A stretch of DNA of 64,000 bases from Gemmatimonadota bacterium (GTDB lineage: Bacteria; 4572-55; J002). Positions within the stretch are counted from its first letter, which is position 1, and every line of letters begins with the position of its first letter. Positions 1-64,000 of this stretch are shown here, piece after piece. The stretch is from positions 16,878-80,877 of the forward strand of contig RFFQ01000095.1 of NCBI GenBank assembly GCA_003697105.1. The letters run 5' to 3'. The notes below the pieces were generated by a model that saw only the letters and a program-made list of their open reading frames with translations, did not search any database and was not told where the DNA came from. A program made the translations under genes and the position numbers.

Positions 1-169
1 TACCGGCGTTAAGTTCCAGTATAGAAGCGTTGGCGGGGAGGATAGAAAGGAGGTGGTGTTGCACCTGATGGCGCATCCAACGCAGGATTTCGTTTTCCGC
101 TTCCACCTGATCGTAGGTTTGGGCATGACGGCTAAAGGCGTGGTCTAACTGTTGCCAAGAATGGTTCAT
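1..169 (-). CDS. SAM-dependent methyltransferase, N-terminal fragment (cut by window edge)
   Basis: The reading frame opens with MNHSWQQLDHAF and runs off the left edge after 56 codons. The last visible residues, ILPANASILELNAG, look like the start of motif I of class I SAM-dependent methyltransferases (hydrophobic strand, acidic residue, then Gly-rich turn). The ATG overlaps the stop codon of the upstream glycosyltransferase in an ATGA arrangement, so the two are probably translationally coupled. The substrate cannot be told; the neighbouring glycosyltransferase and ATP-grasp genes suggest modification of a lipid, glycan or small secreted product. Only the N-terminus is seen, so the family call is tentative. 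Confidence 0.6.
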   Translation of the reverse strand, partial: MNHSWQQLDHAFSRHAQTYDQVEAENEILRWMRHQVQHHLLSILPANASILELNAG

Positions 170-1371
170 TCGCGAATAACCTCAAGCACTTTGCCGGTTT
201 TGACATCCACTTTGTAGGTGATATGGCGCCACACCATCGTCAACACGCCATTTTTCACCCGCCGCAAGGTTTGGAGCAGTGACCATGCTCCTAACACAAA
301 TGTGATGGGGGTCATTATCATCCACAGGATGGTGTTGTAATCGGGGTCTTCGGGGTCAACACTGGCCGGGTTGACGGGCACCCCTTTGCGCATGATATAA
401 CCGATTCCACCTAACACCACCATCACGTAAGTACTTGCCATCAGGGCTTGGCTATCCTGTGCCACGACCCCGTAGCCCAAAACCACCGGCAACAGCAAAA
501 TCCAGAGGGTCAGGGGCATCACCAACACATAATAAAGGACATACGGAACTTTGAGGTAAATCTGAGAGAATTGAGTCTGCCGGATAAACCACTCAATGGT
601 ATTTTTCAGGGACATATCGCAATAACTTTTTAAGGTGCAACTGGGGATGTATTTTCGGCGAATGTTATGCTGGCGTAAGGCGTGCATAATGGCAATATCA
701 TCGACAATTTCTGTTCCAAGCCGTTCGTATAGATTATACGCATCCATCATGGATTTTCGTAAGGCTAAACTACCTCCCCATAGCGGTTTTTCGGAATCAT
801 TGGTCATGCCCACATTGATAAACGCCGCAAAAATACCGGCGACATAATCCCCCATCCGAAATTTTTTGACCATCGGAATCCGGCGAAAAAAACCCGTGGT
901 CGCCCCGATCTGATCATCTCCGAAAGGCGCAATCATCTCTTGTAACCACGTGGGGTGGGGTTGGATATCGGCATCGGCGATGACAAAAATATCGGGGTGA
1001 TTTGCCAGTTCCATCCCTTTGAGAATGTTGTATGTTTTTTGGGAGCACCATTCGGCTAAACCGGCAATACAAACCCGGATGTTTTCGCCGGTCTGGGCAA
1101 TCCGGCGAATTACCGGTACGGCGCTATCGGTCTCACTTTCCGCACAGAAAATAAATTCCACATCACCATCGTAATGTTGGCGGGTGATGTTGCTCAAATT
1201 GTTTTCAAAATCTGGATCATCATTACCTTTGCAGGGGATCAGCACCGACACCCGAAATCCACCGGTCGGGGGGTATGTCCGGCTACGCTGAAGCCGGATC
1301 AAATGGGTCAGGGCGATGTACAAAATCAGGCTTGAGGAGATACTAAAACCCCACAAATAAACCGTTAGCAT
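166..1371 (-). CDS. Membrane glycosyltransferase, family 2 (ceramide glucosyltransferase/HpnI-like)
   Basis: About 401 residues. An N-terminal membrane helix (MLTVYLWGFSISSSLILYI) is followed by a GT2 domain with VSVLIPCKG, the DADIQP metal-binding DxD-type motif, and a later EIVDDIAI segment that fits the ED/D(D) acceptor region. The RQTQFSQ stretch may correspond to the (Q/R)xxRW region. Two or three hydrophobic segments close the protein. The architecture resembles glucosylceramide synthase and the hopanoid enzyme HpnI: a cytoplasmic catalytic domain anchored in the inner membrane, transferring a sugar to a lipid. I chose the ATG at 1371 because it has a GGAG ribosome-binding site and avoids a long overlap with the upstream gene; a longer frame reaches 1473. 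The exact substrate is unknown. Confidence 0.8.
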   Translation of the reverse strand: MLTVYLWGFSISSSLILYIALTHLIRLQRSRTYPPTGGFRVSVLIPCKGNDDPDFENNLSNITRQHYDGDVEFIFCAESETDSAVPVIRRIAQTGENIRVCIAGLAEWCSQKTYNILKGMELANHPDIFVIADADIQPHPTWLQEMIAPFGDDQIGATTGFFRRIPMVKKFRMGDYVAGIFAAFINVGMTNDSEKPLWGGSLALRKSMMDAYNLYERLGTEIVDDIAIMHALRQHNIRRKYIPSCTLKSYCDMSLKNTIEWFIRQTQFSQIYLKVPYVLYYVLVMPLTLWILLLPVVLGYGVVAQDSQALMASTYVMVVLGGIGYIMRKGVPVNPASVDPEDPDYNTILWMIMTPITFVLGAWSLLQTLRRVKNGVLTMVWRHITYKVDVKTGKVLEVIRE

Positions 1372-1400
1372 CGTGGAAACTCCAGTCGTCAGAGGTGAGC

Positions 1401-2345
1401 TTAAAGGAAAAGGTGTTTCACCCAATTGGGTAGCTGGTGATTGTGTGGCGGTTTGAACACATAGTCCACGCACATGAGGGCGATCCGTTCGACCAGTTCG
1501 CTAAAATAAAACGGGGTAATGATTTCCGGTTGGATGTCTGGAATCGGATTTAACATATCCACGATATACAGTTGACCGGCTTTGAGCCCGTATTCAATCA
1601 TGTTGATGTCATAACCCAATAACTGGCTAATGGTGAGGCTGGTGGTTTCGATTTCCAGTCCTAATTTGTCGGATAGATGCTGGTGATCGGGCACATATTG
1701 GTGCTGGTGAGGAAGGTACTTGATGTTGATCACCCAATTTTTCCCGATGGTATAGGACCGGACATACTGGTCGTAGTCAAGCCAGGCTTCGAGCATGACG
1801 GGTTCCGATCCTGTTTGGTGGTAGGCGTGTAGGAGTTCATCCACGCTGCTCACATATTGATCCGTTAGGGCGGAATTGCGGTGTACCGGACGTAATCGCG
1901 CCGGAAAGCCCACCCATTCCGTAATTGCTTTCCAGTCCAAGGGATACTTTAAATTGCGGAAATCTTGTGGCTGGAATTCTCCATTTGGCTGTTGTTGGGG
2001 GAGAAACACGGCTCGGGGCACGGGCATGTTCCAGCGTTTGGCGAGGGCATATCCCAAAAACCGATTTTCGATCATCTCCAACCAATACGGATTGTTGATG
2101 ACATATGTCCGGTGGAGCAGGGTTTGTTTCAGGGCGGTGCGGTAAAAAGGCATTTTATGGGATGCCCAATCTAAGATAACCCGGTACGGCTGGCCAAAAC
2201 CCGCCCGCAATTCACTCAGTTTCACCCACTCTGCCACAATGTTGCACTCTCGGGCTTTCGGGGAGGTGTTAATGATATTTAACAGCGTCGAAATAAAGCG
2301 ATAATCCTGTATCGCCAATACTCCGATTTTTTCGCCTTTTGCCAT
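1401..2345 (-). CDS. ATP-grasp-like protein (glutathione synthase/RimK fold)
   Basis: A protein of 314 residues. The segment VINNPYWLEMIENRF (about residues 82-96), followed by LAKRWNMPVPRAVFLP, matches the pre-grasp region of uncharacterised ATP-grasp proteins where a nucleotide-binding lysine and an N-P-[FY]-W signature are usual. WKAITEWVGFPARLRPV gives the central domain, and the C-terminal NMIEYGLKAGQLYIVDMLNPIPD resembles the Mg-ligand strand (acidic residue then N-P). ATP-grasp enzymes form carboxylate-amine or similar bonds via acyl phosphates; the substrate here is unknown. It lies in one run with a glycosyltransferase and a methyltransferase, suggesting a shared small-molecule or envelope pathway. 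No signal peptide is seen, so it should be cytoplasmic. Confidence 0.6.
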   Translation of the reverse strand: MAKGEKIGVLAIQDYRFISTLLNIINTSPKARECNIVAEWVKLSELRAGFGQPYRVILDWASHKMPFYRTALKQTLLHRTYVINNPYWLEMIENRFLGYALAKRWNMPVPRAVFLPQQQPNGEFQPQDFRNLKYPLDWKAITEWVGFPARLRPVHRNSALTDQYVSSVDELLHAYHQTGSEPVMLEAWLDYDQYVRSYTIGKNWVINIKYLPHQHQYVPDHQHLSDKLGLEIETTSLTISQLLGYDINMIEYGLKAGQLYIVDMLNPIPDIQPEIITPFYFSELVERIALMCVDYVFKPPHNHQLPNWVKHLFL

Positions 2346-2359
2346 GATTCGTCTCGCTA

Positions 2360-3100
2360 TTAATCTCCTGTTGCCAAACGGTCTGCAAGCAATTCGGGTA
2401 ACCCGGCATTGATAATTTTTTCCTGTGCGGTTTCAATATCATAATCCACGCGCTTAATCTGAACCGTCATTGCCTCTGTATCAAAAATACAATAGGCGGA
2501 CTGGGGATTCCGGTCACGAGGTTGCCCCACAGACCCCACATTTACAATATACCGGCTATGGGGGTCGATGGGGACCACACCGGTACCATTTCGCGCCACG
2601 ATTACATTCAGTTCGTCTGCGGTCTTTTGGACAATCATGGGTTGGTGCGTATGCCCGATAAAACAGATTTGTTCGGTAAACATGCGGAATTCATATTTGG
2701 CTTCATTGCGGGAAATAATATAATTCCATTTTTCCGGCTCGGATGGGGTCGCATGGACGATCATAAATCCATCGAATTTTGCCACAAGGGGTAAACTCCG
2801 CAGATATTTATCATTTTCCGCCGTTAAGACCGTGCGGGTCCACGCAACTGCTTTTTGCGCCACCGGATTGAAGAAGGTTGTATCGGTCAAATCCAGTGCC
2901 GCCCAATCATGGTTCCCGGCAAGAACTGTCTGGCTGGTTTGACGGACTAAATTCGCACATTCATTGGGATTGGCACCATAACCCACCACATCCCCCAAGC
3001 AGAGTAATTCATCGGGTTTTTCCACCTCATCCAGAACCTTCAGGACGGTTTCTAGCGCTTCTAAATTCCCGTGAACATCCGAATATATTCCATATTTCAT
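2360..3100 (-). CDS. Calcineurin-like metallophosphoesterase (YfcE/MJ0936-type)
   Basis: A 246-residue cytoplasmic phosphoesterase with the complete metal-binding set of the family: SDVHGN at the N-terminus (D-x-H), CLGDVVGYG (GDxxG), LAGNHD (GNHD/E), VHATP and FIGHTHQP (GHTH). Family members hydrolyse phosphodiesters or phosphomonoesters using a dinuclear Mn/Fe/Ni centre; the physiological substrate is often unknown. The ATG has a good AAGGAG site just upstream. It lies 63 bp after the giant lipoprotein gene and 14 bp before the ATP-grasp gene, consistent with co-transcription. There is no signal peptide. The family is certain, the exact role is not. Confidence 0.88.
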   Translation of the reverse strand: MKYGIYSDVHGNLEALETVLKVLDEVEKPDELLCLGDVVGYGANPNECANLVRQTSQTVLAGNHDWAALDLTDTTFFNPVAQKAVAWTRTVLTAENDKYLRSLPLVAKFDGFMIVHATPSEPEKWNYIISRNEAKYEFRMFTEQICFIGHTHQPMIVQKTADELNVIVARNGTGVVPIDPHSRYIVNVGSVGQPRDRNPQSAYCIFDTEAMTVQIKRVDYDIETAQEKIINAGLPELLADRLATGD

Positions 3101-3163
3101 ACCGTTCTCCTTTTTTTGAAAATGTGACTGATTCTAGCCGATTGGCTACTTGGCTGCTTCGGC

Positions 3164-6100
3164 TTAATCTCCTGACCCAAATAGAATCAGGTTTGCCCAA
3201 TAACTGGGATGCGGAAATCGTTCCCGAATCATGGATTGGGCGGCGTTTAGGGCGTCTTCCGTCGTGTTACCGGGTAATGCCCGTAAGTATCGTTTGATGG
3301 CAATCGCTGTCGATAAATTATCGGACCGCCAAAGCGCGCCGACAACCGTTGGTGCCCCGCTCAAAAGAAATGCGGTGGGGATGCCCAGTGGAACGATGGC
3401 GGAAACGGTATCGGGTAAATCCAACAAACCCCCACTAATAGTAATGTGTTTTAGTCGATGTTCCAAGTCTAAAATGGAATAAACCGCCAATTGATGGTCT
3501 CCCCATGTGATATGATGGTACAATGGATTTGCGGGTGTGGTTTCCAGTGGGCATGAAAATAAGGCTTGGTTTGCTGTCACCAACATCGAATCCACCCGCC
3601 CGCGTTGGATGTTCATTTCGGTTTGCAATATTACCCCCGGTACTAGCCGCTTTGCGCTGATCGCTTCTTTTGCCATCAAGGGTTCGGTAATAGAACTCAG
3701 GACGACCATTCGATTTGCAACGGATGCAGACGCCGGTGGTAACGGTATGGCAAACATGGCGGAAGGGGCATACCGGAGCCGGTGGGTATCCATTAGATAC
3801 GAGTCTGGAGCCGGTTTTAAAGCCCCAAATGATAGTGACGCCAGTACCCGATCCGGTACGATACACCAGCGGGCATATTGTTGCACGTGATCTTCTACCG
3901 GTGCAATTAGGGCGGTGTATAAGGCAAGTGCCGTTTGAGCGGTATCCATTACGTAATAAAGTTGCCGCTGATATTCTGCCACCTGACCGGCTAACTGTTC
4001 GGGATGGATGTGTAGCGGAACGGCACGAACCGCCTGAGCCGAAATCACCCAAACCCAAACCTCGGATGCCATCCAGAAATAGTCCAGCACAACTGTGTCT
4101 TTCGGGAGATGGGCTTGGACCCGCTGAAGGTCAATTGCCGCCGTGGAAACCATCAAGGATGCGCGGGGCTGATCCGTGACAAGATGCTGGATTTCACGGG
4201 CGATCTTCCGGGACTGCTCCCCAAGCTGGTGTTGCAACTGCTCCGGCAAGGCAATCCCTTGTTTTTGGTAAAGCCGCGCCTGCTGAATATGGCTTTGATA
4301 TGCCGATTTCAAAGATCGATACGCTTTCAGCTCCGAGCGTTGCCCCGGAAATGGGCTGATCCATTTCAGATAATCCCACCATTTTGCCCGGGCAGCAACT
4401 TCCCATGCCGCTTCAGGTTTATTCTGTGCCAATAGCAACCGCACCAATGATTCATATATCTCCCGCTCTGGAATGAAAAAACCATACTCCAAAGCAAACG
4501 CGCGTGAATCTGACCGCTCTATATAGTCCAGGGCGCGACGATAGTACACCACGGCAGAATCTACGTGCCCTGTATGCGCCATGTTGGCGGCAATCACCGC
4601 TAGAATTCGTCCTTCCAATTCCGGTAGAATTGCTTGGTGGGCATGTTGCCAAGCGTTTTGGAGAAGGGAATCTGCTTGTTCTATTTGCTGTTCTTGGTAA
4701 GCGATCTCCCCCAGTCGCAATTCCACGGCACTTTGCAAGACCGGATCGGGTGTACCGGCAAGCCACGCCAACGCGGTATCTAAATGCGTTTTTGCACGAG
4801 CAACCTGAGCCGCCTGTAAACAGGCAACCGCCAAATTATAATGACATTTTGCCCCATCAGGCAATGATTTAAATCCGTCGTTCGTTGCCAAAACCTCGGA
4901 AAAATAGAACTGGGCACGGGTGGGATGGTGTTCTTGGAGGTACATCAACCCGAGTTGGGATTTTAACATGATTATACCGTGCCCTTGAACCGGGTTCAGT
5001 TGGGCATGTTGCAGTGCTGTTTGCAACACCCTAAAACTTTGTTTTGATTTGCCCTGAAGCCACAAAATATGGCTTTTTAGCCGGGTGATCTCCCATGGGG
5101 TGGAGGGTGGCGCCGGATTCCCAGCACGGAGTTCGGCGCGTTCTACCCACTTCAGGGCTAAGGTGTAGTCACCGTATTCCAACGCGGCAGTGGCAATTTC
5201 TTGTGCGAGGGTCATTTGGAGGGGGGCGGTTCCCAATACACGTAAGTATTGATCTGCCTGCTGGAATGCCTCCAATGCGGAATCTGGGCGGGCAAGAGTG
5301 AGGTACAGCCTGCCGATCTGCCAGAACACGTGGGCAATTTCTACCGTATCTGCCAGTTGCTGGTAAATGGGTAACGCTTGCCGGTAGCTTGCCAGTGCCG
5401 CCGCCACGTTGATTTGCCGGAATGCAAGATCACCCCGAAGCCGGAGCACTTTTGCCAACACATCCGGACGGTTGTGTTGTTGGCTGTACTGCTGGGCGTC
5501 ATCCAGATGTTGCTTTGCTGGATCATATGCTTCCAGTTCTATTTCCAACTCGGCAAGGGTCGTGTATGCTAGTGGGAAGTGGTCGCTGAGTTGTTTCTCG
5601 TGTAAAAATGCCACGTAACGTTCCTGATAGCGTAATGCCAATTTGGGTTGTTGGGCGGCGCGTAAACAGCGGACTAACATCCGGTGTGCCTGTGTGATGT
5701 TCTCTATGGGAGTTGTCCGGTCTTTCTGGAGACGGGTTAATTGTTTTTGCTGGGTGGTTGCCGCCTGCCGGTAGTCACCATTCTCATATAATGCCTGGAC
5801 CAACTCGTTGTAAATGGGCGAGATGCGCTGTGGCGCCGCATATTCTGCGAGGCGTAAAGCGGTTTCTAGGGCATGGATGGCACGTTCCCACTGGCCAGCG
5901 TTCCGGTAATGCAATGCTTGTTGGTAGGACTGTTCCAATTGCTGGCGGGCAACTTTTTGTAACGATTGTGCCGGGAGACCCGGAAATCCCCATAGCCGAA
6001 ACCCAGCCCACTCCCGGACGGTTTGCTGGCGTTGAATTGCTTCGATCTGGGTTTGTTGTAACGCACCGGCAATGGTGTTTTGTGCCTGCTGGTACTCATA

Positions 6101-9100
6101 TAGATGTCCAAGTAGAGCGATTCGTGCCGCCGGTTCGATCTCCCATTGGGAAACCAGCACCGACGATACTCCCGCAAAGAGTAGCGCACGTTCCAATGCG
6201 ACCATCACGGGTTCTTCGGCGTCCGGATCCGCATCCGGCATGTTCCAACCACTGATTGTTACCAAATTTGCCTGAAGCGGTATCTCAAACCATTCAAAGA
6301 GCGACATCGTTTGATTGTATGCTAAATAGAGGGGTGTGCGCAGTGGCAGTTGCGGTCGCGGCGAGGCTCTCAATGCCAAATGCACCAGCCCGTAATCCGG
6401 TAGCATCCGTCGGAGCGTTGCTGGCGAGAGCGAATCTCCCTCCAATAGATACGGTTGCGGTAACGAGAAGACCAATTCACCCACTTCAGTCAGAGACCCT
6501 GCTAGGGTAAATGCCGTCCGGCGTTCTTCTGTTGCGACTAAAAGGGTATTCATGGCGGGGAGATACTGCTGTTGCTGTGCCACCAGCACACTGCTCAAGC
6601 TGGAGGCGTACGTCACACGGTGATCTTCAATCACATAACGCCCATTGTGCCGCAATGCCGCAAACGGGATGGCGTACAGCATTTTATCCGGCAAGATGGT
6701 CCACTCCGAATAGGTCGCTAATTCTGATGTAACAGGTTGTAATATCGCATCATACACCCATTCTAAAAAGATGTTCAGCGAATCCAGATTGTGGGATAGC
6801 TGGTCGTGTAAGGTGTGGGTCAAGGATGCCAACTGGGTGGTGGAGAGCGGCAGGCGAGCGGATACAATTCGATTTTTGGAAATAACCCAGACCACCGATT
6901 GGTTGTATCCCACATGATAAGCAATCAGGGCTTGGGTGGCGGTTAGCTGTTGTTGGATATTATCAATTGCCGGCGGGTTGACTCGAAATAGATCATACAC
7001 CGCGGTGTCCGCTAAGGTGAGTGCGCTGAGTTCCGCTTCTGCCCGCTCCCGTTGGAGATGGTACTGTTGGCGTTCCTGTTTCTGTTCCGGAAGCAATGTT
7101 TGCATGTGATAACGTATATTGACGATCTGCCGTCCCAATTGAAGTGCTCTATTTTCCGTGCTATCTGGCAGATTGAGGCGCTGGTTGCCGCTTATGTCGA
7201 TCAGTTGGTGTGCCCGTTGGCGTTCCTTTACGATGAGTGCGGCTCGTACTCGATTCTGTGCCATCAAGGTGGCAATGGTTTCGGCATACACGCCCTCCTG
7301 ATCCGCGGGGTTGGTCGGGATGGTTGGGGGCAGTGCTTCCACTATATCCAATGCCTGATAGAGCAATTTGAGCCGTTCATCCGCCGCTTGCGTGACCTGA
7401 GCTTGAATGTACAGCACTTGCCATAGCAGTTCCGGTAAACCGTGCGTTGCGGCTAATGACCGGGCGGAATTGGGACCAACACTCAGGTACGATAGCGCTG
7501 TTGCCGTATCTCCCTGAGCCAAATAGACCAGTGCCACATTTTTGCGGATCAGGGCACGCTCCCGGGGATGATCATACCGGAATGAGAGCCGATCTGCCTG
7601 AAGATAATAGGCTAGGGCTTGTTGGTAAAAGGTGTCAAAAATGGTGGAGGTGGCTTGTTGGTTAAGATACGTTGTCAGGTCGGAGTCTAACCCCAAATCA
7701 TAGCCGGTCTGTTGTTTCAGGTCGGTTAGATAGCGGCGAATCACCTCTTGACTGGATTTTATCTGATTTTGGCGCTCGATGTCATCCGTGGCTTTCTCGC
7801 CCGGCAACCGTGGGTCCAATTGATTGCGGTAGAGGGCGAAATAAATACTGGCGAGTTGGTGATAAATCGCCAACTCCATCCGTTGGTCTTCAACAGTGAA
7901 TACCGGACGCTCTGCTTTTCGCCGTTGGATTAATTCCAATGCCTGTGTTTGGTAATGTAATGCTTTGCGCCCGCGCCACACCGGTACCGGTTTCCGGTTC
8001 GGGGAGGTACTGGCAGACCGGTCTAGCATTGCGAGATACACTTGCCCTAAATTTTGATAATTGATTAATGCGCCTACCTGAAAATCATGTTTTGGGTCGC
8101 GGCATATTTGAAGGGAATTCTCAAAATGAAACAGAGCTTCGTCTTCATTTTTAAGCTGTAAGTAGATGTTTCCCAGATTATTATAACAGATTGCGCGCTC
8201 TTGCGCATTTCCGCTCATCTCCAAAATCTCTAATCTTTTCTGTGTGAAGTCACGTGCGCGTTCATAATCTTGTAGTTGATAGTAGCTTTCCGCTAGGATG
8301 CTGTAGACCAATGTGATTTCGTCACTGGGTGAGAACGGTTTTTGTCCGCGAGATTCGCCAATGGTGGTGGGGATTCGCACAAATGGCATGGCAAAAGTGA
8401 GCAACCGGAGATTATAGGGGACGATTTGAAGGGGAGCAAGTTGGGTGCGCTCCCGGCGGAAGTCCTGATGTTGCCACTCGTGTTCGGCTCGTTTTGCCCA
8501 GTAGATGGCGGAGTCATAGTTGCCCATGTGGAGGGCATTCGTGGCAATTTGCCGGAAACATAATCGTTGGAGGTGCTGTCGTTCTTCTGCCGGAAGTTCA
8601 ACGTCATCCAGTTGGTGTAATGCCCGTTGGATATAACGGGAAGATGCCGGATAATCTTTGGCGACATAGTACAGTGCCCCCAGTTGTTGGTAAGCCTCAT
8701 ATACCAACGCCGAATCCCGTTGGAGACGAGCGAGTTCAATCAGGCGGTGAAATGCCCGGTTGCCCGCCGAAACGTCTTCCAAAAAGAAGGCACACCGCCC
8801 CATTCGCCGCTGGATTTCGATCTCCTGTGATACGGATTGGAACGTCGAATCCATTTCTATTTTTTGTTGGTAGTAGTAATATGCTTTTTGGAAGCTGGTT
8901 TCATCTCCGTTATCGGCGAGATGGTAGAAGGTATTTGCCAAGTTGAGGAGCAACGCGGCTTCCCATTGTGGAAACTGCTGTTCATCGTTGAGTGTGAGCG
9001 CAATTTGATATTTCTCGATAGCCAGTTCATAGAGGAATTCCCGTTCATCCGGTTCAATGCGGTTTTCGCGGCGTTGCTGTTCGTAATCTTTTCGCAAACC

Positions 9101-11476
9101 TTCGTACACGTATCCCAATGCCAGATAGGTATCAATTTGGCGAAAATCCAGATCGAGTGCTGTTTCCAATGCCGGTCGTGCCGCGGCAAGTTGCTGCATA
9201 TTTGAGGTCTGATGGAATTGTTCGATTCGGGCGAATCCGGCGGCGTAATGGTAGGTGGCTTCATGTGAAAATTCGGTGCGGAGCGAGTCATAATGGGCAA
9301 TAATGGCGGGTAGTTGGTGGTGTTGGCTGCGAATCCAACCGCGATGTGCCGCCCAATGGAGTGAATCTTGTTGGAGTGCTTGTTGAAAAAAGGCGGCTGC
9401 GGCTGCCGGTTGGTGTTGGTCCAAAGCATTTTGTCCCTGATTGAGGTAGGTTTGTACCAAATGTTCGCGGGCACGTTGACCCACGGTGCCGTTTTCATAC
9501 CGTCCGTACTCCTGAATGATGAGTTTATAGAGGGCTTCGGTGCGATCATCGCCGGTGTGACTATAGATACGACCCATCGCGAACAGCGCCTGAATCTGCC
9601 AGTCATGTTCGTTGGGGTATTGCTGGATGAGTTGCTCGTATGCGGAAAGCGCCGCATCGTACTGCTGTTGTTGCTCATAAATTGTGCCGATCTGGAATTG
9701 TGCGCGGGCACACAAGGAGGTATAAAAGGGATAGGATTGGATGATTTGATAAAATCCGGTCAGTTGGTCCATTGGATTGTCATATGCGGTATAAAAGGCG
9801 ATAATGCGCTTTTCAGCCACTGCCGTCCATTTTTCTGAGGTGAAATAGGTCTCCAGTATGTGCAAGTAGCGTTCGATTCCACTGCCACGGTCTCCCAATT
9901 GGGTATAAATATCGGCAATTTTAAGGTTCGCTTCCGCGGCACTATCGTATTGGCGTGGGAACTGATCCACCACATGCTGGTATTGCTCCAGCGCCCGGGA
10001 ATTTTCACCTACTACGTGATGTAAATCCCCCATTGCCAGATAGATACGAGCTAATGCCCATTCATTTTGCTGGTGTTCTTCTAGTAATCTTTGGTATGCC
10101 TTCTGAGCAGCAACAGCGTTATGTTGATGCTTCCATTGTGCTTGGATGTAGGCAATTTGAATCAACGGTTTAAGAGGTGTTTCCGGGTAGTTTTGCAATG
10201 CCGTTTGATATGTGTCGAGTGCTAGGCGTTGTTGGTCGGTTTTTTCGTACAATTGCCCTAACTGGTAGAAGGCTTCGGCGGCGTATGGACTTGCCGGAAA
10301 ATTATCAATGACGCGATGATACGCCAACATAGCGGTAGTGGCAGACCGGTTATTTCTGATCCAGTGGGCATATCGTAATTGGAACTCCGCGGAAGGGGCG
10401 ATGGGAACTTCCCCGAAGGCAGGCATTTGCCAAATATCCATATTTCCACTGCGGTTGGTGGCGAAGTAGATTGAGCGACCATCCGGGCTCCACACGGGTT
10501 GGTAATTGATGTACTCATGCGTGGTCAGAGGTATGACCCGGCGGGTTGAAAGATCGATCCGGTATAGCCCGGGGTTATCAGCGAGTGTGACATGCCCATC
10601 ACCATTTGTATCTTGATGGTAACGGGCAAAGACGATCTGTTGCCCATCGGGACTCCAAGCGGGCGTGAGGTCATAATCCGAACCGCTGGTTAATTGTACC
10701 AGTGAATCCCCATTGGCGGAAATTAACCACAAGTCGCCGTTATTATCCGGTTTACCCCGAAAAGAGACATGAGCAATCCACTTTCCATCCGGGCTCCAGC
10801 GGGGGGCAAAACCGCCATCTTGGGTGAGCGGCCGGGCATTTTCCCCTTTGGCAGTGCATAACCAGAGATTTCGTTGAGGTGGGGAGGTACTGGTTATGTG
10901 TCGTCGGGAAGTAAATACAATCTGATCTCCGCTGGGATGCCAATCTGGATCGGTATCCTCGCCATTAAAATGGGTCAGTTGGGTCGCGTGTTCATCTGTT
11001 TGGTCGAGATCATGGATGGGGATAGTCCACAGATCACCACCGGCATCCTTCCGCCGGGAGACATACACCAATTGTTCCTTTTTTGGATGCCATGCCGGTT
11101 CGACATCGGCACTGGTATGGCGGGTCAATTGGCTGGGGCGGCTGCCGTTTACGGCCCGTTTCCACAAATTCCAGTTGGCATTTTGATCGGCATCGGTTCG
11201 CCCGGAAACAAAGACCAACGTTTGCCCATCCGGGGAAATTGCCGGAAAGAGGTCTATATCGGTATTGGTGGTAATTTGCTGGGGCACTTGATTGCGGATG
11301 GACTCGAACCATTCTTCGTAACGGATTGATGCTTCCGATGCCGGGGCTATTGGCGGGGTCGATATGGGAAGCGGAAGGTGAGGGGTTACGCGGGAGCTTG
11401 TACACCCCCCACTAAATATGATGAGTAGAATCAGAGTAATATAACCGCCGGAAGGGCACCGTTGGGGGTATTGCAT
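3164..11476 (-). CDS. Giant lipoprotein: PD40 beta-propeller, TPR arrays and two CHAT-like domains
   Basis: A protein of 2770 residues. A short hydrophobic signal ends in FSGGC (Cys25), so it is probably a lipoprotein exported to the envelope. Residues about 70-350 hold six or so TolB-like PD40 blades with repeated (I/W)SPDG..I.F motifs. Residues about 375-1500 and 1845-2440 are dense TPR repeats (YQLGQLYEKTDQ, YNNLGNIYLQ and similar). Two caspase-fold CHAT-like domains follow the TPR blocks, at about 1515-1840 and 2460-2770, recognised by WILPDKMLYAIPFAAL and WCIVPDRVLASLSFGAL. Both lack the catalytic pair: HLALRAS and TISGW replace the usual HxATHG and LSAC in the first, HITWGD and TISGG in the second. 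A scaffolding or sensing role is more likely than peptidase activity. The start at 11476 has only a weak ribosome-binding site. Confidence 0.85.
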   Translation of the reverse strand: MQYPQRCPSGGYITLILLIIFSGGCTSSRVTPHLPLPISTPPIAPASEASIRYEEWFESIRNQVPQQITTNTDIDLFPAISPDGQTLVFVSGRTDADQNANWNLWKRAVNGSRPSQLTRHTSADVEPAWHPKKEQLVYVSRRKDAGGDLWTIPIHDLDQTDEHATQLTHFNGEDTDPDWHPSGDQIVFTSRRHITSTSPPQRNLWLCTAKGENARPLTQDGGFAPRWSPDGKWIAHVSFRGKPDNNGDLWLISANGDSLVQLTSGSDYDLTPAWSPDGQQIVFARYHQDTNGDGHVTLADNPGLYRIDLSTRRVIPLTTHEYINYQPVWSPDGRSIYFATNRSGNMDIWQMPAFGEVPIAPSAEFQLRYAHWIRNNRSATTAMLAYHRVIDNFPASPYAAEAFYQLGQLYEKTDQQRLALDTYQTALQNYPETPLKPLIQIAYIQAQWKHQHNAVAAQKAYQRLLEEHQQNEWALARIYLAMGDLHHVVGENSRALEQYQHVVDQFPRQYDSAAEANLKIADIYTQLGDRGSGIERYLHILETYFTSEKWTAVAEKRIIAFYTAYDNPMDQLTGFYQIIQSYPFYTSLCARAQFQIGTIYEQQQQYDAALSAYEQLIQQYPNEHDWQIQALFAMGRIYSHTGDDRTEALYKLIIQEYGRYENGTVGQRAREHLVQTYLNQGQNALDQHQPAAAAAFFQQALQQDSLHWAAHRGWIRSQHHQLPAIIAHYDSLRTEFSHEATYHYAAGFARIEQFHQTSNMQQLAAARPALETALDLDFRQIDTYLALGYVYEGLRKDYEQQRRENRIEPDEREFLYELAIEKYQIALTLNDEQQFPQWEAALLLNLANTFYHLADNGDETSFQKAYYYYQQKIEMDSTFQSVSQEIEIQRRMGRCAFFLEDVSAGNRAFHRLIELARLQRDSALVYEAYQQLGALYYVAKDYPASSRYIQRALHQLDDVELPAEERQHLQRLCFRQIATNALHMGNYDSAIYWAKRAEHEWQHQDFRRERTQLAPLQIVPYNLRLLTFAMPFVRIPTTIGESRGQKPFSPSDEITLVYSILAESYYQLQDYERARDFTQKRLEILEMSGNAQERAICYNNLGNIYLQLKNEDEALFHFENSLQICRDPKHDFQVGALINYQNLGQVYLAMLDRSASTSPNRKPVPVWRGRKALHYQTQALELIQRRKAERPVFTVEDQRMELAIYHQLASIYFALYRNQLDPRLPGEKATDDIERQNQIKSSQEVIRRYLTDLKQQTGYDLGLDSDLTTYLNQQATSTIFDTFYQQALAYYLQADRLSFRYDHPRERALIRKNVALVYLAQGDTATALSYLSVGPNSARSLAATHGLPELLWQVLYIQAQVTQAADERLKLLYQALDIVEALPPTIPTNPADQEGVYAETIATLMAQNRVRAALIVKERQRAHQLIDISGNQRLNLPDSTENRALQLGRQIVNIRYHMQTLLPEQKQERQQYHLQRERAEAELSALTLADTAVYDLFRVNPPAIDNIQQQLTATQALIAYHVGYNQSVVWVISKNRIVSARLPLSTTQLASLTHTLHDQLSHNLDSLNIFLEWVYDAILQPVTSELATYSEWTILPDKMLYAIPFAALRHNGRYVIEDHRVTYASSLSSVLVAQQQQYLPAMNTLLVATEERRTAFTLAGSLTEVGELVFSLPQPYLLEGDSLSPATLRRMLPDYGLVHLALRASPRPQLPLRTPLYLAYNQTMSLFEWFEIPLQANLVTISGWNMPDADPDAEEPVMVALERALLFAGVSSVLVSQWEIEPAARIALLGHLYEYQQAQNTIAGALQQTQIEAIQRQQTVREWAGFRLWGFPGLPAQSLQKVARQQLEQSYQQALHYRNAGQWERAIHALETALRLAEYAAPQRISPIYNELVQALYENGDYRQAATTQQKQLTRLQKDRTTPIENITQAHRMLVRCLRAAQQPKLALRYQERYVAFLHEKQLSDHFPLAYTTLAELEIELEAYDPAKQHLDDAQQYSQQHNRPDVLAKVLRLRGDLAFRQINVAAALASYRQALPIYQQLADTVEIAHVFWQIGRLYLTLARPDSALEAFQQADQYLRVLGTAPLQMTLAQEIATAALEYGDYTLALKWVERAELRAGNPAPPSTPWEITRLKSHILWLQGKSKQSFRVLQTALQHAQLNPVQGHGIIMLKSQLGLMYLQEHHPTRAQFYFSEVLATNDGFKSLPDGAKCHYNLAVACLQAAQVARAKTHLDTALAWLAGTPDPVLQSAVELRLGEIAYQEQQIEQADSLLQNAWQHAHQAILPELEGRILAVIAANMAHTGHVDSAVVYYRRALDYIERSDSRAFALEYGFFIPEREIYESLVRLLLAQNKPEAAWEVAARAKWWDYLKWISPFPGQRSELKAYRSLKSAYQSHIQQARLYQKQGIALPEQLQHQLGEQSRKIAREIQHLVTDQPRASLMVSTAAIDLQRVQAHLPKDTVVLDYFWMASEVWVWVISAQAVRAVPLHIHPEQLAGQVAEYQRQLYYVMDTAQTALALYTALIAPVEDHVQQYARWCIVPDRVLASLSFGALKPAPDSYLMDTHRLRYAPSAMFAIPLPPASASVANRMVVLSSITEPLMAKEAISAKRLVPGVILQTEMNIQRGRVDSMLVTANQALFSCPLETTPANPLYHHITWGDHQLAVYSILDLEHRLKHITISGGLLDLPDTVSAIVPLGIPTAFLLSGAPTVVGALWRSDNLSTAIAIKRYLRALPGNTTEDALNAAQSMIRERFPHPSYWANLILFGSGD

Positions 11477-11485
11477 GGAACACTT

Positions 11486-11935
11486 TTACTGGTTTGGGGA
11501 AGGATAAATATAGATACCCACTGTATCCTTCACGTTTGGATCGGTATCCCACCAGCCTTCTACGATGGCTTTCACACCTTGTACCGGGGGGTTCGTTTGA
11601 AATCCACTGAACGTAACGGATGTTTGTCCGGTATTATCAGTGACACCAAAGGCTTGAATTTCACCTATATCGGTGCGGAAAATCACGGTTTCTCCGCTCA
11701 AAGCCTGATTATCTCCGTCACGCAGGGTGGCGAAGACCTCCGCATAGACTGAATCCCCACCGGCATCGTAAACTGTGGTTGGCGTAGCGGTCAAGGTTAA
11801 TTTTGCTGGCGACGTATCCCGATTTTCGCACCCGGTTAGGAGCACGAGAAGGCTCAACTGAACAAAGATACAAACGCTGATGATGGGGGAGACTCCCTTT
11901 GAGACCTTTAGGGCTTTTTTGTCATTAAAACTCAT
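11486..11935 (-). CDS. Small lipoprotein with a bacterial Ig-like (Big-1/invasin-type) domain
   Basis: 149 residues from the ATG at 11935. A type II signal peptide ends in the lipobox LLTGC. The rest forms one Ig-like domain of the invasin/Big-1 kind: LTLTATPTTVYDAGGDSVYAEVFATL, then ALSGETVIFRTDIGEI and TDNTGQTSVTFSG, the typical A-xx-ADG/NG pattern of this fold. It should be anchored in the outer or inner membrane and exposed to the periplasm or surface; binding partners are unknown. A GTG at 11941 is also in frame, but the AAGGAG motif lies at a proper distance only from the ATG. The next gene downstream, after 9 bp, is the giant CHAT lipoprotein, so the pair is probably one operon. Confidence 0.72.
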   Translation of the reverse strand: MSFNDKKALKVSKGVSPIISVCIFVQLSLLVLLTGCENRDTSPAKLTLTATPTTVYDAGGDSVYAEVFATLRDGDNQALSGETVIFRTDIGEIQAFGVTDNTGQTSVTFSGFQTNPPVQGVKAIVEGWWDTDPNVKDTVGIYIYPSPNQ

Positions 11936-12089
11936 ACTCACACTCCTTTCCGAGAGAAGAATTAAACATCATGTTGCTTTTTTTGACCTTATTTCCGGAG
12001 TAGTCCTGAGATGCTCTGGCAGTAAAATATAGATATAGCCTTGATTTTAGGAGGTTGATGAACATCGGCATTAAATCTGCTGAAGACAT
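11925..12089 (-). CDS. Possible small ORF overlapping the lipoprotein start
   Basis: A 54-codon frame beginning MSSADLMPMFINLLKSRLYL with a strong AAGGAG site four bases before the ATG. Its stop codon overlaps the first 11 bases of the lipoprotein gene, an arrangement usual for translational coupling. The peptide has no recognisable domain; the first 25 residues could form a hydrophobic or amphipathic helix. It may be a real small protein, a coupling leader, or chance. No homologue is known to me. Confidence 0.3.
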   Translation of the reverse strand: MSSADLMPMFINLLKSRLYLYFTARASQDYSGNKVKKSNMMFNSSLGKECEYEF

Positions 12090-12134
12090 GTTACTCCTTC
12101 CCCTCCAGTAGCCGCTATACAATGGCGGTTATAC

Positions 12135-12178
12135 AAAAACCAGTTTCTTCGATGGCGAATCGAGGAAACTGGTTTTCT
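12135..12178 (-). terminator. Intrinsic terminator after the PorV-like operon
   Basis: A hairpin with arms aaaaccagtttc (12136-12147) and gaaactggtttt (12165-12176), extended inwards by a ttcgat/atcga pairing. On the minus strand it is followed by TTTTTG, 37 bp after the stop of the barrel gene. A T-rich stretch also follows on the plus strand, so it could act in both directions, but only minus-strand genes flank it. Confidence 0.75.
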
Positions 12179-12212
12179 TTATTTCAGCCAATAACCTAAA
12201 CTGGAGAAATGG

Positions 12213-13061
12213 TTAGAATTGGTAGCCGAATCCAAACTGGTGGGTCAACGGTAGTTTTTCATGGTTTGTCAGGGCATAATCCAGTTGGATATCAGAAAAG
12301 GAAAAGCCCAATCCGGTGGAGAAGCGGTTGGGTTCGGTTTGAACACCTGCCCGAACGTCACAGCGCATGTTGAGCAGAGGGTCCTCGTACACTCGAAATT
12401 CCATTCCGACCAGTGCCCGTACCGGTTGACCTTTTTCTTTGGAAAGATCAAATGCTGTCAATACTCCGGTCAATGGTGTGTAGGAAATACCGACATTAAT
12501 CAGTTGGGGGAGATCGTTGGTATGGGCATTTTTTACCGTACTCTCAATTTCTGGGCGATTGGCATTGTGGATAAACGCACCGAGCCGCCAGCGGCGGTAA
12601 ATTGTTGCCATAAAACCGGCATCAACCCCGTAAGTTATGGCATTCCCCAAGCGGTCACCTTGGTCGATTTGGTATCCGGTCAGGTTGTAACCAAATGCCA
12701 AATCGCGTGTGAGAGCGAGTCCGTGTGAAATTGTCAATGCCCGTTCGCTAAGTTGGGAGAATCCCATATCCTGATAACCCACACCCCAGGTACCCCACCG
12801 CGTGGGGTAGGCGACATCAAGCGTTCCGTTATGGATGCCACTGCCGTAGAGGTCTTTGTATTGTGCCCGAAGCTCGGGACGATCTACCCGGCTTAAGCCG
12901 GCAGGATTAAACCGGATGGCAGTGGCATTGTTCGCTACAGCAGTAAATGCCCCTCCCATCCCTTGTGCCCGAACTCCAAATTCCATATCCTCAAAAACCC
13001 CGGCATGGAGGCTCATGGGGATGAGCATAGCACTGACCCATAATATCCACATGCGTTTCAT
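12213..13061 (-). CDS. PorV/PorQ-like outer-membrane beta-barrel protein
   Basis: 282 residues with a cleavable signal peptide (WVSAMLIPMSLHA, then GVFEDMEFG). The N-terminal block GVRAQGMGGAFTAVANNATAIRFNPAGLS is the hallmark of the PorV/PorQ/UPF0164 and FadL-like family of FCB bacteria. Alternating-residue beta strands follow, and the last residue is Phe after FGFGYQ, as expected for BAM-inserted barrels. In Bacteroidetes PorV works with type IX secretion, but many FCB paralogues serve other, unknown roles and no other T9SS gene is visible here. The ATG at 13061 is preferred over an in-frame GTG just upstream. It is the last gene of an operon with a small membrane protein and a second PorV-like protein. 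Confidence 0.75.
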   Translation of the reverse strand: MKRMWILWVSAMLIPMSLHAGVFEDMEFGVRAQGMGGAFTAVANNATAIRFNPAGLSRVDRPELRAQYKDLYGSGIHNGTLDVAYPTRWGTWGVGYQDMGFSQLSERALTISHGLALTRDLAFGYNLTGYQIDQGDRLGNAITYGVDAGFMATIYRRWRLGAFIHNANRPEIESTVKNAHTNDLPQLINVGISYTPLTGVLTAFDLSKEKGQPVRALVGMEFRVYEDPLLNMRCDVRAGVQTEPNRFSTGLGFSFSDIQLDYALTNHEKLPLTHQFGFGYQF

Positions 13062-13086
13062 CACTTGAATTTCCTCAGAGAATCGA

Positions 13087-13485
13087 CTAGTTAAGACCCC
13101 GCCCCATTTTAGCTGAGACTTTGGGTTTAAAAATATATTCTTTTTTGTAAATGATCAGATCAACGGTTTTTTTGTAAGGGCGTACCGCAATTTCCATATC
13201 CCCGGGTTTGGGGTAGTTTCGACGGATACGGATATCGTATTCGGGGTCTCTAATGGGGATATTGTGTTTTTTTGCCACCTCCATGATGGCCGTTCGCACA
13301 ACTGCGTCCGTTTTGACCTGCCCAAACCGAGCTTGTTCATCCATCACGCTAATCAGGGCATTAAAGCCAATTTTGGGGGTTGCCAGACGGATAACGGCAT
13401 TCACAACGACCCCCAAAATTACCAAAAAAATGATAACTTTAATTCCGGTGCTAAGTCCCCGTTGGTGTTGCTGGCGTGTAAGCAT
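13087..13485 (-). CDS. Single-pass membrane protein of unknown function
   Basis: 132 residues: a short basic cytoplasmic N-terminus (MLTRQQHQRGLSTGIK), one strong membrane helix (VIIFLVILGVVVNAVIRLA), and an extracytoplasmic domain of about 95 residues with mixed alpha/beta character (VVRTAIMEVAKKHNIPIRDPEYDIRI). The topology is reminiscent of small anchored proteins such as DUF4845, but I do not recognise the family. It sits between two PorV-like genes, 11 bp after the upstream one and 25 bp before the downstream one, so it probably works in the envelope with them. Confidence 0.6.
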   Translation of the reverse strand: MLTRQQHQRGLSTGIKVIIFLVILGVVVNAVIRLATPKIGFNALISVMDEQARFGQVKTDAVVRTAIMEVAKKHNIPIRDPEYDIRIRRNYPKPGDMEIAVRPYKKTVDLIIYKKEYIFKPKVSAKMGRGLN

Positions 13486-13496
13486 GAATCACCTCT

Positions 13497-14969
13497 TTAC
13501 CGAAGATACCGTTCACATTTCTGAATCCAGTGAGTTGCTTCGCCTCCGACAACCGGTTGGCTATTGGGATACCTATCGATAACGGCTTGGAAAGCCTCCT
13601 TGGCGGCGTTGTAATTTTGCTGAAAATAATAACAATACCCAATCATCAGTTGACCGTCGGGGTCCATATCCGTTTCTCGCGTATCTTGAATAACGCGTTC
13701 AAAATAGCGCATCGCCATCTGGTAATCCCCCCGTTCAAAATAGCATTGTCCGATCATGTAAAGTGCTTCGTCAGTTTTGCTTGAGCTAGGGTATTCATCC
13801 AAAATACGTTCAAATAGCTCTTGTGCGGCATCAAATTGTTCATTTTGGTACTGAAATTTACCCGCTTTATATAGTTCCGTTGCCGCCTGCTCTTCCTCTG
13901 CTTGAAGTTTGTCTTCTGCGGGCGGTACCGGGAGCGGGGTCTTTTTTTCGACCACAACGGGTGGTGGTACTGCCGGAGGCTGGTTCACCACCGGCGTGGG
14001 GTTTACCGGTGTGGGGCTGGGGCTTACCGATGGTACGTTGCCAAAATGAAATGCGAGTGAGAACCGATGGGTCTCACCGAGATTCCCGTAAGGCACAAAG
14101 GCATAATCCAAATGGATCGTTCCGACCCGAAAACCGGCACCCGCCGTATATCCGGTATCATCACCTAAGGCATCCGTGCCTTCTGTTTTGTATTTGTAAC
14201 CCGCACGAAGCGCAATCATGTGCTGGATCCAAAATTCCATTCCGCCGTATATCCGCACATTGTTATCATTCGGGATTTCCATATCCGCGGCCAGTAGCAG
14301 ATTCTGGTTCAACATTTCGTAAGCGGCTCCGGCACGGATGGTCATCGGTAATGCTTGTGATTCGGCTTCAAATTTCATTTCTGGACCCAAATGCTGGGCA
14401 GTAAGGGCTAGCTTCAAATGACGTGCGGGTCGATAGGTCAATCCCACATCGGCGGCGAATCCGGTTGCCGAATACTCATCAATGGATTGGTAAATTCCTT
14501 TGATGGTGACTCCGATGGCAACCATATTGCCTAGTTTTTGAGCTAGCGTTGCTCCCAACACATAATCTCCGGCGCTAAATTCATTAATGGGGCTGTTATA
14601 TGTTGCTCCACGGCCCTCAATGCCAGCGGTGTACAACCCACCACCAAAGAATCCCACATGCATGTTGCGAGAAAGCGGATGGGAGAATCCCAAATAGTCA
14701 TAACGAATATCTTGAAACCACTCGTAATGGGATAGTGTAACCGAACTGGACGTGTGAAAAGCCAATCCTGCCGGATTCCAATAGGTCGCCTCACCTCCAG
14801 TGGCGAGCGCAGAAAACGCTTCACCCATCCCGCTTGCACGAGCACCCACGGGAATTTTGAGAAATTTAGCGCCACTTTCACCCGCAGAGGCATTAATCTC
14901 ACTGGCAAATGCAGGTACTGCCAGAGAAAGCGCACAAAACAAAGATAAAACCTGCATGAAATGTTTCAT
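13497..14969 (-). CDS. PorV/PorQ-like barrel fused to a C-terminal TPR domain
   Basis: 490 residues. A signal peptide (LFCALSLAVPAFA) leads into a PorV-type barrel with KIPVGARASGMGEAFSAL and EATYWNPAGL. A Pro-rich linker at about 335-375 (PSPTPVNPTPV and on) follows, then TPR/YbgF-like repeats, with FERILDEYPSSSKTDEALYMIGQCYFERGDY resembling the Tol-Pal protein CpoB/YbgF. The barrel should sit in the outer membrane with the TPR arm in the periplasm as a docking surface. A good GGAGG site precedes the ATG, and a clear promoter lies 70-100 bp upstream, so this gene leads its three-gene operon. The barrel-TPR fusion is a pattern of FCB candidate phyla; the partner is unknown. Confidence 0.78.
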   Translation of the reverse strand: MKHFMQVLSLFCALSLAVPAFASEINASAGESGAKFLKIPVGARASGMGEAFSALATGGEATYWNPAGLAFHTSSSVTLSHYEWFQDIRYDYLGFSHPLSRNMHVGFFGGGLYTAGIEGRGATYNSPINEFSAGDYVLGATLAQKLGNMVAIGVTIKGIYQSIDEYSATGFAADVGLTYRPARHLKLALTAQHLGPEMKFEAESQALPMTIRAGAAYEMLNQNLLLAADMEIPNDNNVRIYGGMEFWIQHMIALRAGYKYKTEGTDALGDDTGYTAGAGFRVGTIHLDYAFVPYGNLGETHRFSLAFHFGNVPSVSPSPTPVNPTPVVNQPPAVPPPVVVEKKTPLPVPPAEDKLQAEEEQAATELYKAGKFQYQNEQFDAAQELFERILDEYPSSSKTDEALYMIGQCYFERGDYQMAMRYFERVIQDTRETDMDPDGQLMIGYCYYFQQNYNAAKEAFQAVIDRYPNSQPVVGGEATHWIQKCERYLR

Positions 14970-15038
14970 TAGCGGTTCCTCCTTATAAAAAACTAAAAGA
15001 TCACACCGCTATGGGGCGCACGGTGTTAGAACGGAATA

Positions 15039-15068
15039 AATGTACCATAATTCCGAAAGTCTTGTCAA
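15039..15068 (-). promoter_or_regulatory. Sigma-70-type promoter of the PorV-like operon
   Basis: On the minus strand: TTGACA (15063-15068), 18 bp, TACATT (15039-15044). It leaves a leader of about 60 nt before the ATG at 14969. Confidence 0.65.
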
Positions 15069-15092
15069 GTACAAAGTTGGTCAAAAGCTCGA

Positions 15093-15779
15093 TTATTCCT
15101 GCTGTGCGAGGGCGATCCGTTTGTATTCCGCCACTCGCCGGTCTGCTTGCCGGGTGGGTTCCGGTAATCGATAGCGGGAGGTACAGGCTAGCGAGATTTT
15201 TACGGCAGATGTGAGGGACATCCGGTGTCCGGGCGAGATGAACAGCGGGCGCACATTTGTTCGGGTGCGGACAACTTTTCCGATAACTTCATTTTGGTCC
15301 ATTAAATTTGAGGTAGCGCCTTTTTCTAAAGCCGGTAATATGTATGACCCGACCAAGCGTGACTTGGCACAGCCAATTGTCGGGGAATCTAGCAGTACTC
15401 CCAAATGGGCGGCGAGTCCGAGCCGGCGAGGATGGGCAATGCCGTGCCCATCAAACAAGATGACATCCGGGGTGTGCTCCAGTTGTGCAAATGCTTTTAA
15501 GAGGACTTCTCCCTCCCGAAAACTTAAAAACCCCGGAACATAGGGAAACCGTACCCTTACTCGGGCGTAGCATTCTTGAACACATTCTAATTCTGGGAAA
15601 TGGAGTAGGATAACGGCGGCAAACGCTTCATCATGATGAAATGCCACGTCGGCGCCGGCAACCCACTGGATGGACTCCAGGGGAAGATCGGTAAAGACTA
15701 ATTTTTTGACTAACTCGTTTTGCAGGGCTTTGGCGGCGGTTGTGCTCAGGCTCCATTCGTGAGTCACTACCGGTGTCAT
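15093..15779 (-). CDS. nfi: Endonuclease V (deoxyinosine 3'-endonuclease)
   Basis: 228 residues, the usual size. The conserved family blocks are present in order: VAGADVAF (first catalytic Asp), YVPGFLSFREG (catalytic Glu after PGFLSFRE), LFDGHGIAHPRRLGLAAHLG (catalytic Asp), and GCAKSRLVG. The enzyme cuts DNA, and in some organisms RNA, at the second phosphodiester bond 3' of deoxyinosine, starting repair of deaminated adenine. The start codon overlaps the stop of the upstream metallo-beta-lactamase gene (ATGA), so it is translated from the long infC-to-walJ transcript or a sub-operon. No residue of the core is missing. Confidence 0.93.
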   Translation of the reverse strand: MTPVVTHEWSLSTTAAKALQNELVKKLVFTDLPLESIQWVAGADVAFHHDEAFAAVILLHFPELECVQECYARVRVRFPYVPGFLSFREGEVLLKAFAQLEHTPDVILFDGHGIAHPRRLGLAAHLGVLLDSPTIGCAKSRLVGSYILPALEKGATSNLMDQNEVIGKVVRTRTNVRPLFISPGHRMSLTSAVKISLACTSRYRLPEPTRQADRRVAEYKRIALAQQE

Positions 15780-16552
15780 AATTCTACCAGAGGTGTCGGG
15801 GCGTGTTGTTGCCCCACATGGATCGCAATTTGAGGATGATCACTTTTTCGAACCGTATCCACGGCGAGACGGTGGGCGAGGTCAGGGCAGTTATTTTCTT
15901 CACTAAGGTGTGCCAGAAACACCGCTTCGAGGTCGCAATGGATCAATTTGGAAAGGGCATTGTTAAATGCGCCGTTCGATAAATGCCCGTTTTTGCTGAG
16001 AATTCGTTGTTTCAATGACCACGGATACTTTGACGATTTGAGCATCTCTTCGTCGTGGTTACTTTCCAACACGATCAGATTGGCACCGATCAAATGGCGT
16101 CCCACCCGACGGGTAACAAACCCCAAGTCCGTTGCGATTCCAATTTTGGAGCCATTATGCTGGATGATTACACTGATCGGATCGGCGGCATCATGGGGCG
16201 TTTGCACCGGATGTACCAAAATCTCACGGGCGATCTCAAAAGGTTCATTTGTCGTGATCAAATGAGGTTGGAACGCCTGTTTTAGAGTTCGGCTGAGATG
16301 ATGATACGTCCCTTGATTCAGATAAACGGGAATTGAATAGGCACGGACAAGCCGCGCCAGCCCTTTAACATGATCGTAATGTTCATGGGTGATAATAATG
16401 GCATCTAACTGCGAGGGCGTAATCTGGATGCGCTCCAAGCGCTGAATTAAATCTTTCAGGGTTAATCCAACATCCACCAACAGCCGAAATCCATTGATCT
16501 CCACAAACGTTGAATTTCCTTTGCTACCACTTGCCAGTAAACAGACCTTCAC
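15776..16552 (-). CDS. walJ: Metallo-beta-lactamase-fold hydrolase, WalJ/YycJ type
   Basis: 258 residues. The N-terminal LLASGSKGNSTFVE and the zinc motif ITHEHYDHVKG (HxHxDH) are characteristic of YycJ/WalJ, a single-domain MBL-fold protein. Further zinc ligands are expected at HDAADP, in the ESNHDEEML segment and near FLAHLSEENN. In Firmicutes it is tied to the WalKR system and to coordination of replication with cell division, with 5'-exonuclease activity reported for homologues; the function in FCB bacteria is inferred. It starts 16 bp after the rny stop, so the two are probably co-transcribed. Confidence 0.85.
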   Translation of the reverse strand: MKVCLLASGSKGNSTFVEINGFRLLVDVGLTLKDLIQRLERIQITPSQLDAIIITHEHYDHVKGLARLVRAYSIPVYLNQGTYHHLSRTLKQAFQPHLITTNEPFEIAREILVHPVQTPHDAADPISVIIQHNGSKIGIATDLGFVTRRVGRHLIGANLIVLESNHDEEMLKSSKYPWSLKQRILSKNGHLSNGAFNNALSKLIHCDLEAVFLAHLSEENNCPDLAHRLAVDTVRKSDHPQIAIHVGQQHAPTPLVEL

Positions 16553-16567
16553 CGTTTATCGCCTATG

Positions 16568-18139
16568 TTATGTTGCGTATGCAATGGATCGCGTTTCTCG
16601 AATCACGGTTACTTTAATACTGCCGGGATAATCGACTTGTTTTTGAATTTCTTTGGCCACTTTATTTGCGATTTCATCGGCTTGGGAGTCGTTGACTTTA
16701 TTGGGTTTGACCATGATTCGGATTTCCCGCCCGGCTTGAATCGCATAGGATTTATCGACCCCCTCAAACGAACTCGCGATTTCTTCGAGTTTTTCCAGCC
16801 GCTTAATGTAGGCTTCCAATGTTTCCCGCCGGGCACCGGGGCGAGCGCTCGAAATGGTGTCTGCGGCGGAGACCAGCACTGTAATTAAAGAGGATGCTTC
16901 GGTATCTTCGTGGTGTTCGGCGATGGCACTGATAACCTCTTTCGGTTCATTATAGCGTTTGGCAACTTCAACTCCTAATTCCACATGGGAGCCTTCGCTT
17001 TCGTGGGTTAATACTTTGCCAATATCGTGCATTAATCCGGCACGACGGGCAATACGGGCATCTAAACCCATTTCTTTTGCCAACATTCCCGCAATCACGG
17101 CAACCTCTTTGGAATGTTGGAGCATATTTTGCCCGTAGCTGGTACGGTATTTTAAGCGTCCGATGAGTTTTTGCATTTCTGGATGGACATTATTCAAGCC
17201 GAGTTCGAGGCAGGTTTCTTCGCCCAACTGGGCGATACCCTCTTCCACCACGGCATGGGATTTTCCCACAATATCCTCGATACGGGCTGGGTGGATTCGT
17301 CCATCGCTGACCAGTTTTTCCATGGCGACCCGGGCAACTTCACGCCGGATGGGGTCAAATCCAGAGATCAGCACTGCTTCTGGGGTATCATCAATGATGA
17401 CATCCACGCCGGTCAGATTTTCAAAAGCTCGGATATTCCGCCCTTCGCGTCCGATAATACGCCCTTTCATGTCATCACTTGGCAGAGAAACTACCGCCAC
17501 GGTACTTTCTGCCACGTGTTCTGCCGCATATCGTTCGACCGCCAAACTGATAATGTGTTTTGCCTCTCGTTCGGCTTCCCGGGTGGCTTTATCTTTAATA
17601 TCCCGAATGAGTTGCGATGCCTCCATCTTGGCTTGATTTTCCATGTTGCGGATCAAGAGTTGTTTGGCTTCTTCTGAAGTCATTCGTGAAATTTTTTCCA
17701 GCATTCGGGTTTGTTCGGCGATCAGTTCATTAAGTCGCTCATTTTGTTCGTCAATGACCCGAGCTTTGGTTTGTAATTCCCGTTCCCGGGCAGAGACCGC
17801 TTTTTCCTTTTTGTTAAGGACATCTACTTTGCGATCCAAGTGAGATTCTTTGGTTGCTAAGCGTTTTTCACGGCTTTTCAGCTCCTTACGGATATCTTGA
17901 AGTTCCCGTTCTAGCTCTACCTTACGTTCGTACCACTCATCTTTGGCTTCTAAAATGGCTTCTTTTTTGAGTGTCTCGCTTTCTTTTCGGGCTTCATCCA
18001 AAATTTTTTGCGCCAAGTCCTCGGCGTCTTGCAATTTTGCCTGACTGACTTTTTTATTCCAGTACCACCCTAAAATGAATGCGATCACTGCCGATGCCAG
18101 AATAGAAAACATAATTAAAATTGGCTTCAACAGTTCCAT
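16568..18139 (-). CDS. rny: Ribonuclease Y
   Basis: 523 residues, typical for RNase Y. An N-terminal membrane helix (PILIMFSILASAVIAFILGWYW) is followed by a long charged coiled coil (about residues 30-200), a KH domain with GRIIGREGRNIRAFE, and an HD domain with LMHDIGK and the downstream EHHED region. The enzyme is a membrane-anchored endoribonuclease that starts decay and processing of mRNA. A GGAGG site lies upstream of the ATG. The gene follows the 6S RNA and zapA, an order also found in Bacteroidetes, and is followed closely by walJ. Confidence 0.96.
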   Translation of the reverse strand: MELLKPILIMFSILASAVIAFILGWYWNKKVSQAKLQDAEDLAQKILDEARKESETLKKEAILEAKDEWYERKVELERELQDIRKELKSREKRLATKESHLDRKVDVLNKKEKAVSARERELQTKARVIDEQNERLNELIAEQTRMLEKISRMTSEEAKQLLIRNMENQAKMEASQLIRDIKDKATREAEREAKHIISLAVERYAAEHVAESTVAVVSLPSDDMKGRIIGREGRNIRAFENLTGVDVIIDDTPEAVLISGFDPIRREVARVAMEKLVSDGRIHPARIEDIVGKSHAVVEEGIAQLGEETCLELGLNNVHPEMQKLIGRLKYRTSYGQNMLQHSKEVAVIAGMLAKEMGLDARIARRAGLMHDIGKVLTHESEGSHVELGVEVAKRYNEPKEVISAIAEHHEDTEASSLITVLVSAADTISSARPGARRETLEAYIKRLEKLEEIASSFEGVDKSYAIQAGREIRIMVKPNKVNDSQADEIANKVAKEIQKQVDYPGSIKVTVIRETRSIAYAT

Positions 18140-18206
18140 TGTATTGTTCTAACCTCCAACAAATTTCAACTAAACTACTTCTCGGATTAATGCCATCAAT
18201 CTGCAA

Positions 18207-18402
18207 TAAAAACCCCGCTATCTCGTGTGACTCAAAGTAACATTGAACCCAAACTTTAGATACGGTGGTTTGTCCGTATGGTAAATTAATGCGTCCCCTA
18301 AACCTCTACGAGGGGGGCGTGCACGCTTTTACCAGTTAGGATTCCCTAGTGTTTAATGTTAGCTCAAGTACCTTCAAATCATCACGAAGACAGCGGGGAA
18401 TC
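18207..18402 (-). ncRNA. ssrS: 6S RNA
   Basis: The 316-bp gap between zapA and rny holds an RNA of about 190 nt. A perfect closing stem joins CCCCGCTGTCT (18388-18398) to AGATAGCGGGG (18213-18223), with one G-U pair. The 3' arm runs into TTTTTATT, as in an intrinsic terminator. Inside is a terminal stem (TGGTAAA with TTTACCA, then GCGT with ACGC and a C/G-rich tip), separated by a large, mostly unpaired middle region, matching the 6S layout of closing stem, central bubble and apical stem. Neighbourhood with zapA is a known mark of 6S RNA in many phyla. 6S RNA binds the housekeeping sigma-factor holoenzyme and lowers transcription in stationary phase. It probably has its own promoter. Confidence 0.82.
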
Positions 18403-18415
18403 TGAATATCTATTC

Positions 18416-18445
18416 AACTTAGAATAGTTAGATTCGAGATGTCAA
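18416..18445 (-). promoter_or_regulatory. Probable promoter of the 6S RNA
   Basis: Minus strand: a perfect TTGACA at 18440-18445, then 18 bp, then a weak -10 TAAGTT (18416-18421). Initiation about 7 bp downstream would fall close to the 5' side of the 6S closing stem. Confidence 0.5.
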
Positions 18446-18455
18446 GAGAGCATGA

Positions 18456-18797
18456 TTAATCTTCATCTGTATTCGACTCGGATTGGGGTTGACCCTCCTC
18501 ATCTTGGATTGTACGAGTTAGTGTTTCTGAGAGGCCGTTTAATTTTCCTTCAATTTCCAACAGTAAGCGTTGTCGAAGTTCGCGTTCCTGATACAGTTCA
18601 TCTGCAATATTGATAGCTGCTAAAATGGCAACTCGTGCGGATGAGGCAATAGACAGGTTATCGGTGATTTCCCGCATTTTGGAATCCACATAGCGGGCAA
18701 CTTTGCCAATATGATCTGGATCGACATCACCTTTAATGCCATATTCAGAGCCAAATATGTGAACTTTTACTGTTTTGGTTTGGTCTTCGGTTGTCAT
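18456..18797 (-). CDS. zapA: Cell division protein ZapA
   Basis: About 113 residues from the ATG at 18797. The N-terminal VKVHIFGSEYGIKGDVDPDHIGKVARYVDSKM is the ZapA globular domain, and the helical SARVAILAAINIADELYQER and LLEIEGKLNGLSETL form the dimerising coiled coil. ZapA crosslinks FtsZ filaments at midcell. An in-frame GTG at 18824 would add nine residues, but no ribosome-binding site favours it. The tail is acidic (EEGQPQSESNTDED). It follows a small coiled-coil gene and precedes 6S RNA and rny, an order that supports the call. Confidence 0.88.
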   Translation of the reverse strand: MTTEDQTKTVKVHIFGSEYGIKGDVDPDHIGKVARYVDSKMREITDNLSIASSARVAILAAINIADELYQERELRQRLLLEIEGKLNGLSETLTRTIQDEEGQPQSESNTDED

Positions 18798-18885
18798 GTT
18801 TATGGTAACTTTCCCAATCAACACTATCTCGGTTGTTCAACATCAATCTAATACAGATGAGGCCTAAAATCAACAATTGATCTCA

Positions 18886-19146
18886 TCATAACTCCAGTTC
18901 TTCAAACTTGGAGAGCATTTGCTCTACTTTTAAGCGAATTTTTTCGCTGTCTTGCTTTAAAGCCTCCTCTTCAGCCGTTGTCGTCGCACCGGTGTCCGGG
19001 GGTGTTTCTGCAGGAGATGTACTTGTTTTTCCCCGCAATTTTTGATTCTCTTCACGCAATATTTTGTTTTCGTGCCGCAGTTGAACAATCAGTTTTGTAG
19101 CTTGCGCAATTTTATCTTCTAATGTTTTAAGGCTCGGTATTTCCAT
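18886..19146 (-). CDS. Small coiled-coil protein, ZapB-like
   Basis: 86 residues. Two coiled-coil segments, LEDKIAQATKLIVQLRHENKILREENQKLR and EEALKQDSEKIRLKVEQMLSKFEEL, are joined by a Thr/Pro/Ala-rich linker. Size, composition and position directly before zapA resemble the small coiled-coil division proteins (ZapB-like) found at this place in other FCB genomes. ZapB links the ZapA-FtsZ ring to the nucleoid, but sequence similarity in such proteins is weak and the role is inferred from context. It lies 35 bp after pheT. Confidence 0.6.
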   Translation of the reverse strand: MEIPSLKTLEDKIAQATKLIVQLRHENKILREENQKLRGKTSTSPAETPPDTGATTTAEEEALKQDSEKIRLKVEQMLSKFEELEL

Positions 19147-19181
19147 TGATAATCTTTGTCCTCATTACCGGATAACCCGAT

Positions 19182-21242
19182 TTATTGACGGAGTTCAATT
19201 CCAAACGTGGCAGCGAGTTCCGCCAAAATTTGGGATTGAATCTCATCGACTTCTTGATCCGCCAACGTTTTCTCGGCGGATTGGTAGGTGATAGCAAAGG
19301 CCAGACTTTTTTTACCCGCCGGTACGGGGTGCCCCATATATTGATCGAACACGGTGACATCCCTAACTAAATCAAATTTGCGGATACAGTCAATGATTTC
19401 TTGCGAAGAGACCTCCAGAGGCACCACGAATGCCAAGTCTCGTAATGATGGCGGAAATGAAGATAAGGTCTGGTACTGCATTGTACGGGGTAAATGATTC
19501 TTCAATATGGAAATGTTGAGTTCCGCCACCAGTGGGGGTGCATCCAACCCAAACTGTTGGGTTACTTTATAATGAAGTTCACCAAATGTTCCAATCCGAT
19601 CGCCATTGACAAACAGGGTTGCCGCTTTTTTTGGATGATAAAATGGTTCCTCACTCATGTCAAACTGCTTGCCGGAAATATGAAGACTTTCCAAGAGGGT
19701 CTCAATGGCGCCTTTGATATCGAAGACATCCAACGGGATAATCGATTGGCTCCAGTGGGGGGGATGGCGATCACCCATCATGATCAAGCCCAGCGTCATA
19801 TCTTCCTGCGGTAATTTTTGCCCCTCTACCGGCTTAAATGTTTTGGCTAATTCAAATAATCGTAGCTGTTTTGTTCCCCGATTTTGATTCCATTTGGCGG
19901 TTTGGAGCAACTGGGGTATAAGCGTGGTTCGCATGGTAGCTTGATCTGCACCCAAAGGGTTGCTAAGTTCAATAGTCTTCCGGCGTGCATCTGTTTCAGG
20001 GAGGTTTAATTTATCGAATAGAGCCGCATCCATAAAACTGAAGTTGTAAATCTCTGTAAAGCCAATGCCTACCAGCCGTTCCCGAAGTCGATCCACGCAT
20101 ATTTCCGAAGGAGAACGCCGGGCTGAAAATGAGCCTCCTTTTGGTAGCGTTGTTTCAATATTATCATACCCGTATAAGCGGGCAATTTCTTCGATAATAT
20201 CCACTTCCCGATCCATATCGGTGCGGAATGTCGGCGCTTGGACGGTGATGACTGCCGTATCTGTGATATACGTCTCAAATTCGATGGTTTCTAGGAGCGA
20301 AACCATCGTACGGGCATCCAGATTGGTACCCAGTAGATGGTTTACCCGCGAGGGTCGCACGGTCACGGTTGGGTTTTGCCATTCGGTTTGTCCAGCATCG
20401 ATTTGCCCGTGCAAAAGTTCTCCACCGGCTAGGGATAGAATTAACTGGGCGACCCGATCCAACGCCAGCGGTACCCCATTCGGATCCACTCCGCGCTCAA
20501 ACCGGTGCGATGCTTCCGTGTGGAGTTTGACAAATTTAGACCCCAGACGAATTAAGCGTGGGGTGAAATAAGCACTTTCCAACAGAATGTTTTGGGTTTC
20601 CGGCGTAACTTCGGAGTTCAAACCTCCCATGACCCCGCCCAGTGCCACTGCGCGTGATCCATCCGCAATGACGACTGAATCTGGAGCGAGCTTACGTTCC
20701 ACTCCATCCAATGTAATAAATGTTTCGTTTGATGTCGCTTGACGTACAATGATCCGGTGCTCATCGAGTTGGTCCAGATCGAAGGCATGAAGGGGTTGTC
20801 CCATTTCTAACAGGACATAATTGGTCGCATCAACGATGTTATTAATCGGACGAATGCCGCAGGTTTCTAATGTGCGTTGAAGCCACTCCGGCGAAGGTTC
20901 AATTTTAACGTTGCGGATAACCCGGGCACAGTAGCGCGGGCATCCTTCCGGATAATCAATCTGAACCGAAGTGACCTCCGTGATCGGCGTTTCGGACTCT
21001 TGAAATTTAACTGGAGGATACGTAACGGTTTTTCCCAGATGGGCGGCAATTTCCCGGGCAATCCCAATGTGGCTTAAACAGTCTGATCGATTTGGCGTTA
21101 TTTCAAACTCAATACAAAAATCATCGTGGATGGGTGTGACTTTTTCTACTTCTAACCCGATCAACGTCAGTTTATCCGCTAATTCGTCGGGTGTTAGATG
21201 GAAATGCACGAGTGATTTTAACCAATTGTAACTTGCTTTCAT
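19182..21242 (-). CDS. pheT: Phenylalanine-tRNA ligase beta subunit, short form lacking the tRNA-binding OB domain
   Basis: 686 residues against about 800 in most bacteria. The N-terminal SYNWLKSLVHFHLTPDELADKLTLIGLEVEKV runs straight into FEITPNRSDCLSHIGIAREI. In long forms about 100 residues of EMAP/OB-fold tRNA-binding domain lie between these two segments, so that domain is missing. The rest is complete: B3/B4 editing domain (YCARVI, GIRPINNIVDATNYV), B5, the catalytic-like core and a C-terminal ferredoxin-fold anticodon-binding domain (FPPSLRDLAFVVPLEVSSQEI). With PheS it charges tRNA-Phe. The start lies 11 bp after pheS. Short forms occur in some other phyla, so it should be functional. 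Confidence 0.93.
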   Translation of the reverse strand: MKASYNWLKSLVHFHLTPDELADKLTLIGLEVEKVTPIHDDFCIEFEITPNRSDCLSHIGIAREIAAHLGKTVTYPPVKFQESETPITEVTSVQIDYPEGCPRYCARVIRNVKIEPSPEWLQRTLETCGIRPINNIVDATNYVLLEMGQPLHAFDLDQLDEHRIIVRQATSNETFITLDGVERKLAPDSVVIADGSRAVALGGVMGGLNSEVTPETQNILLESAYFTPRLIRLGSKFVKLHTEASHRFERGVDPNGVPLALDRVAQLILSLAGGELLHGQIDAGQTEWQNPTVTVRPSRVNHLLGTNLDARTMVSLLETIEFETYITDTAVITVQAPTFRTDMDREVDIIEEIARLYGYDNIETTLPKGGSFSARRSPSEICVDRLRERLVGIGFTEIYNFSFMDAALFDKLNLPETDARRKTIELSNPLGADQATMRTTLIPQLLQTAKWNQNRGTKQLRLFELAKTFKPVEGQKLPQEDMTLGLIMMGDRHPPHWSQSIIPLDVFDIKGAIETLLESLHISGKQFDMSEEPFYHPKKAATLFVNGDRIGTFGELHYKVTQQFGLDAPPLVAELNISILKNHLPRTMQYQTLSSFPPSLRDLAFVVPLEVSSQEIIDCIRKFDLVRDVTVFDQYMGHPVPAGKKSLAFAITYQSAEKTLADQEVDEIQSQILAELAATFGIELRQ

Positions 21243-21253
21243 CTGTCTACTTT

Positions 21254-22273
21254 TTAGAATTGCTCTAGGAATCGTAAGTCATTTGTGTACAACAGCCGCA
21301 TATCATTAATATTGTATTTAAGCATGGCGATCCGCTCAACACCCATCCCAAACGCAAAGCCTGTCCATTCTTCAGGATTATACCCAACGGCGGCAAACAC
21401 ATTGGGGTCTACCATGCCCGAACCTAAAATCTCAAGCCAACCCTTTTGTTTACAGACATTACACCCGCTCCCTTGACAAAAAATGCAGGTCATGTCCACT
21501 TCGGCGCTCGGTTCTGTGAAGGGAAAAAAGGAGGGTCGAAACCGGAGTTGCGTAGTTGGTCCAAACATCTGGTGGATGAATTCGGTCAGGACGCCTTTGA
21601 GATCACCCATTGTGACGCGGCGGTCCACATATAATCCTTCCACTTGATGAAACACCGGGGAGTGAGAGGGATCAACTTCGTCGGTGCGGTAAACGCGCCC
21701 CGGCACAATAATTCGCACCGGGGGATGTTGTTTTTCCATGACCCGAGCTTGCACAGGGGAGGTATGCGTTCGTAGAATGACATCGTCTTGAACATAAAAG
21801 GTATCTTGCATATCCCGAGCGGGGTGTTCTGGAGGGAAATTGAGCTTATCAAAATTATAGGCTTCAAGCTCAACATCCGGACCCTCCGCCACCGAGAATC
21901 CCATACCAAAGAAAATTTCACGGATTTCATCGAATGTTTGTTGTAGCGGATGTTTTCGACCAAGCCAAAAACGACGTCCCGGCAACGTTATATCTGTATA
22001 TTCATTAGCAATGGCGCGTTGCCGTTCCGCTTCTTCATATTGTTCCAATGCTTCTGTGAACCGGGCTTGAAGCCGTGTTTTAGCTTGGTTCACCAAATTT
22101 CCGATGCGGGGTCGATCTGCCGGGGGAAGGGCACCCATCCCTCTTAGTAAGGATGTTAATTTACCTTTTTTACCCAAATATTTAATCCGCAGCGTCTCCA
22201 GCATCTTTTTGTCCGTACAGGACTCTATTTCGGAGAGTGCCGCCCGTTCGATACCCCGAATTTGATCTTCCAT
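21254..22273 (-). CDS. pheS: Phenylalanine-tRNA ligase alpha subunit
   Basis: 339 residues, the usual length. An N-terminal helical arm (TDKKMLETLRIKYLGKKGKLTSLLRGMG) is followed by the class II core: motif 2 in the VRIIVPGRVYRTDEVDPSHSPVFHQVEG region, FRPSFFPFTEPSAEVDM, and motif 3 in GFAFGMGVERIAML. The CIFCQGSGCNVCKQKG segment is a Cys-rich insertion common in this family. It forms the (alpha-beta)2 enzyme with PheT, which follows after 11 bp. It stands downstream of rplT behind a strong hairpin that may set its expression. Confidence 0.97.
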   Translation of the reverse strand: MEDQIRGIERAALSEIESCTDKKMLETLRIKYLGKKGKLTSLLRGMGALPPADRPRIGNLVNQAKTRLQARFTEALEQYEEAERQRAIANEYTDITLPGRRFWLGRKHPLQQTFDEIREIFFGMGFSVAEGPDVELEAYNFDKLNFPPEHPARDMQDTFYVQDDVILRTHTSPVQARVMEKQHPPVRIIVPGRVYRTDEVDPSHSPVFHQVEGLYVDRRVTMGDLKGVLTEFIHQMFGPTTQLRFRPSFFPFTEPSAEVDMTCIFCQGSGCNVCKQKGWLEILGSGMVDPNVFAAVGYNPEEWTGFAFGMGVERIAMLKYNINDMRLLYTNDLRFLEQF

Positions 22274-22316
22274 GAGTTCTACCCAATTTACCGGAATTTT
22301 ATAACGTCCTAATGCA

Positions 22317-22353
22317 GATAAAGATTCTGTCCTGAAAGAACAGAATCTTTATC
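22317..22353 (-). promoter_or_regulatory. 14-bp hairpin between rplT and pheS
   Basis: Perfect inverted repeat gataaagattctgt (22317-22330) and acagaatctttatc (22340-22353) with a 9-nt loop, halfway between the rplT stop and the pheS start. No run of T follows on the minus strand, so it is not a clear intrinsic terminator. It may stabilise or process the upstream mRNA, or form part of an attenuator for pheST. Confidence 0.6.
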
Positions 22354-22369
22354 CGAATGCGTCCTTCAT

Positions 22370-22726
22370 TTATGATAAGCTTGATTTTGCTAATTCAGCT
22401 AATCGACCAAAGTTATCCGGATCGTTAATCGCCATATCGGCTAAAATTTTCCGATCTAAATCCACATTTGCTTTTTTAAGCCCATTCATGAAACGGCTGT
22501 AAGATAATCCATTTAATCGCGCGGCGGCATTAATACGGATGATCCATAGCCGGCGGAATTGTCGTTTTTTTGTTTTGCGGTCGCGGTAGGCATACACTCC
22601 GGCGCGATCCAGCGTTTCCTGAACGGTACGAATTAAATTTTTGCGTCCTCCGCGAAAGCCTTTTGCCGCTTTAATAAATTTTTTACGACGTTTTCGGGAG
22701 GCAACTGCTACACGTGCGCGTGCCAT
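22370..22726 (-). CDS. rplT: 50S ribosomal protein L20
   Basis: 118 residues, standard length. The highly basic N-terminus ([30 protein letters not shown]) and the globular [32 protein letters not shown] are typical of L20, which binds 23S rRNA early in large-subunit assembly and in many bacteria represses its own operon. It lies 60 bp after rpmI in the classic infC-rpmI-rplT order. An AGGAG site precedes the ATG. Confidence 0.98.
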
Positions 22727-22786
22727 TCAAAACTCTCCTTCACTATAACGATACAACTTACCATAGATTGATGTTAACAGTTCATC

Positions 22787-22981
22787 TTAGTAGGGCATCA
22801 TGCGTTCAACACGGGGTTGATCCACCTCGCTGATGTAAGTACCCTGACGAAGTACACGTTTCCGTTTCCGGCTCTTTTTACTCATGATGTGCCCCGCATT
22901 TGACCGGCGTCGTTTAATTCTTCCACCGGGTAATTTTTTAAACCGTTTTGCCACGCCTCGGCGGGTTTTGATTTTCGGCAT
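22787..22981 (-). CDS. rpmI: 50S ribosomal protein L35
   Basis: 64 residues. MPKIKTRRGVAKRFKKLPGGRIKRRRSNAGHIMSKKS is the conserved L35 pattern (K-[ST]-x-x-[AG]-x-KRF and the R-x-x-x-x-x-H-x-[ML] region). It is part of the large ribosomal subunit. It is preceded by infC after 40 bp and followed by rplT. Confidence 0.98.
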   Translation of the reverse strand: MPKIKTRRGVAKRFKKLPGGRIKRRRSNAGHIMSKKSRKRKRVLRQGTYISEVDQPRVERMMPY

Positions 22982-23021
22982 TGTCTTTAGCTCCTTCCTA
23001 AAATAAATCGATTATATTTTT

Positions 23022-23546
23022 CTACTTTTCTGAGGATTGAGGTGCGAGGATGGTACTCATATTCCGCCCCTCCATTGTCGGGGGTCGTTCGACTATAGCG
23101 ATATCCTCTAAGTCGGCGATAAAGCGTTGCAGTTTTTCTCGACCTAATTCCGTGTGTGCCAACTGACGTCCCCGAAATCGAACCGTAATTTTGACTTTAT
23201 CACCTTCCATTAAAAATTTTCGAGCATGTTTTTCCTTAAACTGAATATCGTGCTCTTCGGTTATCGGGGTAATTTTGATCTCTTTGACTGTAATGGTATG
23301 TTGTTTTTTCTTTAATTCGCGTGCTTTTTTACTTTGTTGGTATTGGTACTTGCCAAAGTCAATGATTTTGCAAACTGGGGGTTTTGCTGCCGGCGCAACT
23401 TCCACCAAATCCAATCCTTGTTCTTGCGCAAGTTGAAGGGCTTCACTGGTCGGTAGAATGCCCACTTGTTCGCCATCTGCCCCAATCACTCGTACTTGCG
23501 GAACTCGAATTTCTTTATTCACACGATTTTTTTTCTTACTGCTCAC
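23022..23546 (-). CDS. infC: Translation initiation factor IF-3
   Basis: About 174 residues from a GTG start at 23546, which has a GGAGG site four bases upstream; the longer in-frame extension to 23600 runs back into the promoter region and cannot be translated from it. The N-domain RVNKEIRVPQVRVIGADGEQVGI and the C-domain signature KVKITVRFRGRQLAHTELGREKL are diagnostic. IF-3 binds the 30S subunit and checks start codons. A non-ATG start is normal for infC and underlies its autoregulation. It opens the operon that runs through rplT, pheST and zapA. Confidence 0.97.
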   Translation of the reverse strand: MSSKKKNRVNKEIRVPQVRVIGADGEQVGILPTSEALQLAQEQGLDLVEVAPAAKPPVCKIIDFGKYQYQQSKKARELKKKQHTITVKEIKITPITEEHDIQFKEKHARKFLMEGDKVKITVRFRGRQLAHTELGREKLQRFIADLEDIAIVERPPTMEGRNMSTILAPQSSEK

Positions 23547-23602
23547 ACATCCTCCACAAAACTCAAGAAAACGAAAACAACCCCACCAAATTAATGGCAT
23601 TG

Positions 23603-23631
23603 ATATTAAGTGATTACCTATCTGTTGTCAA
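23603..23631 (-). promoter_or_regulatory. Promoter of the infC-rpmI-rplT-pheST operon
   Basis: Minus strand: TTGACA (23626-23631), 17 bp, TAATAT (23603-23608). Transcription should start near 23596, leaving about 50 nt of leader before the infC GTG. Confidence 0.8.
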
Positions 23632-23671
23632 CAGAAAATAAAGCGCTGGTTACCTTGTTGACCACTCCCGT

Positions 23672-24988
23672 TTAAGGAGCGCTTTCCAGCGTGGCTTGGA
23701 CAAACCGGTCAAGTTGGGACTGTGCTCGGTTCAACGTTTCGATAATATCCGCGTTGTTTAAAATAATGTCATTATGGACTTGTTGTAGCAACGAGGATAG
23801 ATCATGGTAGTAGGGCACTTTGGGTCGGTTGGCAAAATTAGCAAACATGGCAGGAAGCATGGTATCCACATCCTGAATATCCCACAACAACACTTTCATA
23901 GAGTCACTCAATGCAGCTAATGCATCGCCTCGAATTGGGATATGTCCGGTGTAGGATTTACCTGTTTGGGGATTCCAGATCGCCTTATTTTGCATCTCTT
24001 TTGTCATAAGAAATTCAATAAATTGACGTGCTTCTTCCGGGTGTGGTGATTTTTTTGGTATTGCAAACATCCATCCGCCGGAGCAGATCGGGCGCATATC
24101 GGATTTGCCTTTTAACTGAAGCATGGGATGGAGCCCGATATAGTCTGCCCCTTTATCAACGCGCATTCGCAACAATTCTGAATCCCAGTTTGAGAACAAC
24201 CAAATGGATTCCGCCGCCATATCGGTGATGATGACCGGATAATCATTATAAAGGGGCTGTTTCACATACGGATAAAGTTCTTTTAAGAATTGAAACACTT
24301 CGACGATTTCGGGATTCGTTTCCACATCAAATAATTTCGCCGGGTCTTTATCGTAAGATAAGGCATTAAAGCCGTACAGAAAATTCATCAAAGCGGTGGA
24401 GAGTCCTTCGCCGTTACCCCGATAGGAATAGCGGCCGGGGTTAGCTTTACACCACGTGAGCAATTCTTCGTATGAGGTGGGCAGTTCATCTTCTGCGATT
24501 TTATTCCGGTTGTAGAGCATTAAATCAGCACTAATGTGGTGCGGAACACCAATCATTCGCCCGTCTGTTGTTGATGCGGCATGGATGAATGCCTTCGGCA
24601 ATTGGTCTCGAAACGGTGCGACCAGATCGCTTAGGTCCATCAGTAAATCGGCTTTTTCATATGCGGGGACATCCATCAGGTCGATCCACATAAAATCGGG
24701 AATATTTTTATCCTGATTAACGGCAACGCGTAACGCGTTCAACACATCGGGAGAATTGGCATAATGTTGGATTTTAATATCAATTCCCGTTTTAGCCTTA
24801 AATTCTGGGATAAACATTTGATTCATCCCGCGCTCAATTCCTTCCCAGTAGCGTCCAGAGGTCATGAGTTTGACGGTGCCGGTTTTTTCTTCTTTAGGCG
24901 GCTGCGGTTTATTTCCGTTACAGCCTATCAAGATTCCCGATATGAGAAGAATGACCAGTAAACTATACGGGCGTTGGGAAACATGCAT
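23672..24988 (-). CDS. ABC-type sugar/solute-binding lipoprotein, family 1
   Basis: 438 residues. The signal peptide ends in the lipobox ILIGC. The mature part has the family 1 solute-binding pattern: FIPEFKAKTGIDIKIQHY near the N-terminus, DFMWIDLMDVPAYEKADLLMDLSDLV, then GVPHHISADLMLYNRN and the C-terminal KKSPHPEEARQFIEFLM. Relatives such as MalE/UgpB deliver sugars to ABC importers. No permease or ATPase gene lies next to it. It starts 17 bp after a cyclic-nucleotide-binding protein gene, in one operon with an antiporter-like protein, so its partner must be elsewhere or it may serve as a sensor. Confidence 0.85.
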   Translation of the reverse strand: MHVSQRPYSLLVILLISGILIGCNGNKPQPPKEEKTGTVKLMTSGRYWEGIERGMNQMFIPEFKAKTGIDIKIQHYANSPDVLNALRVAVNQDKNIPDFMWIDLMDVPAYEKADLLMDLSDLVAPFRDQLPKAFIHAASTTDGRMIGVPHHISADLMLYNRNKIAEDELPTSYEELLTWCKANPGRYSYRGNGEGLSTALMNFLYGFNALSYDKDPAKLFDVETNPEIVEVFQFLKELYPYVKQPLYNDYPVIITDMAAESIWLFSNWDSELLRMRVDKGADYIGLHPMLQLKGKSDMRPICSGGWMFAIPKKSPHPEEARQFIEFLMTKEMQNKAIWNPQTGKSYTGHIPIRGDALAALSDSMKVLLWDIQDVDTMLPAMFANFANRPKVPYYHDLSSLLQQVHNDIILNNADIIETLNRAQSQLDRFVQATLESAP

Positions 24989-25005
24989 GATGAAACTCCT
25001 TTTGG

Positions 25006-25494
25006 TTAACCGGATTTCTGCTGATCGGTCATAACTCCTTGTTGAATATACATTTCGACTAAGCGATTGGTGTCATCTTGTTTTTTCACGAGTACCCGGA
25101 AAATTTCAAACGATAACTCTGGATATTCCCGGATGATTTCCCGAAATTCATCTTTCGGAATGGCAAGGGTCCGCACATCGGTGTTTGCTTTCACCGTCGC
25201 GTTTCGGGTATGGTCGGTGATGGTTGCCATCTCTCCGAAAATACCGCCTTCCCCGCCTTTGACCGTGGTGATGTACACTTGTTTTCCTTCTTCATTTTCC
25301 TTAAAAATATCCACATCACCATCAACGATAATATACATTTTATCCCCGAGGTCACCTTGTTCGATGATGGTTTCGCCTTGCAAAAATTCTTCTTCCACAC
25401 AAATCTGGCTGATAATTCGTAGCTGTTCGCTGGTCATTCCTTCAAAAAGTGGAACTTTATTCAGGAACAGAATTTTCTCCATCGTCGATAGCAT
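25006..25494 (-). CDS. Single-domain cyclic-nucleotide-binding (Crp-like sensor) protein
   Basis: 162 residues forming one cNMP-binding domain: FEGMTSEQLRIISQICVEEEFLQGETIIEQGDLGDKMYIIVDGDVDIF, then the phosphate-binding cassette GGIFGEMATITDHTRNATV with the conserved Glu and Arg. There is no DNA-binding HTH, so it is not a transcription factor; it ends in a helix after FEIFRVLVKKQ. It starts 6 bp after the antiporter-HEAT gene. In related proteins the same domain is fused to that antiporter-HEAT protein, so the two gene products probably form a complex whose activity responds to cAMP, cGMP or another nucleotide. The second Met (25482) is an alternative start. Confidence 0.85.
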   Translation of the reverse strand: MLSTMEKILFLNKVPLFEGMTSEQLRIISQICVEEEFLQGETIIEQGDLGDKMYIIVDGDVDIFKENEEGKQVYITTVKGGEGGIFGEMATITDHTRNATVKANTDVRTLAIPKDEFREIIREYPELSFEIFRVLVKKQDDTNRLVEMYIQQGVMTDQQKSG

Positions 25495-25500
25495 AAAATC

Positions 25501-28479
25501 TTACATCTCCACATTAGGCAACTGGGTCTGACTCAACTTATTACGAGCTTCTTCCGCTGCTTCCTGAACAAACCGGTCCTCTGTAGTTTGGGCGTTTTGT
25601 ATCCAAGGGAAGAACACCTCGGCTTTAAGCTCACCGACGGCATAAATTGCACAAGCCTGAATCCAAGTATCTGAGCTTTCAAGACATTCTCGAATCACAT
25701 CTTCATATGAAGATGGAAACGAAATTCCCCACTGATGTACCGCTATTTCCCGGCAATCTTGAATGCGGGTGCCATCTAGCAGGGGCACAAATAACCGCTT
25801 GATTATTTTTGGCTCCACAGAGTCCAGTGCTTCTACGGCGGTTGCCCGGATACGCTCGTTCGTACTTTTGAGTTTCTGATCAATTATGTCAAGTTGATGC
25901 TTCTTGTTATCTAAAACTCCCAAGGAAAGCAACATCAGGGTTTGAAATTCGTTACAGCGTTCTAACAAGACTTTTCGCAACAACGTTGTGGCGTGGTTGA
26001 CTGCTGGTGTAGCTGTGAGAATATCAATTGCTGAGCGGTATTGATAACATTGCTTCAGGGTTTGTTCGATAAATTCCAAAACCCGTACTTTGCGACTTGA
26101 CGATTTCACATCACGTAGCGCCCGTAACGCATTTTCTCGCATACGAAACGTTGCGTGCGGATTAAATGCCACCTCAAGTAACGCATTTGTGGCGGGTTTC
26201 CCGATTTGATGTAACGCAATAATCGCTGCTTTTCGAACCCGATGGTAAGGGTCATCTAATCGGGCAATTAATGGTTTGATGGCTTCCGGACGGTTTGTTC
26301 TGCCGAGTGTTCGAGCAGCGCACTGCCGGATCCGGTCATCTTTAGCCTCAAGTGCTTTGAGCATTGACTGGGTAGCAACCACGCTGTGTACGGCGGCTAA
26401 ATTTTCGACCGCTAATGCGGCTTGATAGCGTACTTCTTTATCGTCATCCTCCAGCATCAATTTGGAGAGCAAAATAATATAACGGGGATCGTTCAAGTTG
26501 CGATACGCTACCACGGCAACAAGCCGTTCTTTTGCTAGCGGGGAAAAGAACAACTCTGTTAAAATGTCAAAACCCGCTTCTGCATATTTAGGAACATGGG
26601 TGCGAACCAGAGCTGTTGCCGCAATTGACCGAACTTGAGCGTCGTCATCTGTAATGAGGGGCTGAAGAGCGGCGGCAATTTCATCTACGGAAGCTATCCA
26701 TGGTCGAGTTAATGTTTCTGCCGCAGCGCGTTGAATTTGCGGTGCCCGGTGTCCTAGGTTCTCTAATACAATCGGTTTTGCCCGTTTATCTTCTAAATCC
26801 CCCATTGCTTCCAAAATTCCAGCTTGTACGGGAACGGATACGTTGGGGAAGACTTCCACAAAGGTGTCAAAAACTTCTGGATGCCCTTTACCAACGCGCC
26901 CCAAAATCCGAGCGGCATGGACGGCAATTTCGTCATCTGTGTTTCTCAATTGCTGGAACATCGGGCGTAAGGTTTCGGCATCAATTCGCCCAAAATCTTT
27001 CGCGGCAAGGGCGGTTAAATCCACATCTTTTTCACGGAGTAATTTGATAACCGATTGCACATAGGCATCTTTTTGCTTGTAACTTAAATAAATGTAAATG
27101 AGACCTAACAGAGTGCTTATTACTCCCAGCAATTTTAACACACCAGAAATCCCGAAAAACTCCCGGTTGTAGTCAAAGAACATAATCAAAAAACCGGCAA
27201 GGATCGTGCCCACCGGTGAGATGAAACCGACAGCAAACGCACGGGCTCGCCCCCGTATCCGGCGAGGAACGCAGTTGTAAAGCAACTCCGTTGTGGGCTT
27301 TTTAAGTGACTTTTTGAGGGACTCCCGGACAAAACGAGCAACGATTGCACTTCCATAGCTCATATTGGTGAACACCAAACTTGCCGCCGCCACTGTGGTG
27401 ACGATGGGATAAGCTAAGTTGGCCAGCCCGACACCCAGCCGGTCGATCAACTGGCGACCGATAACCAAGGGGATGAAAAGGGAAATCAAACCCGCTACTA
27501 ATTTAAACCCTCCAAAGAACGCAATCAAATTGGCGGTATCCACTTTTTCTGCCTGAAAAACTCCGCTATATTCATAGCGCAAGAGTTGCAACAGAATCAC
27601 CATCACCAACGTTGTGCCCAACGTGTATTGCATGAATGTTGAACTTTTGGTAAAAACAACAATTTGGCGGATGTTTTCAAGAGTGGGGGCTTTTTGCTTT
27701 TGAACCTGATGGCGGCGGGTAATGTCGGACTCATGATCCGCTAAAGCATGGGGATATAAATGCTGGATCCAATAGACCACAACAATCCCGATTCCACACA
27801 ATCCGATGCTTAAAAACATCAATTCTTTCGCATCCAGAATGTTCTGCCATAATAAAAACGCCGCTAGGATTGAACCGGTAATCTCAATGGAGGCAATCAG
27901 GGACACCAGTCGTTTGTACTCCAAGATATTATACAAACCCGTTAGATATACCGGTAAGTGGGTGTTAATAATCATTAACGTGACATAGCTGAGCGCATTT
28001 AAAAAGAGAAAATAAGCAATCGGGATAACAGACTGCCAACTGGTTCCGAATTTCAGATAATCCTGATTTTCAAAGAGCTGACCCGCGGTCTCTCGCGGAG
28101 ATACCTGTTCCGTAAGGGGGATGACCCGGGAGATTTCGGGAATAAAAATCGTTAAGATCAGAAATGTAGCGCTTATTGCCACTAGAAAATGGATGAGCAA
28201 TTTATCGGCAGGAATTCGGTCGGCGAAGGTTGCATAAAGCAACGAAACCAAAATTCGCAACCCCCCGCTGATCAGAAACATCAGGGATAGATTGCTGAGA
28301 TCGAGGTGTCCCAAAAATAAGGCTTCCGTTGTTGGATCCAAAATTGCCATTGACATGCCTAACACAAATTGGAGAAGCAATACCAATGACAACTTGCCCC
28401 ATTCCCCGGGGCGTACACTCAGAAAGTGCCCAACAACGGAGGCGAAACGACGTAATCGTTCACGGATTCCTGCGCTCAT
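25501..28479 (-). CDS. ATP/ADP antiporter-like (Npt1/MFS) membrane protein with HEAT-repeat domain
   Basis: About 992 residues. Residues about 30-470 contain some twelve membrane helices with the features of the Npt1/Npt2 nucleotide-transporter-like branch of MFS (SLVLLLQFVLGMSMAILDPTTEALFLGHL at the start; ARFVRESLKKSLKKPTTELLYNCVP before the last helices). Residues about 490-985 are HEAT repeats (AVHAARILGRVGKGH, VRYQAALAVENLAAVH, IRQCAARTLGRTN, VRKAAIIALHQIG). Classic antiporters exchange ATP and ADP in intracellular bacteria, but free-living members have unknown cargo. The ATG at 28479 is chosen: the upstream TTG at 28503 lies inside the -10 element of a strong promoter. The gene leads an operon with a cyclic-nucleotide-binding protein and a solute-binding lipoprotein. 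Confidence 0.8.
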   Translation of the reverse strand: MSAGIRERLRRFASVVGHFLSVRPGEWGKLSLVLLLQFVLGMSMAILDPTTEALFLGHLDLSNLSLMFLISGGLRILVSLLYATFADRIPADKLLIHFLVAISATFLILTIFIPEISRVIPLTEQVSPRETAGQLFENQDYLKFGTSWQSVIPIAYFLFLNALSYVTLMIINTHLPVYLTGLYNILEYKRLVSLIASIEITGSILAAFLLWQNILDAKELMFLSIGLCGIGIVVVYWIQHLYPHALADHESDITRRHQVQKQKAPTLENIRQIVVFTKSSTFMQYTLGTTLVMVILLQLLRYEYSGVFQAEKVDTANLIAFFGGFKLVAGLISLFIPLVIGRQLIDRLGVGLANLAYPIVTTVAAASLVFTNMSYGSAIVARFVRESLKKSLKKPTTELLYNCVPRRIRGRARAFAVGFISPVGTILAGFLIMFFDYNREFFGISGVLKLLGVISTLLGLIYIYLSYKQKDAYVQSVIKLLREKDVDLTALAAKDFGRIDAETLRPMFQQLRNTDDEIAVHAARILGRVGKGHPEVFDTFVEVFPNVSVPVQAGILEAMGDLEDKRAKPIVLENLGHRAPQIQRAAAETLTRPWIASVDEIAAALQPLITDDDAQVRSIAATALVRTHVPKYAEAGFDILTELFFSPLAKERLVAVVAYRNLNDPRYIILLSKLMLEDDDKEVRYQAALAVENLAAVHSVVATQSMLKALEAKDDRIRQCAARTLGRTNRPEAIKPLIARLDDPYHRVRKAAIIALHQIGKPATNALLEVAFNPHATFRMRENALRALRDVKSSSRKVRVLEFIEQTLKQCYQYRSAIDILTATPAVNHATTLLRKVLLERCNEFQTLMLLSLGVLDNKKHQLDIIDQKLKSTNERIRATAVEALDSVEPKIIKRLFVPLLDGTRIQDCREIAVHQWGISFPSSYEDVIRECLESSDTWIQACAIYAVGELKAEVFFPWIQNAQTTEDRFVQEAAEEARNKLSQTQLPNVEM

Positions 28480-28502
28480 AAAGGTAGGTCTAGTGCGGGA
28501 CA

Positions 28503-28531
28503 ATCATACTATACATCGGAAATGTTGTCAA
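28503..28531 (-). promoter_or_regulatory. Strong sigma-70-type promoter of the antiporter-HEAT operon
   Basis: Minus strand: consensus TTGACA (28526-28531), exactly 17 bp, TATGAT (28503-28508). The start of transcription should be near 28496, so the leader before the ATG at 28479 is only about 17 nt. Confidence 0.85.
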
Positions 28532-28538
28532 TCTTTTT

Positions 28539-29909
28539 TTATTTTAAGACCGCGTCCAGGGCTTCCCAAACATAATGGATACCCACCAGTTGAATTTGAT
28601 AGCTCGTCACTTCCAAAGCCTTCAAATTATTTTGGGGGATCACCGCCTGTTGGAAGCCAAGCTTTTCGGCTTCTTTCAAGCGTTTATCCATGTGGGTAAC
28701 CGTGCGAATTTCACCCCCCAAGCCAACTTCTCCGATCAATACCGACCCCTCTGCAAGCACCTGATTTTTGAAGCTAGAGGTAATCGCACACGCGGTTCCT
28801 AAATCTACCGCCGGTTCGTCGAGTTTAACCCCGCCGGCGACATTAATAAACACGTCGTCACGTGAAATATGTAAACCTAATCGTTTTTCCAATACGGCGA
28901 GCAACATAGCCAAACGGCGGCTGTCAATCCCGGTGGACACCCGTTGGGGAACACCATATCCACTGGAACTTACCAGTGCCTGAATTTCGACGAGCAGCGG
29001 GCGTGAGCCTTCTAAACTGCACACCACCGCGGAACCGGGCGTCTGCACCGAGCGCTCCGAAAGGAATATTTCCGAAGGATTTGTTACTTCCTGTAATCCA
29101 TCCGCTTGCATTTGAAAAATGCCGATTTCATTGGTACTCCCGAAGCGATTTTTCACGGCACGTAAAATCCGGTAGGTGTGATGCCGTTCTCCCTCAAAAT
29201 ACAATACGGTATCAACAATGTGTTCGAGCACCATGGGACCGGCAATGGCGCCGCTTTTGGTCACATGTCCAATGATAAAAATCGTGATGTTTGCTGTTTT
29301 TGCTAAGGTCATTAAAAAGGAGGCACACTCCCGTACCTGACTCACACTGCCGGGAGCACTTTCCACCCGCTCTGTGTAAATGGCTTGAATACTATCAATA
29401 ATCACCACTTGCGGTTGAAGATGGTCAATTTGACTGGCTATGGCTTCCAAAGAGGTTTCGGCTAAAACGTACACCTCTTGCGATGCGAGTTTAAGCCGTT
29501 GGGACCGCAGTTTTAACTGGTGGGCAGATTCTTCACCGGAGACATATAGCACCTTTACCTGCCGTGAAGAGAGTTCGCAACCGGCTTGCAACGCCAGCGT
29601 GGATTTTCCGATGCCCGGACTTCCCCCAATGAGGGTCAAGGAACCAATGGTCATTCCACCGCCAAGCACTCGATCAAATTCGGTAATCTGCGTGTTCAAA
29701 CGGCTTTCCTGAACGGAGGAAATCTCTTTGATCAACTGGGGTTTGCTCGTACGGCGTTTGGGATAACGTCCGGGCTGCCCACTAGCACCGGTACTAAGGA
29801 CTTCCTCTACCAGACTGTTCCAGGATTCGCAATTGGGACATTTCCCAAGCCAGCGGGGTGAGACATGCCCGCAGTTCTGGCACACATATTGGGTTTTGGT
29901 TTTTGCCAT
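28539..29909 (-). CDS. radA: DNA repair protein RadA (Sms)
   Basis: 456 residues. A zinc finger (CQNCGHVSPRWLGKCPNC) at the N-terminus is followed by a RecA-like ATPase with Walker A GGSPGIGKST, the RadA-specific KNRFGSTNE motif, and a C-terminal Lon-protease-like domain (NVAGGVKLDEPAVDLGTACAI, GEVGLGGEIR). RadA is a hexameric helicase that drives branch migration during recombinational repair. The downstream promoter begins directly after its stop codon. Upstream, a hairpin separates it from the DUF2723 gene. Confidence 0.97.
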   Translation of the reverse strand: MAKTKTQYVCQNCGHVSPRWLGKCPNCESWNSLVEEVLSTGASGQPGRYPKRRTSKPQLIKEISSVQESRLNTQITEFDRVLGGGMTIGSLTLIGGSPGIGKSTLALQAGCELSSRQVKVLYVSGEESAHQLKLRSQRLKLASQEVYVLAETSLEAIASQIDHLQPQVVIIDSIQAIYTERVESAPGSVSQVRECASFLMTLAKTANITIFIIGHVTKSGAIAGPMVLEHIVDTVLYFEGERHHTYRILRAVKNRFGSTNEIGIFQMQADGLQEVTNPSEIFLSERSVQTPGSAVVCSLEGSRPLLVEIQALVSSSGYGVPQRVSTGIDSRRLAMLLAVLEKRLGLHISRDDVFINVAGGVKLDEPAVDLGTACAITSSFKNQVLAEGSVLIGEVGLGGEIRTVTHMDKRLKEAEKLGFQQAVIPQNNLKALEVTSYQIQLVGIHYVWEALDAVLK

Positions 29910-29928
29910 GATTCTTGAATGAAATAAG

Positions 29929-29966
29929 CAAGCGCAGGTTTTTCAACCGTGACTAACCTGCGCTTG
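29929..29966 (-). terminator. Intrinsic terminator after the DUF2723 gene
   Basis: Arms caagcgcaggtt (29929-29940) and aacctgcgcttg (29955-29966), a 12-bp stem with a 14-nt loop. On the minus strand it is followed by CTTATTTC, a modest T-rich tail, just after the gene ending at 30002. Confidence 0.65.
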
Positions 29967-30001
29967 AGAAGAATTAGTGATGTCAGGTTCTATCCCATGC
30001 C

Positions 30002-33000
30002 CTATTGTGTTTTTTGAAGTTCCTGATCGATCAATTGCCGGTAACTCCGGACCAAGTTGTTGTTCGGGTCTCGTTCCTGCCAGCGATCCAATACCTCCTG
30101 AGCAAGTTGGAATTGACCCCCCTGCACTAAATTATTCAGAATATTTTGGTACAGTTGAACTTCGCCGGTTTGGGCAATCCCCTGTTCATAGGTTTGGATC
30201 ATTTTGAGTGTATCGCCCACGTCCTTATAGGTTTCCGCCATGATGGCATAGCCCTGCGGATCGGTCGGGTGGGCTTCAACATATCCCTGAATGGCTCGGA
30301 TCGCCTCCTCGTTCCGACCTAACCGAACCAGTACTTGAGCTTGCCCCTGATATGGCAAGATTTCGTCCGGTTCGCGTTGGGCATATTCCTGCCAGGCATT
30401 CAATGCTTTTTCATATTCACCCAATTCTTCGTAAGCGATACCGAGTCCTTGTAATAAGGGGGTAAATTGAGGGGTGACAATGGTCGCCATTTGGAACTGT
30501 TCTAGTACCCGATTTCGGTACTCTTGTTTTTTCGCCGGATCCGTTTCCCGATCCGCTAACGAGCGATAATGAGAGGCTAAACGAGAAAATCCGGCAGCAT
30601 AATTGGAAGTCAATTTGGACGCATTTTCATCTTTATACACGCCGACGGCATGGCTCAACCGTCCTTCTGCCAGAAGTTGGCGGTAATCGGCGTCTTCATA
30701 CGGGGATTCATCCCCATCAATCGCTAACAATCCTCGATATTTGTAGGTTTCCCACATGTTTTCTTCCATCTTGACGGCATCCATTGATTTACGATTGACT
30801 TTATTTGCCGGATCAAGTTGGAATACCAAGCCTTCAATGCTCAGATAACCTTGTTGGTCAAAGTCCATCAGGTCGGCGACGGTTACCGCAAAATAGATTG
30901 GGCGGCGCCACTTCAACTTCACTAAATCCTGATAGGCTTGTCCCAGTTGTTGTCGCTGGGATTCGGGAATCCGATCCACATCAATGTAGATACTTTCCTT
31001 TTCAATTGCCGGATTCCCAAACCGTTGCTCAAATTTCGGTAGGATGGTTTTCGCTGCCGGGTATTTCTGGAGAAAGGCATCATATTCTGCCGGATTAAGG
31101 AATGTCGCCAAACGGGCATTTTGCTCGATAATGTTATACACGGCTAAATCCTTGACGGTGACCACATCGGTGTTGGGGTCCCCCGGTACATTAACGGTCA
31201 TACCGGCAATTTTTTGGGGTGTCCGCTGTGGCACCCGGAACGGGTACAGCTTACCGGGCATATCTTCATAACTAAGTTCGCGCTCGGTGAACGAAATTGC
31301 TAAACCCCATTCGTCCCGAAGTTGTTTGATATACCACTGGGTATTCAGCAAGCTCAAATTGGCGACCGTGACATCCCGTCGGATGTGCTTCACTTCTTGG
31401 ATAAACCACAAGGGGAAGGTATCATTATCCCCATTGGTAAAGATGATGCCATTGGGATCACAAGATTCCAGCAAATTCAAACCGTAATCATGGGCGATGT
31501 ATTCATTGGTACGGTCGTGAGAGTGGAATTGCGTGTACATATTGCCCAATGGTAAGGCGATAAAGCCCATTCCCAGTAATCCGGTAACAAGGTATTTACC
31601 AATAGAAGCCGTCTTAAACCAGCGGGAGACCCAATACACAATACCGCCGGTACCTAGCCCCATCCAAATTGCCCAGATCATGTAACCGGGAGACCAAAAA
31701 TAATCCCGATCCCGAACTTCATGATCTGTCAAATTCATAAAAAAGACAAAACCCACCGTGGTGATGAACACCAGTAAAAACAGCAGAATAAAATGACGAT
31801 AAGGGCGGATAAATTGCGATACCCACGCCCCGCCGGCGATAATTAAAAATACAATTGCCGGACCGATGGCGGCTAATGCGAGTAGCGCAATAAATTGCGG
31901 TACCGTTCCGGTCACATTGGTCAAAATGGAGTTGAACAGAAGGTTGTTAAATGGATTTGGATTCGGCGTGCCCCATAAAATCAAAAGAAAAATACCGTAC
32001 AGAAAATAGCGCCGGCTACTGAATACCCGCACGAGGTAATCATCAAACGAAAGATATGATTGCGGTCTGTCTTCGCGTTCTTTACCGGTGAACCAGTGGA
32101 CTAACCCCCCCAGAAGCCCAATAAATAACACCAAAAAGCCGTACACCGATTTGACCGTCTCTAAAAGTGCCCCTTTTAGTTGGGGATACCAATATTGCAG
32201 TTGTTCAAAATTAAGGTATTGCCATGAATGGTATTTAATATAATCCCGGAATTGAATGGCAAAAGGCGCGGATCGTTCAAACAAGCGGTACGGGCGATAC
32301 TGCTTTCGTTGAATATACTCCCCAAACATATACAGATTGTACGGGTCTGCCTCATCAATCCCCGGGTTGACCTGCGTCCGCACAATCAAATACAGATGAA
32401 TGCTGTAACCCAAGGTAGCAAAGACCAGTAGCAAAAACCAAAGTTTTGTGTCCAGTAATGTCCGGTAATCACTAATCAGGATAAAGATGATCAACGCGGG
32501 TATGATGAGTACCGCAGTTTGGTGGATACCAAAAGCAAGGGCGAATAAATAAACAATCAAGAGGATATGCATGTGATGCCATTTGTTCTTGATCTGGTCG
32601 CCCCAATATAGCACGTACCAGCAGATGAGCGCCATGAAAAAGACCAAGGGTCCATAGACCTCGGCTTCAATCGCGTTTGTCCAAATCGTAAAGGAAAAGG
32701 CATAAAAGAAGGCGGCGGAAATCCCGGCAACATAGCGGGGGATATCTTCAAGGATAGTACTGCCCCCCCAATTTTTGGTAAACCGGAACGTCATTAAAAA
32801 GATTAACATCACGGAAAAAGCAGTCGATAGGGCTGACATGAAATTCACCCGCCACGCTACTTCTTCTCCGTAGGGGATCATCGAAAATAACCGGCCAATC
32901 AATACGTACAGTGGGTTGCCCGGTGGATGCGGGATTCCTAAAATGTATGCACAAGCAATATACTCCCCAGAATCCCAAAAGGAGGTTGTCGGGGCAAGCG

Positions 33001-33082
33001 TTATCGTGTAGATTGCCAAAGTAAATAAAAATACAAACAAAACAGCTATCCAATGGGGATATTGCTTCACATTGCCAGCCAT
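30002..33082 (-). CDS. DUF2723 membrane protein with C-terminal TPRs (TMEM260-like glycosyltransferase family)
   Basis: 1026 residues. The N-terminal half carries about a dozen membrane helices and the DUF2723 signature TTSFWDSGEYIACAYILGIPHPPGNPLYVLIGR, with the conserved Asp-Ser-Gly-Glu. DUF2723 is related to GT-C enzymes and includes vertebrate TMEM260, a protein O-mannosyltransferase; bacterial members are thought to glycosylate envelope components using lipid-linked sugars. From about residue 820 come TPR repeats (EYEKALNAWQEYAQREPDE, RNEEAIRAIQGYVEAHPTD). A good AAGGAG site precedes the ATG. A second DUF2723-TPR protein is encoded at 53972-56080. The neighbouring methyltransferase and flippase-like genes fit an envelope-glycan role. 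Confidence 0.85.
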   Translation of the reverse strand: MAGNVKQYPHWIAVLFVFLFTLAIYTITLAPTTSFWDSGEYIACAYILGIPHPPGNPLYVLIGRLFSMIPYGEEVAWRVNFMSALSTAFSVMLIFLMTFRFTKNWGGSTILEDIPRYVAGISAAFFYAFSFTIWTNAIEAEVYGPLVFFMALICWYVLYWGDQIKNKWHHMHILLIVYLFALAFGIHQTAVLIIPALIIFILISDYRTLLDTKLWFLLLVFATLGYSIHLYLIVRTQVNPGIDEADPYNLYMFGEYIQRKQYRPYRLFERSAPFAIQFRDYIKYHSWQYLNFEQLQYWYPQLKGALLETVKSVYGFLVLFIGLLGGLVHWFTGKEREDRPQSYLSFDDYLVRVFSSRRYFLYGIFLLILWGTPNPNPFNNLLFNSILTNVTGTVPQFIALLALAAIGPAIVFLIIAGGAWVSQFIRPYRHFILLFLLVFITTVGFVFFMNLTDHEVRDRDYFWSPGYMIWAIWMGLGTGGIVYWVSRWFKTASIGKYLVTGLLGMGFIALPLGNMYTQFHSHDRTNEYIAHDYGLNLLESCDPNGIIFTNGDNDTFPLWFIQEVKHIRRDVTVANLSLLNTQWYIKQLRDEWGLAISFTERELSYEDMPGKLYPFRVPQRTPQKIAGMTVNVPGDPNTDVVTVKDLAVYNIIEQNARLATFLNPAEYDAFLQKYPAAKTILPKFEQRFGNPAIEKESIYIDVDRIPESQRQQLGQAYQDLVKLKWRRPIYFAVTVADLMDFDQQGYLSIEGLVFQLDPANKVNRKSMDAVKMEENMWETYKYRGLLAIDGDESPYEDADYRQLLAEGRLSHAVGVYKDENASKLTSNYAAGFSRLASHYRSLADRETDPAKKQEYRNRVLEQFQMATIVTPQFTPLLQGLGIAYEELGEYEKALNAWQEYAQREPDEILPYQGQAQVLVRLGRNEEAIRAIQGYVEAHPTDPQGYAIMAETYKDVGDTLKMIQTYEQGIAQTGEVQLYQNILNNLVQGGQFQLAQEVLDRWQERDPNNNLVRSYRQLIDQELQKTQ

Positions 33083-33154
33083 AAGTACTCCTTAAATGTC
33101 AGTTGAATTTGAAAAACAGTGACCTGTTGTGGACTCTAAACTCTAAGCGGTCCC

Positions 33155-33865
33155 TCAGGATTTCTGACACACATATAACAATCCCAGAGCGAATAGGGTG
33201 GGTAGCCGTTGAGGTATTTTAAGAGCATTCACCAGATCACCCAAAAATTGTACCTTTTTCCACGAGGTTTCACTGAACTTTTGCGGAAAATAAAAATAGC
33301 GCTGCGTGACTTTGAACGATGCCTGATCCAGCAACGTTTCTAATGTCGATTTTGAAAATAGGCGAATGTGTTCCGAAAACAGGGCATTTGTTCGGTGCGC
33401 CACATCCATCACATCCACAAATTCACCCCGCAAAAAATGGATGCGATTAAATAGATTCAATATATTGGGTACACAGACGATGAATGTCCCCTGCGGAACT
33501 AATTTGGCGTGAATCTCTTTGGTTAATGCCAGGGGATCAAAAACATGTTCCAGAACATCCAAGCAGATGATGACATCAAAAAACTGGTCTGGGTAAGGTA
33601 ATTCCATTTGGTTGGCATCGATAGCCGCCGTACGTATCCCTTTTTCGGCAGCGGCTTTCAAAGCAACTGTAGAAATATCCACACCATACGTTTCAAATCG
33701 ATCCACAAACGAAGCCGCGATAAACCCATTGCCACACCCGACATCTAACAGACGCTTGCCACTTAAAGGCAATCCTTCTACAATCGTTTTTTTCCAGACC
33801 AAATGCGGTGATCCGGTTTGAATATGATCTTGCTCCCAATAATGCTCGTAATATTCGTCTGACAT
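33155..33865 (-). CDS. Class I SAM-dependent methyltransferase
   Basis: 236 residues. Motif I is RLLDVGCGNGFIAASF, motif II lies around ETYGVDISTVAL and the post-motif DVIICLDVLEHVFDPLALTKEIHAKLVPQGTFIVCVPN is typical of the UbiG/COQ5-like and glycan- or lipid-modifying branches. The substrate is unknown. Because it sits between a flippase-like protein and the DUF2723 protein, an envelope sugar or lipid is a reasonable guess. The C-terminal PQRLPTLFALGLLYVCQKS could lie at the membrane. No clear ribosome-binding site is visible. Confidence 0.8.
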   Translation of the reverse strand: MSDEYYEHYWEQDHIQTGSPHLVWKKTIVEGLPLSGKRLLDVGCGNGFIAASFVDRFETYGVDISTVALKAAAEKGIRTAAIDANQMELPYPDQFFDVIICLDVLEHVFDPLALTKEIHAKLVPQGTFIVCVPNILNLFNRIHFLRGEFVDVMDVAHRTNALFSEHIRLFSKSTLETLLDQASFKVTQRYFYFPQKFSETSWKKVQFLGDLVNALKIPQRLPTLFALGLLYVCQKS

Positions 33866-33958
33866 TTGGCGTTAATCGGGTTGAGGTGGTGTCAGGATCG
33901 TCGTCGCTGATTTGATGAACCTTCCGCTGAAGACATCTTGTCGCTAAAAGAAAAATCG

Positions 33959-33987
33959 AACTTAATGTTTCTCTAGTTTGATGTCAA
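33959..33987 (-). promoter_or_regulatory. Possible promoter of the methyltransferase-DUF2723 operon
   Basis: Minus strand: TTGACA (33982-33987), 17 bp, weak TAAGTT (33959-33964), in the 183-bp gap before the methyltransferase gene. Nothing else is recognisable in this gap. Confidence 0.4.
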
Positions 33988-34048
33988 TGGAAAATCGGTT
34001 CGGCTGCCGGGAAGCGTTTTTCCATTTAACCGGTTGGTATGCAATGGA

Positions 34049-35056
34049 TTACCCGGTAATCGTCTCTTCTTTAATCGGACGGATCAGCTCGGTTAGTTGG
34101 ATCCCGATAGAACTCAACGCAATTACTCCCCATAAGGCGACCAGAAAACCGGTGATCACATGAGCAAAGGCGGTCACCGCGCCGACTAAGTTTTCATCGA
34201 GTCCTAAACTAACGCTAAAAATGAACAAAATCACCAGTTCGGCGCTACCAATCTGAGCCGGAGGACTCGGTAAAATGTAGGATAAGGTGACAAGCGTGTA
34301 ACCAAATAACGCGAGGGAAAACGCTAAATTATAGCCAAATGCTAAAAAGAGAATCTTAAAAAATAATGCTTCCAGAATAACGGCGCAAAACGTCAACACG
34401 ACGAGTAACAACCATTTGAGCGGCGTTTGGGTCATCAACCCGACTGCCACCACAAAACGATCAATAAAATCAAATATGTTGTCCTTAAATCGAGGTGGTA
34501 ACCAGAAAAATATCTTTTTCAATACGTCAATCACGAATTTCTCGTTTTTGACGGACAGGACTAAAATCGCAACCGCCGCCCACAGGATAATTACCAGAAT
34601 TCCACACAGGATCAGTAGTTCCGGGCGGACATGAACCGCTACAAAAGGCAACATCCCCCACACCAGTAAAATGGGCACTAAATCAAATGCCTTGTTAAGT
34701 AAAATCGTCGGGAGTGATTTTGAAATCGGTGTCTCTTTTAGCCGTTTCAAAAATACACTTTTGGCAACCTCACCCGCACGAATCGGGAGCAAATAATTGA
34801 TGAACATCCCACTGAAAAAGAGGCTGGCAGTCTCCAGATACGAAATGCGCTGAACCGATTGTAAGATGAGCCACCAGCGCCATATCCGAAATAAGTAGGC
34901 GCTGAAATAAAATAGACAGGCAGACGCGGCAAGCAACAAATTGATGCGTTTGAGATAGTAAGACATGGCGTCCATCTCGACAAAAAAGGCAAACCAGATG
35001 CCGATGAGCACCATTCCGACAATCAGCCCCAGCGCAAAACGATAATTGGCATTCAT
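34049..35056 (-). CDS. Flippase-like integral membrane protein (UPF0104/AglD/LPG-synthase TM domain)
   Basis: 335 residues, about eight membrane helices. The segments YFSAYLFRIWRWWLILQS, FINYLLPIRAGEVAKSVFLKR (the family signature with N-x-x-L-P-x-R-x-G-E) and PSPPAQIGSAELVILFIFSVSLGLDENLVGAVTAFAHVI are those of the lysylphosphatidylglycerol-synthetase transmembrane family, also called AglD/UPF0104. Members move or assemble lipid-linked groups in the inner membrane, for example in glycosylation. It precedes the methyltransferase and DUF2723 genes on the same strand, although a possible internal promoter lies between. Confidence 0.85.
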   Translation of the reverse strand: MNANYRFALGLIVGMVLIGIWFAFFVEMDAMSYYLKRINLLLAASACLFYFSAYLFRIWRWWLILQSVQRISYLETASLFFSGMFINYLLPIRAGEVAKSVFLKRLKETPISKSLPTILLNKAFDLVPILLVWGMLPFVAVHVRPELLILCGILVIILWAAVAILVLSVKNEKFVIDVLKKIFFWLPPRFKDNIFDFIDRFVVAVGLMTQTPLKWLLLVVLTFCAVILEALFFKILFLAFGYNLAFSLALFGYTLVTLSYILPSPPAQIGSAELVILFIFSVSLGLDENLVGAVTAFAHVITGFLVALWGVIALSSIGIQLTELIRPIKEETITG

Positions 35057-35177
35057 AAATTGTATCAGATCGGGTGGATAAAATGAGGTGATGCAGGTTG
35101 TTATTGATGTTTATTTGTATGTGTTGAAGTCGCCCGAAAGTAATATCCCTCTCTAAACCTGTCAACAAAAAAGAACT

Positions 35178-35202
35178 GGGTAGGGTCTTGTACCCCTACC
35201 CG
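35178..35202 (-). terminator. Second of two tandem terminators after the cyclase-like/TPR gene
   Basis: gggtaggg and the cccctaccc arm enclose a short loop. On the minus strand the stem is followed by AGTTCTTTTTTG. It lies about 90 bp after the stop of the upstream gene and directly before a TTGACA element (35160-35165) that may serve the flippase-like gene. Confidence 0.65.
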
Positions 35203-35216
35203 GAGTGGGTTCACAA

Positions 35217-35258
35217 GAAAAACCGGCAATTACCATCTTTTGGTAATTACCGGTTTTC
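35217..35258 (-). terminator. First of two tandem terminators after the cyclase-like/TPR gene
   Basis: aaaaccgg-c-aattacc pairs with ggtaatt-a-ccggtttt around a 7-nt loop (15 pairs with one mismatch). On the minus strand it runs into TTTTTCTTG. Confidence 0.75.
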
Positions 35259-35285
35259 CAAATAGTTGTTTGGTACACTAGAAAC

Positions 35286-37280
35286 TTAAAAGCGGAAGGG
35301 TCCCAACGCCTCCAAGACCTGTTTTTTTTGTTGATGTTGTCCCAGTTGGTCGAGTAATTTGAGATAGTTTTCGTAAATTGCGCGGCGAGTTTCGTCCTCA
35401 AAAAATGCGCGCTGATGCGCCTCCGACAGGGAACCCCAAACGCGATCCAATGCCTCACTTGCAAGCCGGTAATGTTCCACAGCTCGATCCAACTGTTCCT
35501 GTTGGGTGTAGATTTGAGCCATCGCCCCGTGGACTTGCCATTGGCTTAGCAACTCATCCTCCCGCATGATGTCTAAACAGTGCTGGTAATCTTGTAAAGC
35601 GGCGTCCAAATCTCCGCTTAAGTAATGATAACGCCCCCGGTTTTCCAAAAAACGGAAACGGTCTTCTTTATTTTCGGTAGATTCCAGTAACTCCTGTGCC
35701 TCCATAAAAAGTGCCTCTGCAGTTTCCATGTTGCCTTGCTCGGCATGCCAGCGACCCATGCAAGAGAATGTTTTTGCTTGCTCCAGTGGGTCCTCATTTG
35801 CCATGGCGATTTCCAACGAGGCGTCAAAATCCAAGCCGGCGGCTTCAAAATCACCCATGTACTGGTAGGTCACACCTTGATGGCGCAACGCAATGGCTTC
35901 TTGTTTCTGATCATCCAATTGCCGGACAACTTCCAAACCGCAATCCCAGTGAACCAAACTTTGCGTCCAATCTCCGATTTCATGGTACAACTGCGCTAAA
36001 GCAAAATAGACCTGCGCTAATGTCTCCATCGCATCCGGTTGGTAGGTGGCAATGCTCAAAATTTGCTGATAATAGGCAATGGCAGTTTCATATTGATCCT
36101 GCTGGCGAGCCACTTTTGCCGCCTGTTGCAACCGGTGAAAATCCTGTTCCAATTGGTTGGTGTCATCAAATAGAAAGCGGTACTGGGTTGCTTCTACTAC
36201 TTCCGGTGAAACGCGCACCACCCGATTGCCCAACGTGGAAATCTCATCCCGAACCCAATTTAAACCGCTGCCGGCAACACCAAACGTTTTCCGCCGTTCC
36301 GAACCGTATGTCCCCACAAATGAGCGGCAGGTATGCACCACGGCCCGTACTTCGGGAATATCGCGTAACTGATTGACCCAGTCGGAGGCTAAACTGACCA
36401 ATTCTGGCACGGCTTCGGTTGACCAACACGTCAATTCTACCTGACCCGTATGCACCGACAGGTGTTGTACATTCAATGTCAACTGGCGTGTTTTTGAAAG
36501 TATCTGATCGATTGTGGAGCGGAATGGGAGGGAGGGTTTCGCCGCGGTAAATCCACCTAAACTGAGCCGTAATAATGTGACCTTATCGATTTTATTTTCC
36601 CGTGGGGGCGGGGTAAATCGGGTCAAGGATTCGCTAAAAGGTGTGAGAGCTTTCAGTTCCGGGTACGTGAGGGGTTTCTTGCGCACGGTACGGTGCAGCC
36701 GTTGGACTGGCACCGTCCCGTTTTGGGAAGTACCGGTTTCGACACCGGGCACGTTTTCCAGAGCAGAGCGGAGTGCCACCAGTTGGCCGCCTTCTGCCCA
36801 GCGCACGGCTTGATAAGCCTCGTCAACAGGAGTTCCGGTAATCACAAGTTGGGAGGGGATGGTTTCATGTTGAACGACAATGGTTTCAATTTTGCCGGTA
36901 CTAACACCGGCGCGCACGGTAATTCCCGCTTGGAATTTCCGAAGAGCCCGTTTCAGGCGTAAACCGGCTTGAATGGCGCGCTTTACGGGGGTCGTGTGCC
37001 GCTCCCGGTATTGACGCGGGAAAAACGCGATAATCTCTGCCGTGTCAAAGTGGGGTACAACCCCGCCGTTGGTATGACAAATATGGATAATCTGGTTAAA
37101 AAATGGGTCTAGCGCGCTGGTGATTGTCTCCGCTTGCTGTTGCCGGTCAACCCAATCGCCCAGACCGGAAATGTGGATTACCAGAACTGCCGCCTCAAAT
37201 TGGTTATCCGTAATGCGTGATGTCGCCAGTAAGTCGGTGAGAACCGTATGCGGAACGTAAGGAAGAAGTTGATTCAGCAT
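35286..37280 (-). CDS. Protein with two degenerate adenylate-cyclase-like domains and C-terminal TPRs
   Basis: 664 residues from the ATG at 37280. Residues about 30-180 resemble a class III cyclase domain, but the first metal Asp of the usual FADISGFT is replaced (VIHISGLGDW, His36) and the second in GGxxxKFxGD is replaced (GGVVPHFDTAEI, Ala81). A second cyclase-like segment, about 230-370, includes VVHTCRSFVGTYGSERRKTFGVAGSGLNWVRDE, matching the GIHTG..VGN.GG..R..YTV.GD.VN region. About eight TPRs follow (residues 385-640). The layout is like soluble adenylate cyclase and its bacterial relatives, without the central AAA ATPase. Catalysis is unlikely; nucleotide sensing or a structural role is inferred. 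The gene has its own promoter and tandem terminators. Confidence 0.68.
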   Translation of the reverse strand: MLNQLLPYVPHTVLTDLLATSRITDNQFEAAVLVIHISGLGDWVDRQQQAETITSALDPFFNQIIHICHTNGGVVPHFDTAEIIAFFPRQYRERHTTPVKRAIQAGLRLKRALRKFQAGITVRAGVSTGKIETIVVQHETIPSQLVITGTPVDEAYQAVRWAEGGQLVALRSALENVPGVETGTSQNGTVPVQRLHRTVRKKPLTYPELKALTPFSESLTRFTPPPRENKIDKVTLLRLSLGGFTAAKPSLPFRSTIDQILSKTRQLTLNVQHLSVHTGQVELTCWSTEAVPELVSLASDWVNQLRDIPEVRAVVHTCRSFVGTYGSERRKTFGVAGSGLNWVRDEISTLGNRVVRVSPEVVEATQYRFLFDDTNQLEQDFHRLQQAAKVARQQDQYETAIAYYQQILSIATYQPDAMETLAQVYFALAQLYHEIGDWTQSLVHWDCGLEVVRQLDDQKQEAIALRHQGVTYQYMGDFEAAGLDFDASLEIAMANEDPLEQAKTFSCMGRWHAEQGNMETAEALFMEAQELLESTENKEDRFRFLENRGRYHYLSGDLDAALQDYQHCLDIMREDELLSQWQVHGAMAQIYTQQEQLDRAVEHYRLASEALDRVWGSLSEAHQRAFFEDETRRAIYENYLKLLDQLGQHQQKKQVLEALGPFRF

Positions 37281-37362
37281 GGATACCACTTTCGTTATGG
37301 ATTATATCAAAAAGATAGGCAATCAATACACTTCAAATACAAATTCTCCAACAGATGATTAA

Positions 37363-37392
37363 AGTCTAACCGAGAGTTGCACGGCTTGTCAA
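37363..37392 (-). promoter_or_regulatory. Promoter of the cyclase-like/TPR gene
   Basis: Minus strand: TTGACA (37387-37392), 18 bp, TAGACT (37363-37368), about 80 bp before the start codon and right after the end of the subtilase gene. Confidence 0.6.
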
Positions 37393-37405
37393 CAAAAAAA
37401 TCGGT

Positions 37406-39589
37406 TCAAGGTGTCCAGTTGCCGGTGACTTCTCCGTATAAAATCCCGGTAAAATCTTGATCCGGTTGATCGGCATCGAGTGGCAGATAATCGTACTGTG
37501 GCGGCTGGAAAGCCCAAGTACCGGTACGGGATTCACTTTCCAAGCCGATGGCGTACCGTGCAATCAGAGCGGCGTCATACGCTGTGACCTCGCCATCGCC
37601 ACTCACATCTGCCGCCAGTTGCTGGTGACCATCAAACTCGATCACGCCTATCGCAAATTGGGCGACGCGTGCCGCATCAAAGACCGAAATCCCATTTACA
37701 CCATCCGTTTTGGAGGGGACTAGCTGGTAATTTGCTGCGGGAATATCGTTTAATACAAATAGTCCGGTGGAGCGTGTAGTCCGCCGGTACAACGCCCCCA
37801 ACTGTAACCGGACATTGCTCAGCCGCTGTTGACCCTCGCGGTACAGTACCCGCCCATCGATTGTATAGCGCTCAATGGCTTGCCCGCTGATGATCAGGCT
37901 GTAATCCTGTGACCCACCGGCTAACTCGTTTTTGTGGCTCACGCGGATGGTGTATGTGCCGGCGATGGGAGTCGATAACCAAATTTGCTCGACATTATCA
38001 CGGATATTATCGCCCGTGATAGCGGGTGCAAGCGGGTTTTGGGGATCGAGTACCCACGGGTAAAAGGTTTCGCCTTCATATTCCACCCGTAGATCGAGGT
38101 CATTGACCAACATCCGGTCTGGGGGATTCAGTGCCGGTGCGACGGGTGTCCCGGGCGGGTCTGTCCAGCAAAGGGTGACCCGTAAAGGCTCTTCCCCGTT
38201 GCTTTCTAGGGTAAATTCATCCACGGTACCGTTGAGCAAACTCCACTCGTGGATGGATTCATGGGTCACATCGGTCGTGATTAAATAGCCTGCCCGTTGG
38301 GCGTTGAGTAAGCCCCAACCGAAGGCGTAATCGGGCCCGTCCGCTGTGCCGCACTCATCCGCCGTGTGGATTGCCAGTGCCTTCAGCGTTGCCGACCGCA
38401 TCGATGCCCCCTCATGGGTTTGTTGGTAGTGTTGTTGCAGGAGCGCCAACGTACCGCTGGCATTCGGCGCGGCGAGTGATGTGCCGCTTTTACTCCCATA
38501 ACTAAAATCGGATGCTGGCCCAGTGGTGTACAAATTGACACCATTCGCTACAAGGTCTGGCTTAATGCGTCCATCATCGGTGGGTCCGTAGCTACTGAAC
38601 CAACTCATCAGGACCGATTCCGGACCCGCATAATCGATGACATCCCGTACAGCCCCAACAGTTAGGATATTTTTCGCATTTTTCATGGAAGGCATACAAT
38701 CAAAGCCGAATTCACCCCCATCTCGGATACGGTAGCCGGTGGCGAGCACCCACTCCTGCTCTGCGGGATCAAAGACCCAGTGCGCGGTGGTGTCGGGATG
38801 CTCCGGACCCGCATCACTGCGGTGATTACTGGCAGAAATGACAATCAGGTAGAAAGGGGCATTATAGGCAATTTCATCCCAATCCCGCGCCCGCTCGCTG
38901 TAAAAACCGAATTTATAATCCTCTTCGGTACTGATCGAGAGGTCGCCGTGCCATGCCCAGAGCATATCCCCAAAATAATTCAGATACCATCCCGCGGCGA
39001 CCCCGTAAGAGTGGTTTGATACTAACATGCCGTCTGCCGCTTCTGCCGCCATTTCTGCCGCATCCGTGTTCCAGTCGTAGGAGATCATATCGGCTTGGTA
39101 CGCCATGCCGTGCGCTTGTTGGCGTATGCCGGCGGCGATCATCGTCCCGGCGACATAGGTGGCGTGTGGATCGGGTTCAAAGCCATCATCGCCGGCAGTG
39201 ATGCGCTCGCCAAATTCTCGGTGCGTGCGGCGCACAATGCCGCTGTCCCAAATGCCCACTTCCAACCCGGCACCACTGACCTCAAAATCACCTTCCCAGA
39301 GGTAATCCGTGCGGGTGGTAATGGCGGCATACCAGTTTTCGGTTTGGTAGTAAACCGGTACACCGTTTTGGATCGATTGAACTTCCGTGATGGTCTCATC
39401 GGGTAGGGTGAATCGCTTGACAAGGTGGGGTGGAATTTGAGCGCGATCCTGTTCCGCTTGCCGGCGAAATTTCTGCTCCAGTTGGTGCAATTGGACACGG
39501 TTGGTTGTGCGTTGGGGGGGTGTTTGGGCAACCAACAGACCCGGCAGTAGGAGCAGTAGGGTTGTTATGAGGAAACGACCGTTGAACAT
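37406..39589 (-). CDS. Secreted subtilisin-like serine protease (S8) with dockerin-like C-terminus
   Basis: 727 residues from the ATG at 39589 (AGAGG site five bases upstream; an ATG at 39601 is also possible). Signal peptide RFLITTLLLLLPGLLVAQ. The catalytic triad is Asp115 in GIWDSG, His142 in PHATYVAGT (usual HGTHVAGT with Gly and His changed to Ala and Tyr) and Ser371 in GTSLAAPNASG. A jelly-roll/PPC-like domain ends in GTYTIRVSHKNELAGGSQDYSLIISG. A carboxypeptidase-regulatory-like segment follows, then a type I dockerin-like pair (GISVFDAARVAQFAIG and DVSGDGEVTAYDAALIARYAIG). The end, ILYGEVTGNW, is a sorting-like tail. The protease is exported and may be anchored through dockerin-cohesin-like contacts; no cohesin is seen here. 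Confidence 0.85.
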   Translation of the reverse strand: MFNGRFLITTLLLLLPGLLVAQTPPQRTTNRVQLHQLEQKFRRQAEQDRAQIPPHLVKRFTLPDETITEVQSIQNGVPVYYQTENWYAAITTRTDYLWEGDFEVSGAGLEVGIWDSGIVRRTHREFGERITAGDDGFEPDPHATYVAGTMIAAGIRQQAHGMAYQADMISYDWNTDAAEMAAEAADGMLVSNHSYGVAAGWYLNYFGDMLWAWHGDLSISTEEDYKFGFYSERARDWDEIAYNAPFYLIVISASNHRSDAGPEHPDTTAHWVFDPAEQEWVLATGYRIRDGGEFGFDCMPSMKNAKNILTVGAVRDVIDYAGPESVLMSWFSSYGPTDDGRIKPDLVANGVNLYTTGPASDFSYGSKSGTSLAAPNASGTLALLQQHYQQTHEGASMRSATLKALAIHTADECGTADGPDYAFGWGLLNAQRAGYLITTDVTHESIHEWSLLNGTVDEFTLESNGEEPLRVTLCWTDPPGTPVAPALNPPDRMLVNDLDLRVEYEGETFYPWVLDPQNPLAPAITGDNIRDNVEQIWLSTPIAGTYTIRVSHKNELAGGSQDYSLIISGQAIERYTIDGRVLYREGQQRLSNVRLQLGALYRRTTRSTGLFVLNDIPAANYQLVPSKTDGVNGISVFDAARVAQFAIGVIEFDGHQQLAADVSGDGEVTAYDAALIARYAIGLESESRTGTWAFQPPQYDYLPLDADQPDQDFTGILYGEVTGNWTP

Positions 39590-39609
39590 GCGACCTCTCA
39601 TGATGTTGA

Positions 39610-40030
39610 CTATTGGTCAACCATTCTTTCAACCGCTTCAATGACTTCAGGGTTTATCTGGCAAAGATTGAGAATTATTTCCCCCCACTGAAGCGGATCA
39701 AGCTGATCGAGTAACTCTGTTATGGGGGGTTTCTCTGGAATTTGTTTCGGGTGATAGTGGTACTCCAACAAGGTTGCCACAATCTGTTTGCACCAGCCTC
39801 CCCAATCATACGGGCAGGTACAGGAGGCGAATTCAATGCCGGTATTATTGAAACCAATGGTTACGATATACGGTTGCTCATCCGACCCCTTGGACAAACG
39901 CTTGGAGGTGTTGGCCTCGTAATGTGGCGGAAAGTACCATACCGTTATAATAATACCGTTCGCCACGATTGTACGATTGCTCCGAGGAGTTTAGACGGAT
40001 GAGGTCTTGAAAAATCGTGGGAATGTTCAT
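39610..40030 (-). pseudogene. Frameshifted SWIM zinc-finger protein
   Basis: The natural start is the ATG at 40030, with an AAGGAG site. It reads MNIPTIFQDLIRLNSSEQSY, then RGERYYYNGMVLSATLRGQHLQAFVQG, the usual N-terminus of small SWIM proteins, and then meets a TGA. The remaining part (SDEQPYIVTIGFNNTGIEF, SCTCPYDWGGWCKQIVATLLEY and a helical tail) lies in another frame. Deleting one base from the C run at 39886-39889 restores a continuous VQGSDEQPY. The SWIM motif CxCxnCxH is also damaged: the last ligand is Gln (CKQ) instead of His. Two independent lesions suggest a decaying gene; the frameshift alone could be a sequencing error. SWIM domains bind DNA or proteins. Confidence 0.75.
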
Positions 40031-40044
40031 GATGAACTCCTTGA

Positions 40045-41595
40045 TTACAACGGAATATTTCCATGTTTTTTGGGTGGGTTGGTATCCCGTTTATTTTCCA
40101 GCATGTGCAAAGCCGTAATGAGTTTGGGGCGGGTATGGCGGGGATCGATTACCTCATCAATATAGCCCCGTGCCGCGGCAATATAAGGATTCGCAAATTT
40201 TTCGCGATATTCCGCCACTAACTCAGCTTTTTTGGCGGCGGGATCATCTGCCTCGGCTAACTCTCGCCGGAAAATGATATTCACCGCGCCATCGGGACCC
40301 ATCACGGCGATTTCCGCGGAGGGCCAGGCAAAGTTCATATCGCCGCGCACATGTTTGGAACTCATCACGTCATAAGCGCCGCCGTATGCCTTGCGTAGAA
40401 TCACTGTAATTTTGGGAACGGTGGCTTCGCAGTAGGCATACAAAAGTTTTGCTCCATGTTTGATAATACCACCGAACTCTTGAGTCGTGCCGGGCAAAAA
40501 GCCGGGCACATCCTCGAAGGTGACCAAAGGGATGTTGAAACAGTCGCAAAACCGGATAAACCGGGCTCCTTTTAAGCTGGAATCAATATCCAAACAGCCA
40601 GCTAATACGGCGGGTTGGTTGGCGACAACTCCCACCGGTTTGCCATCCAACCGGGCAAAGCCGACGACGATATTTTGGGCATATTCCGCATGAACTTCAA
40701 AAAATTCGCCGTCATCAACTACTCGTTCAATGACCTGCTTTACATCATAGGGTTTGTTGGGGTTATCGGGGACGATTTCCAGCAATTCTTTATCTTGCCG
40801 GTAGGGGTCATCGGTGGGCTCGATTGACGGGGGATCCTCCACGTTATTTTGCGGGATAAAACTGAGCAATGTTTTGATCTGCTGGATGCAGTCCAGTTCG
40901 TTGGCACAGGCAAAATGGGCAACTCCACTTTTGCTGGCATGGGTATGAGCGCCGCCGAGTTCTTCATGGGTAACTTCCTCATGCGTCACAGTCTTGACGA
41001 CTTCTGGTCCCGTGACAAACATGTAGCTGGTCTGATCTACCATGAAAATAAAATCCGTGATTGCTGGGGAATAGACCGCCCCACCGGCACACGGCCCCAT
41101 GATGGCGGAAATCTGGGGAATTACCCCGCTTGCCAACGTATTTTGCAGAAAAATATCGGCATAACCACCTAAACTGACCACACCTTCCTGAATTCGTGCA
41201 CCGCCGCTATCATTTAACCCGACAATCGGTGCGCCGTTTTTCATTGCCAGATGCATCACCTTAAGGATTTTTTCCGCATGCGCTTCACTCAGGGAACCCC
41301 CAAAAACGGTAAAATCCTGTGAAAATACATACGTCAATCGACCGTTGACCGTACCGTAACCGGTCACAACCCCATCCCCAAGAATCTTTTGCTTATCTAA
41401 ACCAAAATCAGACGAACGGTGGGTGACAAACATATCCAGTTCATTAAAACTGCCTTTGTCCAACAGTAGTTCGATCCGTTCTCTCGCGGTCAATTTCCCT
41501 TTTTCGTGCTGTTTCGCAATACGCTTTTCGCCACCACCCTTACGAGCTTCTGCTTTTCGCTGTTCCAAGTGTTTGAGTTTATCCTGCATCGACAT
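40045..41595 (-). CDS. Acyl-CoA (propionyl/methylmalonyl-CoA) carboxylase, carboxyltransferase beta subunit
   Basis: About 516 residues. [45 protein letters not shown] opens a crotonase-fold carboxyltransferase. The oxyanion-hole glycines are in [14 protein letters not shown] and in the second half at [11 protein letters not shown], and [14 protein letters not shown] is the acyl-CoA site. It resembles PccB and the MmdA subunit of decarboxylases. The enzyme moves a carboxyl group between biotin and propionyl- or acetyl-CoA. No biotin carboxylase or biotin carrier gene is nearby, so its partners are elsewhere. The start at 41595 is supported by a TATAAT promoter whose initiation site lies downstream of the longer frame's start. 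Confidence 0.92.
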
Positions 41596-41646
41596 AGTGT
41601 GAATTCTCCCTAAAAAGGACTCGTTCCAATTTGATTTAACGGTAAA

Positions 41647-41675
41647 ATTATAGCGGATCAATGCCGAACAGACAA
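41647..41675 (-). promoter_or_regulatory. Promoter of the acyl-CoA carboxylase gene
   Basis: Minus strand: TTGTCT (41670-41675), 17 bp, perfect TATAAT (41647-41652); leader about 45 nt. Confidence 0.7.
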
Positions 41676-41686
41676 GGATTTATTCA

Positions 41687-41715
41687 TTGCCAACCCAAAC
41701 AGAATCCCTTACCAT
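41687..41715 (+). promoter_or_regulatory. Possible promoter of the kynA-kynU pair
   Basis: TTGCCA (41687-41692), 17 bp, TACCAT (41710-41715), about 45 bp before the start codon. It stands back to back with the carboxylase promoter. Confidence 0.4.
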
Positions 41716-41762
41716 TTATTACCTTTAATAATTTTATCACTTCACATCAGAAAGGAGATATG

Positions 41763-42503
41763 ATGGATCGAGAATATTTTTACCAACTCATTGGGGGTGA
41801 GGGGAAGTTTGATTACGAAATCTATCTGAATACCCAACAACTGCTATCCTGCCAAAAAGATTATGACGAGTTGTGTAATGCTGATGAACTTCAATTTCAG
41901 ATTGTACACCAGTCTGAAGAGTTATGGATGAAATTGATCGCCTACACCCTGTTGGATATTGATGATTATTTGCAAGCCGGTAATACCATGCGGGTGTTGA
42001 CCCTTTTTCGCCGGGTTTATCTGATTCAAAAATTGATGATCCAACACCTCGAGATTTTAGAGACCATGTCGCCCAAAGAGTACCAAGAAATCCGGTTGCA
42101 TCTCGGGAATGGGAGTGGTCAGGAATCGCCCGGTTTCCGCACGTTGCTACGGATGTTTAAACCGTTGTGGCAATCATTCAAAACCACTTATTTGGATGCC
42201 AAAGGGCTTACGGTTGAAAAAATCTATGATTCCGAATACGATCGCGGGGAAGCCTACATGGTGGCGGAAGCTTTATTTGAGTTTGATTTGCTCTTTCAAA
42301 ATTTCCGCTATCACCATATCAAGTTGATCCACCGAACGATTGGTTTACACGCTAAGTCTCTGAAAGGCAAAGCGGTGGATATTCTAAATGATGGCTTAAA
42401 GATGCAATTTTTCCCGGAACTGTGGGCAATTCGCGGTGAAATGACCGATCGGTGGGGGGGTCAATATGGGGTGGTACGTGACTCCTTGAGTACCGGCCAT
42501 TAA
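41763..42503 (+). CDS. kynA: Tryptophan 2,3-dioxygenase
   Basis: 246 residues. Diagnostic segments are QFQIVHQSEELWMKLI (substrate-pocket His and Arg/Lys region), HLGNGSGQESPGFRTLLR (GSGxQS..FR) and FRYHHIKLIHRTIGLHAKSLKG, which carries the axial haem His. The enzyme opens the indole ring of tryptophan to N-formylkynurenine in the cytosol and works as a tetramer. The ATG at 41763 is chosen because the GGAG site is five bases upstream, whereas the ATG at 41760 would be only two. The kynureninase-like gene follows after 32 bp. No kynurenine formamidase is present in the window. Confidence 0.9.
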   Translation: MDREYFYQLIGGEGKFDYEIYLNTQQLLSCQKDYDELCNADELQFQIVHQSEELWMKLIAYTLLDIDDYLQAGNTMRVLTLFRRVYLIQKLMIQHLEILETMSPKEYQEIRLHLGNGSGQESPGFRTLLRMFKPLWQSFKTTYLDAKGLTVEKIYDSEYDRGEAYMVAEALFEFDLLFQNFRYHHIKLIHRTIGLHAKSLKGKAVDILNDGLKMQFFPELWAIRGEMTDRWGGQYGVVRDSLSTGH

Positions 42504-42535
42504 TTCCATGAACCTCAGGGAAAGAGAGTTTAAAC

Positions 42536-43648
42536 ATGAATTATCGGGACCACTTTGATGTTCCCGCGGGCACGTATCTCTTGAGCCATTCGGTGGGATG
42601 CTTGCCACAGCCAACACGTGCGGCGGTACAGCATTATTTGGATCAATGGGCGACACAGGGAGGCCATGCGTGGGGTGATTGGTTGGATTGTATCAATCAC
42701 TTTACCTCAGCTTTGGCAAATATTTTGGGTGGGAATGCTTCTGATTATTGCCCGCAAGTCAATCTTTCTGCCGGTTTGACGAAATGGTTGGGCGCATTGC
42801 CGCGTCGTGCAGGGCGCACTAAAATTCTGCTAACGGAACTGGATTTTCCCTCGATGGGTTTTGTGTTGGCGCAGTTACGCCGGGAGGGGTATGAACTGGT
42901 CTATTTACCGGCGGAGCAGGGGGTGATTTCACTGGACGTGTGGCTGGAGCATCTCCAACCGGATGTCCATCTGGCATTTATCACCCATTCCCTCTCCGAA
43001 AACAGCTACCAACAACCGGTGGCAGAGATTGTAGCTCGTGCCCGTGAAGAGGAGATTTATAGTGTGGTCGATGTGGCACAATCTGCCGGAATTCTCCCGA
43101 TTGATGTGGTGCAATGGCAGGCAGACGCGGTGATCGGCTCTTGCGTCAAATGGCTTTGCGGAGGTCCGGGTGCCGGCTTTTTGTGGGTCAACCCGGCATT
43201 AATTGAGCATCTGACGCCACGCGATGTGGGGTGGTTTTCGCATTCAAACCCGTTTGAGTTTGATATTCATCACTTTGAATGGGCACATGATGCGCGGCGG
43301 TTTTGGGGTGGGACACCTTCGGTTTTGCCCTTTGTGGCGGCAACGGAAGGACTCCGCCTGTTACACTCGATTGGCGTTGAGACGCTCTACCGGCACAACC
43401 GGCAGTTGACTACCCAGTTGCGCCAGATCGCCCATGAACAGGGCGTAACGGTCAATACTCCGATGTTTCCACAGTGTGGTGGTACGGTTGTGTTGGATTT
43501 TCCGGATCGGGTTCGGGCGGCCCAAGTGTTTGACCAACATCAAATTCATGTTGACCTGCGTCCCACATTTGGCTTCCGATTTTCGCCCCATATCTATACG
43601 GATGTCGCCGACATTCAATGTTTGGCCGATATTTTCCGGCAGGTGTGA
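42536..43648 (+). CDS. kynU: Kynureninase-like PLP enzyme (aminotransferase class V fold)
   Basis: 370 residues. The fold-type I PLP pattern is clear: LLSHSVGCLPQPTRAAV at the N-terminus, VDVAQSAGILPIDV (Asp that binds the PLP pyridine nitrogen) and GSCVKWLCGGPGAGFLWV with the Schiff-base Lys205. RFWGGTPSVLPFVAATEGL and GFRFSPHIYTD match the substrate region of kynureninase. Its pairing with tryptophan 2,3-dioxygenase supports cleavage of kynurenine to anthranilate and alanine. Similarity to other class V enzymes such as isopenicillin-N epimerase-like proteins leaves some doubt about substrate, so the symbol rests partly on context. Confidence 0.75.
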   Translation: MNYRDHFDVPAGTYLLSHSVGCLPQPTRAAVQHYLDQWATQGGHAWGDWLDCINHFTSALANILGGNASDYCPQVNLSAGLTKWLGALPRRAGRTKILLTELDFPSMGFVLAQLRREGYELVYLPAEQGVISLDVWLEHLQPDVHLAFITHSLSENSYQQPVAEIVARAREEEIYSVVDVAQSAGILPIDVVQWQADAVIGSCVKWLCGGPGAGFLWVNPALIEHLTPRDVGWFSHSNPFEFDIHHFEWAHDARRFWGGTPSVLPFVAATEGLRLLHSIGVETLYRHNRQLTTQLRQIAHEQGVTVNTPMFPQCGGTVVLDFPDRVRAAQVFDQHQIHVDLRPTFGFRFSPHIYTDVADIQCLADIFRQV

Positions 43649-43715
43649 CATCCTGCCCGGGAGAGCGATTAAAGGGAAAGTGGGTGTTCGGTGTGTTTGC
43701 TGAAAGGGGGGGAGG

Positions 43716-43952
43716 TTATGCGGTTCGTTCCCACTGGTCACAGACATAGTTTTTGAGAATATCAGTTTCGGGGGATTTGCTCATGTCTGCCCGTTCGCAC
43801 TTAAATGCGGTGCGGTCCCAACGTTTGATTTTAAAAAAATGACATGTTCCACAGGATTTCGTCCGATCGGAACTGCGGCGATAGTTATTTTCAGCTTTGA
43901 ACGCCTCAAATTTTGCGATTCTTTCGGCGTCTGATTCTCGATTCCAGAACAT
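43716..43952 (-). CDS. Small four-cysteine protein, probable metal site
   Basis: 78 residues, highly charged. Four cysteines in the pattern Cys34-x2-Cys37, Cys52 and Cys71 (SCGTCHFF, FKCERADMS, NYVCDQWE) suggest a zinc ribbon-like or iron-sulfur site. The N-terminal 30 residues form a charged helix. No signal peptide is seen. I do not recognise a named family. It converges with the kynU gene and stands alone downstream of the cold-shock gene; the terminator at 44070-44101 separates it from that gene. Confidence 0.6.
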   Translation of the reverse strand: MFWNRESDAERIAKFEAFKAENNYRRSSDRTKSCGTCHFFKIKRWDRTAFKCERADMSKSPETDILKNYVCDQWERTA

Positions 43953-44069
43953 AATCTATTTTGAAGCGTATCGGGGATAAGGTCTAAAATATGGGATAGT
44001 GGGACGCTACTTTAACCGCTCTGGGACGTTATGTGTTTTCCCACCAATATCTTCCATCTGTAAAAACAC

Positions 44070-44101
44070 GAAGAACCTGATAGCACACTATCAGGTTCTT
44101 C
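44070..44101 (-). terminator. Terminator of the cold-shock gene
   Basis: A perfect 14-bp stem, gaagaacctgatag (44070-44083) with ctatcaggttcttc (44088-44101), and a 4-nt loop. On the minus strand it is followed by GTGTTTTTAC. Confidence 0.8.
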
Positions 44102-44134
44102 TATGGAAAAGAGTAGCTTGTTAGCGAAAACTAC

Positions 44135-44341
44135 TCATGAAATTGGCTGAACATTTTTGGCAACCAAGCCCTTTGGACCGTCTTCAACGTCGAACTCCAC
44201 GCGATCATTTTCGTGCAATGTCCGAAAACCATCGCCTTGGATTTCACTATAGTGGATGAAAACGTCTTTATCGCCATTGTCTTGGGTGATAAAGCCGTAG
44301 CCCTTCTTTTCATTAAACCACTTAACAACACCTGTAGCCAT
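44135..44341 (-). CDS. Cold-shock protein (CspA family)
   Basis: 68 residues from the ATG at 44341, which has a GAGG site; a longer in-frame start is not needed. [20 protein letters not shown] holds RNP1 (KGYGFI) and DVFIHYSEI is RNP2. The rest, [26 protein letters not shown], completes the OB fold. Such proteins bind single-stranded RNA and DNA and act as RNA chaperones. The transcript probably has a leader of about 165 nt, similar in length to that of E. coli cspA, where the leader mediates temperature control. A strong terminator follows. Confidence 0.95.
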
Positions 44342-44513
44342 TACTGCTAACCTCACTAAAAAACGTTAAAACATAATATGTACAACTTGTTACGTGCTAC
44401 TCACATACTTCAGGGACATCCATCGGACTTGGTTCAAAGAACGAAATCACCTTCAGCATACTGATGCCAAAACAAGCGTACTACCAATTTATTTCCCCGA
44501 AAAAGGGTAACCG

Positions 44514-44542
44514 AAGATAGCATGTTTCCCAGTAAAGATCAA
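44514..44542 (-). promoter_or_regulatory. Probable promoter of the cold-shock gene, with long leader
   Basis: Minus strand: TTGATC (44537-44542), 17 bp, TATCTT (44514-44519). Initiation near 44508 gives a leader of about 167 nt. The 44342-44567 gap otherwise holds a small CCC-TTTTTC-GGGG hairpin near its upstream end. Confidence 0.5.
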
Positions 44543-44567
44543 GGATTATTTTACCAACGTGCCGGAT

Positions 44568-44888
44568 TTACACGTCAAAATTATCAAAATTGAACGGTGT
44601 ATCCGGTGGCTTATGCCCCGGTTTGGGTAACGAAATTTCACCGAACTGATTTTCATAGCGGTGGATGTTCTCGTGAAGGGCGTTCAAAAAGGCTTTGGCG
44701 TTCGGAGCATTCATCACGACGCGGGTACGCACTTTCCCTTTCGGTTGACCCGGAAGCATACAAACAAAATCCATTACAAATTCCGTTCCGGTATGAGAGA
44801 TGATCGCCAGATTCGCATAAATGCCCTCGGCGGTTTCGGGGGTAAGTTCAATGTTGATCTGCTGTTTTTTAGGGGGTTGTTGTGCCAT
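44568..44888 (-). CDS. DUF3467 protein
   Basis: 106 residues from the ATG at 44888 (GAGG site five bases upstream). INIELTPETAEGIYANLAIISHTGTEFVMDF and VRTRVVMNAPNAKAFLNALHENIHRYENQFGEI are the DUF3467 pattern, found in many bacteria and archaea with no defined function. A Gln/Lys/Pro-rich N-terminus (AQQPPKKQQ) and an acidic/aromatic tail flank it. It lies 49 bp after the truncated glycerate kinase, probably in the same transcript. Confidence 0.85.
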   Translation of the reverse strand: MAQQPPKKQQINIELTPETAEGIYANLAIISHTGTEFVMDFVCMLPGQPKGKVRTRVVMNAPNAKAFLNALHENIHRYENQFGEISLPKPGHKPPDTPFNFDNFDV

Positions 44889-44937
44889 TATATCCTCGTT
44901 TCTAGGGGAGATGGGCGCTGATGACCGGCAGTGGCAA

Positions 44938-45846
44938 TTAATTGACAATCAATATATGGAGATCACCGACATTGGTATGGGTAGCACCGGTTTTCAGCAA
45001 AAAACCTGTTTGTTGGAAAAAGCGATAACTGTCGTTGTTCCGTAGATAATGGCTTGGATTTAGGTTTAAGGCAAGGCTTTTTTCCAGCACCGGTTGCGCC
45101 GCAAATGCGCCGGCGGCATCAGTTAGCCCATCGATGCCATCCGTTGCGGCAGAAAGGAAGTATATCCCATCATTGCCGTGAGGTGTTTGGCGGAGTTCAT
45201 TTACAAATGATAACGCCAGTTCCTGATTTCGCCCACCTTTACCGTGACCCCGCAACGTCACGGTCGTTTCGCCCCCGGCAATCACGCACGCGGGCTTCGG
45301 GATGGGGTGGTCATGTTGTTGGATTTCCCGCGCAATCCCCACAAACATTTTGGCGACTTCTCGTGCTTCTCCGGTAATCTGTGAGGAAAGAATCAAGGTG
45401 TGATACCCCAATTGTTTTGCCTGTTCTGCGGCAGCGACAACACTTTGATGGTTTGACCCGAGCAAAAGATTGTGCGTCGCCTTAAATATAGGATTATCCG
45501 CCGTAGGGGTTTCGGGAAGATGCCCTGCCGCACCCTCCCGCAAAACCGAAATGACCGTTGGTGGCAGTTGATCGAGAACATCGTAGTATTGCAAAATCTG
45601 AAGTGCTTCTTCAAATGTGCTTTCATCAGGAACCGTCATCCCAGAAGCGATTGTCTCCAGTTGATCGCCCACCACATCGGAAAGAATCAGGTTGATCGAG
45701 GTCGCCGGGTAGAGCCATTGGGCCAATTGACCCCCTTTAATCTGGGAAAGATGCTTGCGCACACAGTTCAGTTCATGAATCGTCGCACCACATGCCAGTA
45801 ACGTTCGGGTAACCGCTTGAAGATCGGCAAGCGTGAGCGTGGGCAT
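44938..45846 (-). CDS. Glycerate 2-kinase (MOFRL family), N-terminal third missing
   Basis: 302 residues from the ATG at 45846, which has a GGAGG site. LTLADLQAVTRTLLACGATIHELNCVRKHLSQIKGGQLAQ corresponds to about residue 130 of full-length enzymes such as that of Thermotoga (about 420 residues). Everything before, including the SGGGSAL nucleotide-binding loop, is absent. The remaining part is well conserved: NLILSDVVGDQLETIASGMTVPD, VIAGGETTVTLRGHGKGGRNQELAL and the MOFRL end with AATDGIDGLTDAAGAFA and NNDSYRFFQQTG. Full-length enzymes phosphorylate D-glycerate to 2-phosphoglycerate. Upstream, after 16 bp, is the acyl-CoA synthetase gene, so the missing part is not next door. The product is probably inactive or has another role. 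Confidence 0.85.
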   Translation of the reverse strand: MPTLTLADLQAVTRTLLACGATIHELNCVRKHLSQIKGGQLAQWLYPATSINLILSDVVGDQLETIASGMTVPDESTFEEALQILQYYDVLDQLPPTVISVLREGAAGHLPETPTADNPIFKATHNLLLGSNHQSVVAAAEQAKQLGYHTLILSSQITGEAREVAKMFVGIAREIQQHDHPIPKPACVIAGGETTVTLRGHGKGGRNQELALSFVNELRQTPHGNDGIYFLSAATDGIDGLTDAAGAFAAQPVLEKSLALNLNPSHYLRNNDSYRFFQQTGFLLKTGATHTNVGDLHILIVN

Positions 45847-45862
45847 GATTCCTCCGAGAGTA

Positions 45863-47920
45863 TCATTTTTCCACATGAATGCGTGCATCAACGGCGATAA
45901 CCTGTTCACCGGTGCCAAGCAACGGATTTATATCCAGTTCGGTGATCTCTGGAGCTACTTGTAACAATGCGGAGAGATGCACAATGACCTCTGCGAACCG
46001 GTCTTCATCAATGCCACGTTGTCCCCGGACCCCTTGAATCAATTTGTAACCTTTTAACCGGCGGATCATTTCGTGTGCTTCTGGCATACCCAGTGGTGCT
46101 AAACCGGCCATGACATCTTTCCATACTTCGATGTAAATCCCGCCTAAGCCGCACAAAATCAGGTGTCCAAAAGGGGGTTCTTTTTTCGCACCGGCGAACA
46201 ATTCCATGCCGGTGAGCATCGGTTGGATCAGTACCGCCGTTGCCCCGTTAATACGCATCAATCGATCAAATTGGGAGATGACCCCAGCACGATTGGTTAC
46301 ATTGAGCGCAATACCGCCTACATCGGATTTATGCACGGGTCCGACCACCTTCATCACCACCGGAAAGCCGAAGGTTTCCGCCTGTTCAAGCGCGTCTTCA
46401 ATGCGGTTCACCACCGCTTCCCTCACGCGGGGAATACCGGCGGCATCCAATAGCCCTTGCACTTCCGCGGGCGGTAAATAACCGGATTTTGCTCTCTCGA
46501 TAATTGCCCGAATTGTTGCCGTATCGATGTCCGGTAATTGGGGTGAACCTATTGCCGGTGCAGGGGTGTGGTACACTTTTGCCAGCGCTCGCCCCAAGGC
46601 GACCTCATCCGGGCAGTTGACCCGTCCCAAACTCAGGAAATACTCCACCTCTTTTGCCGCGGTCACAATAGAAGGCAGTACGGGATAAATCGGTTTTTGG
46701 CAACAATTCATTTTATCATTAAGAACCGTGTACACCTCGGTGATGTCGAACAGACCGGGTGTGCCAAAGATGACCACCATCGCATCAATGTTAGCAAATT
46801 TTTGGTCAACATAATCGATGATAGTTCCCAGTTGTTCCGCGGTGCCGGTAGCCAAAAAATCGATGGGATTTCCCACCGCCGAGCCGGGATAAAGCTTGGT
46901 AAGCAGTTCGTCTGCCGCTTCACCGGTAATCGGAGGGACGTTCAACCCCCCTTCAGAGAGGGCGTCCGCCAGCATAACCCCGGGACCACCGGCGTGGGTG
47001 ATGATGGCAATGTTCTTTCCGGTTAGTGGTTTATAGCAAAAAATTCCGGCAACCGTGATCAGTTCTTCCCGGCTATGGCAGCGCACAATACCGGCTTTAC
47101 GGAAAAGGGCTTCTGTGGCGGTGTCGGAGCTTGCCAGTGCGCCTGTATGGGAGGATGCCGCCCGTATCCCCGCTTCAGATGCTCCCGCTTTAAGCCCTAC
47201 AATCCGGCATCCCTTCCGAATTAAACTGGAGGCATGTTTTAACAGCTGATCCGGTTTATCAATTTTTTCCAAATAAATCATTTTCACGCGGGAGCTGGTT
47301 TCCGGATCGAAATGTTCATCCCAATATTGAAGCACATCTTCTACGCCGATGTGGGCACTGTTGCCCACCGACCACATGCTTGAAAATGTCAATCCCCGCG
47401 GAATTCCGGCTTCCATGATGAATGCCGCCGTTGCGCCCGAGCCGCTGACAAAATCGACACCCTCCGGCGCAAGTTTCGGAATTGGTCCCCCGAAGGTACC
47501 ATGATAATGCGTGGTGAGCACACCCATGCAGTTGGGTCCAATCAGTGCCCCACCAGCGTTGCGAACAATATCCACCAGTTGATTTTCCAAAGCGCGACCG
47601 GCCGCATTGACTTCACTGAATCCCGCCGACAAAACAATAAAGCCTTTTGTGTTTTTTTCCTGTGCAAGACATGTTACGGTAGGCACAACAAACTTCGCTG
47701 GTATCGAAATAATTGCGAGATCGACCGCCGGTAAGTCTTGTAGATTCTGGGTGCATGGAATGCCTTGCACCTCCGTTTCTTTGGGATTGACCACGTATAA
47801 TTGACCTTGAAAATGTCCCTCAATAAGATTTTTAAGCACCTTACCACCCGGTTTTGTCACATCATTAGAGCCGCCGACGACGACGATACTTTGGGGATGG
47901 ATAAGCTCCTGAACTAACAT
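45863..47920 (-). CDS. Acetate/acyl-CoA ligase (ADP-forming), fused alpha-beta form
   Basis: 685 residues. The order of domains is CoA-binding Rossmann (SIVVVGGSNDVTKPGGKVLKNL, LAIISIPAKFV, GPNCMGV), succinyl-CoA-ligase-like (FVSGSGATAAFIMEAGIPRGLTFSSMWSVGNSAHIGVEDVLQYW; SSHTGALASSD with the expected phosphohistidine) and an ATP-grasp_5 domain (FPVVMKVVGPVHKSDVGGIALNV; ELDINPLLG at the end). The enzyme converts acyl-CoA, ADP and phosphate to acid, CoA and ATP, usually acetyl-CoA, giving substrate-level phosphorylation in fermenting bacteria and archaea. It leads a transcript with the truncated glycerate kinase and DUF3467. Confidence 0.92.
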   Translation of the reverse strand: MLVQELIHPQSIVVVGGSNDVTKPGGKVLKNLIEGHFQGQLYVVNPKETEVQGIPCTQNLQDLPAVDLAIISIPAKFVVPTVTCLAQEKNTKGFIVLSAGFSEVNAAGRALENQLVDIVRNAGGALIGPNCMGVLTTHYHGTFGGPIPKLAPEGVDFVSGSGATAAFIMEAGIPRGLTFSSMWSVGNSAHIGVEDVLQYWDEHFDPETSSRVKMIYLEKIDKPDQLLKHASSLIRKGCRIVGLKAGASEAGIRAASSHTGALASSDTATEALFRKAGIVRCHSREELITVAGIFCYKPLTGKNIAIITHAGGPGVMLADALSEGGLNVPPITGEAADELLTKLYPGSAVGNPIDFLATGTAEQLGTIIDYVDQKFANIDAMVVIFGTPGLFDITEVYTVLNDKMNCCQKPIYPVLPSIVTAAKEVEYFLSLGRVNCPDEVALGRALAKVYHTPAPAIGSPQLPDIDTATIRAIIERAKSGYLPPAEVQGLLDAAGIPRVREAVVNRIEDALEQAETFGFPVVMKVVGPVHKSDVGGIALNVTNRAGVISQFDRLMRINGATAVLIQPMLTGMELFAGAKKEPPFGHLILCGLGGIYIEVWKDVMAGLAPLGMPEAHEMIRRLKGYKLIQGVRGQRGIDEDRFAEVIVHLSALLQVAPEITELDINPLLGTGEQVIAVDARIHVEK

Positions 47921-48030
47921 AATTGCTCCTTATAGTCCTTTCGATTGAAATCGGTTCACCACGTTATCTGATATGCGGTTTTGGTCTGTTATTAAAATGT
48001 AACGGATTGAATATGAAATTATTATGCTGG

Positions 48031-48044
48031 ATATACCGGTATAT
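48031..48044. promoter_or_regulatory. Perfect 14-bp palindrome upstream of the acyl-CoA synthetase gene
   Basis: atataccggtatat lies about 110 bp upstream of the 47920 start codon, in an A/T-rich part of the 261-bp gap. The symmetry and place suggest an operator for a dimeric regulator, but no regulator gene is adjacent and the site occurs only once here. An imperfect G/C-rich hairpin at 48134-48163 may end the GYD transcript. Confidence 0.3.
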
Positions 48045-48181
48045 TTTTTATATTTTTTTGAAGGTTTTCTCCACCGAACATCTCATGACCTTTTCGCCAC
48101 GGATCCGGACTGGAGTGAGGGTAGGGTGACGTTACCCGCCAGAGCGATGTTTCTCCGGCGGGCGAAATGCGGTTGCCGGTA

Positions 48182-48484
48182 CTATTCCAATAGTTCCCGT
48201 ACATCTTGGATATAGTCCGGGTAGGGGATAAGAGTCCAACTCTCGGCTTTTTGGGCACCCAAAGACATGGAAATCATGGAGACTTTGGCGGCGGTTTTTT
48301 CATCGGGTGCTTCATACAGACTCACAAAGTCATAGGGTCCTAGCACAAAATAATGGCTCAAAAATTTTACCTTGGGGCACTTTTTCTCCACCGCACTTTT
48401 CCAGCAGTGGGCATTTTTCTCCACTTTGCTCAAATCGCTCATACTTTCGGGCGAGAGCTTCGTGAGTAACATGTAAATAGCCAT
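48182..48484 (-). CDS. GYD-domain protein
   Basis: 100 residues from the ATG at 48484, which has an AAGGAGG site; the longer frame upstream is an artefact. AIYMLLTKLSPESM, VKFLSHYFVLGPYDFVSLYEAPDEKTAAKVSMISMSLG and the WTLIPYPD ending are the GYD pattern, a ferredoxin-like dimeric alpha/beta barrel fold of unknown function found in many bacteria; the G-P-Y-D here stands for the name-giving G-x-Y-D. It is cytoplasmic. It is the last gene after cysteine desulfurase and the ferric-reductase-like gene. Confidence 0.82.
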   Translation of the reverse strand: MAIYMLLTKLSPESMSDLSKVEKNAHCWKSAVEKKCPKVKFLSHYFVLGPYDFVSLYEAPDEKTAAKVSMISMSLGAQKAESWTLIPYPDYIQDVRELLE

Positions 48485-48581
48485 GACGAACCTCCTTTGA
48501 TGGAATGAACGCAAAACCCGGTATTGTTGGTACGGTACCAACGTCTTTGCCATTAAAACATAAACCGACCGATAAGTCAAC

Positions 48582-49235
48582 TTATTTCTCCGGGCAATTT
48601 TTCCGATTCCACCAGAAGCGCAAAAAAAACATTCCACTGATGGTAAAGGCACTGATAAGCGAAATGGGAGGTAATTTGCCAGGCCAATGCGCGATCCCAA
48701 TCCAGCCCGACAGACCCATGATCGTCACATGGATAAGGGTAAGAAGCAACCCCCACAAACTGAGACGCTGCCATTGTTTCCACTGCGCGGTTGTCAAGCG
48801 GTCTTGAATCGAGGGTAGTGACGTAAGGGCGACAAGTGCCAGCAGAAAAAATCCCAGAAGACCGCTCAATAACATCCACTCACTGGATGCGCTAAACGGA
48901 GGATAGTTTCCGGCTTCAAAAAATTGAGGGTAGTATGCGGGTTTCAGCAGAATTATCGAGATGATGAGGTGCAGTACGGTCAAAGCGAAACCATTAAACG
49001 CCAAGGACTTGCGGATGTGGCGGGTAGATTCTGACACCACGTGCTGGCCGGTAAACGGACGAGCTAACAAGGCGCCACACAGCAACATCACTGCTGTCCA
49101 CGAAATTGATTTGTTGAGCGTGTATAGCGGGAAATGCGACCATTCCACCCCTTTAAATATATGATAGCGTAGAACGGCATAAACGGTCGTCAATAACAGA
49201 AGTCCGCCGGTGATGCGGTACGGGGTGCGGGTCAT
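48582..49235 (-). CDS. Ferric-reductase-like transmembrane protein (MsrQ/FRD family)
   Basis: 217 residues with six membrane helices. Conserved His residues lie in helices in the SLAFNGFALTVLHLIISIILL and WQRLSLWGLLLTLIHVTIMG segments, the usual paired haem ligands of the ferric reductase-like fold. There is no NAD(P)H- or FAD-binding cytoplasmic domain, so it resembles MsrQ/YedZ-type haem membrane subunits. The start ATG overlaps the stop of the cysteine desulfurase gene by four bases (ATGA), indicating coupling. A role in electron transfer across the membrane is inferred. Confidence 0.72.
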   Translation of the reverse strand: MTRTPYRITGGLLLLTTVYAVLRYHIFKGVEWSHFPLYTLNKSISWTAVMLLCGALLARPFTGQHVVSESTRHIRKSLAFNGFALTVLHLIISIILLKPAYYPQFFEAGNYPPFSASSEWMLLSGLLGFFLLALVALTSLPSIQDRLTTAQWKQWQRLSLWGLLLTLIHVTIMGLSGWIGIAHWPGKLPPISLISAFTISGMFFLRFWWNRKNCPEK

Positions 49236-50359
49236 TGGAGGGATGGTATTACCGATTTAAGGTGTGCCAATGCGTGTTCGATTTCGTGCCGGGTGGTGAA
49301 TCGACCCATAGAAAAGCGAATTGTACCTAAGGCATATTCCTGAGGGACACCCATCGCGGCTAACGTCCCGGAAATGTGGATGTTATCTGCATGACAAGCC
49401 GCTCCGGCAGATGCGGCGACCCCCTCCAATCGGGCTAAAATCTCTTGGGCAATGCACTGCTTAAAACTGACCGAACTTGTGTTCGGCAATCGCTGTTCCG
49501 GGTGACCATTGACGCGAATTTGATCACCAAAATACTGTTGAAGATCATGCTCAAAATAATCACGTAATTCACGCAAATGAGTTTGGGATTCGGGTAAGTG
49601 TTGCCGTGCCAACAGGCAGGCGTGCCCGAAGCCCACAATATGGATCACATTTTCCGTACCTGCCCGCCGGTTACCCTCGTGGGATGCCCCGTGGATTAGC
49701 TTTTCCGGCGTGATACCGGATCGGATATACAACGCACCAATACCTTTAGGGGCGTAAAGTTTGTGTCCGGCAACGGAGAGCAGGTCAACCCCTAAATCCG
49801 TCACATGAACCGGGATTTTTCCGGTGGACTGGGCGGCATCTGTGTGGATAATAACCCCGTGTTGATGCGCAATTTCGGCAATTTCCCGTATCGGTTGAAC
49901 CGTCCCGACCTCATTATTCGCGTGCATAATGCTGATCAACGTGGTCTCCGGACGGATCGCCTGCTCCACCTGATTTGGATCGACCTGCCCGAACTCATTT
50001 ACGGGTAAGTAGGTGACCTCGAACCCATCCGATTCCAGATACCGGCAGACTTCCATCACTGCCGGATGTTCTATCTGTGAGGTTATGATATGGTTGCCGC
50101 GTTTGTGATGTGCCCACGCGATACCCTTGATGGCGTAATTATTGGACTCTGAGCCGCCGCTGGTGAATACTATCTCATCCGGTTGGCAATTGAGCAATGC
50201 CGCCACGTGTTGGCGCGCATGTTCCACTGCGGTTTTGGTCGTTTTACCAAATTGATGCGGGCTGGAAGGATTTCCGAAATGCTCGTGGATAAAGGGGAGC
50301 ATTGCCGCAGCAACTTCCGGATCAATGGGTGTGGTGGCGTTGTAGTCAAGGTAGATCAT
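49232..50359 (-). CDS. Cysteine desulfurase (NifS/IscS family)
   Basis: 375 residues. MIYLDYNATTPIDPEVAAAMLPF at the start, GGSESNNYAIKG, HTDAAQSTGKIPV, and VAGHKLYAPKGIGALYI with the Schiff-base Lys identify a class V PLP enzyme of the NifS/IscS group. The loop GVAASAGAACHADNIHISG contains the active-site Cys with a short loop, closer to NifS/IscS than SufS. The enzyme takes sulfur from cysteine for Fe-S clusters, tRNA thiolation or cofactors. No scaffold gene (iscU/nifU) is adjacent, so its target is unknown. It is coupled to a haem membrane protein gene. Confidence 0.93.
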   Translation of the reverse strand: MIYLDYNATTPIDPEVAAAMLPFIHEHFGNPSSPHQFGKTTKTAVEHARQHVAALLNCQPDEIVFTSGGSESNNYAIKGIAWAHHKRGNHIITSQIEHPAVMEVCRYLESDGFEVTYLPVNEFGQVDPNQVEQAIRPETTLISIMHANNEVGTVQPIREIAEIAHQHGVIIHTDAAQSTGKIPVHVTDLGVDLLSVAGHKLYAPKGIGALYIRSGITPEKLIHGASHEGNRRAGTENVIHIVGFGHACLLARQHLPESQTHLRELRDYFEHDLQQYFGDQIRVNGHPEQRLPNTSSVSFKQCIAQEILARLEGVAASAGAACHADNIHISGTLAAMGVPQEYALGTIRFSMGRFTTRHEIEHALAHLKSVIPSLQ

Positions 50360-50429
50360 GATTTATTTGCTTTATGGGATCACGTCCTGTGCAATCTTCC
50401 CGGTTGGGGGTCTCCCTTACAAAAACGGA

Positions 50430-50460
50430 GAGGTGTCATATTATGGCAACATGACACCTC
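50430..50460 (-). terminator. Terminator of the serine operon
   Basis: gaggtgtcat (50430-50439) pairs with atgacacctc (50451-50460) around an 11-nt loop. On the minus strand it is followed by TCCGTTTTTG, 16 bp after the serC stop. Confidence 0.8.
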
Positions 50461-50475
50461 TAACCTACAGGTAGA

Positions 50476-51567
50476 TTACTTGTTCTTTTGATAAAAAGTT
50501 TCCATGAAATCAACCAGTTTTTGCACGCCTTCTACGGGCATGGCGTTGTAGATCGATGCCCGCAGACCACCTACGGAACGGTGACCTTTTAGCGTCACCA
50601 ACCCTTCGGCTTGAGCTTCTGTAATGAAGGCTTTTTCAAGGTCTTCATTTGGCAAGCGCCACGTAACATTCATCCAGGAGCGGCTATCTGCCTCGGCAGT
50701 ACCCTTGAAGAAGTCTGGATGCTCATCGATTTTACCATAAATCAGGTCAAATTTCTCTTTGTTCCAGGCGCTGATCGTGTCTAGTCCACCGATGCTTTGG
50801 ATGTAGCGCAAGACTTCATTAATCACATAGATCGGAAAGCACGGCGGTGTGTTGAACATGGAGTCTTTTTCAATATAGGTTTTGTAGGTCAGCATCGTCG
50901 GTAGTCCATCAGCGATGCGATCCACCATGTCATCTCGAAGCAACACCAATGTCACCCCGGCGGGACCTAAATTTTTCTGCGCGCCGGCGTAAATCATGCC
51001 AAACGGGGTAAAATCGATCTTTTTATACATAATGTCGGATGACATATCAGCGATGATCGGGATACCTCCGGTATCCGGGATGGTGTGATATTGTGTTCCA
51101 AAAATTGTATTGTTGGTCGTGATATGTACAAAGCGAGCATTTTTATCGAGGTTCAATTCTTCTTGTTTGGGGATGCGGCGGTAAACACCATCTTCACCCT
51201 TTGTAGAAGCGGCAACACGGTACGATTTGCCCTGAATTTTGGCTTCTTTAATGGCTTTTGAGGACCACGAGCCGGTATCAATATAGTCAGCACTGCCTTC
51301 CCCCAAAAAATTCATCGGGATCATGGCGAATTGCATACTTGCTCCGCCGGTGGTGAATAAAATATGGAAATTTTCCGGAATTTCGTAAACCTCACGGAGC
51401 ATAATCTTGGTATCTTCAAAAATCTTCTTAAACTCTTTGCCGCGATGGCTCATTTCCATCACGCCCATACCCGTGCCTTGATAATCGATAAAATCGCGCT
51501 GAATCTGTTCAAGTGCAGGGAGCGGAAGTGTCGAGGGTCCCGCACTAAAGTTATATACACGTCCCAT
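50476..51567 (-). CDS. serC: Phosphoserine aminotransferase
   Basis: 363 residues. The N-terminal RVYNFSAGPSTLPLPALEQ is typical of SerC, followed by LFTTGGASMQFAMIPMN, DMSSDIMYKKIDF and YAGAQKNLGPAGVTLVLL with the PLP lysine. The C-terminal LKGHRSVGGLRASIYNAMP is also conserved. It makes 3-phosphoserine from 3-phosphohydroxypyruvate with glutamate. It lies 18 bp after serA, with which it shares a promoter in front of the DUF1015 gene. Confidence 0.97.
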   Translation of the reverse strand: MGRVYNFSAGPSTLPLPALEQIQRDFIDYQGTGMGVMEMSHRGKEFKKIFEDTKIMLREVYEIPENFHILFTTGGASMQFAMIPMNFLGEGSADYIDTGSWSSKAIKEAKIQGKSYRVAASTKGEDGVYRRIPKQEELNLDKNARFVHITTNNTIFGTQYHTIPDTGGIPIIADMSSDIMYKKIDFTPFGMIYAGAQKNLGPAGVTLVLLRDDMVDRIADGLPTMLTYKTYIEKDSMFNTPPCFPIYVINEVLRYIQSIGGLDTISAWNKEKFDLIYGKIDEHPDFFKGTAEADSRSWMNVTWRLPNEDLEKAFITEAQAEGLVTLKGHRSVGGLRASIYNAMPVEGVQKLVDFMETFYQKNK

Positions 51568-51585
51568 GGATAGATTCTCCTTATG

Positions 51586-52482
51586 TTAGAATTGGATGTG
51601 CTTGACCATTTCGATATAATCCCGAACCATATTTACCACAATATCGCTGATCCGCAGTAGATTTTCTTTGGAATTGGCGCCGATATGGGGCGTCATAATG
51701 ACGTTCGGAGCGGAAAGCAGCGGTGAATCCTTCGCCGGTGGATCACTCAGCCAGACATCGGTGGCGTAAGCGTGGACTTTACCACTTTTTAGCGCTTCTG
51801 CCATGTCGGCTTCATTCACCACTTCGCCCCGTGCCGTATTGATGATCGCGACACCATCTTTCATCATGGCAATCGTCTCTTTATTGATCATGCCGATGGT
51901 TTCCGGTACGGCGGGAACGTGCAACGAGATATAATCCGCATTCTTAACCGCTTCTTCCAGTTTCTCAAACATGATGATCTCGCGCACTTTGGGAGTATCT
52001 TTGGCGTAACCAATGACTTTCATCCCGAAAGCGTATGCCCGCTTAGCAACTTCTGACCCGATGTTTCCCGTCCCGATTAAACAGAGGGTTTTGGTATATA
52101 ATTCGGTACGTTTTAGGTTTTTCTTTTCCCATTTACCGGCTTTCATGCTCTCGTGGGCTTCGATAAGCCGTGTCGGGATGGAGAGCATCAGGGCAAATGC
52201 CAATTCTGCCACGGCTACCGAGGAGGCAGACGCCGTATTTTTAACGATGATGTTTTTCTCTTTAGCATACGCCAGATCGATATTATCCAAACCCACGCCT
52301 CCCCGAATAATCAACTTCAAATTTTTGGCTTGGTCAATATACTCTTTGGTGCATTTAGTTGCACTACGCACCAACACGATATCTGCTTCCGGCAGGCGCG
52401 ACTTATCCTCGGTGACGTCGCCATACGGTTCCAACCGTTGGGGTAAAGAGGGATCAAATTTATCAGAAATTAAAATTTTCAT
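51586..52482 (-). CDS. serA: D-3-phosphoglycerate dehydrogenase, short form
   Basis: 298 residues, without the C-terminal ACT regulatory domain of long SerA forms. The NAD-binding motif is TLCLIGTGNIGSEVAKRAYAFGMKVIGY, the catalytic Arg is in INTARGEVV, and the His acid is in NVIMTPHIGANS. It oxidises 3-phosphoglycerate, the first step of serine synthesis; lack of ACT domain suggests no direct serine feedback through that domain. The gene stands between DUF1015 and serC, a frequent grouping. Confidence 0.93.
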   Translation of the reverse strand: MKILISDKFDPSLPQRLEPYGDVTEDKSRLPEADIVLVRSATKCTKEYIDQAKNLKLIIRGGVGLDNIDLAYAKEKNIIVKNTASASSVAVAELAFALMLSIPTRLIEAHESMKAGKWEKKNLKRTELYTKTLCLIGTGNIGSEVAKRAYAFGMKVIGYAKDTPKVREIIMFEKLEEAVKNADYISLHVPAVPETIGMINKETIAMMKDGVAIINTARGEVVNEADMAEALKSGKVHAYATDVWLSDPPAKDSPLLSAPNVIMTPHIGANSKENLLRISDIVVNMVRDYIEMVKHIQF

Positions 52483-52545
52483 GATGACATCCTCACTAAC
52501 ATTAATGAGTCCATAAAATGTCGCAAGTTTAGGCTTGCGCTGAGT

Positions 52546-53796
52546 TTATTTCAACAGATGAACCACTAACCCGCTTCGTAGTTTAGGCTCAAACCACGTG
52601 GATTTGGGCGGCATAATTTTTCCAGCATCCGCGACATGGATTAAATCCTCAATGGAGGTGGGATACATGGAAAAGGCGACGGTGTAGCCTGTTTCGTTCA
52701 CCCGGCGTTCCAGTTCTTTCAATCCGCGAATCCCGCCTACAAAATCAATCCGGTCATCCGTCCGCGGGTCGCCGATTGCTAGCACCGGCTCAAGCACGTT
52801 GGCTTGCAAAATGTGTACATCCAGACGCTCAATGGGGTCCTCGGGGTTGAACGTGCCCGCTTTTGCCACCAACTTATACCAGGCCCCCTCCAAGAACATT
52901 CCAAAATGATGCTTATCTTCGGGGGCGTAGGGATCGGTGCCCCATTTTTCCACTTCAAACTTTTCGCGGATACGCTTTAGGAATTCATCTGCGGAGTGCC
53001 CGTTTAAATCCTTGACCACCCGATTATAATCTAAAATTTTGAGCTGGTTATGCGGAAATAACACGGCAAGGAAAAAATTAAACGGCTCTTCACCGGTGTA
53101 ATTGGGGAATTGCTGGCGTCGCATCACGCCCAGATTCGCCGCGGAGGCACTCCGGTGATGCCCATCGGCAACGTACATGGTGGATATCTGATCGGCAAAA
53201 AGCGCGGTGATGCGATCCATGACGGCGGTATCATCGATCACCCAAAACCGGTGATAGATGCCGTCTTCTGCCATAAAATCATTTTCCGGCTCGTGGTGTG
53301 TTTGCCAATCAGCAACCAGTTGATCGATTTCATCATGGGCGCGGTAGGTCAGAAAAACGGGACCCGCATTGCAATTGGTTACATCCAAATGGCGAGTACG
53401 ATCTTCTTCTTTGGCTTTACGGGTTAATTCGTGTTTTTTGATATGGTCATTAAGATAATCATCCACGGATGCCGCCACAACCAGCCCAACTTGTTTGTGG
53501 TCACCCATCTGCTGTTCGTATAAATAATAATGAGGGGTCTCATCTTGAACGAGTATCCCCTCTGCCATGAATTTTTGTAGATTTTCAGCCGCTTTGGCAT
53601 ATACCCGGTCATCATACAAGCTAATCGAGGGATCAAGATCGATTTCCGGTTTGTTGATATGCAAAAAACTATAAGGATTCCCTTTGGCTATCTCGCGAGC
53701 CTCTTCAGAATTGATTACATCATACGGGTAAGATGCCACTTTCGCGGCGAGTTCTTTCGGGGGACGAACCCCTTTGAAGGGTCGAATGTGAGCCAT
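52546..53796 (-). CDS. DUF1015 family protein, associated with serine biosynthesis
   Basis: 416 residues from the ATG at 53796, which has an AAAGGAGG site. IRPFKGVRPPKELAAKVASYPYDVINSEEAREIAKGNPYSFLHINKPEIDL is the DUF1015 N-terminus, and MYVADGHHRSASAANL plus the ARAxGxxxP-like core are typical. Its biochemical function is unknown to me, although it often sits beside serA and serC, so a role in serine or phosphoserine metabolism is likely; a kinase-like or regulatory activity is only a guess. It is the first gene of the operon and has a very good promoter. Confidence 0.88.
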   Translation of the reverse strand: MAHIRPFKGVRPPKELAAKVASYPYDVINSEEAREIAKGNPYSFLHINKPEIDLDPSISLYDDRVYAKAAENLQKFMAEGILVQDETPHYYLYEQQMGDHKQVGLVVAASVDDYLNDHIKKHELTRKAKEEDRTRHLDVTNCNAGPVFLTYRAHDEIDQLVADWQTHHEPENDFMAEDGIYHRFWVIDDTAVMDRITALFADQISTMYVADGHHRSASAANLGVMRRQQFPNYTGEEPFNFFLAVLFPHNQLKILDYNRVVKDLNGHSADEFLKRIREKFEVEKWGTDPYAPEDKHHFGMFLEGAWYKLVAKAGTFNPEDPIERLDVHILQANVLEPVLAIGDPRTDDRIDFVGGIRGLKELERRVNETGYTVAFSMYPTSIEDLIHVADAGKIMPPKSTWFEPKLRSGLVVHLLK

Positions 53797-53854
53797 ATAA
53801 CCTCCTTTCGGCGTAGAATCTGATAAAAAATTACTGTACCTAAAACTCCGAAAA

Positions 53855-53883
53855 ATATTACGGATTCCACCGGAAATTGTCAA
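53855..53883 (-). promoter_or_regulatory. Promoter of the DUF1015-serA-serC operon
   Basis: Minus strand: TTGACA (53878-53883), 17 bp, TAATAT (53855-53860), giving a leader of about 50 nt. It points away from another promoter 20 bp away. Confidence 0.85.
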
Positions 53884-53902
53884 TAAAAATCCCCCTTTGC
53901 TA

Positions 53903-53933
53903 TTGACAGAAATTCCGCTCGGGACGTTATTAT
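53903..53933 (+). promoter_or_regulatory. Promoter of the second DUF2723 gene
   Basis: TTGACA (53903-53908), 19 bp, TATTAT (53928-53933); an 18-bp alternative uses TTATTA. Leader of about 30 nt before the ATG at 53972. Confidence 0.6.
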
Positions 53934-53971
53934 CTAACCTATTTCAACCTCACAACATAACACCGGTATGT

Positions 53972-56080
53972 ATGGCACCAAAACGAGCACATCTTTTATT
54001 TTTTCTAAGCCTTTGGGGGTTTTATGTGTGGCTTCTTTGCCCAACACTTTATTGGGAGGATAGTGGCGAATTTATCGTCGCGGCGACTAATTTGGGTGTG
54101 GCGCACACACCCAGTCATCCCCTTTATGTTCTGTGGGGCAGGATTTTTTCGTTACTTCCATTGGGTTCGATTGCCTTCCGGTTAAACCTGATGTCCGCCG
54201 TATTTGCCGTCGGTACGGTGGTAGGGATCGCCTATTTACTGCCGAATCGATTCAATTTTTGGGGGGCACTGATTGCCGCCGTGACGGTACCCTATTGGGA
54301 GTTTGCCTTTGCTGCGGAAGTTTATACCCTTAATAATTTCCTTCTTTTTTGGTGTCTGTTTTTCCTGATTCGCTACCGGCTGACGGCAGAAGCACACCAA
54401 CTTTATGGCTTTGCCTTTTTTTATGGATTGGCGCTGACTAACAATCCGAGTCCTATCTTTTTCGCACCGATTTTTGCCCTTTTTTTACTGATTTTCCACT
54501 GGCGTTCTGGCGGTATCCGCGGGGGGGTTCTGGGGACGGCATTGGTTTGCTTTGTATTACCCTTAACGCTCTATGGCTATGCTCTAGTTCGCTCCCCCGT
54601 GGACCCGGTCCCGGATTGGGGCGATGCGGAATCCCTGAAAAATTGGTGGTGGTTGCTGAGCGGTAGTGAATTTGGACCGAAAGTGACCGCTGCCTCTGAT
54701 GTGCCGGAAACCGGATTTTGGCAGTCCGTGCTTCAATTTATACAAGATTTGCCGGCAACGCTCAATTGGGGCGTACTGGGGCTGGCGGGGATAGGTCTTG
54801 CGGTGCTTTTTACTACCCAACCTCTCATTTCAGGGGTGTTTGTTCTACTGGCAGGAATGAATGTTCTTTTTTCCTTCCGGTTCTGGGGGGTGAGTTTTGC
54901 GTTACCGGGCTATCTAGGGATATTTTATTTACTTTCGGCGGTTTTTGCAGGTTATGGGGCATCGTTTCTGATCCAGCGGTTTCGGTGTTTTTCTCCTATC
55001 GTCCGGGGGGTTATGTGGGCTGGTCTGGTGGGGTTGGTGGTGCCTAATGCGCTTCAATTGATCGAACAACATCCGGCACGAAAAACATCGGCGTATCATT
55101 ATAGCCGGGGGGTGCTGGCATCGATTCCTGAAGCGTCTAATGTCATCTATTTGACCGAGAACACCATCGATTGGTTTGGAGTATTGTATTTACAAGTGAT
55201 CGAGCGTCGCCGGGAAGCTGTGGTGACGGTCTATGCTCCCTATTTACGCTATCACTGGTACCGGACGCAGGTGGGTGCGGGTTATCCTGCTTTGGTGGTG
55301 CCGGCGGAGGGGGGGATTCATTCTTTTTGTAATGAAAATTTACATAATTTCAGGATCGTCTATACTCCAGACCAAACGTTTGCTTTACCACCGCGCCAAA
55401 CGCGTATTCGTGGCTTGGTGTATGAGCTTTTACCGGCGCCGTCTCGTTCCCCGCATGATCGGAATTTAGGCGATTACACCTTCGCCCGAATCAATGATGG
55501 CTCCGAGGCGGTTAAACGACGATATTCCTTGCTTCATGGCTACCGGGGTGACTTTCTCCTCCGCCGGAACCAACCGGGTTTAGCACTTCGAGAATACCGG
55601 CAAGCCATTCAAATCGACCCGGAAAATGCGAAATTACACTATAATTTAGGGGTGGTGTACCAACAACAGAATGCCACTGACCTTGCCAGACAGGCGTACC
55701 GGCATGCGATAGCCTTAAATGCGAACTTTGCACCCGCCTATTATAATTTGGGTACACTGGCTCAAGATCAAAACGATTTTGCTCAGGCAGAAGCATACTA
55801 CCGACAGGCAATTGAACGCGACCCCACCTATGCGCGGGCGTATGATGCTTTAGGTGACCTGTATCTGCGTCAACGCCGTTTTGATGTTGCTCAGCAAATG
55901 TATCTTCATGCTATTGAAGTCGATTCTACGTATGCAGATGCGTATAAAGCACTCGGTTTATTGAGCTTTCATATTTTCCACCAACCCCGGCAAGCCCGTT
56001 TGTATTTGGAGCACTATCTCCAACTCCGCCCCCATACTCAGGAGGAAGAGGTACGTTCGGTGTTGAAGTCCTTGCCATAA
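53972..56080 (+). CDS. DUF2723 membrane protein with C-terminal TPRs, second copy
   Basis: 702 residues from the ATG at 53972; the longer frame from a TTG at 53897 begins inside the promoter. The signature LYWEDSGEFIVAATNLGVAHTPSHPLYVLWGRIFSLLP with Asp-Ser-Gly-Glu marks DUF2723, followed by about ten membrane helices. The soluble part ends in four TPRs from about residue 530 (GLALREYRQAIQIDPENAKLHYNLGVVY and repeats). It is shorter than the 1026-residue copy at 30002-33082 and diverged from it. By analogy with TMEM260 it may be a GT-C type protein or envelope glycosyltransferase; this is inferred. It transcribes away from the serine operon. Confidence 0.83.
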   Translation: MAPKRAHLLFFLSLWGFYVWLLCPTLYWEDSGEFIVAATNLGVAHTPSHPLYVLWGRIFSLLPLGSIAFRLNLMSAVFAVGTVVGIAYLLPNRFNFWGALIAAVTVPYWEFAFAAEVYTLNNFLLFWCLFFLIRYRLTAEAHQLYGFAFFYGLALTNNPSPIFFAPIFALFLLIFHWRSGGIRGGVLGTALVCFVLPLTLYGYALVRSPVDPVPDWGDAESLKNWWWLLSGSEFGPKVTAASDVPETGFWQSVLQFIQDLPATLNWGVLGLAGIGLAVLFTTQPLISGVFVLLAGMNVLFSFRFWGVSFALPGYLGIFYLLSAVFAGYGASFLIQRFRCFSPIVRGVMWAGLVGLVVPNALQLIEQHPARKTSAYHYSRGVLASIPEASNVIYLTENTIDWFGVLYLQVIERRREAVVTVYAPYLRYHWYRTQVGAGYPALVVPAEGGIHSFCNENLHNFRIVYTPDQTFALPPRQTRIRGLVYELLPAPSRSPHDRNLGDYTFARINDGSEAVKRRYSLLHGYRGDFLLRRNQPGLALREYRQAIQIDPENAKLHYNLGVVYQQQNATDLARQAYRHAIALNANFAPAYYNLGTLAQDQNDFAQAEAYYRQAIERDPTYARAYDALGDLYLRQRRFDVAQQMYLHAIEVDSTYADAYKALGLLSFHIFHQPRQARLYLEHYLQLRPHTQEEEVRSVLKSLP

Positions 56081-56125
56081 ACCATGATTTTGGGGGTGGC
56101 AGGCTTCAAAATCAAATTTTCTCCC

Positions 56126-56154
56126 TTGACAGTTCTGATGGTGGGTTTTATATT
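56126..56154 (+). promoter_or_regulatory. Strong promoter of the leader-ABC exporter cassette
   Basis: TTGACA (56126-56131), exactly 17 bp, TATATT (56149-56154), 46 bp after the DUF2723 stop. Transcription should start near 56161, about 390 nt before the first exporter gene. Confidence 0.8.
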
Positions 56155-56195
56155 CGGCTAACTTGCAGTAAAACTCGATTTTTTGAGGAATTATA

Positions 56196-56348
56196 ATGAT
56201 AATCCGTATGAATCATTTTCACTTTAATCTCTGGCACATGAAAGGGTGCGTTTTCATGATGAACATGAACGCTAATTTTTGTTCCCTTCGCCGGCTGGTA
56301 CCTACCGGCGATATTGGTGTTTCAGGGGAGGAGTCTATCCATCGGTGA
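56196..56348 (+). CDS. Leader peptide ORF upstream of the ABC exporter
   Basis: A 50-codon frame with a GAGG site seven bases before the ATG, about 35 nt after the expected start of transcription. The peptide begins MIIRMNHFHFNLWHMKGCVF and is rich in Met (6), Asn (5), His (4) and Phe (4), with a cluster of HFHFNLWH at positions 7-14. A short G/C-rich hairpin (tcgccgg 56288-56294 with ccggcga 56305-56311) lies inside the second half, and two terminator hairpins follow its stop. This is the layout of a regulatory leader peptide whose translation controls read-through. It is not a known protein to me. Confidence 0.6.
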   Translation: MIIRMNHFHFNLWHMKGCVFMMNMNANFCSLRRLVPTGDIGVSGEESIHR

Positions 56349-56377
56349 GATTCAGCGGTAACTAAGAGATTGAGCAC

Positions 56378-56421
56378 AAGCCACGGATATGACTTCTACC
56401 GTATCCGTGGCTTATTTTGTT
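56378..56421 (+). terminator. Leader terminator hairpin 1
   Basis: aagccacggata (56378-56389) pairs perfectly with tatccgtggctt (56402-56413) around 12 nt, followed by ATTTTGTTT. It starts 30 nt after the stop of the leader ORF and lies between the cassette promoter and its first gene. Confidence 0.8.
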
Positions 56422-56447
56422 TAAACGGCAACCTCTCTTGGGTTGGT

Positions 56448-56488
56448 AAGCCACGGATTCAAATACTGAGTCCGTGGCTTTTCTTTTT
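56448..56488 (+). terminator. Leader terminator hairpin 2, same stem as hairpin 1
   Basis: aagccacgga (56448-56457) pairs with tccgtggctt (56471-56480), followed by TTCTTTTT. Its arms are identical in ten bases to those of hairpin 1, so the arms of the two hairpins can also pair with each other and form alternative structures. No promoter is visible between this site and the ATG at 56551. Confidence 0.8.
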
Positions 56489-56550
56489 GGTGTGATCTAC
56501 GAAATCGGGATTTGTACTCATCATTTAACATCCAAAATGGAGATAGAACA

Positions 56551-58431
56551 ATGGGTCACAAGCTCAAACAACTTTGGCGTTTGATGCAGGGTGAAGAAAA
56601 ACGGTACTGGGGAGCGATTTTAGCACTCGGTTTTGCTACTGTATTTGTATTTATGGTGCCGCTGGTGGTACGGATCACCATTGATTCGATCATCGGTGAT
56701 AAACCCCTTGATGCGCCCGGCTGGATTGTCTCCGCCATTCACCGGGTGGGGGGCGTTGAGTTTTTGCAACACCATTTATGGGTGATTGCCTTGATAATGG
56801 TTGTGTTGACCGCCGGACAGGGCGTGTTCATGTATCTTAAAGGTCGTTGGTCGGCAGAAGCAGCAGAATCTATGGCAAAACGACTGCGAGAGCAGTTATA
56901 CGACCATTTACAAAAACTCCCATTTGCCTACCATTCCCGGGCGGAAACCGGTGACCTCATTCAGCGGTGTACCTCGGACGTAGAGACGATCCGCCGCTTT
57001 TTTGCGGTGCAATTTGTGGAAGTAGGACGGGCGCTAATGATGCTTGCGTTGGTCTTGCCCATTATGCTTTCCTTAGATGTGCAGATGACTCTGGTGGCAA
57101 TGGCGGCGGTGCCGGTTATTATTGCTTTTGCCGTCTTCTTTTTCATTAAAGTGAAAGCCGCTTTTCAACTTTCGGATGAAGCTGAAGGTGAACTTTCTAC
57201 CGTGTTGCAGGAAAATTTAACCGGTATTCGTGTGGTACGGGCGTTTGCGCGGCATGATTATGAAATCGATAAATTTGATGCGAAAAATGTTGATTTTCGG
57301 GATAAAACATACCGTTTGATTACCCTGTTAGCACTGTATTGGGGGCTTTCGGATTTAATTTGTCTAAGCCAGATTGCGGCAGTGCTTGTTGCGGGGGCAT
57401 ACTTTGCTACACAAGGCACGCTGACGCTGGGCACCGTGGTTGTGTTTGTCACGTATGAGGGGATGTTGTTGTGGCCTATCCGTCACATGGGACGGGTACT
57501 GACCGATATGGGCAAAGCGTTAGTCTCTATCGGGCGAATTCAGGAGATTCTGGATGAACCTCAAGAGGATATGCTCCAGGGGTATCCACCTGAGGGACAT
57601 GATACATTGAAAGGTGAGTTGGTTTTTGACCGGTTGTCGTTTGGTTATACTCCAGATTTGCCGGTGTTGAAGGAGGTTTCCTTCCGCATTCAACCGGGAC
57701 AAACTGTGGCGATCATGGGTCCCACAGGAGCGGGTAAATCGACTCTCGTCAACCTAATTCCGCGCCTGTATGATTACCAGCAGGGTTCTATCCGGCTGGA
57801 TGGGCGTGAATTGAACACGTATGACCGTCACTGGCTACGCCAACAAATCGCGATTGTCCTCCAGGAGCCTTTTTTGTACTCCAAAACGATCCGTGACAAC
57901 ATCCGCTTGAGCCGCAAAAGTGCACCAGACCGCGAGGTGTATGACGCCGCTTCGGTTGCATCGATTCATGACGTCATCCTTGATTTTGAAAAAGGGTATG
58001 ATACCGCGGTGGGAGAGCGGGGGGTAACGCTTTCCGGTGGGCAGAAACAGCGGATTGCGATCGCCCGGGCAATTTTGCAAAATGCCCCCATCCTCATTTT
58101 TGATGATTCGCTCAGTGCGGTGGATACCGAAACTGAAGCCAAGATTCAACGGGCATTGGCGCAACGAGCCGGACGGGCAACAACGATCATCATTGCGCAC
58201 CGCTTGACGACGGTGAAACATGCGGATTTGATTCTGGTACTGGAAGACGGGCGGGTAACGCAAATTGGTAATCATGACCAACTTATGCGGCAAGATGGCT
58301 TATACCGCCGCATCTGGAACATCCAACATGCTTTGGAGCAGGATATTGCCGATGAAATCGGTGAATCGAACGAATTTTATCCGGTGGATGATGATTCCCG
58401 GATCGATGAACCGGTCTTAACCCGTTCGTAA
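56551..58431 (+). CDS. ABC exporter half-transporter 1 (degenerate Walker B)
   Basis: 627 residues from the ATG at 56551 (GGAG site). An N-terminal six-helix type IV exporter domain (residues about 20-330) is followed by an NBD with Walker A GPTGAGKST (390-398), signature LSGGQKQ (494 on), Walker B ILIFDDSLSAVD and H-loop IAHRL. The catalytic Glu after Walker B is replaced by Asp519, as in the degenerate subunit of heterodimeric exporters such as BmrCD or TM287/288. The signature is canonical. The partner is probably the product of 59956-61851, which has the opposite pattern. Substrates are likely drugs, lipids or peptides. Expression is behind the leader described upstream. Confidence 0.9.
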   Translation: MGHKLKQLWRLMQGEEKRYWGAILALGFATVFVFMVPLVVRITIDSIIGDKPLDAPGWIVSAIHRVGGVEFLQHHLWVIALIMVVLTAGQGVFMYLKGRWSAEAAESMAKRLREQLYDHLQKLPFAYHSRAETGDLIQRCTSDVETIRRFFAVQFVEVGRALMMLALVLPIMLSLDVQMTLVAMAAVPVIIAFAVFFFIKVKAAFQLSDEAEGELSTVLQENLTGIRVVRAFARHDYEIDKFDAKNVDFRDKTYRLITLLALYWGLSDLICLSQIAAVLVAGAYFATQGTLTLGTVVVFVTYEGMLLWPIRHMGRVLTDMGKALVSIGRIQEILDEPQEDMLQGYPPEGHDTLKGELVFDRLSFGYTPDLPVLKEVSFRIQPGQTVAIMGPTGAGKSTLVNLIPRLYDYQQGSIRLDGRELNTYDRHWLRQQIAIVLQEPFLYSKTIRDNIRLSRKSAPDREVYDAASVASIHDVILDFEKGYDTAVGERGVTLSGGQKQRIAIARAILQNAPILIFDDSLSAVDTETEAKIQRALAQRAGRATTIIIAHRLTTVKHADLILVLEDGRVTQIGNHDQLMRQDGLYRRIWNIQHALEQDIADEIGESNEFYPVDDDSRIDEPVLTRS

Positions 58432-58517
58432 GGGGGGACGTGACGCCACTCACCCATTTTGATCTAGTTGTTTTAGGATTGTCCGTTATTTTTGCCCTAT
58501 TTAATCCGGAGGGGATG

Positions 58518-59291
58518 ATGAAAAAAGCATTCAAAACCACTTTTGATGAGATCCCAGCCTTGTATGATGAAGTTCGTCCAACGTATCCAGCACCTTTAAT
58601 CGAGGATATTATCACGTTGTCAAATTTGCGGGACAACGCCTCGATTGTTGAGATTGGGTGCGGAACAGGTCAGGCGACAACGCCTTTTTTAGAACGGGGT
58701 TATTCCGTGCTCGCAGTGGAGTTAGGGCAACATCTGGCGGAATTTACCCGGCAAAAATTTGCAAATTATGCCCATTTTGCTGTTGAAGTGGCGAGTTTTG
58801 AAGCGTGGCAACCCCCAGATTCGCAATTTGATCTGTTGATCGCCGGGCAGGTGTTCCACTGGATTGAACCGGAATTGGGGTTGAACAAAGCGGCATCCAT
58901 CTTAAAGCCGAATGGGTCGATTGCCCTCTTTTGGAATACAGATGTCTCTTGGGAAACGCCGTTTTACCACGCAACAAACGCCATCTATGAACGTTTCTAT
59001 GTGGAACGTCCTAAAGCCCAAAAACCGGGTACAGGGTCGGATTTATACGCCGAACATCTCGCCCAACATCCTGACTTTATAAAATTTCAGACCCGTATCT
59101 ATCCGTGGCAGGAAACGTACACCAAAGAACGGTACTTTAAACTATTGGATACCTTTTCCCCGCACCGGGTTCTTGAACCGGAGGTACGGCATCAATTTTA
59201 TGATGAACTGGCACAAGTGGTTGACCAATTTGGGGGAAATGTTACTCGATTTTATGAAGCTGTATTGCTCATCGCTAAACGAAAGGACTAA
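58518..59291 (+). CDS. Class I SAM-dependent methyltransferase inside the exporter cassette
   Basis: 257 residues from the ATG at 58518; the GGAGG site five bases upstream favours it over the ATG at 58515. IVEIGCGTGQATTPFLERG is motif I, FDLLIAGQVFHWIEPELGLNKAASILKPNGSIALFW is the motif around post-I and II, and the rest matches the Methyltransf_11/trans-aconitate-methyltransferase-like group. The substrate is unknown; it may be a drug, a metabolite or an rRNA-like target, but there are no RNA-binding extensions. It lies 86 bp after exporter gene 1 and 3 bp before the acetyltransferase, so it belongs to the cassette transcript. Confidence 0.85.
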   Translation: MKKAFKTTFDEIPALYDEVRPTYPAPLIEDIITLSNLRDNASIVEIGCGTGQATTPFLERGYSVLAVELGQHLAEFTRQKFANYAHFAVEVASFEAWQPPDSQFDLLIAGQVFHWIEPELGLNKAASILKPNGSIALFWNTDVSWETPFYHATNAIYERFYVERPKAQKPGTGSDLYAEHLAQHPDFIKFQTRIYPWQETYTKERYFKLLDTFSPHRVLEPEVRHQFYDELAQVVDQFGGNVTRFYEAVLLIAKRKD

Positions 59292-59294
59292 CTC

Positions 59295-59843
59295 ATGTTT
59301 AAATGGCAGATTGATGACCATCTGGAATTAGGTCTGTTGGAGTGGCGTCATGCTGAAGAATTATTCGCTGTGGTCGATGCGAATCGAGCCTATCTGCGGG
59401 AGTGGTTGCCGTGGGTGGATGGATCGAAAACGGTCGCGGATTCTCTGGATTTTATCCAGCGCAGTGCCCAGCAATGGGCAGATAACCGCGGTTTTCAAGC
59501 GTGTATCCTCTTCAAGGGCAATATTGCCGGAATGATCGGCTTTCATCGGGTCGATTGGCAGGATCACAAGTGTGAAATCGGTTATTGGCTTCGGGCAGAT
59601 TTACAAGGGCAGGGTATCGTGACTAAATGCTGTCAGGCATTAGTTGACTTTGCCTTTACCGAATGGCAGATGAATCGAGTTGAAATCCACTGTGGTGCCG
59701 GAAACATCAAAAGTCAGGCAATTCCGGTACGGTTGGGGTTTGTGCAGGAAGGTATTCAACGTCAGGCGGCAAAATTGCGCGATCAGTTTGTTGATCATGT
59801 CATCTTTAGCCAGTTAAGGGACGAATGGAGTGCCAGACGTTAA
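59295..59843 (+). CDS. GNAT acetyltransferase (RimJ/RimL type)
   Basis: 182 residues. The family pattern is complete: LRLGLLEWRHAEELFAVVDANRAYLREWLPWVDG-like N-terminus, IGFHRVDWQDHKCEIGYWLRADLQGQGIVTKCCQALVDFAF with the acetyl-CoA binding QGQGI, and NRVEIHCGAGNIKSQAIPVRLGFVQEGI. Members acetylate N-termini of ribosomal proteins, other proteins, or antibiotics. An AAGGA site precedes the ATG, three bases after the methyltransferase stop. Its place between the two exporter halves suggests that it modifies the exported compound or its target; this is inference. Confidence 0.9.
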   Translation: MFKWQIDDHLELGLLEWRHAEELFAVVDANRAYLREWLPWVDGSKTVADSLDFIQRSAQQWADNRGFQACILFKGNIAGMIGFHRVDWQDHKCEIGYWLRADLQGQGIVTKCCQALVDFAFTEWQMNRVEIHCGAGNIKSQAIPVRLGFVQEGIQRQAAKLRDQFVDHVIFSQLRDEWSARR

Positions 59844-59955
59844 TACGTGTCTCTCCTGAATGGTTTGAGCCGGTAACAAAGTTAAATACGTGCCGGTTTT
59901 GCACCAAACGGGTCTTGAAACAGCCGTTTTAACTACCATGTAACGAGGTGTAACA

Positions 59956-61851
59956 ATGTCATCTTATGAAGCATTTCAAGAAGAAGATTATTCCAAACGG
60001 TTTGATCTCGCACTTTGGAAGAAAGTGTTGCGGTTTACGCTACCACACAAAAAGTATATGATTTTACTGGCAGTATTTATGGTTTCACTAGCGGCATTGG
60101 ATGCATCCTTGCCCTTGCTCACGATGTACGCCATTGATCATTTTATTGCCAAGAACACGCTGGAGGGGTTACCTCTCTTTGTGTTGATTTATCTGGTGAT
60201 TATTATCGGATTTTCGTTGGTTGTGTTTTGCTTTATTTCGATTGCCGGACGGATTGAAACGTATGTCTGTTATGATATTCGTACAGCCGGTTTCAAGCGG
60301 TTGCAGGAACTTTCCTTCAGTTATTTTGATCGAAAACCGGTCGGTTGGTTAATGGCACGTATGACCTCCGATATTCAGCGTTTATCGGATACCATTGCTT
60401 GGGGTGTGGTCGATTTTGTCTGGGGAACAACGATGATGGCAGGTATTGCGCTGGTGATGCTCTATCTCAACTGGAAAATAGGGCTGATTGTGCTGACCGT
60501 TGTGCCGATGCTGGCGATTGTGAGCCTCTATTTCCAAAAGATGATCCTCAAATCGTACCGTAATGTTCGTAAATTGAATTCCCGGATTACCGCGAGTTTC
60601 AATGAGGGCATCATGGGGGCAAAAACGACGAAGACGTTGGTGCGCGAAGCAGAAAATCTGCAAGAATTCAAGGAACTCACTGGCGGGATGTACCGGTCTT
60701 CCGTTTTAGCGGCGGTACAGTCGTCGCTCTATTTACCATTTGTGCTGGTGATTGGTGCCATCGGATCGGGATTAGCCATCTGGTTTGGGGGTTCGGGAGT
60801 CATTGCGGGCACCCTCACCTACGGAACGTTGGTTGCGTTTATCTCGTATGCCCAGCAGTTTTTTAATCCGGTACAGGAACTTGCCCGTATTTTCGCCGAG
60901 TTGCAGAATGCGCAAGCGTCTGCCGAGCGAGTGATGTCTATGATTGAAACCGAACCGGAAATTAAAGATGACCCGCAAGTTCTACAACAGTACGAAAGGG
61001 TACACCATCCACCCCAAAATGGGAAGCAACGCGGTGTAAGTACTACCAGAGTGATGTCCCAACAAGACCGGAGTGTCCCCCGGATGAGAGGTCAGATCGA
61101 GTTTTGTCATGTGGATTTTGCCTACAAGGAAGGACAACACGTCCTCTCGGACTTTAATCTGACCGTCCGTCCGGGGGAAACCATCGCCTTGGTAGGCGAG
61201 ACCGGTGCCGGGAAAAGTACCATTGTGAATCTGGCTTGCCGGTTTTACGAACCCACCGGCGGGATCATCAAAATTGATGGTACGGATTACACCCGGTTAC
61301 CGCTCCACTGGATTCATTCAAACTTGGGTGTGGTGTTACAATCTCCCCATTTATTTAGTGGTACCATTTTGGAAAACATCCGCTATGGGCGGTTGGATGC
61401 CACCGATGAACAGGTGGTAGAGGCGGCAAAGTTGGTACATGCGCATCACTTTATCACTACGTTTGAAAACGGCTATCATACGGAAGTGGGCGAGGGGGGT
61501 AGTTTGCTCTCCACCGGGCAGAAGCAGTTGATCTCGTTTGCACGTGCGATATTAGCCGATCCTGCCCTGTTTATTTTAGATGAAGCGACTTCTTCAGTGG
61601 ATACGGAAACTGAGCAACTCATCCAAAAAGCGATTGATCGCGTACTGGAAAACCGTACCAGTTTCATCATTGCCCACCGGCTTTCAACCATCCGGGCGGC
61701 AGACCGAATTTTAGTGCTCGAATATGGCAAGATCATCGAACAAGGCAACCACCATGACCTATTGTTGAAAAAGGGTCATTACTATAACTTGTACACCCAA
61801 CAGTTTGTGCATGAACATGAGGAAGTCATGCTCGGGGCTTGTCAAGCGTGA
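59956..61851 (+). CDS. ABC exporter half-transporter 2 (consensus Walker B, altered signature)
   Basis: 631 residues with a GAGGTG site. A six-helix exporter domain (about 25-320) precedes a linker of about 50 polar residues (HHPPQNGKQRGVSTTRVMSQ) and an NBD with Walker A GETGAGKST (414-422), Walker B LFILDEATSSVD with the catalytic Glu543, and H-loop IAHRLST. The signature is LSTGQKQ, with Thr520 in place of the second Gly. This is the mirror image of exporter 1, which has a good signature but a bad Walker B. Together they would form one canonical and one degenerate ATP site. A strong terminator follows directly. Confidence 0.9.
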   Translation: MSSYEAFQEEDYSKRFDLALWKKVLRFTLPHKKYMILLAVFMVSLAALDASLPLLTMYAIDHFIAKNTLEGLPLFVLIYLVIIIGFSLVVFCFISIAGRIETYVCYDIRTAGFKRLQELSFSYFDRKPVGWLMARMTSDIQRLSDTIAWGVVDFVWGTTMMAGIALVMLYLNWKIGLIVLTVVPMLAIVSLYFQKMILKSYRNVRKLNSRITASFNEGIMGAKTTKTLVREAENLQEFKELTGGMYRSSVLAAVQSSLYLPFVLVIGAIGSGLAIWFGGSGVIAGTLTYGTLVAFISYAQQFFNPVQELARIFAELQNAQASAERVMSMIETEPEIKDDPQVLQQYERVHHPPQNGKQRGVSTTRVMSQQDRSVPRMRGQIEFCHVDFAYKEGQHVLSDFNLTVRPGETIALVGETGAGKSTIVNLACRFYEPTGGIIKIDGTDYTRLPLHWIHSNLGVVLQSPHLFSGTILENIRYGRLDATDEQVVEAAKLVHAHHFITTFENGYHTEVGEGGSLLSTGQKQLISFARAILADPALFILDEATSSVDTETEQLIQKAIDRVLENRTSFIIAHRLSTIRAADRILVLEYGKIIEQGNHHDLLLKKGHYYNLYTQQFVHEHEEVMLGACQA

Positions 61852-61872
61852 ACATGTTGAACCAAATTTTTT

Positions 61873-61910
61873 GATGCGGCTCAAATTTTGTGTCGAGCCG
61901 CATCTTTTTT
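61873..61910 (+). terminator. Terminator of the ABC exporter cassette
   Basis: gatgcggctc (61873-61882) pairs with gagccgcatc (61895-61904), followed by six T (61905-61910), 21 bp after the exporter stop. Confidence 0.9.
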
Positions 61911-61913
61911 GGT

Positions 61914-61941
61914 TTGGCTTTGGGCGTGTTTCTGTTATATT
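61914..61941 (+). promoter_or_regulatory. Possible promoter of the membrane protein gene
   Basis: TTGGCT (61914-61919), 16 bp, TATATT (61936-61941), directly after the cassette terminator and about 90 bp before the ATG at 62030. Confidence 0.45.
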
Positions 61942-62029
61942 GCAAACTGGCATGGTGCCACATACCACCCATGAATTGGGGTATAACTCTTATCCACGAC
62001 GATAACTTGCCCACTATGAGGAAGTTACG

Positions 62030-62857
62030 ATGAAATTTATCAGCCTTTCTATTGCCAAATACCGACTATCACTGTGGATTCTGGCAGTGATCATCACCCT
62101 AAGTTCCGCATATTACCAGCGCCGTACCGGACCCAGTTATCCGGTAAAAGGTCAGATTAAAATTGATCAGACCAATGTAAGATTTAAATTGATTCGTAGT
62201 GAAACGGTCGGGAGGGATGCTGTGGTGAAATTGATCGTACCGCTGGAGCATGTTGGTGGGTTCGTGAAATATCGTCGATACCGTTCGAATGATGGCTGGT
62301 CAGAAATTCCATTGAGGCGTGAAGGTGACCACTTGATCGCGCATTTGCCCCAACAGCCCGCGGCGGGAAAACTCATGTATTACGTCTATTTGCATATAAA
62401 CGGGCAGCACGTTTCACTTTCGGGGGAAAACCCCGTAATCTTACGCTATAAAGATGCTATTCCGGTGGCAGTGCTGGCCTCCCACATCGGGTGTATGTTT
62501 ATCGCCATGCTCTTTTCCAACCGAATCTTGTTGGAGGCTCTGGATGCTGAGGGTAATACCCGTGGTTTGCTCAATTTGACCATTGGATTTTTGATTTTGG
62601 GAGGGATGATCTTAGGTCCTATCGTCCAAAAATTTGCATTTGGGGCATACTGGACAGGGTTCCCCTTGGGTCACGATTTGACCGACAATAAAACCTTGAT
62701 TGCTCTTACAGGTTGGGTAGTTGCATGGGTGAAACATCATCAGCGTCAGCAGGATCGATTCTGGATTTTCGCGGCGGCTGTGTTGATGCTGGTCGTTTAT
62801 TTGATTCCGCATAGCCTGTTGGGTTCCGAGCTGGATTACATTCAAATTGATCCTTAA
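62030..62857 (+). CDS. Membrane protein of unknown function
   Basis: 275 residues. An N-terminal helix (LWILAVIITLSSAYY) is followed by a periplasmic beta-rich domain of about 110 residues (IDQTNVRFKLIRSETVGRDAVVKLIVPLEHVGGFVKYRRYRSND), which could form an Ig-like fold, and then four hydrophobic segments (VAVLASHIGCMFIAMLFS, LLNLTIGFLILGGMILGPIV, LIALTGWVVAWV, IFAAAVLMLVVYLIPHSLLG). WTGFPLGHDLTDNKT lies in a loop. I do not recognise the family. Its own promoter and the 48-bp gap before the hydrolase suggest a two-gene unit. Confidence 0.7.
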   Translation: MKFISLSIAKYRLSLWILAVIITLSSAYYQRRTGPSYPVKGQIKIDQTNVRFKLIRSETVGRDAVVKLIVPLEHVGGFVKYRRYRSNDGWSEIPLRREGDHLIAHLPQQPAAGKLMYYVYLHINGQHVSLSGENPVILRYKDAIPVAVLASHIGCMFIAMLFSNRILLEALDAEGNTRGLLNLTIGFLILGGMILGPIVQKFAFGAYWTGFPLGHDLTDNKTLIALTGWVVAWVKHHQRQQDRFWIFAAAVLMLVVYLIPHSLLGSELDYIQIDP

Positions 62858-62905
62858 TCTCTATTGCGCTTCGGGTTTGGTTATGACGAAGGCGCACAAA
62901 ATGAA

Positions 62906-63724
62906 ATGAAAAAAATGGTTTATCTGATTCCGTTGATTATAACCGGCGTGTTGTTGGTGATCTTATTTCTGTATTACCACTTTCAAGACCGGTTGATCTA
63001 TTATCCTTACCGCGAACATGTCAATGAACCTCCGCCAATGACGGAAGTGGTGCGCTTAACCAGCCGGTACTCGCACCAAATTGAAGGTTGGTTTGTGCCG
63101 GTGGATTTATCCCGGGGTACTGTTTTGTTCTGCCATGGTAACGGAGGGAATATCTCTCATCGGGTGGAAACGATCCGTATCATCAATAGCTTGGGTCTGA
63201 ATATTTTTTTATTTGATTATCAGGGATATGGTAACAGCGAAGGCAAACCCTCCGAACAAAACACTTACGCAGATGCCCAAGTCGCATGGGAGTATCTTAC
63301 GCAAACTCGCAAGATTGCACCGGATTCCATCATTATTTGGGGACGTTCTTTAGGTGGCGCTATTGCGACGGAATTAGCGTTGCATCATAATCCCCAAGCG
63401 CTGATTTTAGAGTCCACGTTCACCTCGTTACCCGAAATCGGTGCAGAATTGTATCCCTACTTACCAGTACGCCGATTTGCTCGCTATCGTTATGATACAA
63501 TCTCGAAAATCACTCAGATTCATTGCCCCCTTTTGATCATCCACAGCCGTACAGATGGGTTGATTCCATTTCATCATGCGGAGCGTCTCTTTCAAGCCGC
63601 AAACGAACCCAAATCATTTTTGGAAATTCAAGGTGACCACAATCACGGTTTTCTGGAATCGGAAATGGTTTATCGGGCAGGAATCGACCGGTTTATTTCC
63701 GCCGTTATGGCGGGTGGAATCTAA
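62906..63724 (+). CDS. Membrane-anchored alpha/beta hydrolase (BEM46/ABHD13-like)
   Basis: 272 residues from the ATG at 62906. An N-terminal helix (MVYLIPLIITGVLLVILFLYY) anchors the enzyme. The hydrolase core has the oxyanion-hole strand VLFCHGNGGNISHR, the nucleophile elbow IWGRSLGGAIA (Ser in GxSxG), the acid in IHSRTDGLIP and the catalytic His in GDHNHGF. This is the pattern of BEM46/ABHD12-13-like serine hydrolases and of Bacillus YtxM-like proteins; the substrate is unknown, with lipids or esters likely. A longer frame to a TTG at 62864 lacks a good ribosome-binding site. Confidence 0.85.
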   Translation: MKKMVYLIPLIITGVLLVILFLYYHFQDRLIYYPYREHVNEPPPMTEVVRLTSRYSHQIEGWFVPVDLSRGTVLFCHGNGGNISHRVETIRIINSLGLNIFLFDYQGYGNSEGKPSEQNTYADAQVAWEYLTQTRKIAPDSIIIWGRSLGGAIATELALHHNPQALILESTFTSLPEIGAELYPYLPVRRFARYRYDTISKITQIHCPLLIIHSRTDGLIPFHHAERLFQAANEPKSFLEIQGDHNHGFLESEMVYRAGIDRFISAVMAGGI

Positions 63725-63726
63725 AC

Positions 63727-63755
63727 TTGCCAATTGACTTTATCTGGTGTATATT
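63727..63755 (+). promoter_or_regulatory. Promoter of the terminal coiled-coil gene
   Basis: TTGCCA (63727-63732), 17 bp, TATATT (63750-63755), about 40 nt before the start codon. Confidence 0.6.
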
Positions 63756-63803
63756 GAACCCATAAACACGGGTTTTATTTCGCTTATAATTGGGGTGATG
63801 GAC

Positions 63804-64000
63804 ATGTCTAACGAATTAAATGATCGGGAATTCAAATCAGCCGTTTTAGAGGGTCTGGCGGTTTTAAAGGCGAGTTTTGTCCAACTGGATGAGCGGATGA
63901 ATTACTTGCAAGGCGACGTGAGTATCCTCAAACGAGATATGGTTGAAGTGAAACAAGATATTGCTGTTTTGAAAGAAGATGTTGCCGTCTTAAAGAAAGA
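63804..64000 (+). CDS. Coiled-coil protein, N-terminal fragment (cut by window edge)
   Basis: At least 65 residues, open at the right edge. After MSNELNDREFKSAVLEGLAVL the sequence repeats an 11-14-residue unit with V/I/L at heptad positions (MNYLQGDVSILKRDMVEV, then KQDIAVLKEDVAVLKKE), giving a long left-handed coiled coil. An upstream ATG at 63798 is also in frame, but the GGGG-type site is better placed for 63804. Short proteins of this design occur beside many unrelated genes and no function can be given. Confidence 0.7.
   Translation, partial: MSNELNDREFKSAVLEGLAVLKASFVQLDERMNYLQGDVSILKRDMVEVKQDIAVLKEDVAVLKK

Follow-up and report, generated by a model that had tools for sequence, protein, structure and literature searches.

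A giant predicted lipoprotein whose two CHAT domains lack the catalytic dyad, and its widespread family of exported PD40-TPR-CHAT proteins

Locus and domain layout

The window (the whole stretch of DNA analysed, 64,000 nt) carries on its minus strand, at 3164-11476, an intact open reading frame of 2770 codons which starts with ATG and contains no internal stop. It fills 13% of the window, a proportion already given in an earlier sequence-only reading of this DNA and borne out by the coordinates, and its third-position GC is close to that of the neighbouring genes. The product is a giant protein of 2770 aa with the domain order PD40-TPR-CHAT1-TPR-CHAT2, a layout supported by Pfam and by colinear homologues of 2300-2950 aa. 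Pfam detected six PD40 stretches (residues ~70-357), numerous TPRs and, in two stretches, PF12770 (CHAT; E=5.9e-47, 160.9 bits against a curated cut-off of 24).

The N-terminus, YITLILLIIFSGGC25, has a hydrophobic core and matches a PROSITE-style lipobox pattern (FSGGC25), with Cys25 at the lipobox end; residues 1-25 (11402-11476) are predicted by pattern only as a signal peptide with lipobox. They are followed by a PD40/TolB-like propeller (residues 58-357, 10406-11305; PF07676, E=8.9e-46, six stretches), TPR block A (residues ~380-1530, 6887-10339), which matches Pfam TPR families and shows weak YbgF/CpoB similarity, CHAT1 (residues 1539-1830, 5987-6862), TPR block B (residues ~1850-2340, 4457-5929), also recognised by Pfam TPR families and with a mean majority-residue frequency of 44% in the family, and CHAT2 (residues 2484-2768, 3173-4027), all on the minus strand. 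The earlier description of an exported lipoprotein with two CHAT domains after TPR blocks agrees with this layout.

By NCBIfam, the N-terminal propeller is similar to TolB and the TPR stretches to YbgF/CpoB, both of the Tol-Pal system. Both similarities fall below the model cut-offs (159.5 bits against 343.15 for TolB, TIGR02800; cut-off 90.1 for YbgF) and, in contrast to Tol-Pal, the giant fuses propeller and TPRs with CHAT domains in one protein. Elsewhere, a 6S RNA (RF00013, 61.5 bits) at 18208-18402 (minus strand) is the sole Rfam match within the window.

Predicted folds and active sites of the two CHAT domains

AlphaFold2 models of both domains drew on alignments of public-genome homologues. 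The CHAT1 model (pLDDT 92.3, pTM 0.92) best matched Csx29 (8eex_B, Z 32.4, rmsd 2.8 over 342 residues) and the CHAT2 model (pLDDT 84.1, pTM 0.86) best matched TPR-CHAT (7y84_C, Z 33.0, rmsd 3.6 over 378 residues). Separase (5u1s_A) came at Z 27.3 and 27.9 for CHAT1 and CHAT2, respectively, a fold match from which we do not claim membership, and DdvA (8rw5/8rot) followed at Z 22-23 for both. The structure prediction and comparison with TPR-CHAT/Csx29 and separase proposed from the sequence alone gave complete CHAT folds, with Z above 30 and about 27. CHAT1 is placed by fold, because a PDB sequence search with its alignment as query returned mostly PPR/TPR-like and coiled-coil matches. The CHAT profile scored 115 bits on CHAT1 and 110 bits on CHAT2, and on these models both domains remain CHAT (PF12770) by fold.

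Active-site positions were read from a profile built on C-terminal CHAT domains, together with the family alignment; site assignment relies on sequence alignment and the intact predicted fold rather than on residue-level superposition. At the catalytic positions of CHAT1, His is replaced by Arg1703 (HLALRAS; codon 6368-6370) and Cys by Trp1744 (ISGW; codon 6245-6247). In CHAT2, Pro2643 (codon 3548-3550) replaces His and Gly2683 (ISGG; codon 3428-3430) replaces Cys, all four codons being on the minus strand. Pro2643 sits in 'FSCPLETTPANPL', whose aligned counterpart is 'ATHGEFDPVNPL', and the segment 'SCPLETTPANPL', immediately ahead of HITWGD, pairs with 'THGEFDPVNPL' in the homologue alignment. 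Three of the motifs picked out by the sequence-only reading (HLALRAS, TISGW, TISGG) are correctly placed; the fourth, HITWGD (from residue 2655), had been taken for the CHAT2 His motif and is mis-registered, lying by alignment ~12 residues beyond the real His position at Pro2643.

The central point of that reading, that both residues are gone from both CHATs, is confirmed by the profile and the family alignment. Neither domain carries the signature of CHAT cysteine proteases (HxxTHG for His, LSAC for Cys). We also looked at the sequence level for other Cys or His residues at the active-site positions, and no substitute was found: the CHAT1 region (1385-1850) contains no cysteine, and the only two cysteines of CHAT2, C2538 and C2642, both lie off the nucleophile site. 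The C2642 column, just before the His site, holds Cys in 26 of the 85 family rows (e.g. SCHGE, ACHGE); C2642 is not regarded as a new active site because in relatives this Cys stands beside a normal dyad. By alignment, then, both dyads are absent from the window protein.

TPR-CHAT has a His585/Cys627 dyad and is inactive once the Cys is mutated to Ala or Ser (PMC9729208). Csx29/TPR-CHAT, the protease of the type III-E CRISPR system (Craspase), shares with the giant a TPR solenoid followed by CHAT and is the best fold match of both window CHATs. It differs in having one CHAT, an intact dyad and a CRISPR link, whereas the window giant carries two dyad-less CHATs, an export signal and a propeller, and the neighbouring genes examined include no CRISPR genes. 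The Csx29 model NF041237 had no match to the window protein at E<=1e-3, and G321 reached 48.2 bits against a cut-off of 300. Eukaryotic separase likewise combines helical repeats with a caspase-like protease fold; it is a cohesin protease with an intact dyad and no propeller, at ~10-12% identity to the window domains. DdvA is also a membrane-associated CHAT protein, but a transmembrane anti-sigma factor, as known here by PDB title.

A widespread family of giant CHAT proteins

A peptide-pattern search of genome contigs with the window protein alone recovered no relative, and an alignment query did. Three giants of matching domain order (G024, G052, G046) came out of the first search, which covered 60 genomes. 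A CHAT search in 386 genomes plus a collection scan brought the set to 80 named loci with full-length colinear homology, and ~20 further genomes carry full-length colinear homologues. The named loci come from KSB1, Calditrichota, LCP-89, FCPU426, Planctomycetota, Nitrospinota, Nitrospirota, Desulfobacterota, Geobacteraceae, deltaproteobacterial MAGs and Pseudomonadota. The window protein aligns over its whole length with 84 homologues (85 rows); full-length identity to the reference is about 25-28% in a 6-sequence alignment. It is, judged from this alignment, a divergent member of the giant family, colinear over its full length and with the same domain order.

Because the 80 loci come from a collection scan with C-terminal CHAT patterns, members with a degraded CHAT2 were under-sampled. 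Since such patterns miss a degraded CHAT2, an N-terminal profile was run on the same 386 genomes. It added four members with an intact CHAT2 (G356, G092, G082, G352), one with a dead CHAT2 (G288) and one whose sequence ends before the site (G270).

An N-terminal hydrophobic signal is present in 76 of 82 members, 11 of which have a lipobox by pattern. The envelope location, presented in the sequence-only reading as unusual next to cytoplasmic CHAT proteases, is thus supported as regards export, and is ordinary within the giant family. No paper describing these giants was found in the open literature searched, which is no proof that none exists; a widespread family of giant exported PD40-TPR-CHAT1-TPR-CHAT2 proteins has apparently not been described previously.

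Loss of the CHAT1 and CHAT2 dyads across the family

The two CHAT domains have very different records in the family. The CHAT1 dyad is absent in all 82 members that could be read, of which 2 have the His and none the Cys. In CHAT2, by contrast, both His and Cys are kept in 83 of the 83 other aligned CHAT2-bearing members, two of these rows being identical; the exceptions in the 85-row alignment are the window protein (P/G) and G046, where CHAT2 is missing altogether. The majority residue reaches a mean frequency of 32% in CHAT1 versus 59% in CHAT2. CHAT1 being dead family-wide and CHAT2 intact elsewhere, the loss in CHAT1 is ancestral and that in CHAT2 late. On these alignments, CHAT1 has been a pseudoprotease since the ancestor of the family, and strong constraint normally acts on CHAT2.

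Whether the loss is general, a question raised from the sequence alone, can therefore be answered differently for each domain: it is for CHAT1 and is not for CHAT2. An equivalent or family-wide loss in both domains was rejected, CHAT2 being intact elsewhere, and the notion of 'tandem pseudo-CHAT modules' as equivalents falls with it, since the CHAT2 loss is peculiar to the window lineage.

The member added by the N-terminal profile, G288, has LPAY in place of LSAC in its CHAT2 and no HxxxHG. Its replacements differ from those of the window protein; at least two lineages have therefore lost the CHAT2 dyad, and one more has lost the domain. The G288 loss is an independent parallel to that of the window. 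This double-dead giant (L173 and L183) seems to be divided between two contigs and has AsmA-DUF1318 immediately upstream. The G046 giant (L037/L083) is 1815 aa long and ends after a degenerate CHAT1; the AsmA-DUF1318-giant order is kept there, with a lon-like gene before it and two glgC-like genes downstream. As G288 and G046 both keep the operon without an intact CHAT2, the remainder of the protein can persist without the protease.

A FastTree tree placed the window protein next to the KSB1/Calditrichota/LCP-89 group with 97% local support, a position made unsure by long branches. Its own end branch, 1.89, is among the two longest in the family tree, and the window lineage is represented by this one sequence.

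DUF1318 and AsmA-like partner genes

Outside Nitrospinota, the usual gene order is an AsmA/DUF748-like gene, a gene for a DUF1318 (PF07027) lipoprotein of ~190 aa, and the giant. Among loci outside Nitrospinota with enough sequence, DUF1318 lies upstream of the giant in 48 of 58, and 38 of 49 upstream matches overlap or lie within 60 nt. An AsmA-like gene is found at 28 of 49 giant loci outside Nitrospinota, and these neighbours match the AsmA, DUF748 and YhdP Pfam models. At Nitrospinota giant loci, an adjacent DUF1318 was found in 0 of 20 and an AsmA-like gene in 0 of 18, and CHAT2 is intact there. The complete operon also occurs in cultured relatives, namely Citrifermentans bremense, Geomonas oryzae and G. 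edaphica (L160, L162, L163). Members L078, L079 and L081 (G252, G115, G380) form a divergent lipoprotein subgroup of ~2330 aa with a weak or undetectable propeller, and stand in the AsmA-DUF1318-giant operon like other members. Locus L186 (G150) also carries this operon; the 25,386-aa open frame seen there is an artefact of masked bases and not a real gene of such size.

A DUF1318 profile, A6, matched in 21 of 22 giant-bearing genomes. As most of the genes behind A6 are giant-linked, the co-occurrence test was repeated with the independent Pfam model PF07027, which matched in 20 of 22 giant-bearing genomes versus 29 of 364 without a giant (p=4e-18). With one vote per family the figures were 15/16 versus 22/242 (p=2e-13, deeper relatedness being uncorrected). 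DUF1318 is unlinked or on another contig in nine genomes (G000, G293, G133, G270, G352, G082, G092, G121, G258); because it co-occurs with the giant also where unlinked, the association is more than linkage alone. The link of AsmA-like genes to the giants rests on gene position.

The genome that contains the window (G000) has both partner genes, dispersed: the giant is on contig C165, DUF1318 on C83 (PF07027, 50.1 bits) and the AsmA-like gene on C12 (PF05170, 51.3 bits). The linkage of the three has been lost in this genome. Lost operon linkage as the cause of dyad loss was ruled out, since the Nitrospinota giants are unlinked yet intact. On C83, the DUF1318 lipoprotein gene (L166:9965-10540, minus strand) overlaps the next ORF, of 238 aa, after which comes a sucC-like gene. 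The place usually held by DUF1318, directly upstream of the giant, is occupied in the window by a gene at 11486-11941 (minus strand) with Big_1/Invasin_D3-like matches, both below cut-offs, and a small, exported-looking product.

E. coli has a PF07027 match, and we take its YdbL to be the protein that carries DUF1318. We know of no giant CHAT protein in the ydbH-ynbE-ydbL locus of E. coli. These three genes form one locus, and for the AsmA-type proteins YdbH, TamB and YhdP a role in phospholipid transport between the two membranes has been proposed (PMC8593681); YdbH acts with the lipoprotein YnbE (PMC11784454; PMC12977461). The usual neighbours of the giants, an AsmA-like protein and a DUF1318 lipoprotein, resemble this set. 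They differ in that the AsmA-like partner scores with AsmA/DUF748 and that the DUF1318 protein, of ~190 aa, is itself a lipoprotein, and the genes of the window genome are dispersed. The open literature searched contained almost nothing on DUF1318 and no paper that brings 'CHAT domain' and AsmA together.

Proposed function and alternative explanations

The propeller and TPR solenoids of ordinary members would probably bind periplasmic partners, CHAT1 would be a fixed pseudoprotease serving structure or regulation, and CHAT2 a regulated periplasmic cysteine protease. The giant would work, presumably through physical contact, with the DUF1318 lipoprotein and usually with the AsmA-like membrane-bridge protein; most likely it would assemble, sense or regulate the DUF1318/AsmA intermembrane system. 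We infer an outer-membrane location for the giant. A role in a lipid bridge is probable by analogy, being borrowed from the functions of E. coli YdbL and YdbH. One form of this idea is that the CHAT1/CHAT2 pair, an analogue of the separase/caspase type, controls an AsmA/DUF1318 lipid bridge by periplasmic proteolysis, some lineages, including that of the window, having turned to a non-catalytic scaffold; we advance it tentatively, at somewhat less than even chances.

For the window protein, we lean towards its being a dead giant of a widespread exported family, kept as a non-cutting scaffold or partner-binder tied to the DUF1318/AsmA system. With the CHAT2 dyad gone, it has probably become a non-cutting scaffold; this scaffold or partner-binding part would be what remains in the window lineage, from a gene set apart from those of its partners. 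A non-catalytic binding role in the envelope, suggested from the sequence alone, is thus plausible. The accompanying idea of envelope signalling has no direct evidence, and the genomic data favour a DUF1318 lipoprotein/AsmA-like system instead. Most CHAT proteases with a characterised structure are linked to CRISPR or defence. If the proposal is true, caspase-like proteolysis would be placed in the cell envelope and DUF1318 would gain a partner in the giant family across many phyla (at least six), while the window protein, G288 and G046 would be natural cases separating the protease from the remaining functions.

Several other explanations were weighed. The long end branch, the absence of both dyads and the separation from the usual partner genes could together mark a relict that left its operon, lost protease function and is drifting to a pseudogene. 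However, an intact frame of 8.3 kb, with no stop or frameshift, and complete modelled CHAT folds (pLDDT 92 and 84) indicate that the gene is not simply decaying; the CHAT profile still finds both domains, third-position GC is near that of the neighbours, and other long-branch members (G133, G380, L131) have an intact CHAT2, so that decay seems unlikely. Signalling from the envelope would be at work if the giant were a stress receptor for the periplasm that signalled inwards as the PDB title suggests for DdvA, to which both window CHATs are similar. TPR-CHAT and separase match them better than DdvA does, and no sigma factor is present among the neighbours examined. Past the signal peptide, moreover, a reading of the sequence gives no obvious transmembrane helix and no cytoplasmic domain, so the giant could not signal inwards alone, and we consider such a receptor very unlikely. 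That other residues took over catalysis is hardly credible: C2642 does adjoin the His position and S2681, a serine near the nucleophile loop, stands two residues ahead of the Cys position, but CHAT1 has no Cys to offer, His is missing from both His positions, every other row with Cys in the C2642 column has a normal dyad, and the Cys-to-Ala and Cys-to-Ser mutants of TPR-CHAT lost activity (PMC9729208).

The dead giant might also act in trans, binding and controlling an active CHAT of the same cell. Pseudoproteases of this kind have a model in cFLIP, which controls caspase-8. Among the CHATs found in the genome a single one has an intact dyad (HFATHG/LSACNT), on an exported-looking TPR protein encoded on C170, which would be a candidate target. 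Yet the two genes show no genomic link, and the C170 protein has no propeller and aligns weakly with the giant; we regard this regulation as distinctly unlikely, and retain the non-cutting scaffold or partner-binder as the preferred reading. The C170 gene (L041:2122-7542) encodes a TPR-CHAT protein of 1806 aa, and the gene downstream of it looks, by eye, like a sigma-54 activator. The same genome encodes on C36 (L042:4036-5160, minus strand) a stand-alone CHAT-family protein of 374 aa (39.7 bits), adjoined by a DNA-ligase-like gene; its dyad is absent by eye (HFDGPG, LTTP).

Follow-up and report, generated by a model that had tools for sequence, protein, structure and literature searches.

Most of what is known about inducible exporter attenuators comes from a small number of Gram-positive models. 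In the bmrBCD operon of Bacillus subtilis, which is induced by ribosome-targeting antibiotics, the bmrB leader comprises a 162 bp ORF with its own promoter, one intrinsic terminator located within the ORF and an antiterminator, and a heterodimeric ABC exporter is expressed by read-through (Reilman et al. 2014, PMC4191407). The mef(E)/mel efflux operon of Streptococcus pneumoniae is also preceded by a leader-peptide transcription attenuator, with a single terminator and an 8-residue peptide resembling other macrolide leaders (PMC4335068). Two adjacent Rho-independent terminators follow the leader peptide of ermK in Bacillus licheniformis (PMC4335068). Its target is a 23S rRNA methylase, and the leader encodes the conserved drug-stalling peptide MTHSMRLR. 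The ermK leader reportedly adopts two mutually exclusive conformations, as stated in a 1991 abstract. For patAB of S. pneumoniae, the available part of the source predicts a terminator, an antiterminator and an anti-antiterminator before the PatAB ABC exporter, with a single terminator that is the only element tested and with no leader ORF described in that part (PMC4319486). The rimP-leader of Gammaproteobacteria has a second tandem terminator upstream and a potential antiterminator, but it precedes a different gene, its stem motifs are inverse instead of identical, and the part of the source at hand mentions no leader peptide (PMC2965389). Within the open-access literature, a scope outside which most subscription papers fall, we found no leader-peptide attenuator with shared-arm tandem terminators; two-terminator leaders (ermK) and exporter leaders (bmrB, mef(E)) are already known in this literature, and the present locus combines both, with shared arms.

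The locus described here precedes an exporter operon in the window, i.e. the whole stretch of 64,000 nucleotides that was analysed. It shares with bmrB the leader ORF with its own promoter, intrinsic termination, a predicted antiterminator and an operon read by read-through into two ABC exporter halves, with mef(E)/mel the position of a leader-peptide attenuator ahead of an efflux operon, and with ermK the order of a leader peptide and two adjacent terminators. Unlike in bmrB, there are two terminators, both are located 3' of the stop codon, and their arms are shared. In contrast to trp/his-type attenuators, there is neither a conserved codon run for a sensed amino acid nor a biosynthetic operon. 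The locus is probably a ribosome-mediated transcription attenuator with two coupled terminators, and the attenuator part alone is, as a prediction from sequence, well supported by comparison. This reading is based on the parts themselves, their conserved geometry, the identity of arms within each locus combined with their change between loci, and the pairing potential.

All parts of the locus are on the forward strand. The upstream TPR gene is closed at its 3' end by a terminator-like hairpin (56085-56114; 11 pairs and a T-rich tail) that ends 12 nt upstream of the -35 element, directly before the promoter, so that the exporter operon is probably transcribed as a separate unit. The sigma-70-type, promoter-like sequence TTGACA-17-TATATT (56126-56154) matches the consensus at 11/12 positions and is followed by a GAGG Shine-Dalgarno sequence (56185-56188) just upstream of the ATG of the leader ORF (56196-56348, stop codon 56346-56348), whose 50-aa product MIIRMNHFHFNLWHMKGCVFMMNMNANFCSLRRLVPTGDIGVSGEESIHR had no match in a Pfam/NCBIfam search. 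A G/C hairpin within the ORF (56288-56311; -13.6 kcal/mol, z -3.4), which is not kept in all relatives, is possibly an RNA-polymerase pause site. The first terminator (T1, 56378-56413) begins 29 nt 3' of the stop codon and folds with 14 pairs (-23.6 kcal/mol, z -7.6) between arm 1 (56378-56391) and arm 1' (56400-56413, followed by ATTTTGTTT). The second terminator (T2, 56448-56480) likewise has 14 pairs (-24.5 kcal/mol, z -6.0), here between arm 2 (56448-56461) and arm 2' (56467-56480, followed by TTCTTTTT). Arms 1 and 2 are identical over 10-11 nt, and arms can therefore be exchanged between the terminators: the 3' arm of T1 (56403-56414) is able to form 12 Watson-Crick pairs with the 5' arm of T2 (56447-56458), and the 5' arm of T1 is able to form 10 pairs with the 3' arm of T2. 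The original prediction had named the near-consensus promoter, the 50-codon ORF with its GAGG site, the internal hairpin, the two terminators with identical arms and their cross pairing, and each of these parts is borne out. It had also stated that no promoter is visible after the terminators; from the sole promoter-like match 3' of T2 (56525-56552, 9/12), transcription would start within the exporter gene. Covariance models revealed no riboswitch, T-box or other Rfam family at the leader. The whole window contains a single Rfam match, a 6S RNA (RF00013, 18208-18402 on the reverse strand, 61.5 bits).

Domain searches of the window placed two ABC exporter halves in a single operon downstream of the leader: half A (56551-58431, 626 aa, PF00664+PF00005) and half B (59956-61851, 631 aa), whose PDB matches include YheH (BmrD), though not as the top match. 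The target is a predicted heterodimeric, drug-type ABC exporter with a putative multidrug role. The halves are separated (58440-59843) by a class I methyltransferase (58512-59291, with 58440 as an alternative start) and a RimL-like GNAT acetyltransferase (59295-59843, by domain match), which are possible drug- or peptide-modifying partners; in the same-class genome G001 and in Orenia metallireducens the exporter halves adjoin.

Bacterial intergenic regions frequently carry palindromic elements, and the hairpins might accordingly have arisen by chance or belong to a dispersed palindromic element, in either case without a regulatory function. The window's genome does hold such elements, for instance the repeats AGGACTGGCAGTCCT on L096 (4545-4586 and 4770-4809). 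However, the arm pair GCCACGGA...TCCGTGGC forms a hairpin at just these two sites in the 4.18-Mb genome and is therefore not a dispersed repeat. We further scanned for 6-mers in the order x...x'...x...x', blind to position. In a background of 378 kb, comprising the window and 314 kb from its genome and the class relative, this order was found only in the leader and in two palindromic repeats, and it appeared in 0/500 dinucleotide shuffles of the window leader. Together with a geometry that is conserved ahead of the same exporter, these results make a chance or repeat origin hardly credible.

A search of 60 genomes with the leader DNA returned short stretches only and no homologous leader, and relatives were therefore gathered by the protein sequence of exporter half A. 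Orthologs were found in G001, the one same-class genome in the sample (63% identity; locus L033), in O. metallireducens (57%; L013), in a truncated Cloacimonas copy (65%), at loci in scattered lineages and in many Bacillota; phylum searches around G118, G208 and G149 added no relatives, and the genome sample contained no recognisable close relative of Orenia. The same layout is present at seven loci, namely the window, L033, L013, L045, L050, L051 and L048: a leader ORF of 17-50 codons with a purine-rich ribosome-binding site is followed after 26-44 nt by T1 and after a further 50-78 nt by arm 2/T2. In the order given, the distance from the stop codon to the T1 arm is 29, 34, 32, 44, 37, 33 and 26 nt, and that from the T1 arm to arm 2 is 70, 64, 78, 52, 51, 50 and 52 nt. 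Promoter-like sites precede the leader ORF with 8-11/12 matches in L013, L045, L050 and L051 and with 7/12 in L033 and L048. In the exporter tree the seven loci do not form one clade; four changes are needed, two of which are forced by well-supported branches, which means that the device is ancient and was lost in places, or arose repeatedly.

The blind scan recovered the shared-arm order in 6/46 ortholog upstream regions (window, L013, L033, L045, L050 and L051), with the other 40/46 scanned regions showing no shared arms; shuffled leaders gave the order 0-9 times per 500. Within each locus the arms agree, whereas T1 and T2 show no relation to each other in their loops and spacers. Five distinct arm sets were found in all (GCCACGGA in the window, GCCGCG, ACCACAGG, GCCCGCTC and ACCCGCTC), with arm cores GCCGCG in G001, ACCACAG in Orenia and CCCGCTC in the others; the cores were counted by script, as MAFFT misaligned these GC-rich segments. 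Arm 2 matches arm 1' of its own locus in 8/8 pairs at 7/7 loci compared with 4.3/8 for arms of other loci, and for the five distinct sets the true assignment of arm 2 to arm 1' ranks best among 120, but as the cores for the pairing, spacing and energy tables were picked with arm 1 = arm 2, the pairing table is partly built in and the blind 6-mer scan is the independent test. Two observations are informative because the choice of cores does not imply them: in L033, arm 2 is a better match for arm 1' (8 Watson-Crick pairs) than arm 1, the partner within the T1 stem (6 Watson-Crick and 2 G-U pairs), and in L048, arm 2 is kept although arm 2' is gone and there is therefore no T2. By eye, arm 2 of L048 could pair with the exporter start region (CGCTCG with CGGGCG), and the second lock of this locus may act on translation instead of transcription. 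Conservation in relatives, on which the original prediction was to stand or fall, was thus found for architecture and pairing but not for sequence.

Tandem terminators are common, and T2 might simply be a duplicate of T1 that stops leaking polymerases, the two being independent fail-safe terminators and the identity of their arms a leftover of the duplication. According to the fold energies, the state with both T1 and T2 formed is indeed the more stable one at most loci. After antitermination, T2 is favoured over the helix of arms 1' and 2 at 5/6 loci (by 1.6-5 kcal/mol in four of them and by 11 kcal/mol in Orenia), and L051 favours the 1':2 helix. A duplication leftover would, however, have to account for arms that stay identical next to unrelated loops and spacers, across distant lineages with differing arm sequences, and for the retention of arm 2 in L048 without a second terminator; moreover, an independent second terminator would defeat induction. 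We therefore regard a mere fail-safe pair as unlikely.

Without an antiterminator, an element that the original prediction overlooked, a pair of terminators with a common stem could not be induced. When the leader is folded with the 5' arm and loop of T1 but without the 3' arm, the 3' end of the ORF pairs with the T1 5' arm, and in most of the seven loci this antiterminator reaches into the T1 loop. In the window, the predicted 5' strand (arm 0, AGGAGTCTATCC, 56329-56340) pairs with GGATA(T)GACTTCT (56385-56397), which covers part of arm 1 and the loop. When each complete leader is searched for the best pairing partner of arm 1, this partner is always located between -35 and +13 relative to the stop codon (7/7 loci). 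Compared with shuffled sequences, the duplex energy gave p values of 0.106 for the window, 0.001 for L013, L050 and L051, 0/1000 for L033 and L045, and 0.014 for L048; a stricter test of expected pairs gave 0.39 for the window, 0.36 for L048 and 0.002-0.03 for the others (Fisher 1e-5). Taken singly, the predicted antiterminator of the window is statistically weak and unexceptional, and it is carried by the seven-locus comparison.

To follow the effect of ribosome position, we simulated folding with a ribosome placed on the leader. At 7/7 loci, a ribosome at the start codon leaves 8.5-15.5 antiterminator pairs and one at the stop codon 0-3.1, and in the window the switch occurs as the ribosome moves from codon 40 to codon 44. 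In energy, T1 has an advantage over the antiterminated state of 3-6 kcal/mol in five loci and of ~10 kcal/mol in the window, where the antiterminator must therefore win kinetically; in L050 the two states are nearly balanced (-0.5). In Orenia and L051, the simulated antiterminator is weaker also when the leader is untranslated, resembling bmrB, where expression fell when translation was blocked (PMC4191407). For Orenia the sequence itself offers an explanation, as arm 0 can pair with the ribosome-binding site of the leader (TCTTTATGACCT with AGGTCATAAAGA).

The leader peptides bear on the signal that the ribosome would report. The original prediction had pointed to the cluster HFHFNLWH (codons 7-14) as a possible sensor of stalling by an antibiotic or of His, Phe or Trp shortage, and a stall at these codons does leave arm 0 free in the simulation. 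Yet such a cluster is present in 0/6 related leaders and in no leader of the Bacillota family f277 (see below), and the exporter operon has no amino-acid biosynthesis gene among its domain-annotated genes. An amino-acid attenuator is thus very improbable, and of the original prediction, the leader-ORF attenuator with mutually exclusive folds before an exporter is supported by the conserved layout and pairing, and the HFHFNLWH sensing is unsupported. Alternatively, the nascent peptide might sense one particular antibiotic, as a drug-specific arrest peptide of the ErmK/MefE type. The general circuit is as in the mef(E) and erm(K) leaders (PMC4335068), but the lengths of the seven leaders vary between 17 and 50 aa, an arrest peptide of the MT(H/A)SMRLR type or an MRLR-like site is absent from all seven, and comparison of the peptides revealed no visible common motif, a result that speaks against both amino-acid sensing and a specific arrest peptide. 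We consider an arrest peptide improbable. A general response to slowed translation is a better fit than His/Phe/Trp sensing, and the most likely inducer would be any condition that impedes elongation, for example a ribosome-targeting antibiotic.

For the coupled attenuator we infer a course of events in which the ORF is translated, folding follows a kinetic order and the terminators are linked by a domino step. Transcription would begin just 3' of 56154. Under free translation, the ribosome would get to the stop codon (56346-56348) and mask arm 0 (56329-56340), T1 would fold and terminate, and T2 would stop polymerases leaking through T1. If the ribosome stalled within about the first 40 codons, arm 0 would be open as the 5' arm and loop of T1 emerge, and would pair with 56385-56397 and block T1. 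Arm 1', left unused, would then capture the identical arm 2 before arm 2' is made, so that T2 would fail and the operon would be read. Owing to the identical arms, the second lock would open only if the switch had opened the first one, and not upon leakage past a formed T1. The energies would permit such a kinetic switch. On the domino step taken alone we are evenly divided.

A second group of leaders, in the Bacillota family f277, has a related design. Six loci (L057, L103, L104, L106, L107 and L108) combine a 24-31-codon leader with two terminators and an antiterminator at the ORF end (p 0-0.042), and L105 has the same layout by eye. Pair counts of the antiterminator for five of these loci, from hand-chosen segments, contain three pairs changed on both sides, and the covariation score of these hand-chosen segments was equalled in 8/500 shuffles; sliding the partner by 1-3 columns reduced the pairing from 87% to 36-57%. 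The coupling of T1 and T2 is weaker than at the seven loci, with 7-9 pairs including G-U (p 0.002, 0.04, 0.18, 0.02, 0.29 and 0.72) and full arm sharing in L106. In L057 and L103-L108, the ORF contains, immediately 5' of arm 0, a conserved CTTCAC with complementarity to the GGTGAAG of the leader ribosome-binding site, likely forming an anti-antiterminator or a hairpin that sequesters the leader start.

Some further Bacillota orthologs have leaders with one terminator. In family f265, L069 and L081 have a single-terminator hairpin ~80 nt upstream of the exporter, in L069 after a leader ORF, a layout nearer to the bmrB arrangement. In family f32, L043, L044 and L046 have ORFs of 8-10 codons (MIKTDVII, MIYSGVILGN and MFLTINTAL) after a conserved GGTGAGGTG site and without terminators; this leader is maybe a translational attenuator for the same exporter.

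That structure and not sequence is conserved before the same exporters, in Orenia as well as in poorly known lineages, suggests an old and widespread control of such exporters by the progress of the ribosome. That the leader is a domino-coupled double lock which has long regulated one ABC exporter family, with at least four RNA arms compensatorily rewritten across distant lineages, is a proposal that we hold with about equal belief and doubt. If true, induced read-through would be passed on whereas leaky read-through would be blocked, and the coupling would offer a testable answer to the question of how serial terminators can be both tight and fully inducible.
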